A stretch of DNA of 64,000 nucleotides from a bacterium (GTDB lineage: Bacteria; Armatimonadota; JACIXR01): NCBI GenBank assembly GCA_014360495.1, contig JACIXR010000002.1:186001-250000 (forward strand), in the 5' to 3' direction. Positions 1 through 64,000 of this stretch are shown piece by piece. The position numbers and the translations under genes are program-made. How positions within the stretch are numbered: the stretch's first letter is position 1; each line of letters starts with the position of its first letter. Below the pieces are notes generated by a model, which did not search any database, had not been told where the DNA came from, and worked only from the letters and a program-made list of their open reading frames with translations.

Positions 1-670
1 TTTAAGGGTTAGCTCGGCTGAATTGGGGGATAGGGTTGCAGTAATTGGTATGGGATTGGTGGGAAATCTCTGTGCTCAGCTCTTCAGCTTGGCTGGTTGT
101 GATGTGATAGGAGTAGACAAAGTTAGAAAACGCTTAGAAGTGGCAAGAGCATGCGGGATTGAGAAGACGATAAATGCAAGCGAGGTAGACGCTGAGGAAG
201 CAGTTAGAGAATTGACGGAGGGAGAGGGTTGTGAAATCGTTGTTGATGCTACAGGCAGTCCTCAAGTCTCGGCAACGGCTTGGAAATACGCCGCTCCCTA
301 CGGGGAAGTCATCCTCTTGGGCTCCTTTTTCCAAAGGCCCCATGAGATGAATGTCACAGAGCTCTTGGAGCGAATCCATTTGTCAGAGTTCGGCTGTATA
401 ACTTATAAGGGAGCCCACGAATGGCGATATCCCGTTAGGGATGAGAGGAAGGACTTCTTCCGCCTGGGCTGGCCTAAATACGAGCGTCAGAAGCATAGCG
501 TGGAAAGAAATGCAAGGATTAATCTATCATTAATCGCTCAAGGAAAGCTGAAAGTTGAACCTCTCTTGACGCATCTCCTCAAGCCGGAACAATGCAGGGA
601 GGCATATTTGGGCTTGAGGGATAATCCCGAGGAATATCTCGGCGTCGTCTTCGACTGGCGAGGGGCTTAA
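1..670 (+). CDS. zinc-type alcohol/sugar dehydrogenase (MDR family), C-terminal part
   Basis: The 5' end lies outside the window: the reading frame is open to the left edge (codons from base 2), so the TTG at base 23 is not the real start. The visible part is the Rossmann half of a medium-chain dehydrogenase/reductase. The dinucleotide motif VAVIGMGLVG is followed about 20 residues later by the acidic residue that binds the NAD(H) ribose (VIGVDK), then by VVDATGSP and by the strand/loop EVILLGSF. The N-terminal catalytic, zinc-binding half is not visible. Members oxidise polyols or sugars (sorbitol or threonine dehydrogenase type); the substrate cannot be told. The gene converges with the next one, leaving only 3 bases between stops. 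Confidence 0.8.
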   Translation, partial: LRVSSAELGDRVAVIGMGLVGNLCAQLFSLAGCDVIGVDKVRKRLEVARACGIEKTINASEVDAEEAVRELTEGEGCEIVVDATGSPQVSATAWKYAAPYGEVILLGSFFQRPHEMNVTELLERIHLSEFGCITYKGAHEWRYPVRDERKDFFRLGWPKYERQKHSVERNARINLSLIAQGKLKVEPLLTHLLKPEQCREAYLGLRDNPEEYLGVVFDWRGA

Positions 671-673
671 GCC

Positions 674-3085
674 CTAAAGCTTCTCCAGCTTTCCTTCGTC
701 ACTGAGGAAGAGGTCGTTCCCCTTCTCGTCTTCAAGCCGGAGGAATAACCCCCAGTCTCCGCCACCATTCGCTACCTCAACGAGGATGAGGTTCCTCCCC
801 GTCCTCAGCTGGGCTATACAGGAATCCTGGTCCCTCCTCGCCCCTCTGAGAGCCAGAACCTCTTGCACAAGCTCTCCATTGACCCATATGCGCATTGCAT
901 CGTCGCTTCCAGCGAATATCTTTAACTTTATCGGTTCATCGCTGTAGATTTCCCTCACAACATAACCAGCCACATCAGTCGTCCTGCCCAGTTCGCCATA
1001 ATATTTTGCAAAATCAACGAAAGCATCCCCGGGGTTTATCTCTATCAAAGGCTGAGATAGGGCAGAGGAGATTATTGTCTCCAATTCTTCCTCGCTTATT
1101 GCCGGGAAGCTTTTCTTATCCTTCCACTCCTTCGTAATTTTAGAGAAACGCCATCTCCTCACCCAAGGGCCAATGAGAAGGGAATGAATTACCCTATCCC
1201 TTGATTCATCCCAGGGGATAAGCTTTCCATCATCACTCAAGAAGAGCTTCTTCCCGCTCTCGTCCTCAAATCTCAAAATCAATCCCCATCCGCCTTCCCA
1301 GTTGTCTACTTCAACCAAGAGGCGATTCTCCCCCTCCTGCAGGTCAACCTCGGTTGAATCTTCGTCGGGACGAACACCCCGGAGAGTTAGAACATCTTTT
1401 ACAAGCTTTCCGTTCAGCCAAATCCTCAACGAATCATCGCTCCCTGTAAGGATTCTTATCCTGCGAGGGGAATCGCTATTGATTCGCCGGAAGGCGTAGC
1501 CAGCAATGTGTTCCTTCCTGGATTTGAATACCCTTGTGAAATCAATTATTGGACCGGGGAAGCGAACCAAAGGCGATGAACTCGCTGCTCTTTCTATTTC
1601 CCTTAATTTCTCATCGGAAAGAGAAGGGAAGGAATTGTAATCTCTCCAATCAATTGTTTGACTTGCGAACTGCCAATTCTGGACACAAGGAGCAACCAAA
1701 AGACCTTCCAACCCGTAATAGAAATCGTTTCCCTCTCCATCAAATATGCGGATATTAACATCTTTAATAGAGCCTATTTTTCTCCCTAACTCCCGCAAGG
1801 GAACCAACACTTCTTTATTCAAGCTCTCTTTGAAGAGAGGGACATAAAAGTTGGACTCGCCCTTGTAATCGAATCCAAAGAACTTCAAGCCGTAATCGCA
1901 ACGAGCGATTAGAGCCAACCTATCCCTATCAATGTAAACATCCATTGCCTTCTCATCTTTCCATTCCCTCTTATCAAGGGCGAACCATCTGCTTGCCAGC
2001 ATAGCCTCAACATTTATCGGTGCCCAATGTGCTTCCTCTTCCTCTTTGAATTCGTAGCTTTCAGACCTGCGAGCATGAGGGGATTCAACGAGGGTGAAAA
2101 CTCTCGTGAAGTAATCAAAGCCTCGGGACATAATATCGTAAGGGTCTGTGCTATGGGGAAGCCCGAAGGTATGTCCAAGCTCGTGAAGGGCAGCGCCTAT
2201 AGTTGTGGAGGCACAAGCCCATACCGTATCCCGCCAAATCGAATCACTGAAGACCTTGCTCGTATCAATGGGCGTTGCATCCATAAAAACCCTTTGCACT
2301 TCTTTAAGATTATTTGGCCAAGTGAAGAGGTCTATTCCTCCCATAACTGCGAGGTTGCCACCGCCTAAAGCAAGATGGGCGTATACCTTTTGGGTTGAGG
2401 GGTCAAAATAGGTGAAGGCTGGAACAACGAGGTTCTTGGCATAAGGGTCGGGCATCTGCTTCTCAATCTCGTTATATATCTCTCCATAAATTTCTCCACC
2501 ATCCATCTTCCAATATTCCTCCTTGCTTTTGCTCCCCTTGAGGATATGAACCACAACATCGCCATTTTCATCAAACTCTAAATTGAAGGTTTTTCTCGGA
2601 AAGCCGAGGTCGTGAAGCTTCTCCGCAGTGAATGTCTGGAGAAGCTTCGCCATTGTATCCAATTTCCCTCTATAATCCTGTGGGTCATCGGGAAACTGGG
2701 TTTGATAGCGCGTATCTCCCGATATATCGGTGAAATAGATTATCCTAACATAATATGGGTTCGTTTGGGGCTTATATATTAGCTTGAAAATTATTCTTGA
2801 GGAGCCAGAGCGCAAAACAAGGCTGTTGTTTCCGGGAACTAATTCTACAAGCACTTTGAACTTCCCCTTATGGACTACCCCAAGCATCGTTCTTGTTCTC
2901 TTATAAGATGACTTATTTACAACCACTATCTCGCTTGCCCTTTTATCTACAACTTCTCCCTTCAGTAGGACTACTGGATAACGAACTATCTCCCCAAACT
3001 TGTAGTTCATTATTTTTATACCTTTTTGGGGGAAGGCGAGAAGACAGAGGAAAGAGAGAAGGAGTATTTGCCCTGTGAATTTCAT
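674..3085 (-). CDS. secreted zinc metallopeptidase-like protein with two C-terminal PA14-like repeats
   Basis: An 803-aa protein with an N-terminal signal-like hydrophobic stretch (residues 5-18). Near residue 301 it has the extended zinc-binding motif HELGHTFGLPH (HExxHxxGxxH, metzincin-like), preceded by LALGGGNLAVMGG and TWP, a layout like the Metallopep family typified by yeast YIL108W. The last ~260 residues hold two copies of a beta-sandwich module. Each copy has SDD(S/A)xRIW(L/V)NG, then LRG(V/A)R, then GWGL or DWGL, and ends in LFLSD(D/E)GKL; this resembles PA14 or carbohydrate-binding folds. It lies 4 bases downstream of the rhamnosidase on the same strand, so the two are probably co-transcribed. 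Zinc binding is seen as a motif; activity and substrate are inferred. Confidence 0.65.
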   Translation of the reverse strand: MKFTGQILLLSFLCLLAFPQKGIKIMNYKFGEIVRYPVVLLKGEVVDKRASEIVVVNKSSYKRTRTMLGVVHKGKFKVLVELVPGNNSLVLRSGSSRIIFKLIYKPQTNPYYVRIIYFTDISGDTRYQTQFPDDPQDYRGKLDTMAKLLQTFTAEKLHDLGFPRKTFNLEFDENGDVVVHILKGSKSKEEYWKMDGGEIYGEIYNEIEKQMPDPYAKNLVVPAFTYFDPSTQKVYAHLALGGGNLAVMGGIDLFTWPNNLKEVQRVFMDATPIDTSKVFSDSIWRDTVWACASTTIGAALHELGHTFGLPHSTDPYDIMSRGFDYFTRVFTLVESPHARRSESYEFKEEEEAHWAPINVEAMLASRWFALDKREWKDEKAMDVYIDRDRLALIARCDYGLKFFGFDYKGESNFYVPLFKESLNKEVLVPLRELGRKIGSIKDVNIRIFDGEGNDFYYGLEGLLVAPCVQNWQFASQTIDWRDYNSFPSLSDEKLREIERAASSSPLVRFPGPIIDFTRVFKSRKEHIAGYAFRRINSDSPRRIRILTGSDDSLRIWLNGKLVKDVLTLRGVRPDEDSTEVDLQEGENRLLVEVDNWEGGWGLILRFEDESGKKLFLSDDGKLIPWDESRDRVIHSLLIGPWVRRWRFSKITKEWKDKKSFPAISEEELETIISSALSQPLIEINPGDAFVDFAKYYGELGRTTDVAGYVVREIYSDEPIKLKIFAGSDDAMRIWVNGELVQEVLALRGARRDQDSCIAQLRTGRNLILVEVANGGGDWGLFLRLEDEKGNDLFLSDEGKLEKL

Positions 3086-3089
3086 CCCT

Positions 3090-5942
3090 CTAACCTCCTA
3101 TCGTTATGCTTTCTCCATCTACTTGTTTGCCATTCAGGATGAATTTTCTCAGATTCCGGGGGAATTTGACTTCCGCGGTGCATCCCCTTGGAAGTTTTAT
3201 ATCAGCTATAAATGTATCATCGCTTACTTTATAGCTTACCTCTATTCTCCCCAGAGGCGTTGGAATCGTGCCCTTTACCCATTTCAAATCGCAGAGATTG
3301 GGTTCAATTAGAACTCTCGCGAAACCGGGCTCAATCAGCTTAACACCAAGGATATGGGTAGGGAGGAAGAAGGCAGGTGCTGCTGACCAGGCGTGGCAAT
3401 GGCTTCTCGTGAGCTTCTTACCAAGCCAATCTAAGGAGCCGGGGAATGTTTCCCAACAGGTAGTTGCGCCATAGTCGAGCATCAGCCCCCATTTCTCCCT
3501 GATTTCCTCAAGGATTTTCTCTATCTTCCCTATCTTAGCTAAAGCCTCAAAATAGAAGAAAGACATAAAGGGACTGCCAATTTTCACGAAATCTTCGGGT
3601 GGATTGAGGAGATATCCCTCAATTATTTTCCTTCTCTCTTCAGGAGCGCAGTCAGTTAGGAAAACGATGACTTGGGTTTGCAGGCTGAAGACGCTTGAGC
3701 GAGTTCCATCGCTATGAATGCTGTCAATATAAGCCTTCCGATTCTCATCCCAAAGATGCTCGTTTATCGCTTTCATCAAACTTTCGGAAAATTCAAGCAG
3801 AAACTTCTCATCCTCGTTTTCCCCCAAAATTTGTGCTATCCCAGCGGTCTCCCTCAAAGCTTTCACCAATAGGGCGTTTTGATGAGTAACAACCCCACTT
3901 GTCGGCGTGTCCATCGGCGCCCAATCAAGCATATTCCAAGCGAAAATATCAAGTAAGCCCTTATCGTTTATGAACTGCTTGAAATTCCTCGCGGTTTGAA
4001 TGAGATAGGGATAAATCTCCTCCAGGAAATCCCTCTCGCCGGTGAAAAGATAATATTCCTTACAGGCCAGCATCCAGAGTATTGTCCAAGCAGTGAGGAT
4101 GTTTTGCCATCCGCTGGGAACTTGGGATTCCGGGAGGGGAGAACGATAAAGGGATTTAGGAACCAACCTCAAACAGCGTTTGGATAAGGGGTAGGCACCA
4201 AATGTAGTGTAGTTTATTAGAGACTCGTTCCTCGCATCGCCCACCCAGAATGTCTGCTCGTAGGCAGGGCAGTCAACATAAGTATCCTCCATGCAAAGTC
4301 TCTCGGTATGCTTTGATATCTCCCATATTCTATTGAGCATATAGTCATTACTGTGGAAGGTCCCGACTTCCGCAACGGGATATGTGGCAAGGTAGGTTTT
4401 AATATTGTAAATCTTAACCGGAGACTTGTGATTTCTCACTGTAACCATCAGATATCTGAAGCCGCGCCTTATGAAGGAACGATAACTTTGATGCCCATCC
4501 CGACAAACATATCGCAGAGTATTGTGCAGTCCAGAGGTGTCCTCTATGAAGCCATCGTGAAGGCTTTCAAAGGCATAGAAATCCAATATCGTGCCCGCCG
4601 AAGCCTCCACCTCAAATTCAATAAAACCGCTGAGCTCAATCCCAAAATCAACAATCAGCTCAATATCGCCCTCGGATGGCTCAATCTGGGTGTAGGAATC
4701 GTTGGCATAAACGAGATTTTGATATTTAAGGGGAACATCCAATTCCCTCAATATCGTCTTCTGCGTTGAGAGGGTGTAGACAACATCCTTGCAGGTGTGC
4801 TCACGCAAAATCGGCTTCAGCCAATTCTGGAACTCGGAAAGGGAAGAGGCTTCCTTCATCTTCCAAACCTTCTCGTAATCTGGATGGGGCTTAAATTCGT
4901 CCTCCTGGGGATAGCCTATCTGAAGAAGAGTTCTCTGGGCAAAGGGTCCGATGGAAACGAACTCTCCCTCCCCTAAAGGTGATTGAAAGGAAACCTCCTC
5001 GGGGAAATCAAATGCTAAATTCACAAAGGGGTCATGGTAGGTGCCGCTTACATCCATTAGGAAGAAGTTATTTCCTTCCTCAAGCTCTACTTCCACCTGA
5101 TTAGTTCCCGTGAATTGGTATTCCTTTCCGTTCAATTTAAACCTACCCATTATCCCGAAGGGAATTATCATCCTTCCCCTCATTTTCTTTGGCGATTTTA
5201 TGACCGTTGCTATATAGCCGATATGCTGTTTCACATTTGCATCGTACTCTCCAGGGTAAAAATTCGGACGCAAATCTATGGATATATGAGACTTTACAGG
5301 CTTTACCTCTTTTAATGATATAACCCTCTTTGGGTAGATGGGCTCATTTGTGAGGAAGGGGATATCACGGGGTATTAACGATTTCCAGGGAGGTGTCCCA
5401 TAGGGACCGATTTCAATTGCGTTCTCCCAATCGCTATCGTCAAAGCAAAGCTCATTCCAACGAGGGTCAAATTCGTTGGCATCGTAAATCTCAGCCCAAG
5501 CTTGTTGACAGCTTATCCTCACCGAAGCTCTTCTAAAGCCGGTGTGTTCCTTGGTCTTCCAAGAGCTATCGCTAACTACACTCTCTATTATTTCCCCATC
5601 CTTTTGGAAGTCCAATTGAGCGATTAATCCACCTCTCCCTTCAATGTATTGAAATGTGCCTATCCCGTAGTGGGTGACTATAACGGAGACCACATTTTCC
5701 CCTGGCTTGAGCAAGTGCTTAATGGGATAGGTATCGTAGGACTGCTCAAAGGGCCAGGAGCGAACGGGTCCGAAGCCGATGAATTCCCCGTTTAAATAAA
5801 GGAAATAACGAGAATCGGCTGTTATATGCAGATGGGCTTCATCAAATTGCTCAGGCGTATTGAAAGTTTTGCGAAAAGCAAGCCAATAGTTTCTAGGGTG
5901 CTCTTCGCTGTGGCTCCAAATCCATTTCGCTTTCCATTGCAT
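3090..5942 (-). CDS. alpha-L-rhamnosidase, glycoside hydrolase family 78
   Basis: This 950-aa protein should release terminal alpha-L-rhamnose from glycans or glycosides by inversion. It begins with the jelly-roll segment usual in GH78 (KWIW ... FRKTF ... LYLNGEFIGFGPVR), followed by a second beta domain and an (alpha/alpha)6 barrel. The barrel carries DCPAYEQTFWVGDAR near residues 557-571: its D, E (+5) and D (+12) match the spacing of Asp567, Glu572 and Asp579 in Bacillus RhaB, and the Glu of CWETFPGS near residue 830 fits the catalytic base. No signal peptide is visible, so it is probably cytoplasmic. A strong site (AAGGAGGT) lies 9 bases before the ATG. It is divergent from gatC and leads the metallopeptidase-like gene. 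Confidence 0.88.
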   Translation of the reverse strand: MQWKAKWIWSHSEEHPRNYWLAFRKTFNTPEQFDEAHLHITADSRYFLYLNGEFIGFGPVRSWPFEQSYDTYPIKHLLKPGENVVSVIVTHYGIGTFQYIEGRGGLIAQLDFQKDGEIIESVVSDSSWKTKEHTGFRRASVRISCQQAWAEIYDANEFDPRWNELCFDDSDWENAIEIGPYGTPPWKSLIPRDIPFLTNEPIYPKRVISLKEVKPVKSHISIDLRPNFYPGEYDANVKQHIGYIATVIKSPKKMRGRMIIPFGIMGRFKLNGKEYQFTGTNQVEVELEEGNNFFLMDVSGTYHDPFVNLAFDFPEEVSFQSPLGEGEFVSIGPFAQRTLLQIGYPQEDEFKPHPDYEKVWKMKEASSLSEFQNWLKPILREHTCKDVVYTLSTQKTILRELDVPLKYQNLVYANDSYTQIEPSEGDIELIVDFGIELSGFIEFEVEASAGTILDFYAFESLHDGFIEDTSGLHNTLRYVCRDGHQSYRSFIRRGFRYLMVTVRNHKSPVKIYNIKTYLATYPVAEVGTFHSNDYMLNRIWEISKHTERLCMEDTYVDCPAYEQTFWVGDARNESLINYTTFGAYPLSKRCLRLVPKSLYRSPLPESQVPSGWQNILTAWTILWMLACKEYYLFTGERDFLEEIYPYLIQTARNFKQFINDKGLLDIFAWNMLDWAPMDTPTSGVVTHQNALLVKALRETAGIAQILGENEDEKFLLEFSESLMKAINEHLWDENRKAYIDSIHSDGTRSSVFSLQTQVIVFLTDCAPEERRKIIEGYLLNPPEDFVKIGSPFMSFFYFEALAKIGKIEKILEEIREKWGLMLDYGATTCWETFPGSLDWLGKKLTRSHCHAWSAAPAFFLPTHILGVKLIEPGFARVLIEPNLCDLKWVKGTIPTPLGRIEVSYKVSDDTFIADIKLPRGCTAEVKFPRNLRKFILNGKQVDGESITIGG

Positions 5943-6017
5943 AAGATTATACCTCCTTCAAGTTTTTTAAACTTATTATATTTAGTTAAAAAGAATTATG
6001 CTAAAAGAAAATATCTT

Positions 6018-6026
6018 TGTTATAAT
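6018..6026 (+). promoter_or_regulatory. extended -10 promoter for gatCA
   Basis: TGTTATAAT is an extended -10 element 20 bases before the gatC start. The -35 region is poor (ATGCTA at 17-base spacing), as is common with the extended type. The ribosome binding site AGGAGGTG follows at 6033-6040. Confidence 0.5.
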
Positions 6027-6046
6027 TCAGAATAGGAGGTGTTTAG

Positions 6047-6340
6047 ATGCCGAGACTTACGAAGGAAGAAGTAGAGCATGTCGCTTATTTAGCCCGTCTT
6101 TCCCTTTCTGAGGAAGAAAAGGAAATGTTCACGGAGCAATTGAATCGCATTTTGGAGGCTTTCGCAAAGCTTCAGGAATTGCCTACGGAAGATGTAGAAC
6201 CCCTATCCCATATCATCCCCCTACAAAACGTCTTTGCTGAGGATGAACCAGGGAAATGCCTTCCCGTTGAGGAAGCACTCGCCAATGCCCCAGAGAGCGA
6301 TGGCAATTTCTTCATAGTTCCGAGAATCATAGAGGATTAG
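6047..6340 (+). CDS. gatC: Asp-tRNA(Asn)/Glu-tRNA(Gln) amidotransferase subunit C
   Basis: This 97-aa protein has the normal GatC length. It shows the family pattern: [16 protein letters not shown] at residues 9-24, an amphipathic helix to about residue 50, then [10 protein letters not shown] and a C-terminal IVPRIIED (commonly VPRVIE). GatC is the small belt-like subunit that holds GatA and GatB together in the cytosolic enzyme that amidates mischarged Glu-tRNA(Gln) or Asp-tRNA(Asn). AGGAGGTG lies 6 bases before the ATG. gatA follows after 7 bases, forming one operon; gatB is not in the window. Confidence 0.95.
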
Positions 6341-6347
6341 GAGAACT

Positions 6348-7805
6348 ATGGAATCATTCAATCTGAGCGCAAGGGAGCTTGCAGAGAAGATAAAAAAGAA
6401 GGAGGTCAGCCCTAAAGAGGTTGCCTCCTCATATATAAAGAGGATTGAGGAAGTTGAGCCAAAGGTTAGGGCTTATATCACTCTTACTTTGGAGCAGGCA
6501 ATGAGGGAAGCAGAGGAGATTGAGGAAAGGCTGATGAGTGGAGAGGATGTAGGACTTTTGGCTGGGGTCCCAATAGCCATCAAAGATAACATCTGCACGA
6601 GAGGAATACCCACAACCTGTGCCTCTCGCATCTTGGAGAACTTCGTCCCACCCTATGATGCAACAGTTATAAAGCTTTTAAGGGAGGCAGGGGCGATAAT
6701 AATCGGCAAGACGAATATGGATGAGTTCGCCATGGGCTCATCAACGGAGAATTCCGCCTTTTTCCCCACCCACAATCCCTATGATTTGAAAAGGGTTCCC
6801 GGTGGCTCCTCGGGCGGTTCGGCGGCTGCCGTATCCGCACGAGAGGCACCCTTAGCTCTTGGCTCAGATACTGGTGGTTCAATAAGACAACCTGCCTCCT
6901 TTTGCGGAATCGTCGGCTTCAAACCCACTTATGGAAGGGTCTCACGTTATGGACTGGTTGCCTTCGCCTCAAGCCTAGACCAAATAGGTCCCCTCACAGC
7001 GAATGTTGAGGATTGTATTCTCCTATTTCACATAATCGCTCGCTACGATGAAATGGACTCAACTTCCGCTCCCATTCCCACTCCTTCTCTTGAGGAGATG
7101 CTCTCACCCAAGGTTGAGGGCGTGAGGATAGGACTCGTTGAGGAGCTCTTCGGAGAGGGAGTGGAGGAGGAAGTGAAAGAAGGGGTTTTGAAAGCTGTAA
7201 AACATCTTGAGGAAGCGGGAGCCCTTGTGGATTGGGTTTCCCTCCCCCATCTGCCCTATGCCCTTCCTTGTTATTACATAATAGCTCCCTCGGAGGCTTC
7301 ATCCAATCTTGCAAGATACGATGGAGTGAAGTATGGATTGAGGGTTGAAGCGGATGGCGTAATACCGATGTATATGGAAACGAGGAATAAGGGTTTCGGA
7401 GCGGAGGTCAAGAGGAGGATAATGCTCGGCACTTATGCCCTTTCAGCTGGATATTACGATGCCTATTACTTGAAAGCACTCAAGGTGCGTGCCTTGATAA
7501 AGAGGGACTTCGATGAGGCTTTCAAGAATTTTGATATTCTCGTCAGTCCAACATCTCCCATTCCGCCCTTTAAGATAGGCGAGAAGATAGATGACCCCTT
7601 GAAGATGTATATGGCCGATATATGCACTATACCTGTTAATCTCGCCGCTCTTCCCGCAATATCTATCCCCGCTGGTTTGGACTCTCAGGGCTTGCCAATA
7701 GGAATTCAATTCATAGGGAAACCCTTTGAGGAAGCTAATCTTCTCAGATTAGCTCTTGCATACGAGGAGGCAAATCCTAATCTTCCCCTACCTATTCCTT
7801 TATAA
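6348..7805 (+). CDS. gatA: Asp-tRNA(Asn)/Glu-tRNA(Gln) amidotransferase subunit A
   Basis: This 485-aa amidase-signature protein has the usual GatA length. The catalytic Ser-cisSer-Lys triad is recognisable: Lys in VPIAIKDNI (near residue 78), the cis-Ser in [12 protein letters not shown] (near 153) and the nucleophile Ser in [13 protein letters not shown] (near 177). GatA hydrolyses glutamine and passes ammonia to GatB, which amidates the tRNA-bound Glu or Asp. The C-terminal [23 protein letters not shown] is typical. The presence of GatCA implies that the organism lacks GlnRS, AsnRS or both. The start has AGGAGA 5 bases upstream. The gene converges with a minus-strand secreted protein 10 bases beyond its stop. 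Confidence 0.96.
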
Positions 7806-7815
7806 GCTTTTCAAT

Positions 7816-8790
7816 TTATTTTCCTTTATCCTCAAACGGCGAGTTAACTATATATGACCACCAATTATTCAACTTGCCATCGGGTCCCCGTCCTTTGGAA
7901 CGAGGAAGGTGCTTCAACCACCACTTATGATGTAGACGAATATCTCCATTGCCCCATTCAGCGCAGTTCACCAATCTTTTCTTTCCCGTCAGCTTGGGAT
8001 ATGTTAGCCAATCATCGCAAGTGCTCCACACATAGCGTTTATTCCCCCAATCGTAGTCCTTCTCGCTATTTGGCGCGTAATGCACATTTCCACATCCAGC
8101 TTTCCCAGGGGCGACTTTATCATATAAAGTAAATCTATTCCATGCATGGGTTTCCTTAGCCTCCCAACTACCATATATATGCGTCATAATGGATTCAACT
8201 CTATGACCGAAATCCTCCAGCATCTCGCCAACTCCCCTCTCGTAGTTGAAGCCCATTATGATAAAGGGCTTGCAATCCACATCAGTTAGTGGCGGGGAAT
8301 TACACCAATAAGCTCCCTTGCCCACCATTAGGCTTTCCCAATAGCCCATATAAGGAGCGCCCCATAGCCAGACTTCGTCTACCTCCCCTTTATCAACCCT
8401 CTCCGCAATATTAAACTTCTTTATTATATACTTGTAATCAACTCCATCTGGTTGGTGCCACTCGGATTTCCCCGAGATGCAGTTAAGATATTCCTCCTCT
8501 GTATACCTGAAACCATCTATTTTCGGAGGAAACTCATCCACATCCACCCATTGGATTACTTTATATCTAACATATCCACCGCTGCATTCCTCCAAATCCT
8601 TGATATATTCCCTCGTTAACTTCCGAGGGTCGTTCCATTTGAAGACATTATGGAGACGCTCGTTTCCCTTGCTCCTTATAATCGGGTCGAAGTTGATAAC
8701 GAGGACCTTCTTAACGACCGGCTTTTGAGTATTGGATTGACTTCCCCAAAGTGCAAGGAGAAGCAAAGCGCTGAGGGCGAGATATTTCAT
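7816..8790 (-). CDS. secreted protein of unknown function, Trp-rich
   Basis: This 324-aa protein has a clear signal peptide (MKYLALSALLLLALWGS). The mature part begins KKVLVINFDPII and includes GEVDEVWLWGAPYMGYWES, FNYERGVGEMLEDFGHRVES and a His/Trp-rich C-terminal half (ETHAWNRF, CAEWGNGDIRLHHKWW). I do not recognise a named family. The regular motifs and even codon use suggest a real, conserved extracellular protein, perhaps enzymatic, since paired His, Asp and Glu recur. GAGGTGAT lies just before the ATG. It starts 12 bases after the URO-D-like gene stops, so the two are probably co-transcribed. Confidence 0.6.
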   Translation of the reverse strand: MKYLALSALLLLALWGSQSNTQKPVVKKVLVINFDPIIRSKGNERLHNVFKWNDPRKLTREYIKDLEECSGGYVRYKVIQWVDVDEFPPKIDGFRYTEEEYLNCISGKSEWHQPDGVDYKYIIKKFNIAERVDKGEVDEVWLWGAPYMGYWESLMVGKGAYWCNSPPLTDVDCKPFIIMGFNYERGVGEMLEDFGHRVESIMTHIYGSWEAKETHAWNRFTLYDKVAPGKAGCGNVHYAPNSEKDYDWGNKRYVWSTCDDWLTYPKLTGKKRLVNCAEWGNGDIRLHHKWWLKHLPRSKGRGPDGKLNNWWSYIVNSPFEDKGK

Positions 8791-8802
8791 AAAATCACCT
8801 CG

Positions 8803-9885
8803 TCATAAGTTTATCGGGTATTTACCGAACTCCTTGATTGCCTCATAGAAGGCGAGGACATTTTCCAATGGGGTAGAGGGAACGATTTCGGATGAGGAAC
8901 CGATAAAGAAACCGCCTCCAGGGGCAGCCACTTTAAGTGCCCATTTCACTTTTTCCCTTATTTCCTCGGGAGTTCCCAAGGGAAGAAGCTGGCTACAATC
9001 AATTCCTCCTACGAGTATCAATTTATCTCCCCACCTTCTTTTCAAGAGCTCCAAATCCATTCCCGCCAATTGTTCAAGAGGATTCAAACCATCAACACCA
9101 ACGGAGATGAGGTCATCAACAATCTCCAAGAGGTTACCATCGGAATGGAATATCACTTTGATACCGGCTTTTTTGAGGGGTTCAATGATGTATTGAAGGC
9201 GAGGCAACCAGTTTTCTCTCAACCAGCGAGGGGAATACATAGTCCCGCTTTTGAACGCAATGTCATCCCATATGAAGGCAAGGGGAGAGAGGCGGGACTC
9301 AGCCATAGCCTCAGAGTATCTCCTGCTGGCTTCCATATGCTCCGTCAAGATTCTGTTGACCTCGTCCGGCATATCGTAGATTGCATATGTGAAAAGTTCA
9401 AAGCCTATAGCGTGGCGAGCTGCATCCAAACCAACACCACATCCCGGGACGAACATAACCTTGGGAGCAAAGGCTTCAATCCATCTCCTCATCTCCGGCA
9501 CCCACCCATCCATTACCTCCTCCCTTGAGGGAATGTAACAGCGGTACCCTTTGATATCTTCCAACTTCTTGTAGGGTCTATCCGCTAACCATACAGTTTG
9601 TCCCTCAACCGCATAGCCGAACTCTCCCGCTTTAGAGATATTTCCCTCGTCTTCTTCCCTTGGGGGCAAAGCTATTCCCCTACAGAGGTCTATTCCTAAG
9701 CCCTCATAGACTCTCACCGAGGCTTTAAGGTGGTCGGTCTCACCGGGAGCGAAATATTCGTAAACAGCTCGGTTATCAATGAGGTCCCAGACGGGGACTT
9801 TGTCTCCCTCTTGATGATTTGCTGACTTCATAATTCTCTCATAGACTACGCCATCCAAAACTTTTTGGGCATAGAACATTTCCAT
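8803..9885 (-). CDS. uroporphyrinogen decarboxylase-family protein (probable corrinoid methyltransferase type)
   Basis: This 360-aa protein carries URO-D fold landmarks: KVPVWDLIDNRAVYEYF near the N-terminus, IWDDIAFKSGTMYSPRW near residue 210, KVIFHSDGNLLEIVDDLI near 248 and LGTPEEIREKVKW near 305. The HSDGN and GGFFIGSSSEI segments are typical of the MtaA/CmuA-like branch, which moves methyl groups to or from corrinoid or thiol carriers, rather than of haem-making HemE; no other haem genes are nearby. AGGAGGT precedes the ATG by 7 bases. The substrate cannot be told. In carbohydrate-degrading bacteria such paralogues are many and may act on methoxylated compounds, which is inference here. 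Confidence 0.75.
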   Translation of the reverse strand: MEMFYAQKVLDGVVYERIMKSANHQEGDKVPVWDLIDNRAVYEYFAPGETDHLKASVRVYEGLGIDLCRGIALPPREEDEGNISKAGEFGYAVEGQTVWLADRPYKKLEDIKGYRCYIPSREEVMDGWVPEMRRWIEAFAPKVMFVPGCGVGLDAARHAIGFELFTYAIYDMPDEVNRILTEHMEASRRYSEAMAESRLSPLAFIWDDIAFKSGTMYSPRWLRENWLPRLQYIIEPLKKAGIKVIFHSDGNLLEIVDDLISVGVDGLNPLEQLAGMDLELLKRRWGDKLILVGGIDCSQLLPLGTPEEIREKVKWALKVAAPGGGFFIGSSSEIVPSTPLENVLAFYEAIKEFGKYPINL

Positions 9886-9905
9886 AAAATCTACCTCCTC
9901 TTAGT

Positions 9906-10148
9906 TTAGAAGAATAGTTGTTGTAGAAGATTGGCTAAATCCATAATTCTCGCTTCCTCTTCCTTTCCTCGGGCGCATTGGCAGAGGGCTTCAGTAAGAA
10001 TAGCTAGCCCAACGCTGTTTATCGCCGATTTCACCGCAGACAGCTGGGTTATTATCTCGGCGCAATCCCTGCCTTCCTTTATCATTTTCTGAATACCTCT
10101 TATCTGACCTTCAATTATCCTTAAAGACGAGAGAATCTTCTTATCCAT
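9906..10148 (-). CDS. CsoR/FrmR-family metal- or aldehyde-responsive repressor, atypical ligand set
   Basis: This 80-aa all-helical protein matches the DUF156 family: LRIIEGQIRGIQKMI (DNA-binding helix with conserved R and G), then RDCAEIITQLSAVKSAI with the first ligand Cys. In CsoR the next ligands form the pattern HxxxC. Here the segment reads EALCQC, so the usual His is Ala and an extra Cys appears. The effector may therefore differ from Cu(I): persulfide or another thiophilic signal is possible. It lies 3 bases downstream of holB in the same direction; no metal transporter is adjacent, so its target is unclear. Confidence 0.8.
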   Translation of the reverse strand: MDKKILSSLRIIEGQIRGIQKMIKEGRDCAEIITQLSAVKSAINSVGLAILTEALCQCARGKEEEARIMDLANLLQQLFF

Positions 10149-10151
10149 ATT

Positions 10152-11468
10152 CTATCTTCCTCCCAACATATCTAAAAACATAACTTCCAGACAAAGCCGT
10201 TCATCAAAATTGAAACCGGGCTGGAGCAATCTATACGCTCTTTGCACGGCACTTAAAGCGGAATGGAGAAAATCAATACTATAATTTTTGTGAATTCGCT
10301 CAAGATATCTCTTTTTGTCATAGTTGATGAGGAGAGAGGAATCGCCGGCGAGTCGGAGAATGAGGAGGTCGCGGAAAAAGGAAGATGCAAAGAGGAGACA
10401 CTGCTGGATTTTGTCTTTATCTTCCCCCTCTTCAATTTGACTCGCTATCTCGGCGAATCTCTCCGCTGCTCTTAAGGAATAATCCGGATTTAAAGGCATA
10501 TCCATTAAAAGGCGCAGGGTATTTTCTCTCGCTTTTTTAAGCTTTTCGTCCTTTGCTATCTTTATTGCAAAACCAGGGCGTCCCTCGGAAAGGGAGGCAA
10601 TGGCATAAGCTAAGTCCTTATCCATCGCGTATTTTTCCCGCAGAAACTGGGCGATTTCCTCTTTCTCAACACTGAGGAACTTGATGATGTGGCTGCGAGA
10701 GGCTATAGTGGGAGGGATGTCACCGACATTAGGAGCCAAAAGTATGAAGATGCATTGCTCAGGCGGCTCTTCCAACACCTTCAAAAGGGCATCTCCCGCT
10801 TCCCTTGTGAGGACCTCGGCTTTCCCTATTATGTTCACCTTCCAACCTCCCCAGATAGCAGAAGAGTAAGCCGTTTGACGAATAGCTTTTATCGCATCTA
10901 TCCCCAGCATCCTTTTTTCGGGTAACAATTCCGAGATTTCCCTAATCATAGCTTTTATTTCCTCTATTCCTAATCGCTTTTTGTCCTCGCCTCTCTCATC
11001 CCTTAATTCATTCAACGATTCCTTTAATTTATCCATTTTCCCCCTTAGCTCTTTTCTTGTCTCGCCTGTAAGCTCGTCTTTAATAAATTCAAGGAAGGGC
11101 TCGAGCTTATATAAAAATATCCGATTCAAAATTGTTAAGGTTTCCTCGGTCTCTACTCCGGCTTTTTCGCATTCGTCTATCATTGCGTTTATCTCTTTTC
11201 TAAAAACTTCCATTTGGAGATATAGGACTCTAACATCTGGATGATAACCCTCATCAATTGCCCTGCAAGACCTGCATTTATCGCAGGGCTCTGTATGGGG
11301 GGTTAAGTTCTCGCAGTTCAGAGCCTTCGCAAAGTTCAGAGCAACTGTTGTCTTCCCTACTCCCTTCGGGCCGACAAAAAGATAAGTATGATGTACTCTC
11401 TTCTCTCTTATATAAGACTTTAGCAGGTCTATAACCCCTTTATGCCCAATTATATCTTTAAAAGCCAT
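10152..11468 (-). CDS. holB: DNA polymerase III delta' subunit-like clamp-loader ATPase with a large insertion
   Basis: This 438-aa AAA+ protein of the clamp loader begins FKDIIGHKGVIDLLKSYI. It has Walker A GPKGVGKT (residues 33-40) and a zinc-binding CxxCxxC patch near 60 after NCENLTPHTEP. It continues with EVLTREAGDALLKVLEEPPE and ends the AAA+ core with PPTIASRSHIIKF. Ordinary delta' is about 330 aa. Here about 100 charged, coiled-coil-like residues (roughly 85-180) are inserted between HPDVRVLYLQ and the strand GWKVNII. The SRC arginine-finger motif reads SRS, with the Arg kept. The tmk-darA-x-holB order is that of Bacillus, which supports holB over dnaX. Confidence 0.85.
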   Translation of the reverse strand: MAFKDIIGHKGVIDLLKSYIREKRVHHTYLFVGPKGVGKTTVALNFAKALNCENLTPHTEPCDKCRSCRAIDEGYHPDVRVLYLQMEVFRKEINAMIDECEKAGVETEETLTILNRIFLYKLEPFLEFIKDELTGETRKELRGKMDKLKESLNELRDERGEDKKRLGIEEIKAMIREISELLPEKRMLGIDAIKAIRQTAYSSAIWGGWKVNIIGKAEVLTREAGDALLKVLEEPPEQCIFILLAPNVGDIPPTIASRSHIIKFLSVEKEEIAQFLREKYAMDKDLAYAIASLSEGRPGFAIKIAKDEKLKKARENTLRLLMDMPLNPDYSLRAAERFAEIASQIEEGEDKDKIQQCLLFASSFFRDLLILRLAGDSSLLINYDKKRYLERIHKNYSIDFLHSALSAVQRAYRLLQPGFNFDERLCLEVMFLDMLGGR

Positions 11469-11477
11469 AAATTGAGT

Positions 11478-11834
11478 TTATTCTCTCCCCTCTCCTATCT
11501 TGTGAAGCAATTGCTCCAATCTTTTGTTTGCATTATCAACCATCTCTTTGAATCTCAGCCACTCTAATGATGAGTTCCTCGCCCCTCTTCCTCCCCTCCT
11601 CAGCTCGCCTCTCCATTGCTTCCTGCATCTCAGTGACCCTGCCAAACAGTTCCTCGCTCTTCCTTCCTGCATTTCTGCTATCCTAGGGAGAATCTCTTTT
11701 GCTCTCCAATCTTCCTCTTTCATTATTTCCCCTATTATTCTCGCGCTCTCCCAAGTGAGAACTCTTGCCCAGAAGATATTCAACACCGCAAGCAAAACGC
11801 TCAAAAAACCAAGAACAGCGGCTAGCGCCTCCAT
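11478..11834 (-). CDS. small membrane-anchored coiled-coil protein with an apparent frame swap
   Basis: This 118-aa frame has an N-terminal membrane helix (LAAVLGFLSVLLAVLNIFWA) and a charged remainder. From about 11660 down to about 11545 the translation in this frame is odd (Cys/Trp/Gly/Arg rich). The neighbouring frame there reads as a regular helix (EELFGRVTEMQEAMERRAEE, then EELIIRVAEIQR), and the original frame resumes with FKEMVDNANKRLEQLLHK. Two opposite one-base shifts, real or from sequencing, are the simplest reading; the ancestral product would be a membrane-anchored coiled coil. It takes the place that yaaR occupies between darA and holB in Bacillus but does not resemble it. Function unknown. 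Confidence 0.5.
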   Translation of the reverse strand: MEALAAVLGFLSVLLAVLNIFWARVLTWESARIIGEIMKEEDWRAKEILPRIAEMQEGRARNCLAGSLRCRKQWRGELRRGGRGARNSSLEWLRFKEMVDNANKRLEQLLHKIGEGRE

Positions 11835-11850
11835 ATTTTCGCCTCCTTAG

Positions 11851-12183
11851 TTAAAAGCGGTGAAACTGCTCCACGGGCACAACGAAAACAATTGCTCCTC
11901 CTACCCTGACCTTCATAGGAGTGGGGAAGGGGAAAGGTCCAACCTCGCTCAAGGGAAGGGGACGGGGATTGATGAACTGCTCCCTGCTCTTGCAATTCTT
12001 CTCTATCAAGCTAAGGACTGATTCCAATTCCTCGTCCTCCACTCCAATCAGAAGAGTGGTATTTCCTTCCCTTAGAAGCCCTCCTGTTGAAGCTACCTCC
12101 GTGAACCTATAGCCAGCGGCGAGAAGTTCTTGGCTTAAACGAGCCTTGTCCCTACTATGAACAACCGTTATTAGAAGCTTCAT
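11851..12183 (-). CDS. darA: cyclic-di-AMP receptor, PII-like (DarA/PstA)
   Basis: This ~110-aa protein of the DUF970/PII-like family binds c-di-AMP. Visible features are the first strand KLLITVVHSRD, the FTEVASTGGLLREGNTTLLIGVEDEEL block with the conserved GGxLxxGNxTLLIG, and a C-terminal GAIVFVVPVEQFHRF (usually GGAxxFVxxxxxFxxF). ATG at 12183 is preferred over the GTG just before it because AAGGAGGTG lies at the right distance. The gene overlaps the end of tmk by about 29 bases, implying translational coupling. As a small ligand-binding trimer it would report c-di-AMP levels; its output partner is unknown in this family. Confidence 0.9.
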   Translation of the reverse strand: MKLLITVVHSRDKARLSQELLAAGYRFTEVASTGGLLREGNTTLLIGVEDEELESVLSLIEKNCKSREQFINPRPLPLSEVGPFPFPTPMKVRVGGAIVFVVPVEQFHRF

Positions 12184-12820
12184 CACACCACCTCCTTATG
12201 AGTTCCTTCACTATTTCCTCTATTCTCTCTTGCACCTCCTCAACTCCTCCCCTGCCATCTACTACCTTTATTTCCTCTGGATAGCGCGAGGCGAGCTCAA
12301 GATATCCTTCCCTAACCCTTTTATGGAATTCCATCGGCTCTCCCTCAAAGGGAGTGAGGGTGGAAAGACGCTTCATCCCCTCTTCAGGTGGTATATCTAT
12401 GTAAATAGTTAGGTGGGGAGATATACCTTGTCGGGCGAAAGCATCCATCTCCTCTAAGAGTGGGAGGTCTAACCCTCTGCCAAATCCTTGATAGGCGAGG
12501 GAAGAAAGGGAGAAGCGGTCGGAGATGACTATCTTTCCTTCCATTAAAGCGGGCTTAATCACTTCCTCAATATGTTGGGCGCGAGCGGCGAGGAAGAGGA
12601 AGAGCTCCGCTCTTGGATTGATGGGACGAAGAGCGGGGTCCAAAAGGAGCTGCCTTATCCTCTCTCCCAAGGACGTTCCGCCCGGTTCCCTTGTTAGGAC
12701 GGCGGGAAATCGTTGGGAAAGGGAGCGATAAAGGAGCTCAGCTTGGGTGGATTTGCCCGCTCCTTCTCCTCCCTCAATAACGATAAACAAACCTTTTAGA
12801 GAAACATCCATTTTGCTCAT
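12155..12820 (-). CDS. tmk: thymidylate kinase
   Basis: This 221-aa dTMP kinase makes dTDP from dTMP and ATP. Motifs: P-loop EGGEGAGKSTQAELL (residues 16-30), TREPGGTSLGERIR with the DR(E/X)P-like loop, and the DRFSLSSLAYQGFGRGLD motif near residue 98, followed by a LID region rich in Arg and Glu. The length is normal. It heads the minus-strand run tmk-darA-x-holB, a replication-linked order also found in Firmicutes. No good ribosome binding site is seen before the ATG, which may mean a very short leader. Confidence 0.93.
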   Translation of the reverse strand: MSKMDVSLKGLFIVIEGGEGAGKSTQAELLYRSLSQRFPAVLTREPGGTSLGERIRQLLLDPALRPINPRAELFLFLAARAQHIEEVIKPALMEGKIVISDRFSLSSLAYQGFGRGLDLPLLEEMDAFARQGISPHLTIYIDIPPEEGMKRLSTLTPFEGEPMEFHKRVREGYLELASRYPEEIKVVDGRGGVEEVQERIEEIVKELIRRWCDEASNNGCS

Positions 12821-13023
12821 TAAATAAGTTTAACAAATTTCTCGGGAAAAGTGAAACGAATATATAATCCCATACCATTTAAGACTCCTTAGGGAATTTC
12901 TTATATTGCTTGAGGATAAACTATAAAGGAGAGTATTCGGCTCAGAAAATCTTTAAATTTTACCGCAAATTAGCTCCCCTTGTCCATTTGAACAGAATTT
13001 ACAGAAAAAGAAAAATACCATTT

Positions 13024-13268
13024 AGCCTTTTATACTTCTCGCTATTGTGGAAGCCGTAGGAGCTTTTATCCCTATCCGTTGCAAAACATATTCAATTCCT
13101 CCTTTAAAGGAATTTGACCTAAACAAGAGCATTCTTTTCTACCCTTTAGATATTGTATCACTCTTTTAACTCAGTTCCTTTTTCCTGAATTTTTATCTCT
13201 TCTTGAGAATCGTGTTTCTTGAAACGCCAAAAGCTTCCTTTGCCGATTCCACTCCTATATTGCAATTT
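13024..13268 (-). pseudogene. remnant of a transposase N-terminal helix-turn-helix region
   Basis: The gap between tmk and the decayed Fe-S-loop gene has no intact gene. On the minus strand at about 13194-13268 it encodes GVESAKEAFGVSRNTILKKR, the first helix-turn-helix typical of IS481/IS3-like transposases, ended by a stop. At about 13024-13112 it encodes VLQRIGIKAPTASTIARSIK, like the second helix-turn-helix of the same proteins, again between stops. The DDE catalytic part is absent. This is a family-pattern judgement from short fragments. The rest of the gap (12821-13020) shows nothing I can name. Confidence 0.4.
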
Positions 13269-13277
13269 AGACCATGA

Positions 13278-13958
13278 TTATCTCATAATCTGATATGCTG
13301 TCCATTTTATATAGCGTTTGCAAAACTCCCGAACTGGACAAATCCTACAATCGGGCTCAAGGTCTTTGCAATAACCGTCTTCGTAAAGATAAAATGCTCC
13401 GTTGTCAACATAGAATGGAATCACTCCAGCTTGGCTAACGATTTGCTCAATGATGGGGCGCATTTTGCTTGCATGGATTATAAATGGTCTATCCTTTTCA
13501 TATAAAACTTCACCAAGTAGACCTGTTCGGCAAAAAACCTTGCCCACATGTCCGTCTACTATCATTAATGAAGTTTTGAATTAAATCAAAGAATTTAAGG
13601 TTTTCTTCTTTAAGCCAGCGAATGAACCCTTCATATGCCTTGAAGCGATAAGCGAATAAAGAGAGTGGCTTTATGCCGCCTAACGCTCCAACCTTATAAA
13701 CTAACGACCCTTTTGCTCCACCAATTTCTTTGAATATTGAAAATAGCTTCCCTTCCGAAATATTAAACGGCTCGTAAAAAAGTTTCCCCCAAATTCATTA
13801 TATAGTGATGCAGATAATTCTTTTACTTTTTCCACCCTTGCTTGCTGATTGAGCAAGATTCTGAGAAGAAGATAACTTAATATTTCTTCCTGTGTTTCCC
13901 TTTTATTTATAGATTCTGATAAGGAAGAGCCATATGTTCCCGCCACCTTTTCAGCCAT
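13278..13958 (-). pseudogene. broken gene for a protein with an endonuclease III-like [4Fe-4S] loop motif
   Basis: Three consecutive frames join into one plausible protein. 13958 to about 13785 gives MAEKVAGTYGSSLSES and QEEILSYLLLRILLNQQARV. About 13780 to 13566 gives FYEPFNISEGKLFSIFKEIG, SLVYKVGALGGIKPLSLFAY and KAYEGFIRWLKEENLKFFDL. 13565 to 13278 gives HVGKVFCRTGLLGEV and ends CKDLEPDCRICPVREFC. The last motif is exactly C-x6-C-x2-C-x5-C, the cluster-binding loop of endonuclease III/MutY. The first shift lies at an A/C homopolymer (about 13775-13787), the second near 13570. The helix-hairpin-helix of a glycosylase is not evident, so the family is uncertain. It is placed directly after the methyltransferase remnant, probably as its former partner. 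Confidence 0.6.
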
Positions 13959-13976
13959 TTTACCCTGCCTTCCTTT

Positions 13977-14677
13977 TCAAATTCTTTCAATCGTTAAGTG
14001 GCGTGCATCCTCCCGCACAATTATCTCCGCTTCGTAATCTACCCCAAAGAGCAAATCCTCGCTCAAACCCATCTTCGCCTTTACGACCTCCAAAAGCTCT
14101 AAATCTATTTCATATCCCACGCTATTTCTACCAAGCTTGGCGGATACTCTATTCGTCGTGCCAGAACCCATAAAGGGGTCCAAAACGGTCTCGCCCACAT
14201 AAGAGAACAGCTTTATTAACCTATAAGGAATTTCTTCGGGAAAAGCAGCTATGCCCTCTTCCAATCTGTTTTTAATTGGCAAGACATTCGTTATTTTCCA
14301 AATCGTTAAATACCACTTGTTCTTTTGATATTCATCATGTATCCCTCAGGCTTTGTCCAGATGATTTTGTCCCTGTAATTTAAACCTTCTTCAAGGTAAA
14401 TCCTCGTCAAATCGGCAACAACAGGATATTTCCTCCCATTTATCAAGGTATCATCGCATACTATGCAAGCAATTCTTCCTTCCTGCAAAACCCTCCTTAT
14501 CTCCCTCGCTACCCTCCTCATCTTCTCAAGATATGCCTCATAGCTCTCAAACAAATCCGGATAATCAAAAGGAGCATTGAAGTAAGGAGGAGAGGTTATA
14601 ACAAGCTGGACGCTGCAATCTTCCAGCTCCCTCATATCCTCCGCATCACCGAATATCAGCTTATGATGCGTTTTCAT
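13977..14677 (-). pseudogene. DNA methyltransferase (beta-class N4-C/N6-A) with frameshift and internal deletion
   Basis: The N-terminal piece (ATG at 14677, stop near 14306) has LIFGDAEDMRELEDCSVQLV and the catalytic TSPPYFNAP motif. The C-terminal piece (to 13977) has NVLPIKNRLEEGIAAFPEE and the AdoMet motif DPFMGSGTT. Motif IV before motif I marks the beta class. The two pieces lie in different frames: after KPEGYMMNIKRTSG the stop is avoided by shifting one base, giving WYLTIWKITNVLP. Intact relatives have roughly 40-60 residues between the RxSG and WYLT blocks, and these are missing here. A deletion as well as a frameshift is therefore likely, and the enzyme should be inactive. The start overlaps the end of the upstream FHA gene region. 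Confidence 0.75.
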
Positions 14678-14681
14678 ATCC

Positions 14682-16037
14682 TTATATTTCAAACCTCAAT
14701 TTGCTCTCTCCAACTTGTATTATATCCCCATTTTTCAGTTTTTCCCTCGCCACCCTCATCCCGCTCACAAATGTCCCATTAGTTGAACCCTCATCCAATA
14801 TATAATAACCATCATCCTCTAAAACTATCTTGCAATGCCTCCGAGAAACAGCCTTATCCAATATAGTGAGGTCCCTATCCTCAGCTCTCCCAATTGTGAA
14901 TTCTTCTTTCATTATTGGGAAAACTTCGCCTTCCAATGGTCCCTTAACCACCACGAGCCGCGCACCAGATGAAAGAGGCTTTGCCTCCTGCTTTGATGGA
15001 AGGACGGCTGTTTGTCCCGCTTTCAAAGCCGATGGCTGAGTAGCTGGTGTGCAGGCACAAGCGCCAGTGATTGGGTCCTTCCTCTGACCACAATAAGGAC
15101 ATACATCGCTGGATACCGGCGAGACCTTTTGCTCCACCACCACATCTCTCCTCTGCACTTTTTCCTTCATCTGGAAAAGAAGGGAATGTCCTCCTATCTG
15201 CAATCTGTCCCCATCTTGCAAGGTTGCTGAGGAAATCCTCTGTCCATTCAATATAACTCCACCGCCCAAATCCCTAATCTCATATGTATTATCCTTGCGA
15301 GTTATCAATGCATGTTTCGGAAGGACCGATTTGTCCCCAAAAAGTCCTAAATCGCAGAGCTCGTCCCTGCCGATATAGAATTCATCTTTATCAACTATAT
15401 ATTCCCTTCCCTCCTTGCTTCCCGATAGCACTTTGAGCCAAGCTTTTTTAGTTAGTTCCTCCACAAGTGATGTGGAAAAGCCGACCAATCCTCCAATAGA
15501 AGTAAGCGCTACCATTCGGCTAACCGCGTCTGTATAAAAGATGAAAGGCAGAAAGTCAAAGAGCATACCGCCGATGAAACCACCGAAAGCACCTCCAAGC
15601 GCTCCTCTTTTCGCCCTCCATTTGGAGAGAGTCAAAATCCCTTGTGATGCCCCAACAACCATCCCCACCGCCGACCATCCTAGGCTTCTTGCCACTATCC
15701 CCTTCAGGGCTTGAAAAAGGGAAGCCATCCCCTCCCCTGGGACGAACATTTGGTAGATTCTTTCTCCAATCACCAAGGCGCAGGCGCCACCGAGCAAACC
15801 AGTTAATGAACCGATCACAGTGAAGCCCAAGAGCCTTTGCTTCCGCCAAATCGCCTCCGTTAATCCCAACGAACCACCGATGAAAAAACCCATAACCGCT
15901 CCAAATATCGCATCATTCCTGTAAACTTCTATCAGAGTCTTCTCCCTCATATGGGTGAGGGGCAAGGGTTCAAGGATAATCCAACCTATGAAGCCACCAA
16001 TCGCCCCGAAAAGGAGGAATAAAAATGTCTTCTTCAT
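14682..16037 (-). CDS. multi-pass membrane protein with zinc ribbon and two FHA domains
   Basis: This 451-aa protein has about five hydrophobic helices in residues 1-190, several Gly-rich (GAIGGFIGWIILEP, GAVMGFFIGGSLG). A first FHA-like domain follows (about 205-285; YIGRDELCDLGL, LPKHALI), then a zinc ribbon CPYCGQRKDPITGACAC near residue 317. A canonical C-terminal FHA domain comes last (about 360-451; GRAEDRDL, SRRHCKIV, DEGSTNGTFV). FHA domains bind phosphothreonine, so this is probably a membrane-bound reader of Ser/Thr kinase signalling; no kinase is in the window. The start overlaps the stop of the next FHA gene by 4 bases (ATGA), so they are translationally coupled. Its FHA end shares 138 identical bases with that neighbour. 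Confidence 0.82.
   Translation of the reverse strand: MKKTFLFLLFGAIGGFIGWIILEPLPLTHMREKTLIEVYRNDAIFGAVMGFFIGGSLGLTEAIWRKQRLLGFTVIGSLTGLLGGACALVIGERIYQMFVPGEGMASLFQALKGIVARSLGWSAVGMVVGASQGILTLSKWRAKRGALGGAFGGFIGGMLFDFLPFIFYTDAVSRMVALTSIGGLVGFSTSLVEELTKKAWLKVLSGSKEGREYIVDKDEFYIGRDELCDLGLFGDKSVLPKHALITRKDNTYEIRDLGGGVILNGQRISSATLQDGDRLQIGGHSLLFQMKEKVQRRDVVVEQKVSPVSSDVCPYCGQRKDPITGACACTPATQPSALKAGQTAVLPSKQEAKPLSSGARLVVVKGPLEGEVFPIMKEEFTIGRAEDRDLTILDKAVSRRHCKIVLEDDGYYILDEGSTNGTFVSGMRVAREKLKNGDIIQVGESKLRFEI
14715..14852 (-). repeat. 138-bp exact repeat, copy 1 (FHA coding)
   Basis: These 138 bases are identical to 16067-16204 and encode the last conserved part of the FHA domain in the 451-aa protein. 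Sequence on both sides differs at synonymous and other sites, so the identity is limited to this block, suggesting recent gene conversion or duplication. Confidence 0.9.
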
Positions 16038-17209
16038 AACTCAAACCTGAACTTGCTTTCCCCAATTTGTATTATATCCCCATTTTTCAGTTTTTCCCTC
16101 GCCACCCTCATCCCGCTCACAAATGTCCCATTAGTTGAACCCTCATCCAATATATAATAACCATCATCCTCTAAAACTATCTTGCAATGCCTCCGAGAAA
16201 CAGCGGAATCGGGAACCACTATATCCCTATCCTCACCTCTTCCTAAAGTTGTCTCCTTCTTGCTTAGAGGGAAAACCTGACCAACAACTGCCCCCTCATA
16301 GCCAACCAGCTTTGCTCCGGGGGTGCTGACCACCGTTTGGGAGGGCGCAACTCCGGGAGTACAGGCACAGGCTCCCGTTACGGGGTCTTTCCTCTGCCCA
16401 CAATAAGGGCAGATATCGGGTGAGGTTGGGATAGGAGATGGCGGGGGAGTTTCGGCAGTCTGTGGCTGACCAGCTTGCTGCCTCATCATCCCTATTATAT
16501 CAAACCCTCTCCTCTTCATAAGGAGGAAGACAATGTAAAGGATTAAAACGACGATTATAAGGGAAGTAAAAACGCTTATAAAGGGGCTTATGCCAGCCTT
16601 GGGAGCGGGTTTCGTTTCCTCTTTTGCCTTTTCCTTCTCAACTGATTTCTCGGCGGGGGTTAGCTTAGCTGGGAGGGAGAGGGAAGCAAAGGAAAGACTG
16701 AAAATCTGGGGCTCAGCGGTTAGGGAAATTTCTATATCCTGACTAATCTTCAGCTCTCCTCTCCTCGCTTCCAGATTCCCCTTCCCTTGAGGTATAAAAT
16801 AAAAGTAGGTGGTTCCTTCGTCCTCTTCCCTTAACACATATGAGTATTTATTCCCTTTGGAATCATGGAGGGAAACTACGGCATAATCAACCGGAGTTCC
16901 CCGGGAATCGGTGAGCTTCACTCCTATTTTATATATGAGGTTGAAATCTCCTTCGGAGAAAGTAATGGATGTATCCTTTGCCTTCAAATCCTTCATTGCT
17001 CCCCTGTTCTGCTCGTCGCTCACAGCCACTTTGAAATCCCCCTCAGGGAGGGAAACGACGACATCCTTCCCTTGGAGAAGATAAGTGTTTTGGACACCAT
17101 TCTGAATGAATAGGATGTATTTTCCCTCTTTTGGGAAGTGAATTGTGACATCCCGAGGAAAAGCAACCAGGGAAAGGAAAATCAAAGCCAATCCAATAAT
17201 TTTACGCAT
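16034..17209 (-). CDS. secreted/membrane-anchored FHA-domain protein with zinc ribbon
   Basis: This 391-aa protein has a signal peptide (residues 1-18), then about 170 residues of beta-rich extracytoplasmic sequence. That part includes YAVVSLHDSKGNKYSYVL, a carboxypeptidase-regulatory-like beta sandwich. A linker rich in Lys, Glu and Pro, a transmembrane helix (about 208-228, FTSLIIVVLILYIVFLLMKR), a zinc ribbon CPYCGQRKDPVTGACACTP and a C-terminal cytoplasmic FHA domain (GRGEDRDIVV, SRRHCKIV, DEGSTNGTFV) follow. The topology suggests an outside sensor coupled to a phosphothreonine-binding domain inside. It overlaps the end of nnr by 28 bases and the start of the next FHA gene by 4. Confidence 0.8.
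   Translation of the reverse strand: MRKIIGLALIFLSLVAFPRDVTIHFPKEGKYILFIQNGVQNTYLLQGKDVVVSLPEGDFKVAVSDEQNRGAMKDLKAKDTSITFSEGDFNLIYKIGVKLTDSRGTPVDYAVVSLHDSKGNKYSYVLREEDEGTTYFYFIPQGKGNLEARRGELKISQDIEISLTAEPQIFSLSFASLSLPAKLTPAEKSVEKEKAKEETKPAPKAGISPFISVFTSLIIVVLILYIVFLLMKRRGFDIIGMMRQQAGQPQTAETPPPSPIPTSPDICPYCGQRKDPVTGACACTPGVAPSQTVVSTPGAKLVGYEGAVVGQVFPLSKKETTLGRGEDRDIVVPDSAVSRRHCKIVLEDDGYYILDEGSTNGTFVSGMRVAREKLKNGDIIQIGESKFRFEL
16067..16204 (-). repeat. 138-bp exact repeat, copy 2 (FHA coding)
   Basis: Identical over 138 bases to 14715-14852. This copy encodes the FHA end of the 391-aa protein. See copy 1 for the inference of gene conversion. Confidence 0.9.
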
Positions 17210-18738
17210 CTCTCTCTTTTCCTCCTATAAGAACGAATTAATTCAAAAGCCTTGGGGAGAAAGCGAGGCAAGTCAGTAGCAAGCATATACTCCTCGCCAA
17301 ACTCCTTTTTAGCTAAATCCCCACAAAGCCCATGGAGAAACACGCCGAGGAGAGCAGAGGATAGGGGAGAAAGACCCTGCGCCAGAAATCCTCCAATCAT
17401 TCCAGTGAGAACATCGCCTGTCCCTCCGCTCGCCATCCCGGAATTACCTGTGGGATTGATGAAACATTCTCCCTCCGGGCTAGCGATGACTGTTCTTGCC
17501 CCCTTCAAAACAACAACGCAACCTGATTCCTCAGCCAATCTCTTAGCCCACCCAATCCTATCCGCTTGAATATTTCTCACATCCTCACCCACAAGTCGCG
17601 CCATTTCCCCGGGATGAGGGGTAAACACGAACTTCTTACTCTTGAAATCCACCTTCTTTCCTGCTAAGCAGTTCAAAGCATCGGCGTCTATTACTGCGGG
17701 AAGTTCAATTTCGCTCAAAAGATTGTGAACGAGCTGGCAGGTTTCGGGATTAGTTGAGAGACCAGGTCCTATTGCTAAAGCGCTGCATTTTCTCAACTTC
17801 TCTTTTATGAGAGGAAGAGCTTTTGAGGAAAGGGTGCGCTCCTCGGTCTCGGGAAGAGGATAGGTCATAACCTCCGTCAGCTTGACCTCCATAACATCGT
17901 TAAGGGAGGAGGGAATGCCAAGGGTGACAAGACCCGTTCCAACTCGCAAGGCACCCTCGCAACACATAGCAGCAGCCCCTGTAAAACCAAGGGAACCAGA
18001 GAGAACGAGTAGGTGCCCAAAGGAACCCTTATGGGCATCAGGAGGTCTTTGGGGAAGAAGCTCTTGGAGAAGGGAAGGGGTAAGGAGGTTAAGAGTAGGA
18101 GATGAGAGAAGGGAATGGGGTATGCCGATATCTGCTACATAGACATCTCCTGCGTAGTATGCCCCTGGATAAAGGATTAATCCTCTTTTGGGAAGTGCGA
18201 AGGTAACCGTTCTGTCCGCTTTCACAGCTACACCGCACACTTCACCACTATCCCCTATGCCTGAGGGTATATCAATGGAAAGGACGGGCTTTTTAACTGA
18301 GTTAATCGCCTCAATTGCCTCCTTATATGGTGAGCCTACCTCCCCTTTCAAGCCCGTCCCGAAAATAGCGTCTATCACTAAATCAGCGTCTCGCAAATGG
18401 GATTTGATATCAGTAGGCAGTTCCAGTATTTCAATCCCCATTCTCTCCCCTATCTCAAGGTTGGCTTTCGCATCGCCTTTAATTTCCTCTTTCCTTGCAA
18501 GGAGAATTACTTTCACTTTTACCCCCAAGTTGAACAGATGGCGCGCACAGGCTATTCCATCCCCTCCATTGTTGCCCTTCCCCGCTACGACCACCACATT
18601 TTCTCCCTCAAGCATAGCAAGCGCCATTTCCGCTGACCTTTCCCCGGCGTTCTCCATTAGTAGAAGAGTAGGAAGGGAAAATTCCTCCCTCGCTCTCCTA
18701 TCTATTTCTCGCATCTCCTCGCTGGAGGCGACTTTCAT
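17182..18738 (-). CDS. nnr: bifunctional NAD(P)H-hydrate repair enzyme (epimerase + ADP/ATP-dependent dehydratase)
   Basis: This 518-aa fusion is of normal length. The N-terminal YjeF_N epimerase domain (1 to about 210) has VVVAGKGNNGGDGIACARHL and SIDIPSGIGDSGEVCG. The C-terminal carbohydrate-kinase-like dehydratase (about 225-500) has HKGSFGHLLVLSGSLGFTGA, LAIGPGLS, FTPHPGEMARL and the phosphate/catalytic loop GMASGGTGDVLTGMIGG. The enzyme repairs hydrated NAD(P)H formed by heat or by GAPDH, which suits a warm-living organism. Its C-terminus overlaps the FHA gene downstream, and the UbiA-type gene lies 10 bases upstream in the same direction. Confidence 0.94.
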   Translation of the reverse strand: MKVASSEEMREIDRRAREEFSLPTLLLMENAGERSAEMALAMLEGENVVVVAGKGNNGGDGIACARHLFNLGVKVKVILLARKEEIKGDAKANLEIGERMGIEILELPTDIKSHLRDADLVIDAIFGTGLKGEVGSPYKEAIEAINSVKKPVLSIDIPSGIGDSGEVCGVAVKADRTVTFALPKRGLILYPGAYYAGDVYVADIGIPHSLLSSPTLNLLTPSLLQELLPQRPPDAHKGSFGHLLVLSGSLGFTGAAAMCCEGALRVGTGLVTLGIPSSLNDVMEVKLTEVMTYPLPETEERTLSSKALPLIKEKLRKCSALAIGPGLSTNPETCQLVHNLLSEIELPAVIDADALNCLAGKKVDFKSKKFVFTPHPGEMARLVGEDVRNIQADRIGWAKRLAEESGCVVVLKGARTVIASPEGECFINPTGNSGMASGGTGDVLTGMIGGFLAQGLSPLSSALLGVFLHGLCGDLAKKEFGEEYMLATDLPRFLPKAFELIRSYRRKRERCVKLLDWL

Positions 18739-18748
18739 TATAACTAAA

Positions 18749-19627
18749 TTATAATAAACCGATGATGAAGATACAAGAGAGAGTCCAGAGAGCTACACAG
18801 GTTAGGAGGGGAAGGTCCTTAACAACCGCCTGGTCGGGAAACTCGGCGAGGTCCGTTTTCTGGACGAGGTAGAGGTAGCGGGCAATTCCGTAAATGACGA
18901 AGGGAATTGTCCAAAAAAGCAAGGGATGGTTTTGCCCAGTTGGAGAAAAGAAGGTGTAAAGGGCATAAGAGATGATGCATGATGAGCCTGTGAGCGACAT
19001 AAGCTGGTCTAAGAAGGGAAGCGGATAATGCTGAAGGACCTCTCTGTGCTGAGGGGCAGAGGCTTTCAAGCTTAGCAACTCTCCCCTTCTCTTTCCCGTT
19101 GCCAAAAGGAGAGCAAGGAGAAAAGTGCAGAGAATTATCCATGTGGAGGCGGGGACATCAATTGCGGAAGCTCCTGCCTCTACCCTCAGGATGAAGGAGA
19201 AGGCAACGGTTAAGATATCAAGAAGCACAACGCCCCTTAAAAAGAGGCTATAAGCTAATTGGAGACAGGCGAAAGAAAAGCAGACGATGGTGAAGAAGGG
19301 ACTGATGAAAAGGGATAAAGCAAGGGGAACAAGGACGAAGAAGACAGCTGAAAGGCGAGCTATTGAAGGAGAGAGCGCTCCCGAGGCTATGGGTCGCCAT
19401 CTCTTTTGGGGATGTCTTCTATCCCTTTCTATATCCATTAAATCGTTGATGATATAAAGCCCTCCCGAGAGGAAAGAGAAGACAACGAAGGCAGAGATTG
19501 AAAGGAGGAGTTTCTCAAGTGTGAACTCACCTGCGAAGATAAGGGGGGCGATAACGAACAGGTTCTTCGTCCACTGGTGTGGACGGAGGGACAACAAAAT
19601 ATTAAGCAAGAGGCTCCTTCTTCTCAT
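18749..19627 (-). CDS. UbiA-superfamily prenyltransferase, decaprenyl-phosphate phosphoribosyltransferase type
   Basis: This 292-aa protein has about eight hydrophobic helices. It opens LLSLRPHQWTKNLFVIAPLI, the pattern seen in the DPPR-synthase branch (Mycobacterium Rv3806c type). The first Asp-rich motif is NDLMDIERDRRHPQKRWRP (NDxxDxxxDrxHPxKxxRP, near residue 62). That branch moves phosphoribose from PRPP to polyprenyl phosphate for arabinose donors; quinone or haem prenylation is less likely, since the HPxKxxRP signature is typical of the DPPR group. The position between nnr and an MFS gene, all in one direction, gives no pathway clue. Confidence 0.78.
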   Translation of the reverse strand: MRRRSLLLNILLSLRPHQWTKNLFVIAPLIFAGEFTLEKLLLSISAFVVFSFLSGGLYIINDLMDIERDRRHPQKRWRPIASGALSPSIARLSAVFFVLVPLALSLFISPFFTIVCFSFACLQLAYSLFLRGVVLLDILTVAFSFILRVEAGASAIDVPASTWIILCTFLLALLLATGKRRGELLSLKASAPQHREVLQHYPLPFLDQLMSLTGSSCIISYALYTFFSPTGQNHPLLFWTIPFVIYGIARYLYLVQKTDLAEFPDQAVVKDLPLLTCVALWTLSCIFIIGLL

Positions 19628-19661
19628 GTTTACTAATTATAAATCATCAATCGTCATAATT

Positions 19662-20840
19662 CTATTTTTGTTTCTCCACTCGCAAAGCCAAAATGGGGAA
19701 GATGGCGAAGAAGGAAATAACACCGCTCATAAAAAAGGGAAGAGAGATGTCTATGTTCGCCAAATAGCCAGCGATTACAGGCCCCAGTACCCATCCTATG
19801 TTGCTGATTGCCCCTACGGTTGCCACTTGAAATGCCCTCGTTTCGTCTCTGGAAAAGCGCTGTATTAAAGTGCTGCGGGCAGGCGTCCAGATGCTCGCCC
19901 CTATAACATCGTGAATTAGCCACACCCCAGCAGCCCAGAGAAAAGTCGGCATAAAGGCTGTAGCGCTTATCGCTATATTCTGTAGGGTGAGAAATATGAT
20001 ATACAACCACTTCAAATTCCTCAATTCCTGCCATCTCCCTCTCAATAGATTTCCGGCGAATATCATAGGGAAGCCGAGCGAAATGCGATGAAGGGCGAGG
20101 AGAATAGCCACCCAAGCTTCGCTGACATTGTATTTAACACTGAAGAAAAGAGGCATCATCTGGGTATGGCTTAGAGCGACTCCGAGATTACATATGAAAC
20201 CCGAAATGGTTAAGAGCCATAAATCTCTGTTTAAAAAACCAAGGTTCTCGCTACCCAAAGAGACAACTTCCTCCTCTATTTTCATCTCGGAGAAGTTTAG
20301 TTGGAAAATAAGAAAGGCAAGGAAGATGATTGAAGCGGAAACGAAGAAGGGCAGGTTATAACCCCTAAGCATCAATATGCCAGCAGCAACGATACCAAAC
20401 CCTTGAAAGAAGAAACTCAGCCCTGCCGTCCTCCCCATAATGAAGAGATACCTGCTCCTTGATACGCTCTCATATAAAACGACCGAATTGATTGTGTCCT
20501 GAATGGCGGCTGCGGTTTCCCTAAGGGTCTTTATGAGTGTAAGAAGCGAGAGCTTGGCGGAAAGAGGCGTGAGGAAATTGAAGATTGAGGAGAAAAGGAG
20601 AGCGAGGGAATAGAAGGGTTTTCTTCCCGAGATATCCGAGATGCGAGCTGACCATATTTGAACGAAGAAAACGAAAAAGAAAGAAATGGCAAAGACAAAA
20701 CCCATCCCTTGATAAGAGATTCCTCTATCTTTCATATAATAAGGGAGGGCGAAGTCGTAGAGCCCTATAGCTATGCCGAAAAGCGAGGAAACGAAAAGCA
20801 AAGTCCAAAAGTTCCTTTTCTCAATATTCATATTGCTCAT
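19662..20840 (-). CDS. MFS transporter
   Basis: This 392-aa protein has 12 predicted membrane helices. The motif A-like loop RISDISGRKPFYSLALLF lies after helix 2 and a related loop comes mid-protein. It resembles sugar or drug efflux/uptake MFS proteins; the substrate is unknown. The C-terminal half carries PARSTLIQRFSRDETRAFQV and SNIGWVLGPVIAGYLA, common in the MdtG/YfcJ-like branch. The start codon at 20840 has a possible AAGGAGA about 15 bases upstream; the second Met (20831) is an alternative. It is divergent from the sialate esterase. Confidence 0.8.
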   Translation of the reverse strand: MSNMNIEKRNFWTLLFVSSLFGIAIGLYDFALPYYMKDRGISYQGMGFVFAISFFFVFFVQIWSARISDISGRKPFYSLALLFSSIFNFLTPLSAKLSLLTLIKTLRETAAAIQDTINSVVLYESVSRSRYLFIMGRTAGLSFFFQGFGIVAAGILMLRGYNLPFFVSASIIFLAFLIFQLNFSEMKIEEEVVSLGSENLGFLNRDLWLLTISGFICNLGVALSHTQMMPLFFSVKYNVSEAWVAILLALHRISLGFPMIFAGNLLRGRWQELRNLKWLYIIFLTLQNIAISATAFMPTFLWAAGVWLIHDVIGASIWTPARSTLIQRFSRDETRAFQVATVGAISNIGWVLGPVIAGYLANIDISLPFFMSGVISFFAIFPILALRVEKQK

Positions 20841-20895
20841 ATTCTATAAAAGTATCTCCTTATTTTCCACCTATTTAAAGCTAACCATTTTCGCC

Positions 20896-20925
20896 TTGAC
20901 AATTGGAAAATTAGTAATTTAATAC
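20896..20925 (+). promoter_or_regulatory. sigma70-like promoter of the sialate esterase gene
   Basis: TTGACA (20896-20901) is followed after 18 bases by TAATAC (20920-20925), about 24 bases before the coding start. The ribosome binding site GGAGG is at 20941-20945. Confidence 0.55.
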
Positions 20926-20948
20926 TTAAAAATCATTGAAGGAGGTAG

Positions 20949-22487
20949 ATGGAGATGATTGATATTAGACTATCGTTGTGGTTTTTCGGAGCACTTCTTC
21001 TTTTCGTTTCCCTTTCGGAAGCTCAACTCAAGCTGCCCACCTTCTTCTCCGACCACATGGTTTTCCAAAGGGGACAGAAGATAAAGATTTGGGGAATGGC
21101 TAAGCCGGGAACAATCATAATTGTTTCTCTAAATGGGAAAACTGCCAAAGGCAAAGCAAATGTTAAGGGACGCTGGCAGGTAAACCTTCCCGCGATGAAG
21201 GAAGGCGGTCCTTATGAACTGGTAGTGCAGGCAGGAGATGAGAAGATAGAATTGAAGGATGTATATATCGGAGAAGTTTGGATAGCCTCCGGGCAATCCA
21301 ATATGTGGTGGCCGGTATCCGAATCCATGAACGCGGAGAAGGAGATACAGGAGGCGAATTATCCTCTCATTCGCTTGCTCCAAGTTCCTCTAAAATCCTC
21401 CACTCAGCTCCAGTGGGATGTGGAATGCAAGTGGCAGGTTTGTTCTCCTGAAACCGTTAAGAATTTCTCCGCTGTTGCCTATTTCTTTGCGAGGGAGTTA
21501 TATAAGAATCTCAATGTCCCAATAGGGATGATACATTCCTCCGTTGGAGGCACTCCCGCCGAGGCTTGGACAAGTTATAAAGCGCTCAAAAGCAATCCAA
21601 AGTTTAAGCCACTATTGGATATTTGGAGTAAATACGACCAAGAAGTCAAGAATTGGCAGAGGGATGTGGAGAAAGCGAAAAAGGAAGGAAAACCGGAACC
21701 ACCACATCCCCGAGCTCCCTTCGGTTTGGACCCTCAGTGGGCAGAATGCTGGCGACCATCTGCTCTCTACAACGCCATGATTGCCCCCTTCACTCCCTAT
21801 CCCATTAGGGGAGCAATTTGGTATCAGGGAGAATCTAATGTGGGAAGGGCGGAGGAGTATTCAGTGCTTTTCCCTGCGATGATAGAGGATTGGAGGAAAG
21901 CTTGGGGAATAGGTGAATTTCCCTTCTTATTCGTTCAGCTCGCCAACTTTATGGAACGCAAGCCGGAGCCATCCGAGAGCGCTTGGGCTGAGCTGAGAGA
22001 GGCTCAGATGGCTGCCCTCAGCCTTCCAAACACGGGTATGGCTGTGGCTATAGACATCGGAGAGGCAAACGATATTCATCCTAAAAACAAGCAGGATGTT
22101 GGCAAACGCCTCGCTTTAGCTGCTTTGGCTAAAGCTTACGACTTCAAGATTGAGTATTCCGGACCATTGTTTGAGAGAATGGAGATAGAGGGAAATAAGG
22201 CTCGCATCTTCTTCACCCACACTGGCAGTGGACTGGTGTGTAAGGGAGATAAGCTATTTGGCTTTGCCATAGCAGGTGAGGATAAAAAATTCGTCTGGGC
22301 AGAGGCGAAAATAGAGGGGAATACGGTAATAGTTTGGAGCGACAAAGTCCAAAAACCAGTAGCTGTTCGTTATGCTTGGGCTGACAATCCCGAGTGCAAT
22401 CTCTATAACAAAGAGGGATTGCCAGCTGTTCCATTCAGAACCGACATTCCACCTTATCTTAAGGGAATTTTGCCGGTTAAATATTAA
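20949..22487 (+). CDS. secreted sialate O-acetylesterase-type carbohydrate esterase
   Basis: This 512-aa protein has a signal peptide (about residues 1-24, ending LSEAQ). The domain is of the SGNH/SASA type: nucleophile Ser in IASGQSNMWWP (near residue 117), oxyanion and substrate blocks GTPAEAW and IWYQGESNVGRA, and the catalytic Asp-His pair in ANDIHPKNKQDVGKRL (near 375). A short N-terminal beta domain reads LPTFFSDHMVFQRGQKIKIWG, as in this family generally. It would remove acetyl groups from sialic acids or plant glycans such as pectin or xylan; the latter is more likely beside GH78 and GH4. Either ATG 20949 or ATG 20955 could be the start; the latter is better spaced from GGAGG. Confidence 0.88.
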   Translation: MEMIDIRLSLWFFGALLLFVSLSEAQLKLPTFFSDHMVFQRGQKIKIWGMAKPGTIIIVSLNGKTAKGKANVKGRWQVNLPAMKEGGPYELVVQAGDEKIELKDVYIGEVWIASGQSNMWWPVSESMNAEKEIQEANYPLIRLLQVPLKSSTQLQWDVECKWQVCSPETVKNFSAVAYFFARELYKNLNVPIGMIHSSVGGTPAEAWTSYKALKSNPKFKPLLDIWSKYDQEVKNWQRDVEKAKKEGKPEPPHPRAPFGLDPQWAECWRPSALYNAMIAPFTPYPIRGAIWYQGESNVGRAEEYSVLFPAMIEDWRKAWGIGEFPFLFVQLANFMERKPEPSESAWAELREAQMAALSLPNTGMAVAIDIGEANDIHPKNKQDVGKRLALAALAKAYDFKIEYSGPLFERMEIEGNKARIFFTHTGSGLVCKGDKLFGFAIAGEDKKFVWAEAKIEGNTVIVWSDKVQKPVAVRYAWADNPECNLYNKEGLPAVPFRTDIPPYLKGILPVKY

Positions 22488-22498
22488 TCAAAAAGTCC

Positions 22499-23284
22499 TT
22501 AAGGATTACAAACTTTGCAAGGGACGAAGCCCTGCTTTATGGCTTCGTCCCTTGTTTTGAAATAGACCCTGTTCGCAACGCCTATCTTCTGTGCCCAGGG
22601 ACAGGTGAGACGATGGAACTTCTTAGAGGATTTATTCCCAATATATTGATAATTTCCCTTCTCAAGAGGTGGCGGGGAGCCGAGAGGCTTGCAAACATCG
22701 CAGGGCTTATAGTTTTTCCTCGCTATCTCTCCTGCCCCCATCTCTTTTTTATTTTTATCGGGAATCTTCTTCAATAGAGGGCAATTGGAAAGGTGATAAA
22801 CCCCTTTAGAGATGTCAACAATATATCTTTCCTCCCACAATCCTCTCCCTTTCTCCATCGCCTCTCTTTGCAGTTTGAGGAAAAGCTCTTGATATTTAAC
22901 ATTGGGCGGAACTGTCATCACTTGTGCGTAGCCATCTTCCACCATCTTCGCATTGACGAAAATCTTGTCTACATAAACATAAGCTAAAAGCCTTCCGTAT
23001 TTATCATAAGTCTGCACATCAAATTCCAAACGCACCTTCTTGCCCCTAATCAACTTCTCCAAATGCTTCTTCGCTTCCTTGCCGAAGGGTTGTTCACCTA
23101 ATACGGGATGATGAAGTTCAGGAGCATTTATCCCGATTAAGCGAACGTGCTGTCCATTTTTCAGAACGAAGGTATCGCCATCTATAACCTTCGCAACATC
23201 ACCTTGGAGGCTCTTGTTAAGCGCAATAAGCCCCAAAATTAAAAGAGGGATGAAGTAGAAAAGCCATCTTCTACTTCTTATCAT
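22499..23284 (-). CDS. secreted thermonuclease-like nuclease with two Cys-motif repeats
   Basis: This 261-aa protein has an N-terminal signal or anchor (WLFYFIPLLILGLIALN). The staphylococcal-nuclease domain (about 28-150) keeps VIDGDTFVL, the catalytic Arg of VRLIGINAPE, the Glu region GKEAKKHLEKL and the Arg of YDKYGRLLAYVY. After it come two tandem copies of a short motif: YHLSNCPLL ... KPCDVCKP and FHRLTCPWA ... VPCKVCNP. Each carries H-x3-C plus CxxC and probably binds zinc, as seen at the tail of other secreted nucleases. The role is likely extracellular DNA or RNA scavenging. Its 3' end overlaps the terminator of the convergent esterase gene. Confidence 0.88.
   Translation of the reverse strand: MIRSRRWLFYFIPLLILGLIALNKSLQGDVAKVIDGDTFVLKNGQHVRLIGINAPELHHPVLGEQPFGKEAKKHLEKLIRGKKVRLEFDVQTYDKYGRLLAYVYVDKIFVNAKMVEDGYAQVMTVPPNVKYQELFLKLQREAMEKGRGLWEERYIVDISKGVYHLSNCPLLKKIPDKNKKEMGAGEIARKNYKPCDVCKPLGSPPPLEKGNYQYIGNKSSKKFHRLTCPWAQKIGVANRVYFKTRDEAIKQGFVPCKVCNP
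22518..22554 (+). terminator. perfect 14-bp hairpin, likely terminator inside the 3' end of the nuclease gene
   Basis: The arms CAAGGGACGAAGCC (22518-22531) and GGCTTCGTCCCTTG (22541-22554) are fully complementary with a 9-base loop, followed by TTTTGA on the plus strand. The hairpin lies 31 bases beyond the esterase stop and within the last codons of the convergent nuclease gene, where it encodes the second Cys motif. Confidence 0.6.
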
Positions 23285-23312
23285 TTCTTATGCCCCCTTT
23301 CCAAATCAACTT

Positions 23313-23759
23313 CTAAAATAAACCCAAATCCCTCACGAATTTACCCCAATCCTCCATCGTCCACTTAAGGTCTTTAATATTTATTAAATGCCTCGTTTCC
23401 CTCACTTTCCCGAGATATTCCAAAGTCTCACCTTCCCTCACCAAAGGAGCTTGCTTTGTATGGAAATAGCCGCAGATGATGCATTTAAGGGATGTTTGAA
23501 AAATCCCGCATTTATATTTACCGATTCGCCCTTTTAATTCCTCTAAATAGCCTCTAAAAACGGCGTCTTCTTGAGGAATCCTTGCCTCTGCGAAATCAAG
23601 AAGTCGGGAAAATCCACAGACCTCAATAAAAAATTGTAGGATAGTTGGTTGGGGAACGCAGCATTTCACCATAACGCCATACTCATACCCTGCGTCAGTT
23701 TCAGCCCAGACCCTTTTTCCGGGAATATCTTGATTTGTATAATTTATGGACCTTCTCAT
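23313..23759 (-). CDS. hypothetical Cys-containing protein
   Basis: This 148-aa frame is of unknown family. It holds scattered Cys (VKCCVPQP, CGF, KCGIF, KCIICGYFH), of which CIICGYFH could be a small metal site, and ends in a Trp-containing helix (WTMEDWGKFVRDLGLF). Codon use looks like that of its neighbours. No good ribosome binding site is seen before ATG 23759. Just upstream on the same strand is a second short frame (23799-23963), so the two may be parts of one older gene. No function can be given. Confidence 0.4.
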   Translation of the reverse strand: MRRSINYTNQDIPGKRVWAETDAGYEYGVMVKCCVPQPTILQFFIEVCGFSRLLDFAEARIPQEDAVFRGYLEELKGRIGKYKCGIFQTSLKCIICGYFHTKQAPLVREGETLEYLGKVRETRHLINIKDLKWTMEDWGKFVRDLGLF

Positions 23760-23798
23760 CGCCCTCAGAGAAATATCTTGTTACATTTTTTCAAAGGG

Positions 23799-23963
23799 TT
23801 AATAAAATGCTTTTCCTCTCGTTATCATGGGAATTCTCATAACCGCTGTATCGGGGATTTCCGGTATTGCATTTCTGAATATCAGTGAAACCTTCTTTGA
23901 ATCACCGACAACGGCGTCCTCGGGAAACAATAAGCCTTCCTGCGAGATTCTTTCTCTATTCAT
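23799..23963 (-). CDS. small hypothetical protein (54 aa)
   Basis: An open frame of 54 codons, beginning MNRERISQEGLLFPEDAVVG and containing KKVSLIFRNAIPEIPDTAV. The pattern looks like translated sequence rather than chance, but no family is recognised. It ends 40 bases before the 148-aa hypothetical gene, and stops in the gap exclude a simple fusion. It could be the head of a broken gene. Confidence 0.35.
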   Translation of the reverse strand: MNRERISQEGLLFPEDAVVGDSKKVSLIFRNAIPEIPDTAVMRIPMITRGKAFY

Positions 23964-24005
23964 AGTTTTTAAAATTATGAAGCTTTAAATTAAAATTAGC
24001 AATCC

Positions 24006-25433
24006 CTATCCATAAACCTTCTCGTAGCCTTTCCGCCAAGCTGAAAAGCTACCACCTCTTTTGTAGGCATAGAGAAGGACATCGCCCATTCTCTCATCTC
24101 CTTGTGCTAACAACCATTGAATAACGCTTCCCCTTATGCTCTCAAAAGTTGCCTGTATCCCTCTCTTCCTCAACTCCCTTTCCAAAATTTCCTTCTTTTT
24201 CCTCAGTTTACCCTCTTCCTCCATAGGGAATTTCCCCAGGGGGGTCCCTGGCTTAGGGATGAAGGGAGATATTGATAACCTTAAAGGCAGAATCTCGCTC
24301 ATCTCTTCCGAGATTTCCGCAATTCTCCTCACATCTTCCAATTCTTCCTTGGGCAAGCCAATCATAAAGTATAAACGAGCCCTTTTAAATCCCGCTTTCT
24401 TTGCCTTCTCCAAAGCCTCTCTAAGAACCTCCTCGTCAATTCCCTTATTTATCAATTCTCGCAGATGGGAAGAAGCGACCTCGGGAGCGAGGGTTATCGT
24501 CCTCTCGCCTCCTTGGGCTAAATAGCGAAGGAATTCTTCATCAAGAGCGTCCGCACGTAAAGAAGCTGCCGAGAAAGGAATGCCTTCTTTATTAAGCCAT
24601 CTTCCTATCTCTCTCAATTGCAAATGGTCGCAGGTAGCAGCTCCCACCAAACCGATTTTTCTCGCTATACCTTTCCATTTAAGAGCCTCTTCTATTACAT
24701 TCTCTGCGCTTCTCTCCCTATATGGAGAGAAGAAATAAGGAATTACGCAGAAACGACAACCCCTTTGACACCCCCTTGAAATCTCTATAAAGGCTGTGGA
24801 GGGAAAATCGCAAACCGGTGATATATATTGAGATGAGCCATCATACAAGTTTAAATCCATTAGCCACCTGCGTTGGTATCTATTGCCGATTGAGGGAACG
24901 AAAATTCCTTTTATTTGCGAGAGTAGTTGAAGCCTTTCACCCTTATCACGCCCTCCTTTGATAGCCTCACCGATTTCCCTAACCATTTCCTCGCCATCGC
25001 CGATGGCGATTGCGTCTGCAAACTTTGATAAAGGCAAGGGATTGATGGTGGGATAAGCTCCTCCCACGAGGATAATCGGATGTTCCTCTTTCCTTTCATC
25101 CCAGAAAAGGGGAATTTGGCTCATTTCCAATATGCGAATGAAGTTGAGACAATCCAATTCATAGGAAAGGGAGAAGGCGAGAACTTGAAACTCAGAGGGC
25201 AGCCTATCGAACTCAAGGGAACGAACCTCCGCTTCTTGAAAGAAGTATCTTTCGCAGGAAAGGTCGGGGAGCTTGTTTATTTCCCTGTAAAGAATATGCA
25301 TAGCGAGACCCGCGGAGCCAGCTTTATAGGGAAGGGGAGAGATGAGTAGGAAGCGGAATTTGGCGGATTTGTAAATCGTTCCCTCCTCCTTTGCTAATAA
25401 TTCCTTTCTCGCCCTTATTAAATAACTCTCCAT
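24006..25433 (-). CDS. radical SAM protein with B12-binding-like N-terminal domain
   Basis: This 475-aa protein has an N-terminal ~190-residue domain shaped like the cobalamin-binding Rossmann domain of radical SAM enzymes (KFRFLLISPLPYKAGSAGLA, HPIILVGGAYPTINPLPLS, AIAIGDGEEMV) but without the DxHxxG motif. It is followed by the radical SAM core, with the cluster motif CQRGCRFC (C-x3-C-x2-C) near residue 224, then GAATCDHL, LAPEVASSHLRELINKGI and SPFIPKPGTPLGKFP. This layout matches uncharacterised Fe-S oxidoreductases (TIGR03960-like N-terminal half). Reaction unknown. The gene stands alone. Confidence 0.8.
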   Translation of the reverse strand: MESYLIRARKELLAKEEGTIYKSAKFRFLLISPLPYKAGSAGLAMHILYREINKLPDLSCERYFFQEAEVRSLEFDRLPSEFQVLAFSLSYELDCLNFIRILEMSQIPLFWDERKEEHPIILVGGAYPTINPLPLSKFADAIAIGDGEEMVREIGEAIKGGRDKGERLQLLSQIKGIFVPSIGNRYQRRWLMDLNLYDGSSQYISPVCDFPSTAFIEISRGCQRGCRFCVIPYFFSPYRERSAENVIEEALKWKGIARKIGLVGAATCDHLQLREIGRWLNKEGIPFSAASLRADALDEEFLRYLAQGGERTITLAPEVASSHLRELINKGIDEEVLREALEKAKKAGFKRARLYFMIGLPKEELEDVRRIAEISEEMSEILPLRLSISPFIPKPGTPLGKFPMEEEGKLRKKKEILERELRKRGIQATFESIRGSVIQWLLAQGDERMGDVLLYAYKRGGSFSAWRKGYEKVYG

Positions 25434-25545
25434 AATCCCTTAAATTATACCACCTTTGCAATAGAAATGCATATGAAAATGGGGAAGGGAGCTTAAATAT
25501 TTGCAAAGTAGGTTCCCCTTCCTCAATTGAAGGACCTGCTGCGAT

Positions 25546-25704
25546 TTACTTCTTCTGGGTGTCCTTTTCCGTGACCTTTTGTGCCACAACATTCACGACC
25601 TTCTTGGGAGCGGCATTTTGAGCGGGGACATTTGTCGCTGGAGCGGCGAACATCAACATTGGAGAGGCTAATGCAATAGTTAGGAGATATGCAAGCTTAA
25701 TCAT
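25546..25704 (-). CDS. small secreted peptide (52 aa)
   Basis: The 343-base gap between the radical SAM gene and the MFS gene contains a 52-codon frame. It has a convincing signal peptide (MIKLAYLLTIALASPMLMFA, cleavage after AxA near residue 21) and a short Lys-rich, repeat-like mature tail (PKKVVNVVAQKVTEKD). No strong ribosome binding site is visible. No family is recognised; it could be a small periplasmic or exported peptide. Confidence 0.45.
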   Translation of the reverse strand: MIKLAYLLTIALASPMLMFAAPATNVPAQNAAPKKVVNVVAQKVTEKDTQKK

Positions 25705-25777
25705 CTTAATAATGTAATTTGTTCAAATGATGGGAAAAAACTTGTATACTCCTTAATCCATTCGCTAATATTAAGCT

Positions 25778-27196
25778 ATGATAGAACGTACCGACCGCTG
25801 GCGCATCCTCTTCGCTCTACTCCTCGGCGTAATAATGGGACCAATTGACATCAGCATCGTCAACATTAACCTCCCCTTAATAGCTGAGACCTTCTCCGTT
25901 CCCGCTTATCGTATAGCCTGGGTCTCTATTTCCTATCTACTTATGCTCAGCACTCTGCTTCTTCCTTTTGGACGATTGGGCGATATGTTCGGCTTTAAGA
26001 AACTATACCTTTCTGGACTCCTAATTTTCACCCTCATCTCCCTCATCTGTGCCCTTTCCCCGAGCTTTCTCTTTCTCGTGATATCCCGTGGATTACAAGC
26101 TGTTGGGGCAGGGATAACGATGTCCCTTGCCCCTGCGATAATAACCGCTATCTTTCCCCCTAATGAAAGGGGACGAGCGCTGGGCTTATATGCGCTCTCA
26201 GTCGCCCTTGGTCTGGCGATTGGACCAAGCCTTGGCGGATTCCTCGGCTCCCTCTTCGGATGGCGTTCCATATTCCTTGCGAATATACCCTTTGGCATCC
26301 TTGCATTTTCACTAAATCTTAAACTTCTTCCAGAAGAGGGTAAGAAGGAAAAAGCTATATTTGATTATTTAGGTGCTTCCCTTTCCTTCACTTTCCTCCT
26401 CTCCCTCCTCCTCTTCATAACTGAAGCGCCCAAATTTGGTTTTAATTCCCCCTTTCTCATCCTCTTATTTCTCGGTTTCCTGCTCATCTATGTCCTCATC
26501 AAATGGGAGGGAATTTTCCCCGCGCCTCTTATAGATTTGTCCCTTTTCAGAAACAGGGTTTTCTCCCTCGCAATCTCCTCCGCATTCCTCAACTACCTCA
26601 CTCAATACATCCTCATTCTCTCGCTCCCTTTCTACCTTCAGAGAATTCTCAATTATTCTGCAAAGGACGCGGGAGCGCTAATGACCGCTTTCCCCCTCAC
26701 GACTCTCTTTGTGGCTCCTCTCGCTGGCTGGCTTTCGGATAAAATCGGGCACAGAGTGCCCGCCCTCCTCGGTCTTTCACTTTGCACACTGGCTGCTTTT
26801 CTTTTTTCCTTCCTCACCCCAAACGATGAAAAAACCTCCATTATCTGGCGCCTGAGTCTTTATGGATTAGGTACGGGTTTATTCCAATCTCCCAACAACA
26901 GCGCTGTTATGGGAGCAGTGGGGAGGAAGAGATTGGGGATAGGAGGAGGGATACTGGCAACTGTCCGCAATATGGGAATGGTTTTCGGCTTGGGGACAGC
27001 GAGCGCGGTTTTATCTTGGCGCTTAAAGCTTTACTCTTCGCTTAACCTGCAAAATCCCTTTTTCCTATCCCTTAGGGACGCATTTTTATCTGCGGGTTTA
27101 ATCTCCGGGATAACGGTAATCCTTGCCATAGCCAATTTCTTGGATATTGACAAACAAGGAAACTTGGTTAAAATGATTAATAGCAAAGGAAGGTGA
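25778..27196 (+). CDS. MFS transporter, DHA2 (14-helix drug exporter) type
   Basis: This 472-aa protein has about 14 hydrophobic helices. It opens with LGVIMGPIDISIVNINLPLI, the DHA2 form of the LDxTIVNVALP motif, then has motif A GRLGDMFGFKKLYLSG, motif C-like LAPAIITAIFPPNERGRALG and GLAIGPSLGGFLGSLFGWRS. The second half contains APLAGWLSDKIGHRVPAL. It probably exports hydrophobic compounds by proton antiport. The ribosome binding site is weak. clpC starts 6 bases after its stop, so the two may be on one transcript, though clpC is likely to have its own promoter. Confidence 0.85.
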   Translation: MIERTDRWRILFALLLGVIMGPIDISIVNINLPLIAETFSVPAYRIAWVSISYLLMLSTLLLPFGRLGDMFGFKKLYLSGLLIFTLISLICALSPSFLFLVISRGLQAVGAGITMSLAPAIITAIFPPNERGRALGLYALSVALGLAIGPSLGGFLGSLFGWRSIFLANIPFGILAFSLNLKLLPEEGKKEKAIFDYLGASLSFTFLLSLLLFITEAPKFGFNSPFLILLFLGFLLIYVLIKWEGIFPAPLIDLSLFRNRVFSLAISSAFLNYLTQYILILSLPFYLQRILNYSAKDAGALMTAFPLTTLFVAPLAGWLSDKIGHRVPALLGLSLCTLAAFLFSFLTPNDEKTSIIWRLSLYGLGTGLFQSPNNSAVMGAVGRKRLGIGGGILATVRNMGMVFGLGTASAVLSWRLKLYSSLNLQNPFFLSLRDAFLSAGLISGITVILAIANFLDIDKQGNLVKMINSKGR

Positions 27197-27202
27197 ACAT
27201 TG

Positions 27203-29680
27203 ATGTGGCAAAGGTTCACGGAAAGAGTTAGAAAAATCATCCGCTACGCCCAAGACGAGGCGCAGAGGTTAGGGGATTCTTATGTGGGGACGGAGCACCT
27301 GCTCCTGGCGATAACGAGGGATGCGGATTGTGTGGCGGCGAGAGTATTAGAGAGGATGGGTGTGAATTTGGCTCGTCTGCGTGCGGAGATTGAACGCGAA
27401 TTGAAAGCTAATCCCTTCGCGATACGCCCCCTTCCTCCGGAGGAAGTGATGCCTTCTCACAAGGTAAGCAAGGTTATGGAGTTGGCTTACGATGAGGCGC
27501 GCCAGATGGGAGCTTCCTATGTAGGAACAGAGCATATCCTTTTAGGATTAATAAGGGAAGGAGAAGGGATGGGGGCGATAATTTTAAGAAGAATGGGTAT
27601 AGATTTGGAGAAAGCTAGGAGGGAAGTAGTTGAGCACCTTCGGGAGGAAGGGCTTAACTTAGGGACCTCCACTTTAAGACGACCCCGGACACGCACTCCT
27701 ACATTGGATGAATTCGGCAGGGATTTAACCCAGCTTGCGAGGGAACGTAAGCTTGACCCTGTTATCGGGAGGGAAAAGGAAATAGAGAGGGTAATTCAGA
27801 TACTAACGAGGCGCACGAAGAACAACCCCGTTTTGGTGGGTGAGCCTGGCGTGGGGAAGACGGCTATAGTTGAGGGGTTGGCACAGGAGATTGCCCGCGG
27901 GGATGTTCCCGATATACTGAAAGACAAAAGGATAGTGAGCTTGGATTTAGGAAGTTTGGTGGCGGGGACGAAGTATAGGGGAGAATTTGAGGAGAGGATG
28001 AAGAGAGTTTTGGACGAGGTTCGGAGAAGCCAAAAAGAGGTGATATTATTCATTGACGAACTACATACCCTTGTGGGAGCTGGTGCAGCTGAAGGGGCGA
28101 TAGATGCCTCCAGTATTTTAAAGCCCGCTCTTTCCAAGGGAGAGATACAGTGCATAGGGACGGCTACTCTTGACGATTATCGCAAATATGTGGAGAAAGA
28201 CCCCGCTTTGGAGAGACGCTTCCAGCCCGTGAAAGTGGAAGAGCCAAGCGTAGAGATGACGATTGAGATTCTTAAGGGGTTGAGACGTCGCTATGAGGAA
28301 CATCATATGGTTCAGATAACGGATGAAGCGATTGAGGCGGCTGTCCGACTCTCCAAACGCTACATCACTGATAGATATCTCCCCGATAAAGCCATAGACC
28401 TTATGGATGAAGCCGCTTCCCGAGTGAAGCTCAGGGCTTCTCTCCCGCCAGAGAAGATAAGAGCTTTAAAGGAGGAGCTGGAGCGTATTGAGGAAGAGAA
28501 GGAAAGCGTCGCTACGACCCTTGATTATGATAGATTGCAAAGGTTAAAGGAAAGGGAAGAGGAACTCAAGCTGAAGCTGAGGGAGTTGGAAAGGGAATGG
28601 GAGGAAGAAAGGAGCAAGATAGAACTCGTTGTAACGGATGAGGATATAGCGAAGGTTGTGTCAATATGGACGGGCATACCGGTCTCCCGCCTCGTTGAAA
28701 CTGAGAGGGAGCGTCTCCAGAGGATGGAGGAGATACTGAGCCAGAGGATTATTGGGCAGGAGGAAGCGATAAGAACCGTGAGCAGGGCGATAAGGCGAGC
28801 CCGCTCAGGGATTAAAGACCCTCGCAGACCAATCGCCTCCTTCATTTTCGTGGGACCGACTGGGGTAGGGAAGACCGAGACCGCAAAGGCGCTCGCCGAG
28901 TTCCTGTTTGACAACGAGGATGCTATGGTTCGCCTTGATATGTCCGAGTATATGGAAAGATTCAATGTCTCACGCTTGATTGGTGCGCCTCCTGGTTATG
29001 TGGGCTATGAAGAAGGAGGACAATTAACTGAGGCAGTGAGGAGACGCCCTTATACAGTTGTCCTCTTAGACGAGATAGAAAAAGCTCATCCCGATGTATT
29101 CAACATCCTTATGCAGGTTATGGAGGACGGAAGGCTCACCGATTCACAAGGGAGAGTGGTTGATTTCAAAAACACCATAATAATAATGACTTCAAATATA
29201 GGAACGAAAGATGCATCATCAAGGAGGAGAATAGGTTTCACCTCCGATTTGAGAGATTACTACTATGAGGAAACAAGGGAAGCGTTGCTTGAGCGTGTCA
29301 AGAGCACCTTCCGTCCCGAATTCCTCAATCGCGTTGATGAGATAGTGTTCTTCAAGGACCTTTCCTTTGAGGAGATAAAAAGGATAGTGGACCTATTTAT
29401 CAAGAGGATAAACGAGCAATTAGCAGAGCATTCCCTTAAGTTGGAGATAACCGATGGGGTGAGGGAGAAGCTCGCTAAAGAAGGTTTCGACCCTGCTTTC
29501 GGAGCAAGACCCCTTCGCAGGACGATTCAGAGATACATAGAAGACCCCCTTTCCGAGCACATCTTGAGGGGAGAATTCAAGGAAGGAGATACAATCCTCG
29601 TGGATGTTGATGAGGAAGGGAAGGTCCTGTTTCTCCGCAAAGGGGAACCCGTCGGAGCGGTGAGCGGGAAAGAAGGATAG
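27203..29680 (+). CDS. clpC: ATP-dependent Clp protease ATP-binding subunit ClpC
   Basis: This ~825-aa Hsp100 unfoldase has two N-terminal Clp repeats (residues ~5-150, FTERVRKIIRYAQDEAQRLG and KVSKVMELAYDEARQMGA). AAA+ module 1 follows (Walker A GEPGVGKTAIVEG, Walker B VILFIDELHTLVGAG). Next is a coiled middle segment with a UVR-like pattern (PEKIRALKEELERIEEEKES), then AAA+ module 2 (GPTGVGKTETAKALAEF, VVLLDEIEKAHPDVF). RRRIGF provides the IGF loop that docks on ClpP. ATG at 27203 is preferred to the preceding TTG. In Firmicutes clpC sits with ctsR-mcsAB; those are absent here, but radA follows as usual. Confidence 0.96.
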   Translation: MWQRFTERVRKIIRYAQDEAQRLGDSYVGTEHLLLAITRDADCVAARVLERMGVNLARLRAEIERELKANPFAIRPLPPEEVMPSHKVSKVMELAYDEARQMGASYVGTEHILLGLIREGEGMGAIILRRMGIDLEKARREVVEHLREEGLNLGTSTLRRPRTRTPTLDEFGRDLTQLARERKLDPVIGREKEIERVIQILTRRTKNNPVLVGEPGVGKTAIVEGLAQEIARGDVPDILKDKRIVSLDLGSLVAGTKYRGEFEERMKRVLDEVRRSQKEVILFIDELHTLVGAGAAEGAIDASSILKPALSKGEIQCIGTATLDDYRKYVEKDPALERRFQPVKVEEPSVEMTIEILKGLRRRYEEHHMVQITDEAIEAAVRLSKRYITDRYLPDKAIDLMDEAASRVKLRASLPPEKIRALKEELERIEEEKESVATTLDYDRLQRLKEREEELKLKLRELEREWEEERSKIELVVTDEDIAKVVSIWTGIPVSRLVETERERLQRMEEILSQRIIGQEEAIRTVSRAIRRARSGIKDPRRPIASFIFVGPTGVGKTETAKALAEFLFDNEDAMVRLDMSEYMERFNVSRLIGAPPGYVGYEEGGQLTEAVRRRPYTVVLLDEIEKAHPDVFNILMQVMEDGRLTDSQGRVVDFKNTIIIMTSNIGTKDASSRRRIGFTSDLRDYYYEETREALLERVKSTFRPEFLNRVDEIVFFKDLSFEEIKRIVDLFIKRINEQLAEHSLKLEITDGVREKLAKEGFDPAFGARPLRRTIQRYIEDPLSEHILRGEFKEGDTILVDVDEEGKVLFLRKGEPVGAVSGKEG

Positions 29681-29686
29681 ATTTAA

Positions 29687-31042
29687 ATGCCTCGGGAGAA
29701 GGTCCGCTACCGTTGCTCTCGCTGTGGCTACGAGAGCGAACAATGGATGGGTAGATGCCCCGAATGCGGCGAGTTCGGCACCCTTGAAAAGCTGGAAATA
29801 AGGGAAGAAAGAGAAAAGAGAGAATGTCCCCGCTTAGCCCCCCTTAAGCAGGTGGAAATAGCCAAAGATGAGAGGTTCTCAACGGGTGGAGAGGAAATGG
29901 ATAGGGTATTGGGTGGTGGGATTGTAAGAGGGGCAGTGATTCTACTTGGAGGCGAGCCGGGCATAGGCAAATCCACCCTCCTTTTACAAGTCGCCTCCAA
30001 GCTCTGCGAAAGGGGAAACGTCCTCTATGTATCAGGGGAGGAAAGCCCATCCCAGATAAAGCTGAGGGCATCTCGCTTGAATATCAACGAGGAAAAGCTC
30101 CTCTTGCTTGCGGAGACGGATGTTGAATCCATAGTGGAGAGCATCCTCTCCCTTAAACCAGAAGCGGTTATCATAGATTCAATCCAGACAATTTATCATC
30201 CCGAAATAGAATCTCCTCCGGGAACCGTTAGCCAGGTTAGAGAATGCGCCTTCCGCTTGATAAATCTCGTTAAGACCCTTGGCATTCCCCTCTTCTTGGT
30301 TGGTCATATCACGAAGGAAGGCACCCTCGCCGGTCCCAAGACATTGGAACATATGGTGGATTGCGTCCTCTACCTCGAAGGGGATGGAGTTCACCCTTGG
30401 AGGATATTGAGGGCAACTAAGAATCGTTTCGGTTCAACGAACGAGGTGGCTATGTTTGAGATGAGGGAAGAGGGAATGGTGGAGGTTAAAAATCCCTCCC
30501 TTGAGCTCTTAGCGGAGAGGGATAAGCACGCTGTTGGCTCAGTAGTTACGGCGATTATGGAGGGAAGCCGTCCCCTCCTTCACGAAGTTCAAGCCCTTGT
30601 AACCTATTCGCCTTTCCCCCAGCCGAGAAGGATGGCGCAGGGAGTGGACTATAATAGATTCGTCATAATGGTAGCGGTTTTAGAGAAGAAGCTCGGCTTG
30701 AAGCTCTACCAACAAGATGTGCTAGTTAATGTGGTAGGAGGGATAAGGATTGATGAGCCGGCAGCTGATTTGGCAATGGCTATGGCTATATTCAGCAGCG
30801 CGAAGAGTCAGCCTCTACCGCCAGACCTTATCGTTTTCGGAGAAGTAGGGCTTGGCGGGGAGATAAGGAGCGTCCCCTGGGCGCAAAGCAGATTGGAGGA
30901 GGCGGAAAGATTGGGCTTCACCAAAGCCCTCATTCCCAGACATAATCTCAAGAAAATAAGCCCACCCCAGGATTTGAAAATCCTCGGGGTGAGCAATCTT
31001 AAAGAAGCAGTAGGCATCCTGCAAGGAGGCGAAGAATGGTAG
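29687..31042 (+). CDS. radA: DNA repair protein RadA (Sms)
   Basis: This 451-aa protein has an N-terminal zinc finger CSRCGYESEQWMGRCPECGE (C4), a RecA-like ATPase with GEPGIGKSTLLLQVASKL (Walker A) and AVIIDSIQTIY (Walker B), the RadA signature KNRFGSTNEVAMFEM, and a C-terminal Lon-protease-like domain (residues ~270-450). It drives branch migration in recombination and helps process stalled forks. The gene lies 6 bases after clpC and overlaps the start of the following Fe-S gene by 7 bases, indicating an operon. Confidence 0.96.
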   Translation: MPREKVRYRCSRCGYESEQWMGRCPECGEFGTLEKLEIREEREKRECPRLAPLKQVEIAKDERFSTGGEEMDRVLGGGIVRGAVILLGGEPGIGKSTLLLQVASKLCERGNVLYVSGEESPSQIKLRASRLNINEEKLLLLAETDVESIVESILSLKPEAVIIDSIQTIYHPEIESPPGTVSQVRECAFRLINLVKTLGIPLFLVGHITKEGTLAGPKTLEHMVDCVLYLEGDGVHPWRILRATKNRFGSTNEVAMFEMREEGMVEVKNPSLELLAERDKHAVGSVVTAIMEGSRPLLHEVQALVTYSPFPQPRRMAQGVDYNRFVIMVAVLEKKLGLKLYQQDVLVNVVGGIRIDEPAADLAMAMAIFSSAKSQPLPPDLIVFGEVGLGGEIRSVPWAQSRLEEAERLGFTKALIPRHNLKKISPPQDLKILGVSNLKEAVGILQGGEEW

Positions 31043-31965
31043 ATAAGTTAAAGGAACTTGTAAAGTCCCTTTTGAGCGAAGAGAAAGTTGATGTCGTCAT
31101 CGCCTATGGGCAAGGTTCTTTCCCCTTCCGCTCTATTCCTATCTTCATAGAGAAAGCGGAGGATGTGGATAAAATGGTCTTTAATTCCTTCTGCTATCAT
31201 AATCTCGCGAAGTATATTCCTCAGGAGAGGGATAAAAAAATCGGCATAGTAGCCCTCGGTTGCACGGGAAGAAGCCTCTCTATCCTGCTTCAAGAGAGGC
31301 AGATAGATAGGGAAAATCTATATATCATAGGTGTGGCTTGCCCAGGGATGATAGATTTCAATAAGCTCGCATCAAAGGCGAATCTCAGGCTCGTGAGGGA
31401 AATAAGAGAAGAAGGGGAGGAATTGATAATTGAACCTCAGGGTATAAGGTTGCCCCGAAAGGCTTTCCTTTACAAGTCCTGCGCGGTTTGCCCTTATCCC
31501 ACTCCCCTCCTCTATGACGAGCTCCTCGGTGAGAAAAGGGAAGGACAACTCGCTTTTCCCGATGTTGAGGAGATGGAAAAGCTCTCTTTGGAGGAACGCA
31601 AGAATTATCTTGATGAAAGATTCGCCCTTTGCATTCGCTGTTTCGCCTGCAGGCTATCCTGTCCTTCCTGCTATTGTAAGGAATGCTTCGCGGAAAGCCT
31701 CCTTCCTCGCTTTGTCTCCCATCAAATAACCACCGAGGATAATCGTCTCTTCCATCTCAACAGGGCTATGCATCTCGCAGGGCGTTGCGTTTCCTGCGGG
31801 GAATGCCTGCGAGCCTGCCCCCTAGATATCCCGATGTTTGACCTCCATAGGAAGTTGGAGAAATCGGTTTACGAGTTGTATCAATATGTCTCTGGGATGG
31901 ACCCATCTCAACCTCCCCTCTTAGCAACCTATTCACCTGAAGACCCCGACCTGGAAGGAGAGTAA
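31036..31965 (+). CDS. 4Fe-4S electron-transfer protein (dicluster type, FrhB/Hdr-like N-terminus)
   Basis: This 309-aa protein has an N-terminal part with KKIGIVALGCTGRSLSILLQ and YIIGVACPGMID, resembling flavin/Fe-S subunits of the FrhB/HdrA-linked kind. A Cys-rich patch (CAVCPYPTP) follows, then the two-cluster domain: CIRCFACRLSCPSCYCKEC and CVSCGECLRACPLDIP, about 70 residues apart. It is cytoplasmic, with no signal or membrane helix. It overlaps radA by 7 bases and is followed after 2 bases by a second Fe-S protein, so the pair probably forms one electron-transfer module. The oxidoreductase they serve is not in the window. Confidence 0.7.
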   Translation: MVDKLKELVKSLLSEEKVDVVIAYGQGSFPFRSIPIFIEKAEDVDKMVFNSFCYHNLAKYIPQERDKKIGIVALGCTGRSLSILLQERQIDRENLYIIGVACPGMIDFNKLASKANLRLVREIREEGEELIIEPQGIRLPRKAFLYKSCAVCPYPTPLLYDELLGEKREGQLAFPDVEEMEKLSLEERKNYLDERFALCIRCFACRLSCPSCYCKECFAESLLPRFVSHQITTEDNRLFHLNRAMHLAGRCVSCGECLRACPLDIPMFDLHRKLEKSVYELYQYVSGMDPSQPPLLATYSPEDPDLEGE

Positions 31966-31967
31966 AG

Positions 31968-32993
31968 ATGAACAAAATCTATTTCGCCAGAGAGGACGAT
32001 ATTAAAAGATTTTTGCAAAACTTAAAGGAAAAAATGACGGTTATCGCTCCCCGAAAGTGGGGCGATGTGGTAGTATACGCCCAGATTGAAAATCCTGATG
32101 AGTGGGTAAGGGAAGGATTACCGGTGCGTCCCCTAAAGGAATGGTTCTTCCCTGCTTCTGAGCACCTCTTCTATTTCCGAGATGGCAAGATTGTGGAACC
32201 TAAAAATCAGGATGAGCCCTTCCTCATCTGGGGAGCGAGGATGTGCGATATAGCCAGCTTAAAACTCCTTGATAAAGTCTTCAATAGCGTCTATAAAGAC
32301 CCCTACTATATCAGGAAAAGAGAGCTCGCTACGATAGTTCTCCTCCGTTGTCGTGAACCGATGTGGGGTTGCTTCTGCAAGGAAATGGGAATAACGGAGG
32401 AAGGCGCGGATGTGATTCTCACTCCCTTAGAGGATGGATTCCTCCTTGAGATAGGCTCGGAGAAGGGAGAGGGACTCTTGGGGAGAGCGGGAATGGAATT
32501 TGAGAACTGCGAGGATAGAATAGAGAAGAGGAATGGATTCATCAGGAGATTTGAGGAGTCATTTGATGAGCTATATGATAAGCAAGGGGTATATGATTTT
32601 TTGAAAAGGGCTTGGGAGCATTCCATCTGGGAGGAATTTGCGAGGAGATGTTTGGGGTGCGGCATCTGCACATTCCTATGCCCAACCTGCCACTGCTTTG
32701 ACATTGAGGATGAGAATCTCTCTCTTCAAGTGGGCGCTCGCTTCCGATGTTGGGATACCTGTCAATTCTCCCTCTTCACCCTCCAAACCTCAGGGCATAA
32801 TCCTCGTCCTACTAAAAAGGAGAGGGTAAGGCAAAGATTTATGCATAAGCTCGCTTACTGTCCCGAGAGATATTCGGAGACATTCTGCACGGGTTGCGGT
32901 AGGTGCGTCAGGCTTTGTCCTGTGAACATAGATATAAGGGAAGTTTTGAAGCTTCCAACTACCCAAGGGGTGACTCCTACTGGTCAACCTTAG
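31968..32993 (+). CDS. 4Fe-4S dicluster protein, HydB/AsrA/FlxB-like
   Basis: This 341-aa protein has an alpha/beta N-terminal domain (MTVIAPRKWGDVVVYAQI, PFLIWGARMCDIASLKLLD, RELATIVLLRCREP) typical of the beta subunit of sulfhydrogenase, anaerobic sulfite reductase subunit A and FlxB proteins. It is followed by two clusters, CLGCGICTFLCPTCHC and CTGCGRCVRLCPVNID. Such proteins link NAD(P)H-flavoproteins to hydrogenase or Hdr-type enzymes. Here the FAD/NAD-binding partner (HydG/AsrB) is not adjacent; the upstream dicluster protein may take its place. The 3' end overlaps the apparent start of the nucleoside phosphorylase gene. Confidence 0.75.
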   Translation: MNKIYFAREDDIKRFLQNLKEKMTVIAPRKWGDVVVYAQIENPDEWVREGLPVRPLKEWFFPASEHLFYFRDGKIVEPKNQDEPFLIWGARMCDIASLKLLDKVFNSVYKDPYYIRKRELATIVLLRCREPMWGCFCKEMGITEEGADVILTPLEDGFLLEIGSEKGEGLLGRAGMEFENCEDRIEKRNGFIRRFEESFDELYDKQGVYDFLKRAWEHSIWEEFARRCLGCGICTFLCPTCHCFDIEDENLSLQVGARFRCWDTCQFSLFTLQTSGHNPRPTKKERVRQRFMHKLAYCPERYSETFCTGCGRCVRLCPVNIDIREVLKLPTTQGVTPTGQP

Positions 32994-34212
32994 GGCAAGG
33001 GAGATAATCAGAAGGAAAAGGGATGGGTTAAATTTAAGCGGTGATGAAATAGGGTGGTTTGTTGAAGCTTTCTTAAAAGGGGAGGTTGGGGAAGGCGAAA
33101 TGTCTGCGTTTTTGATGGCTGTTTTCCTCAGGGGGATGGATAGGGAGGAGACCTATCATCTCACTATGGCGATGGCTTACTCGGGTGAAATCCTTGACCT
33201 CTCACAAATTGAGGGAATTAAAGTTGATAAGCATTCAACAGGCGGAGTTGGTGATAAGGTTACGCTGATTTTTGCTCCTTTGGTGGCTTCAGCTGGTCTC
33301 ATCGTCCCAAAGCTTTCCGGAAGGGCTTTGGGTCATACCGGCGGGACAATTGATAAATTGGAGGCTATACCGGGCTTCAGGGCTTCGTTAAGTAGAGCGG
33401 AATTCCTCTCTCAATTGAAGAGGATTGGATTGGCTGTATCGGCGCAGACGGAGGAACTTGCTCCCGCTGATAAATACATTTACTCCTTGAGAAACAGGAT
33501 TGCCTGTGTGGAAAGCCTTCCCCTCATCGTCTCAAGCATTATGTCAAAGAAGATAGCGGGCGGCGCGGATGTGATTATCGTTGATGTGAAATCAGGCAGA
33601 GGAGCATTTATGAGTGGGGAGGAGGCGAGGAAATTGGCTGAGGAGTTGGTCGCGGTGGGGGAGATGGCGGGGAAGAAGGTATCCGCTGAGATAACGCCAA
33701 TGGACCAGCCGCTTGGCTATGCGGTGGGTAGGGCTTTGGAGGTAAAGGAAGCGATTGAGGTTTTAAAAGGGAATGGACCGGAGGATGTTAGGGATGTTTG
33801 CCTTTCACTCGCTGGGTTGGCTTTCTGGAGGGCGGGGATATCCAATTGCCGAGAGGAAGGGAAGAGAAAAGCTCAGGAGCTGTTGGAAAACGGAAGGGCA
33901 TTGGAGAAGTTTGCCAAATGGATGGAAGCGCAGGGGGCGAATCCGAGGATAATTGACGATTTCACCCTTTTGCCATCGGCGGATAGCAAACCCTTCTTTG
34001 CAGATAAAAGGGGAATAGTTGAAGGGATAGATTGCAAAAGATTGGGCGAGATATCGCATATCCTTGATGTTCATCCGGGAGGAGGGATAATTTTGAGGAA
34101 AAAATTAGGGGATGATGTAAAGGAAGGAGAAGAATTGGCGCTTTTATTCGGGGAGGAACCCAACCTAAGCAAGGCTTGGGAGGAGATGAAAGGCGTATTC
34201 CTCATTGAATAA
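32980..34212 (+). CDS. pdp: pyrimidine-nucleoside (thymidine) phosphorylase, no standard start codon
   Basis: The enzyme splits thymidine or uridine with phosphate. Core motifs: DKHSTGGVGDKVTLIFAPLV, KLSGRALGHTGGTIDKLEAI, AQTEELAPADKYIYSLRN and KSGRGAFM. A first in-frame ATG at 33100 would cut off conserved N-terminal sequence: the frame upstream reads LRAREIIRRKRDGLNLSGDE, the normal family start. It is open back to a TGA at 32971 and has no ATG, GTG or TTG. CTG at 32980, 9 bases after AAGGGG, is the best candidate, giving 410 aa (usual 430-440, with the C-terminus a little short). It overlaps the previous gene by 14 bases, so coupled translation is likely. Confidence 0.88.
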   Translation: MVNLRAREIIRRKRDGLNLSGDEIGWFVEAFLKGEVGEGEMSAFLMAVFLRGMDREETYHLTMAMAYSGEILDLSQIEGIKVDKHSTGGVGDKVTLIFAPLVASAGLIVPKLSGRALGHTGGTIDKLEAIPGFRASLSRAEFLSQLKRIGLAVSAQTEELAPADKYIYSLRNRIACVESLPLIVSSIMSKKIAGGADVIIVDVKSGRGAFMSGEEARKLAEELVAVGEMAGKKVSAEITPMDQPLGYAVGRALEVKEAIEVLKGNGPEDVRDVCLSLAGLAFWRAGISNCREEGKRKAQELLENGRALEKFAKWMEAQGANPRIIDDFTLLPSADSKPFFADKRGIVEGIDCKRLGEISHILDVHPGGGIILRKKLGDDVKEGEELALLFGEEPNLSKAWEEMKGVFLIE

Positions 34213-34218
34213 GGAGAG

Positions 34219-34278
34219 ATGTTTAAGCCAATAATATCGGACTTTTTGATTGCTCTAAAGACGAGATTTCTTCGCTAA
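34219..34278 (+). other. 19-codon frame with good ribosome binding site
   Basis: AAGGAGAG followed by a 19-codon frame (MFKPIISDFLIALKTRFLR) directly after the phosphorylase stop. The frame ends as it runs into a dispersed repeat, so it may be the head of a gene cut off by the repeat, or chance. Confidence 0.25.
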
Positions 34279-34345
34279 CCCTAGCAATGACAGTGGAAGA
34301 TGTAATCGCGAGACCACCGTAGGCGGGCGTGGCAATTTCTTCCCA
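34265..34345. repeat. dispersed palindromic repeat, copy A
   Basis: It contains AGCAATGACAGTGGA and CGTAGGCGGGCGTGGCAAT, fragments of the intergenic repeat family also seen near 40.85, 43.0, 47.5, 47.7, 58.5 and 62.6 kb. From here to about 34500 nothing else was recognised. Confidence 0.6.
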
Positions 34346-34508
34346 TCACAGGAAAAAAAACATAATTTAAAAAACATTCCAGAAAAGGGGCTACGAAACA
34401 CCCGTTCCCATTTAATTGCTATTTTCAATAGAAGATGAGGCAGGAGGCGAAGCATTTCCTGAATTAAGCGATGAATGGAGAGGTTATACCGATTATGTTA
34501 TGTTTAAT

Positions 34509-34675
34509 TCATAAAAGGGAACCTCCCTCCGTGTAGCCACCTAACCCCAAAGAAGCATGGGCTTTTCCCTGAATTCGTCAGCAACTCTTATCACTATCGG
34601 CGATTCAATCCAACTCGCTTAGGTTGGATAAGATACGCTTCCGAAGCTGACAAAACCCGCTTTCATCCTCTCCAT
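34509..34675 (-). pseudogene. wrecked sugar isomerase (L-fucose isomerase-like) remnant
   Basis: A strong site (AGGAGGTG) is followed at 34675 by an ATG and MERMKAGFVSFGSVSYPT, then a stop. Further down come IVIRVADEFREKPMLLWG and, after a one-base shift, LGLGGYTEGGSLL. Intact L-fucose isomerase-like proteins start KxGFVxFGEVNTPR and later carry (V)IRVADEFRDKPMLLWGL, then GYTExGxL, but separated by hundreds of residues from the start. The fragments therefore imply a large internal deletion plus stops and a frameshift. It lies 3' of the aldolase-kinase-GH4 operon in the same direction, where a sugar isomerase would fit the pathway. Confidence 0.55.
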
Positions 34676-34687
34676 TTCCAACACCTC

Positions 34688-35509
34688 CTATCTCAATTCC
34701 TTCATCGCTGTCTCAACAGAGACATCATCGTGAACTATCCTGCTTATTGCTCTGAGAAGGGCAACGGGCTCCTTCGCCTCCCAAATGTTCCTCCCCATTG
34801 ATACACCGCCAGCGCCACAATCCATCGCATCCCTCACTACCTTCAAAAGCACCTCTGGGTCATCCGAGGCCGGACCGCTCAAAACCATATATGGAACGGG
34901 ACAATATTTAACGACTTCCTTGAACGATTCCTTATCCCCTGTATAATAACCCTTAACTATATCCGCTCCCACCTCAGCAGCTACCCGAGCGGAGAACTTT
35001 ATTACCTCCGGGTCCTTCGGCCATTCCCTCCCCGCCCTCGTCTCAAATTGATGAGTTAAGATATCCGCAGGTATCATCTCAATCATAAGGGGCATTCCCC
35101 AAAGGTCGCAGAGCTCGCTCACCTTGCCGTTTTTCTCCGTCAGCTCCGCTTCCCTCGGAACGCCTATAACGCCGAATGTAGCCACCGCATCGGCGCCGAA
35201 TCTCAGAGCCTGTTCAACGGAGGAAATCAGGCGGTCATTGGTTAAATCAGGTCCTATTGAGGTGGCTGTTCCATCCAACCTCAGCATAAATGAGATATTA
35301 CCCGCCATTTCCCTGTAAACAAGCTTGGCAATGCCGGGAGTGACCAAAACGGCGTCCGCTCCTCCCTCAATGGCGATTCTCACCACCCTCTTAGGGTCCT
35401 CTATCCCCTTCATCGGCTTGATGCATATCCCATGGTCCAAGGTGAGGAGAACGCATCTTTTTGTTTGAGACTTGAATAACCTTGCCATTCTAATCTCTTT
35501 TCCTATCAT
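34688..35509 (-). CDS. class I fructose-bisphosphate aldolase / DeoC-FbaB-LsrF family aldolase
   Basis: This 273-aa TIM-barrel aldolase begins (from the better start) MIGKEIRMARLFKSQTKRCV. It has LTLDHGICIKPMKGIEDPKR near the N-terminus, the Schiff-base Lys in DIVKGYYTGDKESFKEVV and the phosphate-binding VPYMVLSGPASDDPEVLLK and GGVSMGRNIWEAKEP near the end. ATG 35509 is chosen because AAAGGAGG lies 7-8 bases upstream; the ATG at 35527 is the start codon-like overlap with the kinase stop. The likely reaction is cleavage of a phosphorylated ketose made by the kinase upstream, which is inference from context. Confidence 0.85.
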   Translation of the reverse strand: MIGKEIRMARLFKSQTKRCVLLTLDHGICIKPMKGIEDPKRVVRIAIEGGADAVLVTPGIAKLVYREMAGNISFMLRLDGTATSIGPDLTNDRLISSVEQALRFGADAVATFGVIGVPREAELTEKNGKVSELCDLWGMPLMIEMIPADILTHQFETRAGREWPKDPEVIKFSARVAAEVGADIVKGYYTGDKESFKEVVKYCPVPYMVLSGPASDDPEVLLKVVRDAMDCGAGGVSMGRNIWEAKEPVALLRAISRIVHDDVSVETAMKELR

Positions 35510-35523
35510 AGAATTTCCTCCTT

Positions 35524-36999
35524 TCATCCGTACAATTTCTTATAAATCATTTGATAATTTTTGTAAATCTTCTCGTATAAAAGTGATGCTTCAGGGTCTG
35601 GATGGAAGACCTTCCTGATTTTCACAAGTTCATCCAAAATATCCAAAGAGAAGATACAGCATCCTATACCTGCCAAAATCCCCGCCCCAAAGACCGCTGA
35701 CTCGCTATTCATAGGAGTCTCAACGGGCAGATTTAAAACATCAGCCTTAATCTGGAGCCATATATCGCTCTTGGAAGCTCCTCCCAAGGACCTGACTTTC
35801 TCTACAGGGATGGAAAGAGAGCGCAACAATTCAATATTCTCTCTCAGCATAAAGTAGACAGCTTCAACAATTGCCCTAATGAAGTGAGCGCGACCATGGT
35901 TCAAAGTTATCCCTACGAAGGCGCCACTCGCATCCGGGTTGTAATTCGGGCAAAGGCTTCCCTTGAAATAGGGAACCGCTATGAGCCCATCGGAGCCAGG
36001 TGGGATTGACTTAGCGAGGGATAACATCTCCTCATAACCCTCAATTCCCTTGAGCGAGGGGAAATTATCTCTGAACCATCTCAGGAGGATTCCCGCCGCT
36101 TCGATGTAGGGCATAAGGACATAGGTATTGGGGATGCAATGAGGCGAGCAGGGGATTCGCCTTTGGGGATCAAAGATTGGGGTATGGGTTGTTGCTATTA
36201 TAGTCAAGGCGGTGCCGGTGGTCTCTGTGATGATGCCCGGTCTCACATTTCCCGCTCCCAAAGCGTCTACCATCTGGTCCATACCGCCGTTTACGACGGG
36301 AATTCCCGCTGGCAAACCCAATTCATTCCCCACAGCCTCCCCGATTCGCCCCGCTATCTCATCAGATTGCAAAACCTCTGGCAATTTATCCCGCCCGATT
36401 TCAAGGATATTCAAGGCTTCATCCCACCATTCTTTATTCAAAATATCCAAATAGCCAGTGGATGAAGAGACCGATGGGTCTGTGACGATTTCTCCAGTTA
36501 GCCTCCATATCAAGTAATCTTTAAGCAGGAGAAACTTTGCGGTTCTCTCAAAAATGCAGGGCTCATTTCTTTTAAGCCAAAGGATTTTGCAAATCGTCCA
36601 CTTGGGGGACATTTCAGGCATCCCAGTTTTCTTATACCAAACCTCAAGTGGAATCTCCTTAGAGACGATATCCGCCTCTCCATAAGCCCTTGAATCCAAC
36701 CACACAATCGCTCTTCTTAAAACCTTCCCCTCACCATCCAAGCAAACAAATGTCTCCCCCTGACTTGATAAGCCGATAGCGAGGATGGACGAGGGCGCCA
36801 CACCGGATTTCCCCATAACCTCCCTTATCCCATCTTTACAGTTCTTCCAATATATATCAACATCGCATTCCACCCTGTTATCCGACGAAGTAAGCAAGGA
36901 ATATTCCTTGATAGCTATTGCTTCAAGCTCTCCTCTCTCGTTGACTAAGCCAACCTTAACGGAGGTTGTTCCTATATCAATTCCCAACAAATATCTCAT
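35524..36999 (-). CDS. FGGY-family carbohydrate kinase (xylulokinase-like)
   Basis: This 491-aa sugar kinase has GIDIGTTSVKVGLVNERGEL (phosphate 1 motif) at the N-terminus, IGLSSQGETFVCLDGEGK, PVVNGGMDQMVDALGAGNV (FGGY catalytic Asp region), then TGTALTIIATTH and the C-terminal ATP site SLGGASKSDIWLQIKADVL with NSESAVFGAGILAG. It phosphorylates a ketose (xylulose, fuculose or rhamnulose type). It overlaps GH4 by 4 bases (ATGA) and runs into the aldolase, so the genes are translationally coupled: hydrolase, kinase, aldolase and a decayed isomerase make one sugar operon. Confidence 0.9.
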   Translation of the reverse strand: MRYLLGIDIGTTSVKVGLVNERGELEAIAIKEYSLLTSSDNRVECDVDIYWKNCKDGIREVMGKSGVAPSSILAIGLSSQGETFVCLDGEGKVLRRAIVWLDSRAYGEADIVSKEIPLEVWYKKTGMPEMSPKWTICKILWLKRNEPCIFERTAKFLLLKDYLIWRLTGEIVTDPSVSSSTGYLDILNKEWWDEALNILEIGRDKLPEVLQSDEIAGRIGEAVGNELGLPAGIPVVNGGMDQMVDALGAGNVRPGIITETTGTALTIIATTHTPIFDPQRRIPCSPHCIPNTYVLMPYIEAAGILLRWFRDNFPSLKGIEGYEEMLSLAKSIPPGSDGLIAVPYFKGSLCPNYNPDASGAFVGITLNHGRAHFIRAIVEAVYFMLRENIELLRSLSIPVEKVRSLGGASKSDIWLQIKADVLNLPVETPMNSESAVFGAGILAGIGCCIFSLDILDELVKIRKVFHPDPEASLLYEKIYKNYQMIYKKLYG

Positions 37000-38342
37000 T
37001 TATAGTGTTCCCTCATCTCCTTATGATAGGGAAGGGAGAGAATCTCCTCCAAGAGGGCTTCTGCTTGCTCAAGGCTTTTCGTCCATGGGTCCATAAGGAT
37101 TAGCTGAAGGAGCTTCTCCTTGCTGCCCTCAATGTAGGCGGATAGCTCCATCTCAACGGGAGCCACCCTTTCCCTCAGGATGAGGGCGATTATGGATTTT
37201 GGAAGCCCATCAACCTTTATTCCCTGAATTCCTTTCTTTGAAACCAAAGCGGGAATCTCCACTGCGAAGTCCTGCGGTATCCCCTCAATGAATGGTCCAT
37301 AGTTCGCTATATTCACCTGAAATACCCTTGGGATATCAAGCGCTATGGATTCAACGATAGGGATTATGATTTCGCCTGTCTTTCTGGGCGGATAGACATC
37401 GCTTATCTTAACCGATTCGTCTTTCGCCAGCCTAATCATCTCCTCAACCCTTTGCCTTCCTCCTATGAAGTAGCCTTCATACCAATTTTTCGGGTCTTCC
37501 TTCCAGCTTCTCTCCATTTCGTCGTTGAGGTGATACCACCAAGGCCAGGTTCCTCCACCGGGCGTTGCGGTATCGCCAATGGGATACAACCCCAACCTCT
37601 TATAAACATCTACCGGCTTGGGACCCATCATATCGCCGAACCCACAGGTCTTCCAATATTCGGGCGCTTTCTCCTCAACCCACTTATCCAATAGAGGATA
37701 GGCATCCTCACCTTTGTAGGTGAAGTGGCTGAGGAAGACGAAATGATTGACACCGAGGATTTGGAAATTTACATATTCCTCCTCCAAGCCGAGGAGACGG
37801 ATAATCTGATAAATCCCTGCGAAGCCGTGGCAGAGCCCTACAAGCTTTGCGCCTTTATATTTTCTTGATAAATAGGTTATGCCAGCGAGAACGGGATTCG
37901 CCACCTGCAGATACCAAGCGGAAGGGCAAATCTCCAAAATGTTTTCCATAATCTGTTCAAATAATTTGAACTGATAAAAATTAATCCAAAAAGCCTCGTC
38001 GTGAACGATGTGAAAGCTACCGCCAAACCTATAGCCGTATTTAAAGGCTATCTCCCAACCTTCCTTCAATCTATCGTGCCCCGCCGCTAAGGCGGAATTT
38101 ATAACGAAATCCGCTCCTTCTAACGACTCCTTGAGGCTCAATGTCTTCTCCAGATTCAATTTCACCCCCAATTCATCGGCATATCTCTTACAAAGGGTGT
38201 AAACAGCGTTCAATCTCTCCTCGTTTATATCCATAAAGCTTATCGTGCTTCCTTCAAGGCTCGGTGTTAAGCATATATCTTTTATTAGCCCGAGGGAGAA
38301 AACAGCGCTTCCTGCTCCGACGATGCTTATCTTCACATTCAT
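36996..38342 (-). CDS. glycoside hydrolase family 4
   Basis: This 448-aa NAD- and Mn-dependent hydrolase opens KISIVGAGSAVFSLGLIKDI (Rossmann motif, GAGS) and has FMDINEERL (NAD ribose). The metal ligands appear as Cys in LVGLCHGFAGI near residue 175 and His in ILGVNHFVFLSHF near 205. GH4 enzymes open glycosides by oxidation at C3 and beta-elimination; members include alpha-glucosidases, alpha-galactosidases, galacturonidases and 6-phospho-glycosidases. The motif HDEAFWINFYQF does not let me choose among these. AAGGAGG lies before the ATG. It leads the sugar operon. Confidence 0.88.
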   Translation of the reverse strand: MNVKISIVGAGSAVFSLGLIKDICLTPSLEGSTISFMDINEERLNAVYTLCKRYADELGVKLNLEKTLSLKESLEGADFVINSALAAGHDRLKEGWEIAFKYGYRFGGSFHIVHDEAFWINFYQFKLFEQIMENILEICPSAWYLQVANPVLAGITYLSRKYKGAKLVGLCHGFAGIYQIIRLLGLEEEYVNFQILGVNHFVFLSHFTYKGEDAYPLLDKWVEEKAPEYWKTCGFGDMMGPKPVDVYKRLGLYPIGDTATPGGGTWPWWYHLNDEMERSWKEDPKNWYEGYFIGGRQRVEEMIRLAKDESVKISDVYPPRKTGEIIIPIVESIALDIPRVFQVNIANYGPFIEGIPQDFAVEIPALVSKKGIQGIKVDGLPKSIIALILRERVAPVEMELSAYIEGSKEKLLQLILMDPWTKSLEQAEALLEEILSLPYHKEMREHYK

Positions 38343-38507
38343 TTTCTGCTTCCTCCTTCCACAATAAAACTCTGCAAATCCTCTCTAATGCATTTGAAAT
38401 CCGAACTCATTTTACTAAATTCACATATAAGGTCAATAAAAGAGAAAAAATTCTTGACCTTTCCCCCTTTCTTCTTTATCATTTTAATCAAATAGGAGGT
38501 GCTTTTT

Positions 38508-39413
38508 ATGAAGATTTCTCGTAGAGAATTCCTGAAAAAGCTTGGTCAGGCTGGTCTAGCAGCTTTAGGAGCGAAGGTGATTTTGGAGGAAAGCTTTTCC
38601 GCCCAGCCATCCTATCCTAATCTTGTGGTTGTAAAGGGAAGAGATGCGGAGAAAATGTTGGAAAAAGCCCTAAATGAACTGGGAGGGATTAAAAGATTTG
38701 TTAAGAGAGGCTCCACCGTCGTCCTGAAACCCAACGCCGCCTTCGCACAACCTCCAAAGGTCGGAGCGAATACCCATCCTGAGGTCCTCCAAGCAATGAT
38801 AAGGCTTTGCAAGAAGGCGGGAGCGAAGAAGATAATAGTCGCTGAGCACTTCCTGGCTCCACCTGATGTTGCCTTGAAGGTCAATGGCCTAGGAGCAGTT
38901 GCCGAAAAAGAGAATGTTGAATTTCTCATTCTCCACGACCGCAAACTCTATAGAAGGGTTGATATCCCGAAGGGGAAAGTCCTCAAATCCGACGAGGTCG
39001 CACAATGTGTCCTTGATGCAGATGTCTTCATCAATATGCCAGTCGCGAAAGTCCACGGTGGCTCCATCCTCACCCTGGGAATGAAGAATCTTATGGGAAC
39101 GAATTGGGATAGAGGCTATTGGCATAGAGCTGACCTCCATCGCTGTATAGCCGATTACTCCACCCGTGTTAAGCCCCATCTGATTGTCCTTGATGCCATC
39201 ACCCTTATGCTCACGAACGGTCCCGGTGGACCGGGCGACCTCAAGCAATTGAATACCCTCGTCGTTGGAACGGACCCAGTCGCTGTTGATTCCTATGGCG
39301 CCTCTCTATTTGACATGAACGGGAGAGACATCCCCCATATCAGATATGCCTATGAATATGGTCTAGGACAGATAGACTTGAAGAAACTGAAAATAAAATA
39401 TCTGACTGTTTAA
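38508..39413 (+). CDS. Tat-exported DUF362 protein
   Basis: This 301-aa protein starts at ATG 38508 (GGAGGT 8 bases upstream); a GTG 9 bases earlier overlaps that site and is rejected. It has a twin-arginine signal SRREFLKKLGQAGLAALGA. The DUF362 domain has KRGSTVVLKPNAAFAQPP, NTHPEVLQAMIRLCKKAGAK, VFINMPVAKVHGGSILTLGMKNLMG and DAITLMLTNGPGGPG. The ferredoxin extension seen in some members is absent; instead the next gene encodes a membrane polyferredoxin. Together they look like a membrane redox couple outside the cytoplasm, with unknown substrate. Confidence 0.85.
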   Translation: MKISRREFLKKLGQAGLAALGAKVILEESFSAQPSYPNLVVVKGRDAEKMLEKALNELGGIKRFVKRGSTVVLKPNAAFAQPPKVGANTHPEVLQAMIRLCKKAGAKKIIVAEHFLAPPDVALKVNGLGAVAEKENVEFLILHDRKLYRRVDIPKGKVLKSDEVAQCVLDADVFINMPVAKVHGGSILTLGMKNLMGTNWDRGYWHRADLHRCIADYSTRVKPHLIVLDAITLMLTNGPGGPGDLKQLNTLVVGTDPVAVDSYGASLFDMNGRDIPHIRYAYEYGLGQIDLKKLKIKYLTV

Positions 39414-39423
39414 GGGATAAAAG

Positions 39424-40758
39424 TTGCGTTTTCTGCGTAGATTCGTCCAATTAGGAGCGTTAGCTGGCTTCCTTTATATCTTATATCGGACAAATTTCGT
39501 CAAGGGGATAAAGATTCCTGCACTCTTCCTTCGCCTCGACCCCCTCGCCTTTTTCGCCAATCTCTCCTCCCGTTCCCTTCCCATTTTCCTCTTTCCCGCC
39601 CTCATTCTCCTCATTGCAACCCTCCTACTTGGCAGATTCTTCTGCGGATGGATTTGCCCTTGGGGAACTGTCCTTGATATCTTCAGAAGAATCGCGAGAT
39701 GGCTGAGGCTGGATAGAATAGCTTCTCTCAATCCTCCCCTATGGCTCAAATATGCGATACTCGCCGTCGGAGTAGTTCTCTCCCTCTTCGGCGTCAGCTT
39801 CATCTTTATACTGGACCCCCTGAGCCTCTCCACTCGCTTATGGGGATGGCTCGTTTTTATGCCCCTTGATAAAACCAAAATAGTTTGGAGCGGATTGGCT
39901 GTCGTTCCCGTCATCTTATTGGAGTTATTCGCCTCCCGATTTTGGTGTAGAAGCCTTTGCCCCTTGGGCGCTCTTCTGGGCTTATTCTCTTATTTCTCCC
40001 TCATCAAAAGAAAAGTTAACGAGAATTGTATAGATTGTGGTAAGTGCCAACGAATTTGCCCTATGTCCGCTGTCGGAGATGACCCTCGCTCAACTAAAGC
40101 ATCCGAATGCACGCTTTGCTGGGATTGTGTTAAGCCCTGCCCAGTTAAAGCCATCTCTTTCGGCAAGGGAGGAAGGAAAGAGGTTTCCTTGCCGGGCAGA
40201 AGAGCGTTTCTCTCTTCCCTGGGTTTGGGCTTGATAATGGGGGTTCTATTTAGGAAGACGAGATTCCAGTCCTCAACTTTGATTAGACCACCGGGAGCGA
40301 GAAGGGAGGAGGAATTCTTGGGGTTATGCATAAGATGTGGGGAATGTATAAGGGCTTGTCCGACGGGAGGATTGCGTCCCGCGCTCCTTGAGGCGGGATG
40401 GGAAGGAATAGCAACTCCACGCTTAGTTCCCCGCATTGGCGGTTGTGCTTCCTACTGCAATCTCTGTAGCGAAGTTTGCCCAACGGGAGCGATAAAGCCC
40501 TATAAGCTTGAGGATAAAGCCAACATAAAGATTGGAATAGCGAAGGTGGATTACAATCGTTGTATCGCTTACGCTGAGGGGAAGGATTGTCTAGTATGTC
40601 AGGAGAACTGTTCATATCAAGCTATAGCACTCCTTCCGGGACCGAAGAAAGCGAAGATACCGAAGGTCAGGCCGAGAAGATGTGTTGGTTGTGGCATGTG
40701 CGAGAATCATTGTCCCGCTGAAGGACCAGCTGCGATAAGGGTTTATAGGAGAGATTAA
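39424..40758 (+). CDS. membrane polyferredoxin (NapH/NosR/MauN-like 4Fe-4S protein)
   Basis: This 444-aa protein has a TTG start with AAGGGA upstream. It has about four membrane helices (1-190) with the NapH-type CGWICPWGT and CRSLCPLGA motifs, then cluster motifs CIDCGKCQRICP (near 204), CTLCWDCVKPCP (near 231), a Tat-like or hydrophobic segment (RAFLSSLGLGLIMGVLF), then CIRCGECIRACP, CNLCSEVCP, CxVCQENCSY and CVGCGMCENHCP. It would pass electrons from the quinone pool to extracytoplasmic or cytoplasmic partners. It lies 10 bases after the Tat-exported DUF362 gene, which is the likely partner. Confidence 0.85.
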   Translation: MRFLRRFVQLGALAGFLYILYRTNFVKGIKIPALFLRLDPLAFFANLSSRSLPIFLFPALILLIATLLLGRFFCGWICPWGTVLDIFRRIARWLRLDRIASLNPPLWLKYAILAVGVVLSLFGVSFIFILDPLSLSTRLWGWLVFMPLDKTKIVWSGLAVVPVILLELFASRFWCRSLCPLGALLGLFSYFSLIKRKVNENCIDCGKCQRICPMSAVGDDPRSTKASECTLCWDCVKPCPVKAISFGKGGRKEVSLPGRRAFLSSLGLGLIMGVLFRKTRFQSSTLIRPPGARREEEFLGLCIRCGECIRACPTGGLRPALLEAGWEGIATPRLVPRIGGCASYCNLCSEVCPTGAIKPYKLEDKANIKIGIAKVDYNRCIAYAEGKDCLVCQENCSYQAIALLPGPKKAKIPKVRPRRCVGCGMCENHCPAEGPAAIRVYRRD

Positions 40759-40806
40759 AAATTTTGAGTCATTTCCAAACCCTTAACGAAGAAATTTTTC
40801 TATGCT

Positions 40807-40915
40807 TGCGAGGCGAACCCTTTCCGTGATTGCGAGCGATAGCGAAGCAATCTCTTTTGTGCTTTTTCCTTATGAGAGGCGAGCCCGCCGTAGGCGGGCT
40901 CGCAATTCTTTTTTA
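40807..40915. repeat. dispersed palindromic repeat, copy B
   Basis: It contains GATTGCGAGCGATAGCGAAG followed by CAATCTC and an 11+3+11 perfect hairpin (GCGAGCCCGCC, 40879-40889; GGCGGGCTCGC, 40893-40903). A further fragment, GAAGCGTTGATTCGCTATCG, follows at about 40919. The rest of the 40759-41124 gap holds only the promoter at 41071. Confidence 0.75.
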
Positions 40916-41070
40916 AACGAAGCGTTGATTCGCTATCGCTTACATTCTTTAATCATCTTTCGCTATAGTTTAAAACCTTTCCCCGTGTTAGCATAAACGG
41001 AAAATATGTTTCGCTTCCCGAAATTAAAATATTCACTCACCAAAGCAAGCCTCAATATTATGAAAAAATA

Positions 41071-41097
41071 TTGACAGAGTTTTGAATGGGCTAAAAT
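41071..41097 (+). promoter_or_regulatory. probable promoter of the C11 peptidase gene
   Basis: TTGACA (41071-41076) and TAAAAT (41092-41097) with a short 15-base spacer, 27 bases before the start. AAAGGAGG lies about 9 bases before the ATG. Confidence 0.4.
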
Positions 41098-41124
41098 TTA
41101 GAAAATCACAAAGGAGGTTCTAAC

Positions 41125-42960
41125 ATGAAGAAATTTTTGTATGTTTTGGTTGTTGGTGTGTTGGTGTCTCTTTTGGCGGGCTGTGGGGGCGGAGGAGGTG
41201 GCGGGGCATCGGGACCTACAGTGAGCATCTTGTCGCCTATAAATAACGCTACCGTTTCGGGAACAACCACTATTGAAGCGACAGCTACTTCAAACATCGG
41301 TGTTCGGCTGGTTGAGTTTTATGTTGACAATAATAAAGTGGGAGAAGATACCTCTCCCCCCTATACTTGCTCTTGGAATGCTGATACCTTCCCTTACGGC
41401 ACAGAACATTCAATCCATGCGCGAGCACAGGATAATGCTGGCAACTGGGGAAGCAGTCCAAAGATAAACGTCACAATCGGCGATTCTCAAGCTCCTCAAA
41501 TCACACTCATATCTCCTCAAGCCAATATCGTTCCTGTCTCGGCTTTAATTCCCATAAGGGTCTCTATTCAAGATAGAGGAAAGAAGACAAAGGCTCCAAG
41601 CGGTATTCAAAAAGTTGAATTCTTCGTTGATGGAAATAAATTAGGAGAAGTTCCTGGTAATTCACAAACTTCAGGGATATTTGAATGTCCAAATCTCTGG
41701 GATACGAGCGGATTGAAACATAATACAACACACACAATCCTGGTTAGGGCAACCGATAATGTCGGTCTCGTTGGCGAGTCCACATTTCAAGTAACCGCAA
41801 ATGCTGAATGGACGATTTTCATATATGCCGACGCTCATAATGACCTTCTTCAAAATCTTCTAATTCATCTTAAGGACTTGCAATCAAATCTAACATCAAC
41901 TCAAGGGATAAATGTAGTGGTCCTTGCGGGAGGAGTTTCAGATTACTTTTATTATTTCCATAACGGAACATATAGTGAAGAGGCATTGCCTCAACCAATT
42001 AATTTTGGCGACCCGAATAACCTGGGTAGTAGTTTAAAAGCAGTGATACAAAACTTTCCTGCCAAGAAATATCTTCTCCTCATCTGGGACCACGGCAGTG
42101 GATGGAGGAAGAAAACCGCTAAGCGCGATATCTGTTTTGATGAGTATTTTAACGACTCATTAGACCTTCCCGAGCTCAAGCAAGCGTTCCAAACCGCCGT
42201 GAATATTTTAGGCAGGAAGATAGATGTGGTTGTGCTAAATGCCTGCGTAATGGGGACCATAGAGGTTGATTATCAGTTAAAGGACCTTGTTGATTACCTC
42301 GTTTCCTCGGAGGCATCAATGCCCGATGCACCGCTTTGGGGAGAATCCCTTAAAAAACTTGTCTCCAATCCGGGGATGTCGCCGCGAGATTTAGCTATAA
42401 CGGTAGCCGATACATTTTATAACCAAGCTTATGAAGCCTACCAATCAGGACTATTGAAAGAGGGTGCAACGATATCCGCTAAAGACCTATCAATGATAGA
42501 TAAAATCGCCGAAGATATTTATTACTTTGCCCACTATTTGAGGGATTGCGTACCATCCAGCGCTCAAGCAATTATGAATTTAAGGGACAACACAACCAAT
42601 TTCTCCCCGTATGAAAATCTCCCTCCCTATTATATAGACCTTTACGAATTCGCCCACTTGGTCGCAAACAATACATCCTATGATGCCCTCAAAACCGCCG
42701 CTCAAAATCTTATGCATGATATAGATGCTTCCCTTCTCTACTGCAAATTCTTTGGCTTTAGTTGCGCAAAAGGTTATTCTATTTGGTTTCCTCACTATGG
42801 CGATGTGGTTAATGACCAAGATGCACTAAGTAAGTGGTTGCAATTAGACTTTGCGCAATCCACCGGCGGGAAAGAATGGTATCAGTTCCTCTACGATGAA
42901 TTGACGACATATCCTTTAGGAAAAGAAGCAAGGGGTAAAACAAGGTTAATCCATCGCTGA
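41125..42960 (+). CDS. lipoprotein with two Ig-like domains and clostripain-family (C11) peptidase domain
   Basis: This 611-aa protein has a lipoprotein signal peptide with lipobox LLAGC (Cys at residue 20) and a Gly run after it. Two Ig-like (Big_9) modules follow: TVSILSPINNATVSGTTTIE ... FYVDNNKVGEDTSPPYTCSW, and QITLISPQANIVPVS ... VEFFVDGNKLGE. The C11 domain begins at EWTIFIYADAHNDL (near 227). The catalytic His lies in LLIWDHGSGW (near 322) and the Cys in VVLNACVMGTIEV (near 370). It is tethered to the membrane outside the cytoplasm and would cut after Arg or Lys if family rules hold. AAAGGAGG precedes the ATG. Confidence 0.87.
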   Translation: MKKFLYVLVVGVLVSLLAGCGGGGGGGASGPTVSILSPINNATVSGTTTIEATATSNIGVRLVEFYVDNNKVGEDTSPPYTCSWNADTFPYGTEHSIHARAQDNAGNWGSSPKINVTIGDSQAPQITLISPQANIVPVSALIPIRVSIQDRGKKTKAPSGIQKVEFFVDGNKLGEVPGNSQTSGIFECPNLWDTSGLKHNTTHTILVRATDNVGLVGESTFQVTANAEWTIFIYADAHNDLLQNLLIHLKDLQSNLTSTQGINVVVLAGGVSDYFYYFHNGTYSEEALPQPINFGDPNNLGSSLKAVIQNFPAKKYLLLIWDHGSGWRKKTAKRDICFDEYFNDSLDLPELKQAFQTAVNILGRKIDVVVLNACVMGTIEVDYQLKDLVDYLVSSEASMPDAPLWGESLKKLVSNPGMSPRDLAITVADTFYNQAYEAYQSGLLKEGATISAKDLSMIDKIAEDIYYFAHYLRDCVPSSAQAIMNLRDNTTNFSPYENLPPYYIDLYEFAHLVANNTSYDALKTAAQNLMHDIDASLLYCKFFGFSCAKGYSIWFPHYGDVVNDQDALSKWLQLDFAQSTGGKEWYQFLYDELTTYPLGKEARGKTRLIHR

Positions 42961-42987
42961 GTTCACTTCATTTAAGGGGCGGCTTTC

Positions 42988-43045
42988 CTTTCAGAAATCC
43001 TCGCAATGAGAGAGGGAGGATTGCCACGCCTGCCTTTAGCGGGCT
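42988..43045. repeat. dispersed palindromic repeat, copy C
   Basis: It contains CTCGCAATGAGAGAGGGAGG followed by ATTGCCACGCCTGCCTTTAG, close in wording to copy E at 47.7 kb. Confidence 0.6.
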
Positions 43046-43103
43046 ATCAGCTGACTAAATCCACCCTTCCCTTGAAGCTCAAGAGAATAACATACCCTCG
43101 TTA

Positions 43104-43131
43104 TTGACGAAGAAAGAAGCTATCTTATAAT
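43104..43131 (+). promoter_or_regulatory. sigma70-like promoter of the oxidoreductase-ROK-mutS2 run
   Basis: TTGACG (43104-43109), 16-base spacer, TATAAT (43126-43131), 30 bases before the start codon. AAAGGAGAG lies within the short leader. Confidence 0.6.
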
Positions 43132-43161
43132 TACAGAGAAAAAAGAAAGGAGAGTCCGCTT

Positions 43162-44151
43162 ATGGAAAAAGTCAAATGCGCCGTTATAGGCTATGGTATG
43201 GGAAAGCTCCATAGCGAGTTCATCAATTCAACCGATGGCTTAGAACTCGTAGCTGTCTGCGACATAGATAAAGCTCGCACCGAGCAAGCGAAAAAGGATT
43301 TCCCCTCAATCCAAACATATAATTCCACCGATGACCTCCTCAAAAATTGCCAATTTGACCTCGCCGTTGTCGTAACACCCCACAATACCCATTATCCTCT
43401 CGCTATGCAATTCCTCTCCGCTGGGAAGAATGTCGTCATAGATAAGCCTTTCTGCATAACCACTAAAGAAGCAACGGATATGATAAACTTGGCAAAAGAA
43501 AAGGGGGTTATGCTTTCCGTCTTCCACAATCGCAGATGGGATGGCGATTATCTCGCCCTTAAGTCCGCGGTTGAGAGCGGCTTAATCGGTGAAATCTTCC
43601 ATTTGGAGATTTTTATGGGACATTATCACCATCCCGGTCCCTGGTGGCGCTCCTATAAGGAAACCTCAGGAGGTGCCCTTTATGACTGGGGAGCTCATCT
43701 CGTTGATTGGATTTTGGGGTTGATTCCCTCAAAGGTTAAGAGCGTGGGTGGATTTAGCCACAAACTTCTCTGGACTGATGTTAGCAACGAGGATAATGTG
43801 GAAGGGATAATCCAATTTGAGAACGGCGCTGTTGCCTATGTGCAAGTGTCCTCAATTGCAATGGCGCACAAGAAAAGATGGTTCATCCTCGGAACGCAGG
43901 GAAGCCTGGAGGATGAATGGGGAGCAAACGGATTTCGCCTAAGGAAGCAAGTAGATGGCGTAATTATGGAGGGAACGCTTCCCTATAAAGAAAGCCAATG
44001 GGAGGCATATTATAGAAACATCTCCGCTCATCTCCTCGAAGGGGAAGAGCTCGCCGTTAAGCCAGAGGAAGCGAGAAGGGTGATAGCGGTGATAGAGATG
44101 GCGAGCAATGCCAACGGTCAAGTGATTCCCTTCCCCCAGGATTTATATTGA
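43162..44151 (+). CDS. Gfo/Idh/MocA-family NAD(P)-dependent oxidoreductase
   Basis: This 329-aa protein has the Rossmann motif AVIGYGMGKLHSEF, the ribose Asp in LVAVCDIDKAR, and DKPFCITTKEATDMI (the family EKP motif as DKP, Lys near residue 95). The substrate half holds HNRRWDGDYLALKSAVESGL and GALYDWGAHLVDWILGL, with the conserved catalytic-type GG(A/G)xxDxGxH arrangement. Members act on inositol, glucose-fructose or other sugars; the substrate here is unknown. A ROK kinase follows on the same transcript, in keeping with sugar use. Confidence 0.92.
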   Translation: MEKVKCAVIGYGMGKLHSEFINSTDGLELVAVCDIDKARTEQAKKDFPSIQTYNSTDDLLKNCQFDLAVVVTPHNTHYPLAMQFLSAGKNVVIDKPFCITTKEATDMINLAKEKGVMLSVFHNRRWDGDYLALKSAVESGLIGEIFHLEIFMGHYHHPGPWWRSYKETSGGALYDWGAHLVDWILGLIPSKVKSVGGFSHKLLWTDVSNEDNVEGIIQFENGAVAYVQVSSIAMAHKKRWFILGTQGSLEDEWGANGFRLRKQVDGVIMEGTLPYKESQWEAYYRNISAHLLEGEELAVKPEEARRVIAVIEMASNANGQVIPFPQDLY

Positions 44152-44165
44152 TTGGGAGGAAAAAG

Positions 44166-45134
44166 ATGCCACGCATATTAGCGATAGATTTAGGCGGAAC
44201 GAGGATGAGGGCGGGAGCCTTTGACGGGAATCTCCTCGCCCAAGAGGTTCTCCAAACAGAAGTGGAAAAGGGTCCCGAGGACATAATAAAGAGGCTTATA
44301 GAAGCCAGCCACAGGGTTTTGAAAGAAGTGGGTTGGGATAGGATAGATGGAATTGGTATGGCTGTTCCCGGTCCAATTGATAGGAAGGCGAAGACAATCA
44401 ATTCTCCTCCCAACATGCCCGGCTGGGACAACATTCCCATTGGAGCAATCTTTGAGGAGGAATTCTTCGCTCCCTCCTTCATTGATAACGACGCTAACGC
44501 AGCCGCACTCGGCGAGGCGATTTATGGCGCTGGGCAAGGGGCAAGCGTAGTTTGTTATTTCACCGTCTCAACGGGAATAGGTGGAGGATGTGTTATAAAG
44601 GGGCATATATTTCACGGAGCGGGAGATAATGCCGCCGAGTTCGGACACCAGAAGCTTGACCCCTTCGGACCACCCTGCGGCTGCGGAAGAAGGGGATGTT
44701 TAGAGGCGCTCGCCTCGGGAACAGCAATCGCAAGGAGAGCGAAAGAACTCCTGCTTCATAACCCCCAATCCCTCCTTCTCCAGCTGGTGAGGGGAGATAT
44801 TGAAAGAGTTACCGCAAGGCTCGTCGCACAAGCCGCCTCTCAAGGAGATGCTCTATCCTTAAGGGTCTTTCAAGAGGCGGGATTTTGGCTCGGTCTGGGG
44901 ATTGCCAATATCATCAATCTATTCAATCCAAAGGTAGTTGTTCTGGGCGGAGGCGTGATAAACGCCGGTGAGTTGATACTCAAGCCAGCAAGGGAAACCG
45001 CTCTTCAGAAGGCAATTCCCCAGCTCGCAAGCATAGTTGAAATAGTTCCAGCAAAATTGGGTGAATATCCTGGTCTATACGGAGCGGGAGAAGTCGCTCT
45101 GCAGGGCTTGCGAGGTGAGCTGGATACAATTTAG
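44166..45134 (+). CDS. ROK-family sugar kinase (glucokinase type)
   Basis: This 322-aa kinase, from ATG 44166, has GGGAGG 7 bases upstream; an earlier TTG would place this site inside the gene. Motifs: phosphate-binding LAIDLGGTRMRAGAFDG, catalytic Asp in FIDNDANAAALGEAIYG (near residue 105), and the ROK zinc-binding CGCGRRGCLEALASGTAI with His in AAEFGHQKL. The C-terminal KVVVLGGGVINAGEL binds ATP. It is a kinase rather than a repressor because no winged-helix domain is fused. It probably phosphorylates glucose or a related hexose. mutS2 starts 3 bases after the stop. Confidence 0.92.
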   Translation: MPRILAIDLGGTRMRAGAFDGNLLAQEVLQTEVEKGPEDIIKRLIEASHRVLKEVGWDRIDGIGMAVPGPIDRKAKTINSPPNMPGWDNIPIGAIFEEEFFAPSFIDNDANAAALGEAIYGAGQGASVVCYFTVSTGIGGGCVIKGHIFHGAGDNAAEFGHQKLDPFGPPCGCGRRGCLEALASGTAIARRAKELLLHNPQSLLLQLVRGDIERVTARLVAQAASQGDALSLRVFQEAGFWLGLGIANIINLFNPKVVVLGGGVINAGELILKPARETALQKAIPQLASIVEIVPAKLGEYPGLYGAGEVALQGLRGELDTI

Positions 45135-45137
45135 TAA

Positions 45138-47396
45138 ATGCAAATAGCGGATGAAATAACCCTCCGCTCTCTTGAATGGGAAAAGATTAAAAACCTCCTC
45201 CTCTCTCATTGCCTCACCCCTATGGGAAAGGAGAGGGTGGAGAGGCTTTCCCCTTCAACTGATATTGAAACCATAAGAACGAACCTCAGGGAAACGGGAG
45301 AGGCAATTGAGCTTCTCCGCTTTTCTCCACCTCTAAAGGAAATAACGGATGTTGAGCCTCTCATCCAAAGGGTGGAAAAGGGCGGCTTTTTGCAGGAAAG
45401 CGAGCTTATTGAGATAAGGGAATTCGTTTCCCTTGCCCAACGCATCAAGTCGTTTCTCCTTGAAAGAAGCGATTCCTCTCCCCACCTCTCGAGCTTTTCC
45501 AGGAGAATCCCGGATTTCACCCAACTTATCGCCACAATCACTTCGGCTATCTCAGATGAGGGAAAGCTAAGGGACAACGCAAGCGAAAGGATGAGAATTG
45601 TTAAAGAAAGCATAAGAAATACGATAAAAATTATACAAGATAAATTGGAATCAATGATTAATTCTCCCGCCATTCAGAGGTATCTTCAAGATAGGATAGT
45701 AACTTTAAGGGAAGGTCGCTTTTGCCTTGCGGTTAGAAGGGAATTCGCGGATAAAATTGAAGGCATTGTCCATTCCACCTCCTCCAGCGGCTCCACACTC
45801 TTCATTGAGCCATTGGCAATCGTAAAGGAAGGAAACAGGTTAAAGGAGCTGGAGAAAGAGGAGGAAGAGGAAAGGGTTAGAATTTTGAGGAAGCTGAGTG
45901 GGGTAGTAAAGGGAAAGGCAAACGCGATAAGGAGGGCGAGGGATGTCGTCGGCGTCATTGATTTTTCCCTGGCTAAGGGGAAATTAGCCCTTTCCCTCAA
46001 CGCTTTTCAGCCGAGCTTAAATGTAGAAGGCAATATTCGCCTGAGGGAAGCTCGCCATCCCCTTCTTCCAAAAGATTCCGCTGTTCCCGTTTCCCTTGAG
46101 CTAACTCCCCAAAAGAGAGTCCTCATAATAACAGGTCCTAACACAGGCGGTAAAACCACCACCCTTAAGATGGTAGGGTTGCTCGCTTATATGACCCAAT
46201 GTGGTCTATATATTCCGGCGAGTGAGGAATCAACATTGCCTATATTTGAGAGAATCCTCGCCGACATCGGTGAGGAGCAGAGTATAGAGCAGAGCCTTTC
46301 CACCTTCTCTTCCCACATAAGACAGATAAAGAGGATTTTAGATAACATCCAAGGATTGAGCCTCATTCTGTTGGATGAGTTGGGCGCCGGCACAGACCCC
46401 GCTGAGGGCTCAGCCCTTGCAAGGGCTATCGTTGAATACCTCGCAAATAAAGAAAACATCCGCCTTCTCGTTGCCACTCATTTCTCAGAGCTCAAGCTCC
46501 TCCCATTCATCAATCCCCATATAAGGGGTGCATCCTTTGAATTCGACCCCGTTTCCCTAAAGCCCACCTTCAATCTCGTAATGGATGCTGTAGGGAGGAG
46601 CCACGCTGTTGAGGTTGCCCAAAGGCTTGGCTTGTGGGAGGAGATAATCTCAAGGGCGAGGGAGTTAATGGATTACTCCCAACCGTATGGGGAAATTCTC
46701 GCTGAGATAGAAAAGGAAAGGCAATCCTTGCGGGAGGAGAGGGAAAGGGAAAAGCAATTGAGAGGGGAATATGAGAGGAAAATCAAGGAATTGGAGGAGG
46801 AAAGGGAAGAGATTTTGCGTTCCGCAAGGGAGAAAGCGGAGGAATTTCTGAGGGAGGTGGAGGGGAAAGTTGAAGCGATATTGAGAGAGAAGGGGAAGAA
46901 AAGGGAAAAGAGGGAGGAATGGAGGAAGATATGGGAGAGCGTTAAAGGAGGGGAAGCTCCTGCTTTTAAGATAGGGGATAAGGTCCTTCTTGAGACGATT
47001 AAAAAGGAGGGGACGGTTGTGGATATAAAAGGGGAGAGGGTGATTGTGGAAGTTGAGGGGAAGAGGATGAGGGTTCCTCCCTCTCAATTAAGCAAACTGG
47101 AGGAGAGAAAAGAGGAAGCGCCTTTAGTTTCCCGTTATGTTCCCCTCTCCCCTCTGGTTAGGGAGGTAAATTTGCGTGGAATGACCGTTGAGGAAGCGCT
47201 ATATGAGTTGGATAAGGAGCTTGATAAGGCTTATTTTGAGGGGGTGAAGAGGTTAAGGATTATTCACGGTAAGGGGAAAGGGATATTGAGGAAGGCGGTT
47301 TGGGATTATCTGAAGGGACATCAATTGGTGGAGAACATAAGGTTGGCGGATGTAAGCGAGGGCAGCTACGGCGCGACAATAGTTGAATTGAAGTAG
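45138..47396 (+). CDS. mutS2: endonuclease MutS2 / ribosome-rescue Smr ATPase
   Basis: This 752-aa protein has normal length. It has the helical MutS core, SSSGSTLFIEPLAIVKEGNR (MutS2 signature, near residue 215), an ABC-type ATPase with ITGPNTGGKTTTLKMVGLLA (Walker A, near 335) and LILLDELGAGTDPAEGSALA (Walker B). A long coiled coil rich in Glu and Arg (~510-600) follows, then a KOW-like middle. The C-terminal Smr nuclease domain holds VNLRGMTVEEALYELDKEL and IIHGKGKGILRKAVWDYL. MutS2 restrains recombination and, in Bacillus, splits collided ribosomes. It is third in the run after ROK. Confidence 0.96.
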   Translation: MQIADEITLRSLEWEKIKNLLLSHCLTPMGKERVERLSPSTDIETIRTNLRETGEAIELLRFSPPLKEITDVEPLIQRVEKGGFLQESELIEIREFVSLAQRIKSFLLERSDSSPHLSSFSRRIPDFTQLIATITSAISDEGKLRDNASERMRIVKESIRNTIKIIQDKLESMINSPAIQRYLQDRIVTLREGRFCLAVRREFADKIEGIVHSTSSSGSTLFIEPLAIVKEGNRLKELEKEEEEERVRILRKLSGVVKGKANAIRRARDVVGVIDFSLAKGKLALSLNAFQPSLNVEGNIRLREARHPLLPKDSAVPVSLELTPQKRVLIITGPNTGGKTTTLKMVGLLAYMTQCGLYIPASEESTLPIFERILADIGEEQSIEQSLSTFSSHIRQIKRILDNIQGLSLILLDELGAGTDPAEGSALARAIVEYLANKENIRLLVATHFSELKLLPFINPHIRGASFEFDPVSLKPTFNLVMDAVGRSHAVEVAQRLGLWEEIISRARELMDYSQPYGEILAEIEKERQSLREEREREKQLRGEYERKIKELEEEREEILRSAREKAEEFLREVEGKVEAILREKGKKREKREEWRKIWESVKGGEAPAFKIGDKVLLETIKKEGTVVDIKGERVIVEVEGKRMRVPPSQLSKLEERKEEAPLVSRYVPLSPLVREVNLRGMTVEEALYELDKELDKAYFEGVKRLRIIHGKGKGILRKAVWDYLKGHQLVENIRLADVSEGSYGATIVELK

Positions 47397-47404
47397 TTTG
47401 CTTT

Positions 47405-47600
47405 TCTTATTGCAAGGAGCGACTTTGGCATTGGGCGGGGGTGAGCTCCCTGTCATTGGGAACGTTAGCGAAGCAACCTTTTAGAGATTGCCGAGGGCTC
47501 CTAAAGGAGCCCTCGGCAATGACACATCTTGTTAGGAGCCTATACCTCTCTGTCATTGCGAGCCTTCTGCGAAGCAGAAGGCGTGGCAATCTCGTGTTTT
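47405..47600. repeat. cluster of dispersed palindromic repeats, copy D
   Basis: It holds a perfect 16+2+16 hairpin (47487-47520, ATTGCCGAGGGCTCCT and its complement) and a second 9+3+9 hairpin (GCCTTCTGC at 47562-47570, GCAGAAGGC at 47574-47582) within GTCATTGCGAG ... GTGGCAATCTCG. The first may end mutS2 transcription. The rest of the 47397-47810 gap contains copy E and the promoter of the next gene; I see no coding. Confidence 0.75.
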
Positions 47601-47689
47601 ATCACGGAGAAGGAATGAAATTGCCAGTTCCTCCTTTCTCAATCTGATTCATCATCTTTTATTTATTTTTCAAAAACCTTTACCCATGC

Positions 47690-47746
47690 CAGCAATGACA
47701 GAGGGAGGATTGCCACGCCTGCATTGGGCGGGCAATGTTGAAAACC
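47690..47746. repeat. dispersed palindromic repeat, copy E
   Basis: It contains CCAGCAATGACAGAGGGAGG followed by ATTGCCACGCCTGCATTGGG, a near match to copy C at 43.0 kb. Confidence 0.65.
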
Positions 47747-47765
47747 TTTATTAAAACCCATATTC

Positions 47766-47793
47766 TTGCCAGAAAGAGAGAAAATCATAAAAT
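47766..47793 (+). promoter_or_regulatory. probable promoter of the BREX-like ATPase gene
   Basis: TTGCCA (47766-47771), 16-base spacer, TAAAAT (47788-47793), 18 bases before the ATG at 47811. The ribosome binding site is weak (GTGAAGG). Confidence 0.4.
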
Positions 47794-47810
47794 ATAAGTG
47801 GTGAAGGACG

Positions 47811-50800
47811 ATGAAAGTCAGGGATTTAGTGCAAATAGAAAAAGTAGACGAAGTAGTCCAGATTAAAAACCATATACCAGAACAGATAGTTGAAACCTTC
47901 GTCGCCGATGAAAGATTGGAGCAACACATAGCTTTCCTTTTGGAGCGCTTCCTCCAAAGAGGAGAGAAAAACTCCTTCTTCATCCTCGGCAGCTATGGAA
48001 GCGGTAAAAGCCATCTCCTCGCCTTCATCGGCGACCTCCTCAAATATCCCGAGCTCTGGGATAAGGTGAGGAACGAAACCATTCGCTCCTATGCCCCTCG
48101 CTTCAGGGAGAGAAGATTCTTCCCAATCTGGATTCACCTCCCCTCCACTACAATAGACCTCAAAGATTACATCTGGCTGGAATTGGAGGAACAATTGAGC
48201 GATATACGCGGGGAGCGCGTTACCCTTGCCCCTGGCGAATACATAAAAACAGCAGAAAGCCAACCACACTTCCTCACCTTCCTGAAAGAGAGTGGGGATA
48301 GTGAGGAAGACCCAAGCGAGAGGTGGGAATATCTTAAATCGGAAAAGCCCGAAGAAGCTTTAAACGTCGCGAGAGATTTCTTTGATAGCATCGGCGTTAT
48401 TCCAAAGATAGGGGAAGAAGTGGAATCAGTTATGGATAGGGCGCTTCAAATTCTTAAGGATAAATTCGGGGGAAGTGCCTCAATCGTCCTCATCATAGAC
48501 GAGCTCTTTGACTTTTTGAGAGGAAAAGAGGAGGGCTCGGCGGGGTTTGCAAGGGACATCGCCTTCCTCAGGGACCTTGGTGAAGCCTCAAGAAATTACG
48601 ATTTCTTCGTCTTGGCTTCCCTTCAAGAGGACATCTTGGACCCGACAAGAGCTGGCTCCGAGATCAATAATCTAAATAGGATAAGCCAAAGATTTGATAG
48701 GCTCGCAATCCCCTATGTAAATCTCCAAAAAGTAGCGAGGGAGAGGGTCTTGAAGAAGAACCATGAGCAGGAGGAGGAGCTGAGAAAGCTCTACTCCTCC
48801 CTGCGAAGGGAATATTTCCCATCCCTCCAATTCGACGAAACTGCCTTCGTTGACCTCTATCCCGTCCATCCCTTCGTCCTTCAAATCTATGAAAAAGTTG
48901 TTAGAGAGGTTGGACCGAGGAGTCTGATAAGCTTCCTCTCCCAAAGCGCCCTTAAAATTCAAGATGAACCATATGATACGCTGGTCACCATATCCGACCT
49001 CTACGATTATCTGGAAAGCGACCTTGCGACTTTAGTGAATTTCGCCTCTTATGTAAGAGATATAGTCCCCTACTACCGTTCCCATATCCCCCATTGGTTT
49101 GAGGATAGGGAAGTAGCGAATTGGATGGAGAAGGCGATAAAGGCGTTGGTCATTCTCAATGTTGCAAAGGAAAAGGCAACCTGCAAGGAGTTAGCGGAAT
49201 TAATCCTCTATAGGGGAATCAGCGAATTGACCTATGAGGAGTTCGCACATCACATGGAGAAACTCTACAATATGAGCAGTTATTTACATCATGAGTCGGG
49301 GAAAGGGGAAGAAGCAATCTATATCTTGAAAACAGAGGGAGTGGATATAGAGAAGCTGATAACGGTGGAGGCATCAAAGATTGGCGATGATGCACCAAAC
49401 CTTTGGGAAATCATTAGGAAGAGCTTGGAGGATAAGTATCATGCACCTAAGGGTATGGAGCGAAGCGGATGCAGTTATAAGCTGGATTGGCGGAACACGG
49501 AAAGAAAGGGATGGGTAAGGTTCGTTGCAGAAGCGGATGCGAGTATACTTGAGGAGGTGAAGGAAGCTCTCACAGAGGACAAGGAGCTTGATTTCTATCT
49601 CCTCGTTCTCAGACCCAATCTTCCACCTGATTATCTCTCGGAAAAGGAATTGAGGGAGGAAAAAATCCTCATCTGGCGTCCCTCCAATCTGGGAGCGGAT
49701 GAATTGAAGCTTTTGAAAAGCAAGCTCGCTATATCTCACCTCCTTAAAACTGATTTAGAGGAGGCAGTGAAGAGAAGATTGAGGGAGAAGTCAAATGAAG
49801 CGAGTCAGAGGGTAGATGATTTAGTGGAGGAGATTTATTTTAAAAAGGGCAATCTATCCTTCCTTCAACCACCTCTACCCTCCCCCTTTTCCAACGCAAT
49901 GGAGGAAAGCGTCAAGAGGCTCTTGGATGAACTCTATCTAGAACATCCTTATTTCCCAAGAAAGATACATAGGAGGATGTTGAAGGAATCAATGCGCTGC
50001 TTAGCGGGACTCTTGCCCCGCGATAAAACTCGCATTGATTACCTTGAACAACTCTCGGAAGCCGGTTTGCTCGTTAAGGAAGGAGAGGAGAAATATATAG
50101 TGCAGGAGGAGAGGGGTCCTTATAAAGTGATATTGGACAAGCTTAGGGAGAGCGAAGCAAAAATCGTCAATGTTTGGAAGGTATATGAGGCGCTTCGTTC
50201 AAGACCTTATGGTCTGACTGCGGAGCTCGTTGAATTCCTCATCTTAGCCCTCGTTTGGAAAGGACTTATAAGCGTGAGGGGAATAGCGAAGGAGTTCTTC
50301 CGTCAGGACATTGAGGAACTCCTCGGGGTCAATTTCATCAGCAAGGACTACGGTCTCAAACTACTGGATATATTCGTTCCTCCCGAGGTTTTGGAGCTTG
50401 CCAAGGTCATCCTTGAGAGGGAAGTTGAGGCAAATACGACGGAGCAGAAATCCGTCCTTTGGAGCGATTTGAGGGGAAAGGTAGGGGAATACGATATTGA
50501 CCAATTGGAGAGCAATCTTGAAGGATTTCACGAGCCATTCAATAAAGCTCTACTTTTGGAGCGCCTTGGCACGATTAGGGAGAGGATAGAGAACTTCTCC
50601 CGAGTTATTAGGGAGAATGCCTCCCCTGAGGAAGGTTTTACGAAGATTTATGAATTAATTAAGAATAGATTTGAGGAATTCAAGGATGCGTTGGAGGTGT
50701 TCAAGAGGCTCTCCCAAATTGGCGAGCGGAGGGAGATGGTGAATAGGGAGATAGATTATCTTCAGCAGATTTCCCTTCCTGAAGGCGATTCGCTTTTGAA

Positions 50801-51533
50801 TGACCGGAATGCCTTCCTATCGGAGCTCACGGGCGAAAAGATTCTGGATTCTAGTTTCCTTGAGAAATGGCTGGACAGGATGGAGTCCTTCAAAAAAGAA
50901 TACATAGAGAGATATACCGCTCTTCACGAGAAGACGGTGGGTCAGAGGGCAAAAGTGGGTGAGGAATTGGAGGAATTGAGAAGAGACCCACGGCTTTTAT
51001 GCCTCGGTAGGATTTGGGAGATAATGGGGGAAGTGGGCGCCTCCAATCCCGCAAAGTTAATTGAACCGAAGATAGATAGTATCTTAAAGCAACTCTGCAC
51101 AAGGCTCTATAAGGACAGCCTCAACCATACTCCCTACTGCCCCCATTGCCGATTCAATCCCGCCAATCCGCCAAAGCTGAAAGAGGAAATTGAGAGTTTG
51201 AAAGAGGAGTTGGAGAGAGAATGGAATGCCACGGTAGAAGAGCTTAGGGGAAAGGAAGAGAAGCTGAGGGAGGAATTCGCAAAGGGGACATCTATGGCGC
51301 GGGAGAAATTGGAGAGCCTTCTTAAAGGAGAACCAATTGAGTTCAACGAGGAGGTTGTTGAGCTTCTGAAGCGGGGGTTGGGGAAGGTGGAGATTTACGA
51401 TATGGATTTGCGTCCCTATATAAGGGATGGTGGAATCTACAAGCCCAGCGATTTGCTGGAGAGAATTAAAAAGGCGTTAGAGGATTTGGGTAAGAAAGGG
51501 GAAAACATCAGGGTAAGGATAAGATTGAAGTGA
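47811..51533 (+). CDS. brxC: BREX-type large ATPase, DUF6079 / BrxC-PglY-like
   Basis: This 1240-aa protein opens with MKVRDLVQIEKVDEVVQI, typical of the DUF6079 group. The P-loop GSYGSGKSHLLAFIGDLL lies near residue 60 and Walker B IVLIIDELFDFLRG near 228, followed by a sensor-like RFDRLAIPYVNLQKVARERV. The middle part is helical. The C-terminal third holds coiled coil (~1000-1200) with a CPHC pair near 1110. In BREX and Pgl systems this ATPase is the large core component acting with PglZ and the methylase; it blocks phage replication while the host is marked by methylation. pglZ follows after 7 bases. The assignment to type III is from the partners, not from this protein alone. Confidence 0.8.
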   Translation: MKVRDLVQIEKVDEVVQIKNHIPEQIVETFVADERLEQHIAFLLERFLQRGEKNSFFILGSYGSGKSHLLAFIGDLLKYPELWDKVRNETIRSYAPRFRERRFFPIWIHLPSTTIDLKDYIWLELEEQLSDIRGERVTLAPGEYIKTAESQPHFLTFLKESGDSEEDPSERWEYLKSEKPEEALNVARDFFDSIGVIPKIGEEVESVMDRALQILKDKFGGSASIVLIIDELFDFLRGKEEGSAGFARDIAFLRDLGEASRNYDFFVLASLQEDILDPTRAGSEINNLNRISQRFDRLAIPYVNLQKVARERVLKKNHEQEEELRKLYSSLRREYFPSLQFDETAFVDLYPVHPFVLQIYEKVVREVGPRSLISFLSQSALKIQDEPYDTLVTISDLYDYLESDLATLVNFASYVRDIVPYYRSHIPHWFEDREVANWMEKAIKALVILNVAKEKATCKELAELILYRGISELTYEEFAHHMEKLYNMSSYLHHESGKGEEAIYILKTEGVDIEKLITVEASKIGDDAPNLWEIIRKSLEDKYHAPKGMERSGCSYKLDWRNTERKGWVRFVAEADASILEEVKEALTEDKELDFYLLVLRPNLPPDYLSEKELREEKILIWRPSNLGADELKLLKSKLAISHLLKTDLEEAVKRRLREKSNEASQRVDDLVEEIYFKKGNLSFLQPPLPSPFSNAMEESVKRLLDELYLEHPYFPRKIHRRMLKESMRCLAGLLPRDKTRIDYLEQLSEAGLLVKEGEEKYIVQEERGPYKVILDKLRESEAKIVNVWKVYEALRSRPYGLTAELVEFLILALVWKGLISVRGIAKEFFRQDIEELLGVNFISKDYGLKLLDIFVPPEVLELAKVILEREVEANTTEQKSVLWSDLRGKVGEYDIDQLESNLEGFHEPFNKALLLERLGTIRERIENFSRVIRENASPEEGFTKIYELIKNRFEEFKDALEVFKRLSQIGERREMVNREIDYLQQISLPEGDSLLNDRNAFLSELTGEKILDSSFLEKWLDRMESFKKEYIERYTALHEKTVGQRAKVGEELEELRRDPRLLCLGRIWEIMGEVGASNPAKLIEPKIDSILKQLCTRLYKDSLNHTPYCPHCRFNPANPPKLKEEIESLKEELEREWNATVEELRGKEEKLREEFAKGTSMAREKLESLLKGEPIEFNEEVVELLKRGLGKVEIYDMDLRPYIRDGGIYKPSDLLERIKKALEDLGKKGENIRVRIRLK

Positions 51534-51540
51534 GGAATTT

Positions 51541-53577
51541 ATGCGATTAAGGGAGATATTAAAACGGAAGATAGAAGAGAGATTATATGTGAGAGAGAAA
51601 TTCCTTTGGATAGTGGACCCACTCGCGCTTTCTCCTGAGGTAGTGAAGGGATATTTCCCCGATTTCTCCCTCCATATCTATGACAATCCTGTGGATTTTC
51701 GCCTCTTCTACGAGCCATTGAGGGAGAAAATGGAGGAGAACGAACCCGCTGAAGCGATTATCATCTCCTCTCGGGAGGATATCCCTCCCGATGTTCGCAG
51801 ATATTGCCCCCAACCTCTCATCATCAAACCCTCAACCCTTTTCACTTCCCTCCATCCCATAGTTGATGATATCCTCGTGCGCAGGGAGCTGCTTGAGAAA
51901 GTAGCCCCCAATGTGGACGAGCATAAAAGGAGCTACGAGGAGACGGTTGAGTTTCTCCTCCGCAACTTGTTGGATGTCCCCATCAGTCCCGCAATCGGGG
52001 ATGCCTTCAACATCCTAATCGCATACCATTCAAAGGACGAAGGAATTCCCGTTCGTTTCATAGAGCCCTATCTCAATGAATTGACATCTATCGGCTATTC
52101 TTTGGAAGAATTGCTTGAGGAAGAGAGATTTATTGCAATCCTGAGAGAGTTAATCATTGCCTTTTTAGAGAGGGAAAGCAAGACTGATTTGGGAGCGGAT
52201 AAGAGGGCGAGAAGGCTTCTCACCCATATCTCCTTGAAGCCGGGCGAGATGCTCAGGAAAGCAAGCGAGAAAATCAATTGGGAGGAAATCGTTGATAAAA
52301 TCCCTTTAAAGCCTTTCTTCTCCCCTATCCTGCCAGGGCAGTTCTACGAACGGCTCAGCGAGAAGCTCTTCAATCGTCTTTGCAAGAACAGAAGGGATAA
52401 AGAGGCGCTTGATTTCGCCCTCCACCTTAAAGAAAATGGGAGGGCTTCAAAGTCGCTGGAAGCTGTATTAGATTGTTCAACTTTTCTTTCAAAAGTTCCA
52501 CTGCCAGATGAGAGGAAAAACGAGAAGGAACAAGCTGAGGAGTGGCTATCGTTGGCGAGGGAGTTTGCCCTTCAGTGGAAAAATTTTATGGAAATCCCTT
52601 TGGATTCGGAACTCTCCAAGGAGTGGAGAAGGAAAAGGGAGTATTTCAATTCTCACTTCATCAACTTCATCCTGAAAAGCTATCCCAAATGGATGAAGAA
52701 ACCACGCCCGAGGCTATCATGCGATGTTTTGGCTGAGGCTGTTCGCCCTTATCTCAAAAACGGCTTTTCCGTTTATCTCCTCGTCATAGATGGCATGACC
52801 TATGCCCAATGGGCTATAATGGAGGAAAAGATAAAAAGGGAGATGGAGGGCTATGATTTCGTTGATAAGGGATGTTTCGCCATCCTCCCTACCGCAACGC
52901 CGTTTTCCCGCAATTCCATCTTCGCGGGCGAGTTCCCGTTCCAGATAGTTAGTAGATACGGAAGCAATGCACTTTTAAACAACGAAAAGGAGGAGCAGTT
53001 CTTACGGAATTGGGTTAAAGAGAAAATAGATAAGAATAAGGGCGTTATTTATTGTAGGAAGAGGGACGATTGGGAAATAGCTCTGCGGGAAAGGGCGGAT
53101 TTGAAGGCATTTATCCTCAATTTCACGGATGAGTTGACCCATCTGGCAGGGAGGGTAGCGGAATCCGAGGTGGAGCTTCTCAAGTTCGTTGCGACAAAGT
53201 ATGAATTCCTGCCCTTAAAGGAACTTTACTCCGCTGTGAAAAGGGATTCAGCGGTTCTTGTGATAACCTCCGACCATGGAAGCACTTGGGTGGGACGGAC
53301 CACCTTCGTCCCCTGGGAGATGCATGAGGAGGCTGTTGGCAGAAGCGCAAGGTATTATAGGAATCCAAAGAGATATGAATTGAGGGAGAAGGAAGTCCTC
53401 CTGATTAGTAGGGAGGAGGCGAGGAATTGGGGATTGCCTGATACGGATAATTATTATCTTTCTTATGGGAATTTTATGTTTAAGAGAGGGCAGTTGGAGG
53501 GAGAGATGGCTGTTCACGGAGGCATCTCCCTCTGGGAGATGTGCGTTCCCCTGGCAATCTTCACACCCCGTCGTTGA
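51541..53577 (+). CDS. pglZ: BREX phosphatase-like protein PglZ
   Basis: This 678-aa protein has an N-terminal ~380 residues of helical sequence (IVDPLALSPEVVKGYFPDFS near the start) and a C-terminal PglZ domain of the alkaline-phosphatase superfamily. That domain has FSVYLLVIDGMTYAQWAIME (metal-binding Asp near 415), FAILPTATPFSRNSIFAGEF (nucleophile-type Ser/Thr), NFTDELTHLAGRV, and VLVITSDHGSTWVGRT (Asp-His pair near 576). PglZ is the common marker of all BREX types and the bacteriophage growth limitation (Pgl) system. The start has TGAGGAA upstream. A terminator-like hairpin closes the two-gene unit. Confidence 0.88.
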   Translation: MRLREILKRKIEERLYVREKFLWIVDPLALSPEVVKGYFPDFSLHIYDNPVDFRLFYEPLREKMEENEPAEAIIISSREDIPPDVRRYCPQPLIIKPSTLFTSLHPIVDDILVRRELLEKVAPNVDEHKRSYEETVEFLLRNLLDVPISPAIGDAFNILIAYHSKDEGIPVRFIEPYLNELTSIGYSLEELLEEERFIAILRELIIAFLERESKTDLGADKRARRLLTHISLKPGEMLRKASEKINWEEIVDKIPLKPFFSPILPGQFYERLSEKLFNRLCKNRRDKEALDFALHLKENGRASKSLEAVLDCSTFLSKVPLPDERKNEKEQAEEWLSLAREFALQWKNFMEIPLDSELSKEWRRKREYFNSHFINFILKSYPKWMKKPRPRLSCDVLAEAVRPYLKNGFSVYLLVIDGMTYAQWAIMEEKIKREMEGYDFVDKGCFAILPTATPFSRNSIFAGEFPFQIVSRYGSNALLNNEKEEQFLRNWVKEKIDKNKGVIYCRKRDDWEIALRERADLKAFILNFTDELTHLAGRVAESEVELLKFVATKYEFLPLKELYSAVKRDSAVLVITSDHGSTWVGRTTFVPWEMHEEAVGRSARYYRNPKRYELREKEVLLISREEARNWGLPDTDNYYLSYGNFMFKRGQLEGEMAVHGGISLWEMCVPLAIFTPRR

Positions 53578-53610
53578 GATGTAGCTTTGTTATCGCTAAG
53601 GACAACCATC

Positions 53611-53640
53611 CCGTCATTTGGAGGGACGGTCTTTTTTTAT
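53611..53640 (+). terminator. possible rho-independent terminator after pglZ
   Basis: A short stem CCGTC/GACGG (9-base loop) is followed directly by TCTTTTTTTATT. The stem is only 5 bp, but the T-run and position 34 bases beyond the pglZ stop support the call. Confidence 0.5.
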
Positions 53641-53695
53641 TATTGCGTGGGGTGAAAAAGGGGTTAAGAGAGGTTCCACAACCGCCTCAAAAAAC

Positions 53696-53724
53696 TTGCA
53701 AAGTTCCCTTCTATCCCATATAAA
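53696..53724 (+). promoter_or_regulatory. promoter giving a leaderless mRNA for the BrxA-like gene
   Basis: TTGCAA (53696-53701), 17-base spacer, TATAAA (53719-53724). The ATG is at 53733, just where transcription should begin, and there is no ribosome binding site, so the mRNA is probably leaderless. Confidence 0.55.
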
Positions 53725-53732
53725 ATAAAGAA

Positions 53733-54464
53733 ATGGTCTTTGGGAACAAAATTCTTCCTTCCACCCTCATCAATACCTTGGAGAAATGCGGAGAATTTGA
53801 GGAGCTCCAAGAGCTCCGCCAATGGCTTGATTCTCACCTTCCCTTTCCCTCGCCCAAAACAAGGAAAAGAACGATAGATTATACACTTTGTATTTTGGAA
53901 CTCCGAGATAAATCGGGCAAAATAAACAAACACCCTCTCCTCCATCTCTTTCCCTATCTTAAGGATGAGAAATCAAAAATGGAGCTCGTTTATTGGCAGG
54001 TGATAAAGAATTTCCCCTACATAAAGGATTTCGCCCTCTTCCTCAGCGAGAATATTGGGAAAGAGAAGATATCCCGAGAATCGGCGAGCGAATTCCTCTA
54101 TGCCCTTATGAACAAACGAAGTGAGGGTACCTTCCAATCCCTCCTCTTCCTCCTTGAGAAATTCAATCTCATAAAAAGGGATAGAGAGGAAATCCACCTC
54201 TCCTATTATTCTCCCTCTCCCATCTCCTTCTCCTTCGCCCTCTGTGAGGAGATGCTGAAAGAGGGAAGAAAGACGCTGGAAATTCAGGAATTGGAGAATC
54301 ACATGGTGCCCAGGGTCTTCTTCATGAGAAAGGAACTGGTTCTCTCTTACATTGAAGAGGAAAAGGAGCTCTGGCAGATAGAGAGGAGACCGCCATTGAA
54401 CCGCCTTCTCTTCCTCTACTCCTCTCTAAACGAAGTCGTTGATTCGCTTAAATCAAGACTTTAA
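53733..54464 (+). CDS. BrxA-like (DUF1819-like) protein
   Basis: This 243-aa mostly helical protein follows pglZ. Its centre, LVYWQVIKNFPYIKDFALFL then RESASEFLYALMNK and LLFLLEKFNLIKRDREE, follows the pattern I know for BrxA/DUF1819 proteins. That pattern is a (L/Y)W..I...YP(F)I.(D/E)F.. block, an acidic-aromatic stretch ending in K, and a (L)...L...(G/N)LI helix followed by a beta hairpin. BrxA is a small DNA-binding helical protein found in most BREX types; in type III it lies after pglZ, as here. The similarity is by eye and weak, so another small BREX accessory role is possible. It has its own leaderless promoter and converges with the large metallopeptidase gene 8 bases on. Confidence 0.45.
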   Translation: MVFGNKILPSTLINTLEKCGEFEELQELRQWLDSHLPFPSPKTRKRTIDYTLCILELRDKSGKINKHPLLHLFPYLKDEKSKMELVYWQVIKNFPYIKDFALFLSENIGKEKISRESASEFLYALMNKRSEGTFQSLLFLLEKFNLIKRDREEIHLSYYSPSPISFSFALCEEMLKEGRKTLEIQELENHMVPRVFFMRKELVLSYIEEEKELWQIERRPPLNRLLFLYSSLNEVVDSLKSRL

Positions 54465-54472
54465 TCCCCTCA

Positions 54473-57400
54473 TTATGGCGTTGGGGGAACGGACTTCACA
54501 TCTCTCACGATTTCAGCCGGCTGCGGCATTTCCTTAACGCTTCCCCAAGCCTTCCTGAACACCGCGAAGCCGCCTATTCTCCCTTTGAAATATCCACCCC
54601 TGACATCTCTCCCGATATATCCATATCTCGCCCCTATGTCCTCCGGCTTGAGCTCCAACCTCCCTTCTCCTACCAGCTTTCCATCAAGATATATTCTTCC
54701 CTCCTCGCTCCCTATCATAATCGTCACCCTCGCCCATTTCCCCATTTCAATGGCTTTTTGCGCCATGACGCTTTCAACTTTCCCACTCTTCATCAACCTC
54801 AGCTCCGCCTTATTTTCCTCATTTGAGGGATAGAAGGCGAGGAAGGAATCCTTACCCATAAAGGAAAACAAGCATTGCTTCCCCTCGCCCTCCCTATATA
54901 GCCAGACATCAATTGTAATCTCTGGCGAATCAACGATATGCCCCTCAACTATCGCATACTGGTTCCTGCCGTTCAATTGGATGAAGTAACGATTTCCCTC
55001 TTTGCCAAAGACGGGATTTCCCCTCAAAGTTCCATCGTTATCGGCGAAGGAATCCAAGAGGAGTTGCCTGCGCGGTCGGGTGAAGTCCCAGTAGGCATAT
55101 AAATACTTATTATCTCTCAACTCTTTCTCAAGGATTTCCCTGTTGTTATAGCCGTAAATTAGCCCATATTCAATCTTAGGCTTGGGATAATCAACGAGCC
55201 AGACCTCCAAATCCTCGCCCGCAACGACTCCACCAGTGAGCTCGGTGTTCTTATTCGTCATTATCTCCCCGAATCCCTTAACCAATACATCACCGCTCAC
55301 AACTCCATCTCCCAAAAGATAGGCATATTCAAGCACCCTCGCATTTCCTTTCAGGATTACATCATCACTCACCATAGCACATCCCTTTACCCTTGCGTTC
55401 TCCAAGACCTTAGCCCTTCCGCAGACTACTGCGAAGTCAGAGATTACAGCGTTATCTGAGACGATGGCTGAATCCTTCACGACCGCATAATCCTCAATCC
55501 GAGCATTCCCCTCTACCCTCGCATTTCCCAGAACCTTGGCATTCTGAGCGACATAAGCTGTGGGAGCGACGAAGGCGGTCTCAGCGACGAATCCTCCGCC
55601 ATTGGGATGGCGATGACCGGGAACTTGGGGAGAGGGTGGAAGGGGCGGGAAAAGCGAGGGATAACATCCCTTGAAGAAGACCTCATAGGGATGCCGCCTT
55701 TTCCCGTTGTAGCCCGGTCGGAACTGCATAGGCTTATAACAACTCGGCGTTGCTGCAACAGCTAATGCTAATCTTCCCTCATTTGGCTTCAGCCTCATCT
55801 TTATCGTTCCCTTGCTTCCCCTGAGTAGAGGGCTGTAGCGACATTCCCCTTTATCATCTATCGCCACCAAAATCGCTCGCCAGTCTGAGCCCTCCGCTTC
55901 ATCTCCTATTCCCTCAAATCTCACCTCAACCTCCTCCGCGGAAGGATTGCGGACCAGGTCTATTATGTTAATGCCATATTGACGAGGGGAATGGCTGTAA
56001 ATCGGTCTATACCACATAGGGCGGTCGGGAACAGGCTGAAGAAGGACCCTCCAGCGTCCCGCTTGGGAGATGTTCCTCTGATGGTTAATCATCGCCCTTT
56101 GATAGAAGTATTTGTGGACGAAATCCCAATTCGCCATATGACCCGCGAGCTCTCCTATTATATCGCCGAAATCCTTTAATTCATCACGGAATATCCCCTT
56201 CTCCTTGCCAAGGCGCATAATCGTCTGGAATGGGTCCTCTATAGATTCGTCCTTCTCGTTTTTGCGATTCTTCTCCCAGATTTCGTAGCAGAAAGAGGAA
56301 CGGAAGAAGGGGTGCTCAGCGAGATATTGGAGGAAAAGCCAGGAGCCATAGTTCATTCTTGAGGAATTCAGCTCATAATGAGCCCTTTCGGCGTAAACCT
56401 CCAAGGCAGGTGGATAGCCCGGGTGCCATTGATGAGAGCTCCAGTTGGCGTGCGTCTCCCAAAACCATCCCACATAAGGGCTGTTACGGAATCCTCCAAG
56501 GTGAAACTGCATACAGTGAGTAAACTCGTGGGGAACAACGCTTGAGCCGTCGCCCATAGCCCCGGGATGAAGAACTAAGTCATGACCGCCGAAAGCCCAT
56601 CCCTCCTTGTGTTGGGGAAGACCCGTGCCCGTAATGTAAACGGGAATCTTGCATTTCTTGGAGGAATTGGAGTAGGGCATATTGACCCCCATCTCCGTTT
56701 CATAGAAGTTCCAAAGCTGTTCAAAGTATCTCTGGTTCCTCTCCAAGAAGCCCCGCTCTTCAAAAAGAGCCTTTCCGCTTCCATTCTTGTCGTTCCCATA
56801 GAAGAAGATGAAATGGGGAGTGGTGGCATAGTTGAAGCTTCCCTTATCTCGTTCCGGGTTATATGCGTATTCACCCCAACAAATTGAATACTCGTCGCTC
56901 GGCTTGGGCAATTTTGCCTTTCTTTCCTCATCCTTGCGTTTCGCATATTCTTGGTCCTCAGCGCTGAATATGCGCAGGGGATAGCTGACCTTTTTGAACT
57001 CGTCAGTGATGAGGACAAGGACCGCTTCAGAGAACCTGGCATCAATCCCCACGATTTTAAGGAAGGAAGCGGTGAGGGTCTGGGGAAGCTTGACTTTTAG
57101 CTGGAGAGGAGCGGATTTATCCGCATCTATGTTGGAGAGGTGCCAGGTGCGGAAATCGTTTGAGAGCTCGCGGATATTGGCAATATATTGGAGGTCGGGA
57201 ACGCTCAGCTCCTCTAATTTAACCCCTATAAGCTTCCCTTCCCCATCCCTCAGGACGGCAAAGCCGTTTGCCTCCCGCACGAAGAGAGCTTGAAGCTCTT
57301 TCCCATTGCGAAGTTGCCAAGTGCGCATCTTCTTGCTCACGCTCACTGTATCAGTTAAAGGAGAGCGGGACTCCTTCTCCACCCTCTCACTGAATTGCTT

Positions 57401-58288
57401 ATATGCTTCTTCTAATTCTTTCGGCCAGACGAACTTGGGGGATTTTGAGAAATCAATTCCCCTTAGATGGGCTAAATTCCCCCTTACTAAGGGAGGAATC
57501 CAAACCCATTCATTATTTGGGAAGACTTCCTCCATCAGCTTAGCCAAGCGAGGGTCGTATATTTTTAATTGCTCTCTCGTGGAGACGAAATTGTGCTCGC
57601 CTAGCAGGCTGATTCCCGCATTGAACCAAATCTGCACGCCCTCTGCCCAATATTCATGATGATTCGTTCCCGCATAGGTTCCCTGCCAAAGCCCCTCTTT
57701 TTTGCTTTCCTCAAAAGCCTCCTTGAGGCGAGAATCAAAGGAGGGGTCAATATCAGCCAAGGCTATCTCGTGGATTCCGTGAGCGAGTTCGTGGATGAGG
57801 ATGCTCGCTCCATAATATGGGTCGCCTGGATAGCAGAGGAGATTCTCCTCTCCGCAGGAGACAGCGGGACGCTCCAAAGTGGCGCCCAATCCTCGGGCAC
57901 GACGGTCCCAGTATTCCTTCGGCTCCAAATCGCTGTGTTCTGGGATGTCGGTTGTCAGCTCGGTTGGCGCCATTATAGCCACCCTTATTTTGCGAGCGAT
58001 GAGGGCTTTGCGGATATCCTCTCGTCCAAATAGCATATTATTGATGATATATCTCGCCTCCAAGAGGGCATAATCGGAAACCTTTTCGGAAGCAACGATG
58101 GGGAGACCGCCGGCGTCAAGAAATTTCTTATAAAAGGGAGAGAGATTGAACGCCTTAACGACCTCCGGCGGTGGAGGTGTAATTTCAATTCCCGCAGATG
58201 CTCTCTTCGGCATGGCAAAAGTGAAGGTTAACAAGCAAAGAAAAAGTGGGGAAATTATAGCTTCTTTCGGCGATGTTCCCTTTATCAC
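54473..58288 (-). CDS. large secreted mosaic protein: two metallopeptidase-like domains, beta-helix, LamG
   Basis: This 1271-aa protein from GTG has a signal peptide (IISPLFLCLLTFTFA, cleavage near RASA-G at residue 32). Domain 1 has HELAHGIHE near residue 166 (HExxH). Domain 2 has VVPHEFTHCMQFHLGGF near 586 and WFWETHANWSS, as in DUF6055-type secreted proteins. About 905-1020 is a hexapeptide-like left-handed beta-helix (NARVEGNARIEDYAVVKDSA and so on). About 1080-1250 is a LamG/concanavalin domain (ITIDVWLY, GKWARVTIMIG, GRIYLDGKLVGEG). A strong AAGGAGGT at 58336-58343 faces a CTG at 58327 in the same frame, so a longer form is possible. It lies inside the defence locus on the opposite strand; its function is unlikely to be related. 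Confidence 0.7.
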   Translation of the reverse strand: MIKGTSPKEAIISPLFLCLLTFTFAMPKRASAGIEITPPPPEVVKAFNLSPFYKKFLDAGGLPIVASEKVSDYALLEARYIINNMLFGREDIRKALIARKIRVAIMAPTELTTDIPEHSDLEPKEYWDRRARGLGATLERPAVSCGEENLLCYPGDPYYGASILIHELAHGIHEIALADIDPSFDSRLKEAFEESKKEGLWQGTYAGTNHHEYWAEGVQIWFNAGISLLGEHNFVSTREQLKIYDPRLAKLMEEVFPNNEWVWIPPLVRGNLAHLRGIDFSKSPKFVWPKELEEAYKQFSERVEKESRSPLTDTVSVSKKMRTWQLRNGKELQALFVREANGFAVLRDGEGKLIGVKLEELSVPDLQYIANIRELSNDFRTWHLSNIDADKSAPLQLKVKLPQTLTASFLKIVGIDARFSEAVLVLITDEFKKVSYPLRIFSAEDQEYAKRKDEERKAKLPKPSDEYSICWGEYAYNPERDKGSFNYATTPHFIFFYGNDKNGSGKALFEERGFLERNQRYFEQLWNFYETEMGVNMPYSNSSKKCKIPVYITGTGLPQHKEGWAFGGHDLVLHPGAMGDGSSVVPHEFTHCMQFHLGGFRNSPYVGWFWETHANWSSHQWHPGYPPALEVYAERAHYELNSSRMNYGSWLFLQYLAEHPFFRSSFCYEIWEKNRKNEKDESIEDPFQTIMRLGKEKGIFRDELKDFGDIIGELAGHMANWDFVHKYFYQRAMINHQRNISQAGRWRVLLQPVPDRPMWYRPIYSHSPRQYGINIIDLVRNPSAEEVEVRFEGIGDEAEGSDWRAILVAIDDKGECRYSPLLRGSKGTIKMRLKPNEGRLALAVAATPSCYKPMQFRPGYNGKRRHPYEVFFKGCYPSLFPPLPPSPQVPGHRHPNGGGFVAETAFVAPTAYVAQNAKVLGNARVEGNARIEDYAVVKDSAIVSDNAVISDFAVVCGRAKVLENARVKGCAMVSDDVILKGNARVLEYAYLLGDGVVSGDVLVKGFGEIMTNKNTELTGGVVAGEDLEVWLVDYPKPKIEYGLIYGYNNREILEKELRDNKYLYAYWDFTRPRRQLLLDSFADNDGTLRGNPVFGKEGNRYFIQLNGRNQYAIVEGHIVDSPEITIDVWLYREGEGKQCLFSFMGKDSFLAFYPSNEENKAELRLMKSGKVESVMAQKAIEMGKWARVTIMIGSEEGRIYLDGKLVGEGRLELKPEDIGARYGYIGRDVRGGYFKGRIGGFAVFRKAWGSVKEMPQPAEIVRDVKSVPPTP

Positions 58289-58469
58289 GGATATGCATTT
58301 GCTGAATATTTTAAATAAAAGAAACAGCGATATCTACCTCCTTTATCTCGCTGAGGGCATCTATAACAAGATTATATTAAGTTACACAAATTATTTTACC
58401 ATTACAATATCTTCGCTATTCCAACGAAGGAAGACCTGGCAATTTTCATTTCTTACCTGCAATTAAATA
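58289..58469. other. AT-rich intergenic region upstream of the mosaic metallopeptidase gene
   Basis: The 58289-58650 gap has an AT-rich left half that should hold the minus-strand promoter; ribosome-binding-like AAGGAGGT is at 58336-58343 (minus strand). The right half holds repeat copy F and the ribosome binding site of the next gene. No coding sequence is seen. Confidence 0.4.
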
Positions 58470-58558
58470 CGAGATTGCTTCGCTATCGCTCGCAATGACA
58501 ACGGAGGATGTCGTCGCTTCGCTCCCCTCAATGACAAGTGGTTCCTCCTCGCAAGAAT
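58470..58558. repeat. dispersed palindromic repeat, copy F
   Basis: It contains GAGATTGCTTCGCTATCGCT, then CGCAATGACAACGGAGGATG and a second half GTCGCTTCGCTCCCCTCAAT, the reverse orientation of the copy B core. Confidence 0.65.
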
Positions 58559-58650
58559 AAAGCCACATCCTAATGTCAATTATCTCTCCATCTTCACGAA
58601 ATCCCTCCCTTCCCTTAAAATAAACTCAACCCAAACAATGAGGTGATAAA

Positions 58651-59724
58651 ATGAGCAATTCATTCAAATCGGAGACAGCGCCTATCCTCTTTGAGAAAAT
58701 CCTTGCCTCAATTGGGGGGATTAAAGACAAAGAGGCGAAGCAAGAAGCACTCACCGGAGTATTAGAGTCCATCGGAAGGGCTCGTCTTGGCGATTCTGCC
58801 TACCCCCTTTTCAAAAAGGCAATAGAGATAATCAGGGAAATTAAAGGAAGCCTTTCCTCATTCCTCTTCACCTCCTTCGCTGAAGCGCTGAAGGAATCCA
58901 ATCTGGGAGAGAAAGGCGAGGAGTTGGAGAGCGAGATATGGGAATTGGGAAAGGCGATAAAGGGAGATTTTGACAAGCTAACAACAGCTTTGCATATGGC
59001 TCTAACTCTTCATCTCCCTCAACCCGATAAAGAAGAGCCCAATTGGGAGAAGGCGAGAAATGTCTTGGCGAGATTAAAGGGGAAAAGAAGGCTTGATTAT
59101 AAAATGTTTGAACCAATTTCTTATGAGATATGGGTGGGCACGAAGAAAGGATACATAGAGGAAACGAAGGAGATGATTAAAGAGACTCTCAATTTCGCCC
59201 TCAGGCTTCCCGAGAGGGTTCTCTCGGAGCCCGAAAAGATGAGGCTCCTCACCACGATTTTGGAGGGTATGGAGGACGAACAAGCGGGAGAGGAGATATT
59301 GAATTTCGTTTTGGATATCGTAAGTCAAAAGAGATCGTTATTGAACTTCATCAGTTTGTTAGGCTTTGCTCTGCTCATTACTTCTATGAAACTGCCACCA
59401 GATTCCCCGGTATATACCCGATTTGTGGGTTTGGCGAAGGAGGCGGAGGAAGGGGAATTCAAGAATGTTATTATGAAGATGATGCTGGAGAAGTTCTTGG
59501 AATCGGATGTGAGTTGGATGGCGGTTAGGGAGGTTATGCTGGCGCTGGAAGAGGAGGGACCAATTCCCGCTGGGCTTTTCTATCTCGCGAGAATCCGCCA
59601 AATGGCGGAAAGGGGTGATTTCACATCGGGAATTGAGGAAGCGGAATTGCAGAATGATAAGCTGAGAGCTACGGTTCTTAAAATCGTTTCCGCCGTCGTG
59701 AGCAGGAGGGCGAGGGAAGGCTAA
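58651..59724 (+). CDS. unknown alpha-helical repeat protein in the defence locus
   Basis: This 357-aa protein is almost wholly helical, without signal or membrane segments. It consists of helix pairs of about 35-45 residues (FEKILASIGGIKDKEAKQEA, LFKKAIEIIREIKGSLSSFL, LLTTILEGMEDEQAGEEILN, MMLEKFLESDVSWMAVREVM), suggesting an alpha-solenoid of the HEAT or TPR class. No catalytic motif is visible. It starts with TGAGGTGA before ATG 58651. It converges with and overlaps the BrxF-like gene by 4 bases. A role as a binding scaffold for the BREX-like genes is only suggested by position. Confidence 0.55.
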   Translation: MSNSFKSETAPILFEKILASIGGIKDKEAKQEALTGVLESIGRARLGDSAYPLFKKAIEIIREIKGSLSSFLFTSFAEALKESNLGEKGEELESEIWELGKAIKGDFDKLTTALHMALTLHLPQPDKEEPNWEKARNVLARLKGKRRLDYKMFEPISYEIWVGTKKGYIEETKEMIKETLNFALRLPERVLSEPEKMRLLTTILEGMEDEQAGEEILNFVLDIVSQKRSLLNFISLLGFALLITSMKLPPDSPVYTRFVGLAKEAEEGEFKNVIMKMMLEKFLESDVSWMAVREVMLALEEEGPIPAGLFYLARIRQMAERGDFTSGIEEAELQNDKLRATVLKIVSAVVSRRAREG

Positions 59725-60221
59725 GGATTCATATCATATAATCTCCCTCGCCAATAGCTCGCTTGAGCGAGAAATTGCTTATCATCGCAAAAATAAATCT
59801 TGTCTCCCAAAACGAATCCCGTCACCCCTATTATCGCCTTCTTCCCCTTCTGCATCAAACACTCCTCCTCCGCTATCCTCAAAAAGCTTATCTTGGGAAA
59901 ATCATAAAATATTTCAACATTGTCAATTAGAATGAATTCTCCCTCTCTTAGGGAAAGGAAGAGCTCCCTCCAGCCCTCCTCAATCAAGTCCTCCCACATC
60001 CACTTGGGCGCCCTCTTCTCCTTCACATATCTCGCTAAATAGAGATTCGCATTCACGACTTCCCTCCCCAATTCCCTTCCCAGCTTTTTGAGGGCTAATG
60101 TTTTACCGGTTCGGCTCTTCCCCAACAGCAAAAACACCGCCCTCCTATGCAATGGCGATTTAAGGAATCCTTTCATCGCCTCAACAGCCTCGTCTCGCCT
60201 CGTGAGAAAATCCTTAACCAT
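59721..60221 (-). CDS. brxF: BREX small P-loop ATPase, BrxF-like
   Basis: This 166-aa single-domain ATPase has Walker A LLLGKSRTGKTLALKKLG (residues ~31-48). Then come NANLYLARYVKEKRAPK, where BrxF proteins show a LINLNLELSRRLLEL-type block, Walker B EFILIDNVEIFYDFPKISFL (near 97) and a C-terminal IIGVTGFVLGDKIYFCDD, matching the (V)VATWNG...L.YA. pattern of BrxF. BrxF is specific to type III BREX. The start overlaps the methylase stop by 8 bases, so the two genes form an operon and are translated together. The partner ATPase and PglZ are on the opposite strand 6-12 kb away. Confidence 0.68.
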   Translation of the reverse strand: MVKDFLTRRDEAVEAMKGFLKSPLHRRAVFLLLGKSRTGKTLALKKLGRELGREVVNANLYLARYVKEKRAPKWMWEDLIEEGWRELFLSLREGEFILIDNVEIFYDFPKISFLRIAEEECLMQKGKKAIIGVTGFVLGDKIYFCDDKQFLAQASYWRGRLYDMNP

Positions 60222-62526
60222 TTTCCCTCAACTTTCTCTCCGCCATTTCCATAATGGTGCGAGCATTATAGTGGCAATCGTTATAAATCCCCCTTCTCCT
60301 CAACATCTCCTTAACCTCCACAATCATCCAAAATCTGTTCATTAAATACCATTCCTTCAAGCCCGCAATCATTATCTCCTGGGGAGGCAATCCCTTCTCC
60401 TCGCCCCTCTTGAACCTTCGCCACCAGTTCTCAAACTTCCTCACCTGCCTCGCCCTCTTTATATTTCCCCACTCCTCCTTTTCCTTCTCCGTTAGAGCTC
60501 GCCATTTCCCATCATCTGTGTAGATGAAGTTCTCATCAAGCAAATCCTCCAAGCTCCTCTCAAGCTTTCCTCCGCCGAGCGCGGCAAGGAAGGGTGGCTG
60601 AATCTCGCTATAGCTCTTCGGCTCCTGAAGGAATTCCTCAAGCCATTGGAGGGCGGATGCAACATCCGTTATCACGCCGAATATCTGCCCCTGTTCGCGG
60701 GAGGGGATTTGCCCCGAGAGGAAATAATAGCCGTCAATATTCACGAAGTTCTCATCCAAGAGCTTGAGGAAATCCTCGTAATCCTTTAAGCCGAGCTTGA
60801 CCAAATGACCCATATCAATGTCTTGGGATAGGCACCAACCGATGAACTCGCTATGCAATCTCTTCCCTTCCCTCTCCTCATTTATCGTCTTGGGAAGCTT
60901 CCTCAACCTCTCCTCAAGCCAATCAATCGCCTCCTCAATCTCTATCTTCCTCTTAATCCTCACTCCATTGCTTATACTGGGCTTATAGGCGTGGATGAGG
61001 ACATCGTAGCCGACCGCTCCAGATGCATTCACTTGATTGAAAGTCCTCTGCAATTTATCAAAGACGCCTATGTAGGCTAAATTGAAGCCGGCGTTGGTAA
61101 GGGCGGTTTGAATTGCCTCCCAGACAGCTGTTTTGGAGTTGTGGAAGGTGAGGGTGAGGAATCTTCCCGGCTTCAAAACGCGGAAAATCTCCCTGAAAGA
61201 TTTCTCCATCAATTCCCTATATTCATCCAATCCCTTTCTTTGGACGGGATTGATGATTGCTTCCTCATCAATTTTAGTGAAATGACCGAGCCAGGCTTCC
61301 CAGACGAAATTGAGCTCAGAATAATTGATATTGGCACCATATGGCGGGTCAGTGAAACAATAATCAATTGAGCTATTGGGAATTTGCGAGAGATTAGTCG
61401 CGGATTGAGTGGAGATGATGACAGAAGACTGAATGGTGGGAAAATGAATTTTTGAAATTTTTAGGAGGCTTTTATTCAAATAGTCGTTTAACACATTTCG
61501 CTCTTGCATCAAAGATGGAACATATAAAGTTCCTGAAAGATAATTGAGAGGATAACTTACATCCGCACGGAAACGGTTTATTTTGCTTTCCCCAAACATA
61601 ACGCCTGTAAGTCCAAAAAGTAGTTTGTCCCTTATATAATTATCGCCGATATATTCCTCCGCTTCCTTCCACAGTCTTGCGAGAGCCCAGAGGTTGCGTT
61701 TAGTGAAGAATTGGTCAACCCGATAAATCCCCCTGGGATAATTTCGCTTTGGCTCTTTCCCTCTAAACTCATTCCTTGGATACCAGTAGGGGATTTCCCG
61801 CTCCTCTATCTCCCTCAGCCTCTCCAAATCAAATTCACTCACCCTATCCCTTCTCCTTCCGCATTTCTCACATCTATATTCCACCTCCACTGGCTCAGTG
61901 CCGACCAATCTCGCCCTCATTTTGTTGAGCTCAAAAGAGCAATGGGGGCATTCCCATCCCCTCAAAACATCATCCCCCTTGACCGCTACATCCCAGAATC
62001 TCATCTTCGTTTCGCACATCGGACACTGATAGACATCGCTCCAAATCGTGAAGATTATTTCCGCCTTCCCTCCGCACTTACGACATCTCGTCTCATAGAG
62101 CCAATCCATCTCCTCCCTCACATTCTCCTCAATCTCCCTCACAGCCCTCTTGAACTCTTCTGGATTTATGGGAGTTGTATAATTTTTCGCTATGAAGGTG
62201 GCGGCGGGGCAGAGGTCTATGAGGATGGCGTTTCTTCCCGTTAAGAGTGCGGCGACTCCCGTCATCCCCGAGCCGCAGAAGGGGTCCAAGACGAGGTCGC
62301 CCGGGGATGTAAAGTGCTCAATCAATTTAGCGATTCCTTGGGGAGGGACTTTCGTCCAATACATATGAGCGTTATAGATGGGGTCGTTTTTGCCCGATTT
62401 TATGTCTTCTGTATAGATTGAGGCGTTGTAGTCGTCGTTATCGGGATTGAAGGGCTTACCGAACTCCCGCACGAAATCGGAGATATAGGGATTCTCCTCC
62501 CAAGAGAAAAGTTTCTCTCTGTCCAT
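60214..62526 (-). CDS. Zn-ribbon adenine-type DNA methylase, PglXI-like
   Basis: This ~770-aa methyltransferase has motif I DPFCGSGMTGVAALLTGRNA (near residue 85) with LIDLCPAATFIAKNYTTP. Two zinc ribbons (about 143-230) follow: CRKCGG ... CPMC and CPHCSF ... CEKCGR. Catalytic motif IV is DPPYGANINYSELNFVWEAW (near 393), with FREIFRVLKPGRFLTLTFHN after it. DPPY is the adenine-N6 form, and motif I before IV with a Zn ribbon fits the COG1743-like methylases that serve as PglXI in type III BREX. ATG 62526 is chosen because a promoter covers the upstream TTG (62568). No ribosome binding site is seen; the leader would be only about 6 bases. Confidence 0.8.
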   Translation of the reverse strand: MDREKLFSWEENPYISDFVREFGKPFNPDNDDYNASIYTEDIKSGKNDPIYNAHMYWTKVPPQGIAKLIEHFTSPGDLVLDPFCGSGMTGVAALLTGRNAILIDLCPAATFIAKNYTTPINPEEFKRAVREIEENVREEMDWLYETRCRKCGGKAEIIFTIWSDVYQCPMCETKMRFWDVAVKGDDVLRGWECPHCSFELNKMRARLVGTEPVEVEYRCEKCGRRRDRVSEFDLERLREIEEREIPYWYPRNEFRGKEPKRNYPRGIYRVDQFFTKRNLWALARLWKEAEEYIGDNYIRDKLLFGLTGVMFGESKINRFRADVSYPLNYLSGTLYVPSLMQERNVLNDYLNKSLLKISKIHFPTIQSSVIISTQSATNLSQIPNSSIDYCFTDPPYGANINYSELNFVWEAWLGHFTKIDEEAIINPVQRKGLDEYRELMEKSFREIFRVLKPGRFLTLTFHNSKTAVWEAIQTALTNAGFNLAYIGVFDKLQRTFNQVNASGAVGYDVLIHAYKPSISNGVRIKRKIEIEEAIDWLEERLRKLPKTINEEREGKRLHSEFIGWCLSQDIDMGHLVKLGLKDYEDFLKLLDENFVNIDGYYFLSGQIPSREQGQIFGVITDVASALQWLEEFLQEPKSYSEIQPPFLAALGGGKLERSLEDLLDENFIYTDDGKWRALTEKEKEEWGNIKRARQVRKFENWWRRFKRGEEKGLPPQEIMIAGLKEWYLMNRFWMIVEVKEMLRRRGIYNDCHYNARTIMEMAERKLRENG

Positions 62527-62539
62527 TTTACTCAGGAAA

Positions 62540-62568
62540 ATTATAGAGGAGTTGGTGCGATTAATCAA
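62540..62568 (-). promoter_or_regulatory. promoter of the methylase-brxF operon
   Basis: On the minus strand TTGATT (62563-62568), 17-base spacer, TATAAT (62540-62545). The ATG lies 13 bases after the -10, leaving almost no leader. Confidence 0.6.
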
Positions 62569-62595
62569 TTAATTTGGAGGGACGACCTTTTTGCC

Positions 62596-62628
62596 ATTGC
62601 GAGGCTTCCCGAAGGGAAGCCTCGCAAT
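62596..62628. repeat. dispersed palindromic repeat, copy G
   Basis: A perfect 15+3+15 hairpin (ATTGCGAGGCTTCCC and its complement), the cleanest copy of the family. Confidence 0.75.
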
Positions 62629-62748
62629 AAGAGGGATGCGCCTAAAATTGGGAACTTTTTTGAGAAGAAATTCGTCTAAATATCTGGATAGACAAGCTGC
62701 TTTCCGCGCTTGTTCCCACAAACACCTCCTTTCTGGTTTTGCCCCCCG

Positions 62749-62776
62749 GCGGGCGTGCCCTTGAGGGCGCGCCCGC
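62749..62776 (-). repeat. GC-rich hairpin beside the winged-helix gene stop
   Basis: The stem GCGGGCGTGCCC pairs with GGGCGCGCCCGC (one G-T pair), with a loop of about 4 bases, 6 bases beyond the gene stop. It is followed by G/C rather than T on the minus strand, so it is not a standard terminator. Confidence 0.4.
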
Positions 62777-62781
62777 TCGCT

Positions 62782-63429
62782 TTATTCCTTCCTCTTCATC
62801 TCCCTTAAATACCTCCACCCCTTATCCGTCAACTCCCATATCCCATATGGAGAATCCTTCCTTAAATAACCCTCTTTAACAAGCCTCAGGCGTTCCCACT
62901 GCATTTTATTATCCCATCTTCTTGCTTTCCCGCTTGGCAGATAATCCTTATCGTCCTTGGTGAGAACATCTTTCATTTTCTCATAAACCCTCTCTCTAAC
63001 ATCTCTCACCTCTCCCCTCCCTCCCATCTCCGCTAATGCTTCCAAAATCGGAAGCCTATAAGCGCCCTGCGGGGTTGTATTCTTTGCCCTACGTCGAGTT
63101 TCTTGCTCTACCTCAGCGTTTAAAAGGGAGAGCACCTCATCCTTGTAACTTTTTGGTATCACGACTTCCTGAATTATTATATCCCTATATTTTCTCAACT
63201 GGCGCCAAGGAGATTTGCGATAATTTTTTGGTTTGAGGACAGCGGTATATTCGCCATTGAGAAGTCTTATCTCCTCAATCTGGAAGTCAAGATAGTAGCC
63301 GTTTTTAGCTAAAGCTCTAACATAGATATACTTCCTCCCTTTGCTTACACTAATATTTCCTATTTTCTCCCCTTCCTTAATAATAAGGGGAGCTTTTTCC
63401 AATTCCTCATCGGGATAGAAAAGCTCCAT
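62782..63429 (-). CDS. winged-helix protein, Mrr N-terminal-domain-like
   Basis: This 215-aa protein is counted from the second ATG (63429), which is 8 bases from AGGAGG; the first ATG is only 2 bases away. Residues 1-110 form a beta-rich domain (ISVSKGRKYIYVRALAKNGY, EYTAVLKPKNYR) I do not recognise. Residues ~118-215 match the winged-helix domain found at the N-terminus of Mrr and other restriction enzymes: YRLPILEALAEMGGRGEVRD, LPSGKARRWDNKMQWERLRL and GIWELTDKGWRYL. The nuclease domain is missing. It may be a DNA-binding regulator of the BREX-like locus or a modification-reading remnant; both are inference. Confidence 0.6.
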   Translation of the reverse strand: MELFYPDEELEKAPLIIKEGEKIGNISVSKGRKYIYVRALAKNGYYLDFQIEEIRLLNGEYTAVLKPKNYRKSPWRQLRKYRDIIIQEVVIPKSYKDEVLSLLNAEVEQETRRRAKNTTPQGAYRLPILEALAEMGGRGEVRDVRERVYEKMKDVLTKDDKDYLPSGKARRWDNKMQWERLRLVKEGYLRKDSPYGIWELTDKGWRYLREMKRKE

Positions 63430-63564
63430 AATCATCGCCTCCTAATGAAATGATAATCTAACGAAGGATTTTGTAAACATTATTCTGCGCAGGCGTATGT
63501 CTTTATATCCGCTAAGACGCTACTCGCCTTACACAATCTCTTTTGTTCTCAAGGAGGGATTATA

Positions 63565-63591
63565 ATGGCTTTTGGGAAAGAAAGATTCTAA
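63565..63591 (+). other. 8-codon frame with strong ribosome binding site
   Basis: AAGGAGG (63551-63557) is followed by an ATG and MAFGKERF then a stop. TATAAT (63561-63566) overlaps the start, so the same bases could be a -10 element instead. It could be a leader peptide or chance. Confidence 0.2.
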
Positions 63592-63628
63592 ACAGGCAGT
63601 TATAATCTCCCCACCCCGCATAAATACA

Positions 63629-63657
63629 TTGCACAAGTTGGGAAGAAAATTTATAAA
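63629..63657 (+). promoter_or_regulatory. promoter of the last, partial gene
   Basis: TTGCAC (63629-63634), 17-base spacer, TATAAA (63652-63657). GGGAGG at 63665-63670 and the ATG at 63680 follow. Confidence 0.5.
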
Positions 63658-63679
63658 CATTACAGGGAGGCGATTATCT

Positions 63680-64000
63680 ATGATTTTTAGCTATAGAATA
63701 ACCAGAAGGATTTCCAATATAAGAGCTTCGCTCCCAAGGCTTTCAATTATCGCTTCAATCGTTCTCCTCCTAACCTCTTATTCCCTGGCGCAGAAGGTTC
63801 TCTTCGCGATACCCACCGGCACAAAATCAATAATCTGGGAAGCGGAGAAGGCGGATAGATTGGGGAAGTGGGAAGTCCTTGCGGATAAGAAAGCTCACGG
63901 AGGTTTCTATGTCCGTCCCCAAGAGCTCAATAACTCGCTTTTGGCTTTTCCCTTTGAGGTAAAGCAGCCGACAACTCTCAGAATCTATCCCTTATGGTGG
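63680..64000 (+). CDS. secreted protein, N-terminal part only
   Basis: The frame runs off the right edge of the window (107 codons seen). It has a long n-region with Arg residues and a signal or anchor helix (LSIIASIVLLLTSYSLAQ, cleavage near residue 38). The mature start is KVLFAIPTGTKSIIWEAEKA, then WEVLADKKAHGGFYVRPQE. The segment IIWEAE(K/A) followed by A(H)GGxY resembles the beginning of carbohydrate-binding modules of the CBM6/CBM35 kind, where xxxEAE opens the fold. It is probably an extracellular glycan-binding or glycan-cleaving protein. Confidence 0.65.
   Translation, partial: MIFSYRITRRISNIRASLPRLSIIASIVLLLTSYSLAQKVLFAIPTGTKSIIWEAEKADRLGKWEVLADKKAHGGFYVRPQELNNSLLAFPFEVKQPTTLRIYPLWW

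Follow-up and report, generated by a model that had tools for sequence, protein, structure and literature searches.

Decayed remains of a methyltransferase and an endonuclease III-like Fe-S protein in an Armatimonadota genome: a probable restriction-modification cassette with a putative restriction glycosylase

The stretch of DNA analyzed here (64,000 nucleotides, hereafter the window) probably contains what is left of a mobile, now dead cassette for Type II-like restriction-modification (R-M), whose restriction enzyme would have been an endonuclease III-type HhH-GPD 4Fe-4S protein (hereafter the HhH protein), likely a restriction glycosylase blocked by m4C and perhaps acting at GGCC. Genome comparisons establish, at the level of sequence, the pairing of the HhH gene with a DNA methyltransferase (MTase), the presence of close copies at unrelated places in bacteria and archaea, the occupation of one slot by either the HhH gene or a restriction enzyme (REase) gene, and purifying selection on the HhH gene.

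The decayed pair and its relatives

The decayed Fe-S gene covers window positions 13278-13990 on the minus strand, directly 3' of a broken MTase gene, and ends in the loop CKDLEPDCRICPVREFC (C-x6-C-x2-C-x5-C). This ending had been recognized in an earlier note on the same DNA and was confirmed with an intact relative in G001, a genome of the window's genus, whose protein matched the window pieces in order (tblastn E-values of 3e-47, 9e-26, and 3e-7, computed for a set of 21 sequences). The N-terminal piece (13922..13990, minus strand, KWLKRWREHM) was matched by residues 22-40 of the G001 HhH protein and 18-40 of its G026 counterpart, the second piece (13701..13958, minus strand, LLNQQARVEKVKEL) by residues 38-114, the third, in another frame (13555..13785, minus strand, VGALGGIKPLSLFAYRFKAYEGFIRWL), by residues 90-165 with 61% identity (E 9e-26), and the C-terminal piece (13278..13580, minus strand), which carries the catalytic Asp motif VDGHVGKVFCR and the Fe-S loop, by residues 214-310 with 73% identity (E 3e-47). 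DNA alignment with G001 revealed frameshifts in the gene as well as two deletions upstream of VDGHV (39 and 128 bp), of which the longer removed the presumed hairpin together with the candidate catalytic Lys, while 25 + 71 bp are missing at the MTase/HhH junction. Because of these missing segments, the repaired reading of about 225 residues put forward in the earlier note, which correctly spanned several frames, is not the ancestral protein; the latter had about 313 aa. The gene in the window begins further upstream than in the note, near 13990 and in another frame.

The note had also placed the gene straight after a beta-class DNA MTase, and the two do adjoin, except that the MTase is a pseudogene as well. 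Its 5' fragment (14306..14692, minus strand), of the beta-class N4/N6 amino-MTase type with TSPPY, matched PF01555 (E 1e-15) and is 70% identical to residues 5-127 of the intact G001 MTase; its 3' fragment, in another frame (13977..14333, minus strand, DPFMGSGTT), matched PF01555 at E 2.6e-18 and is 76% identical to residues 173-288, with 157 bp gone between the two fragments in the DNA alignment with G001. Along the minus strand, an intact FHA-domain gene (14682-16037) lies upstream of the pair and a thymidylate kinase gene (tmk; 12155-12820) downstream. Since several deletions affect two genes beside an intact neighbor, the decay is regarded as true, and sequencing error as the source of the frameshifts was rejected; with multiple frameshifts and deletions, the window copy is not expected to yield either enzyme. 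No second HhH copy was found in the window's own genome, where, apart from this gene, PF00730 matched just one protein, an ordinary one of the Nth type. A clean empty site was not obtained for the window: the stretches surrounding tmk in G001 and G002 contain no cassette, but they differ in the far flank. Downstream of the pair (13170-13270, minus strand), the short reading NIGVESAKEAFGVSRNTILKKR resembles, by eye, what is left of the helix-turn-helix of a transposase or regulator.

Intact relatives, found in bacterial and archaeal MAGs, consist of a PF01555 MTase of about 303-310 aa, the end of which overlaps the gene of an HhH protein of about 313 aa. Such overlapping pairs with both genes open occur at five loci (G001:C2, G026, G062, G065, and G066), so that the intact MTase and Fe-S-loop pairs that the earlier note wished to see do exist, and its view that the ancestral pair combined a modification enzyme with an Fe-S protein is largely supported by them and by the modeled endonuclease III-like fold. 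The HhH gene was present in 4 of 60 relatives of the window's genome, in 6 of 291 genomes of its phylum (the window's own included), and at 14 loci retrieved from one scan of 84,980 species genomes, which used two short conserved patterns that distant relatives would escape. Record titles of the loci name Zixiibacteriota, Thermodesulfobacteriota, Euryarchaeota, Thermoplasmata, Alkanophagales, Archaeoglobales, WOR-3, Methanophagales, Armatimonadetes, and other bacteria. Best-segment identity to the G001 protein is 69-82% in 10 of the 13 loci besides G001's own, and 45%, 47%, and 94% (over 18 residues) in the others. Among 13 loci compared, no neighbor genes are common except in L021 and L027, which represent two sister species with the same insertion, and at L129 a gene read by eye as archaeal eIF5A adjoins an MTase 80% identical to that of G001. 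The differing flanks together with the cross-domain copies indicate that the two genes crossed domains together, as a mobile cassette exchanged between archaea and bacteria. The loci of G954 (L171) and G064 (L020) are 96-98% identical in DNA, though reached via an archaeal and a bacterial phylum, so one bin is probably misassigned and the two are treated as one insertion; L020 has one in-frame stop per gene, which could be a sequencing error. In L022, the tail of the HhH frame differs just past the last Cys.

The state of both genes was recorded for 21 HhH loci in 20 genomes. Besides the five loci with both genes open, five have an open MTase with a broken HhH gene (G039, G069, G071, G391, and G954), three have both broken (the window, G002, and G064), none combines a broken MTase with an open HhH gene, and eight were left unclassed. 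The MTase is present in three of the unclassed loci (G063, where it is cut by the contig edge; G068, with only its last residues in view; and G070, split over two contigs, with an intact MTase and HhH residues 1-117 at one edge and a broken HhH gene covering residues 72-313 on the other), G067 and G107 end at a contig edge, and G001:C31, G059, and G072 hold HhH fragments without the clade MTase. The clade MTase or part of it lies beside the HhH gene at 16 of the 19 loci with upstream DNA in view, and homologues without the clade MTase are confined, among these loci, to the three fragments; the earlier note had named homologues unlinked to MTases as evidence against its idea. The direction of loss fits restriction, with the effector lost first, in numbers that are too small for proof (5/5 vs. 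5/8, not significant). For the HhH gene, dN/dS values were 0.087, 0.123, and 0.089 in the 3 of 21 pairs with unsaturated dS, and the intact copies are therefore under purifying selection.

Three individual loci deserve description. In G059:C38 (L014, 3224-3706 and 3713-4777, plus strand), a fragment covering the HhH C-terminus (70% identity to the G026 protein) is located a few bases 5' of a different, more distant MTase, and not 3' of the clade MTase. In G001:C31 (L016, about 5581-5742), a second, almost erased HhH tail lies between relatives of the genes flanking the decayed pair of G002, and reads as an insertion and loss at the same place. At L018 (1979-3739, plus strand), a 587 aa gene directly 5' of an intact pair has a weak PADLOC match to Type IV methyl-directed restriction (E 0.0015, 15 bits), and its surroundings are possibly a defence island.

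Family and fold of the HhH protein

No Pfam or PADLOC family matched the HhH protein above its cut-off. Searching with the repaired translation, as the earlier note had advised, gave 13.5 bits for Pfam HhH-GPD (cut-off 26.2) and a weak match to NCBIfam mutY (E 0.007), while the intact proteins were unmatched by HhH-GPD and scored at best 12.8 bits for the Pfam EndoIII Fe-S motif (cut-off 20.5). HHalign comparison with 11 ordinary Nth-type proteins, gathered with a loosened sequence pattern, resulted in a probability of 97.3 (E 2.6e-11, 77 columns) and lined up VDGHV with the VDTHV of the Nth-type proteins as well as all four Cys; homology to Nth/MutY across the C-terminal part is clear in this alignment. 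The HhH family profile matched 17 of 392 genomes, 12 of them solely at E-values of 8e-5 to 9e-4 and along the same C-terminal stretch (frames of 207-421 aa), and 10 of these 12 are among the 11 Nth-type proteins.

Structure prediction for the intact protein pointed in the same direction. The AlphaFold model (mean pLDDT 76.9, pTM 0.77, from a shallow alignment with Neff 1.7) contains no strand of at least 3 residues and could be superposed over residues 9-306 on E. coli endonuclease III (2abk; rmsd 3.8, 210 residues aligned) with a Z of 11.8, a value near 12 that can also reflect a common arrangement in helical proteins. The 50 structure matches listed comprised 45 DNA glycosylases or endonuclease III structures, 4 queuine salvage proteins (DUF2419, Z about 11), and 1 hypothetical protein. 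In a separate Foldseek search, the best E-value was weak (0.021). The model is thus suggestive of an endonuclease III-like, all-helical fold (Z about 12), and the motif evidence weighs the same as the model in placing the HhH protein near endonuclease III/MutY (HhH-GPD, 4Fe-4S). Judged by profile and fold, the loop is not that of a known non-DNA enzyme, a possibility raised at the outset.

Both D221, the Asp of VDxHV, and K189 are invariant (11 of 11 alignment rows each), and the Fe-S Cys are kept in the rows reaching that far. K189 opens model helix 189-205, which follows the presumed hairpin, but does not fall in the Nth lysine column of the HHalign alignment; the hairpin itself is unusual (GWVGNDPKACRM), and the K-D spacing is 32 residues. 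An invariant Lys at the helix start after the presumed hairpin, together with D221, suggests a bifunctional glycosylase/lyase. With endonuclease III, MutY, and Mig the HhH protein shares the modeled fold, the VDxHV Asp, and the exact Cys spacing. It departs from them in its length, some 90 residues above the 224 aa of the Nth-type protein encoded in the same genome, and in its unusual hairpin, its linkage to an MTase, its spread across domains, and its being missed by Pfam.

The slot downstream of the methyltransferase

The MTase combines TSPPY and DPFMGSGTT in beta-class order (PF01555, N6_N4_Mtase), matched PADLOC MTase_II PDLC03353 (E 1e-75), and is probably of the N4-cytosine type, i.e., it would produce m4C. 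Other MTases of the window's phylum scored at most 182 bits with the MTase profile, compared to more than 500 bits for complete members of the clade. In order to follow the partners, this profile was used, regardless of partner, in 291 + 392 + 389 genomes; as it was built from HhH-paired MTases, the census favors finding those. It recovered 18 clade MTases, of which eight are accompanied, on the 3' side or alongside, by the HhH gene or its remains (G000, G001, G002, G026, G039, G069, G391, and G954), eight by a PDLC03572 Type II REase (G202, G163, G457, G079, G911, G743, G760, and G705), one by a PDLC03542 REase as convergent neighbor (G217), one by no recognized partner (G318, where the MTase itself is broken), and none by both. 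Six of the eight PDLC03572 REases were confirmed with PADLOC (E 8.6e-97 to 9.9e-101), and the other two, detected with tblastn, are broken (G202 in pieces, G079 with one in-frame stop). The REase of L124 starts 2 bp past the MTase stop. In the REase-paired loci L123 and L127, a broken REase gene accompanies an open MTase gene, and loss has the direction seen in the HhH pairs.

Queries for REases of either kind (tblastn) found none in 21 HhH-bearing sequences (one locus tested twice), an HhH search in 16 REase or virus loci gave only three chance-level matches (E 1.8-8.7), and neither PADLOC nor Pfam recognized the HhH companion as an REase. In none of the 18 clade MTases of the census does the slot hold both the HhH gene and an REase gene; the HhH protein would therefore take the place of the restriction enzyme, and this replacement is the strongest argument for a role in restriction. 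The unusual restriction design suggested in the earlier note is upheld insofar as recognized REases fill the same slot in sister systems, restriction itself being what we infer. In a tree of 25 MTases, which came with long-branch warnings, the HhH-paired members fall into two groups in the best tree but are united in 54% of bootstraps, which is compatible with either one or two origins of the swap.

The nearest relatives in the phage collection are the 'N4-cytosine methylases' of the Sulfolobus viruses STSV1 and STSV2 (61-63% identity), in which the MTase adjoins a sugar epimerase gene and neither the HhH gene nor a PDLC03572 REase was seen. The clade MTase was present in four further viral contigs, one with a PDLC03572 Type II REase (L109, 3980-5855, plus strand) and one with a distant PDLC03542 relative. 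No HhH relative was found in plasmid and phage records at E 1e-5, nor in viral contigs in two scans.

The sister systems also bear on the recognition site. One of 14 control genomes, that of S. acidocaldarius, has a PDLC03572 match; SuaI (GG-m4C-C) is called the sole R-M system of this species in the available text of PMC5809426, and an M/R pair with GGCC m4C is listed for it in that of PMC10609329. On that ground, PDLC03572 would be SuaI itself. The block GYIRISRRSGV.LQHPYPMYFYPDN recurs with few substitutions in clade MTases of all three kinds (HhH-paired, REase-paired, and viral), and four outgroups have a different sequence there. The shared block and the PDLC03572 match in the SuaI species make GGCC a reasonable prediction for the site of the cassette. 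The HhH-paired MTases are 51-71% (mean 62%) identical to the PDLC03572-paired ones, compared to 35% to four outgroup MTases, and gene order is the same, whereas the restriction gene of the cassette is an unrelated HhH-GPD-like Fe-S protein. Composition was measured on samples of 60-204 kb: GGCC had observed/expected ratios of 0.25, 0.17, 0.59, and 0.03 in four genomes with intact cassettes (ranks 5, 3, 3, and 2 of 16 palindromes), 0.12 and 0.17 in two with decayed cassettes, and 0.91 and 0.06 in two without a match. GGCC avoidance did not discriminate in these samples, and other tetramers were equally depleted. Many palindromic tetramers (GATC, GTAC, ACGT, CTAG, TCGA, and GGCC) are strongly depleted in the samples of G000, G001, G002, and G026, which hints at heavy restriction pressure in these lineages.

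Slot exclusivity also weighs on the main alternative, in which a solitary MTase travels with the HhH protein as its repair companion, the latter fixing deaminated or wrongly alkylated bases left by the MTase. Pairs of MTase and repair enzyme exist (Dcm-Vsr and Mig.MthI, the latter a Methanothermobacter T/G glycosylase), and a glycosylase for MTase by-products could likewise travel with its MTase; the modeled fold is that of repair glycosylases, T/G glycosylase 1kea included (Z 9.7). Amino-MTases yield no m5C, hence no T/G mismatch is expected, and the partner here is an amino-MTase (PF01555, TSPPY) and not an m5C MTase. A crenarchaeal HhH-GPD protein that mends alkylated DNA is described in the available text of PMC11754123. 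Against such a role, the HhH gene replaces the REase gene (both in 0 of 18 clade MTases), and its frequent decay is easier to reconcile with a costly gene than with a protective one. We consider a repair companion unlikely, because amino-MTases make no m5C and the HhH gene excludes the REase.

Proposed mechanism and its meaning

In the preferred reading, that of a restriction glycosylase, the MTase would mark the host's sites and the HhH protein would bind the same short site when unmodified and flip out a base, which would be removed via Asp221; Lys189 could then open the abasic site, or heat and AP endonucleases could do so, producing breaks in invading DNA, and methylation would block the HhH protein. 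The chemistry of Nth-type enzymes is known and serves as a model for both base excision and the lyase step, and excision followed by lyase or heat breakage is proposed by analogy with it and with R.PabI. The latter removes adenine at unmethylated GTAC and is also an AP lyase, according to the available portions of PMC4357717 and PMC10273834. R.PabI (HALFPIPE) resembles the cassette in being MTase-paired, mobile, and present in a hyperthermophile, with methylation-blocked excision demonstrated for PabI and proposed here (PMC10273834, PMC4357717, and PMC4615327, as far as their available text goes), and differs in being a beta-sheet half-pipe that acts at GTAC with m6A, while the HhH model is all helix and its sequence has an Fe-S loop. 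Brig1 is likewise a DNA glycosylase serving antiphage defence, but it belongs to the uracil-DNA-glycosylase superfamily and targets alpha-glucosyl-hmC of T-even phages, and the available text of PMC11078745 mentions no methyltransferase.

It is quite improbable that the HhH protein is a restriction subunit devoid of glycosylase chemistry, that is, a site-specific binder or a nuclease: the length of 313 aa, the unusual presumed hairpin, and the K-D spacing of 32 would suit it, and the catalytic assignment comes from motifs only, but the invariant D221 aligns with the glycosylase Asp and the Fe-S Cys are retained in the alignment rows reaching that far. A chance neighborhood of an MTase and a divergent glycosylase, for which the few homologues, nearly all named ones being MAGs, might speak, is hardly credible and already disfavored by the order, overlap, and partner that stay constant in different contexts, with flanks common to only two sister species of 13 loci.

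By genomic evidence, the cassette with its putative restriction glycosylase would be a new variant of restriction-modification. No HhH-GPD restriction enzyme was present among the literature matches listed, mostly open-access, nor in the available portions of PMC10273834, PMC4357717, PMC10609329, and PMC12707154, and the HhH effector escapes the PADLOC and Pfam models used here. On balance, we lean towards a second independent origin of base-excision restriction, in which a sequence-specific, endonuclease III-type Fe-S HhH-GPD glycosylase/AP lyase replaced the REase beside one MTase lineage (probably GGCC m4C) that moved between archaea and bacteria, with archaeal viruses carrying the MTase as an antidote. 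If true, one MTase lineage with three unrelated effectors would constitute a natural swap experiment, and the enzyme could perhaps become a thermostable, metal-independent tool. A DNA-repair fold would then have been turned into a sequence-specific restriction enzyme, and the replacement of nucleases by glycosylases in restriction would have taken place at least twice.
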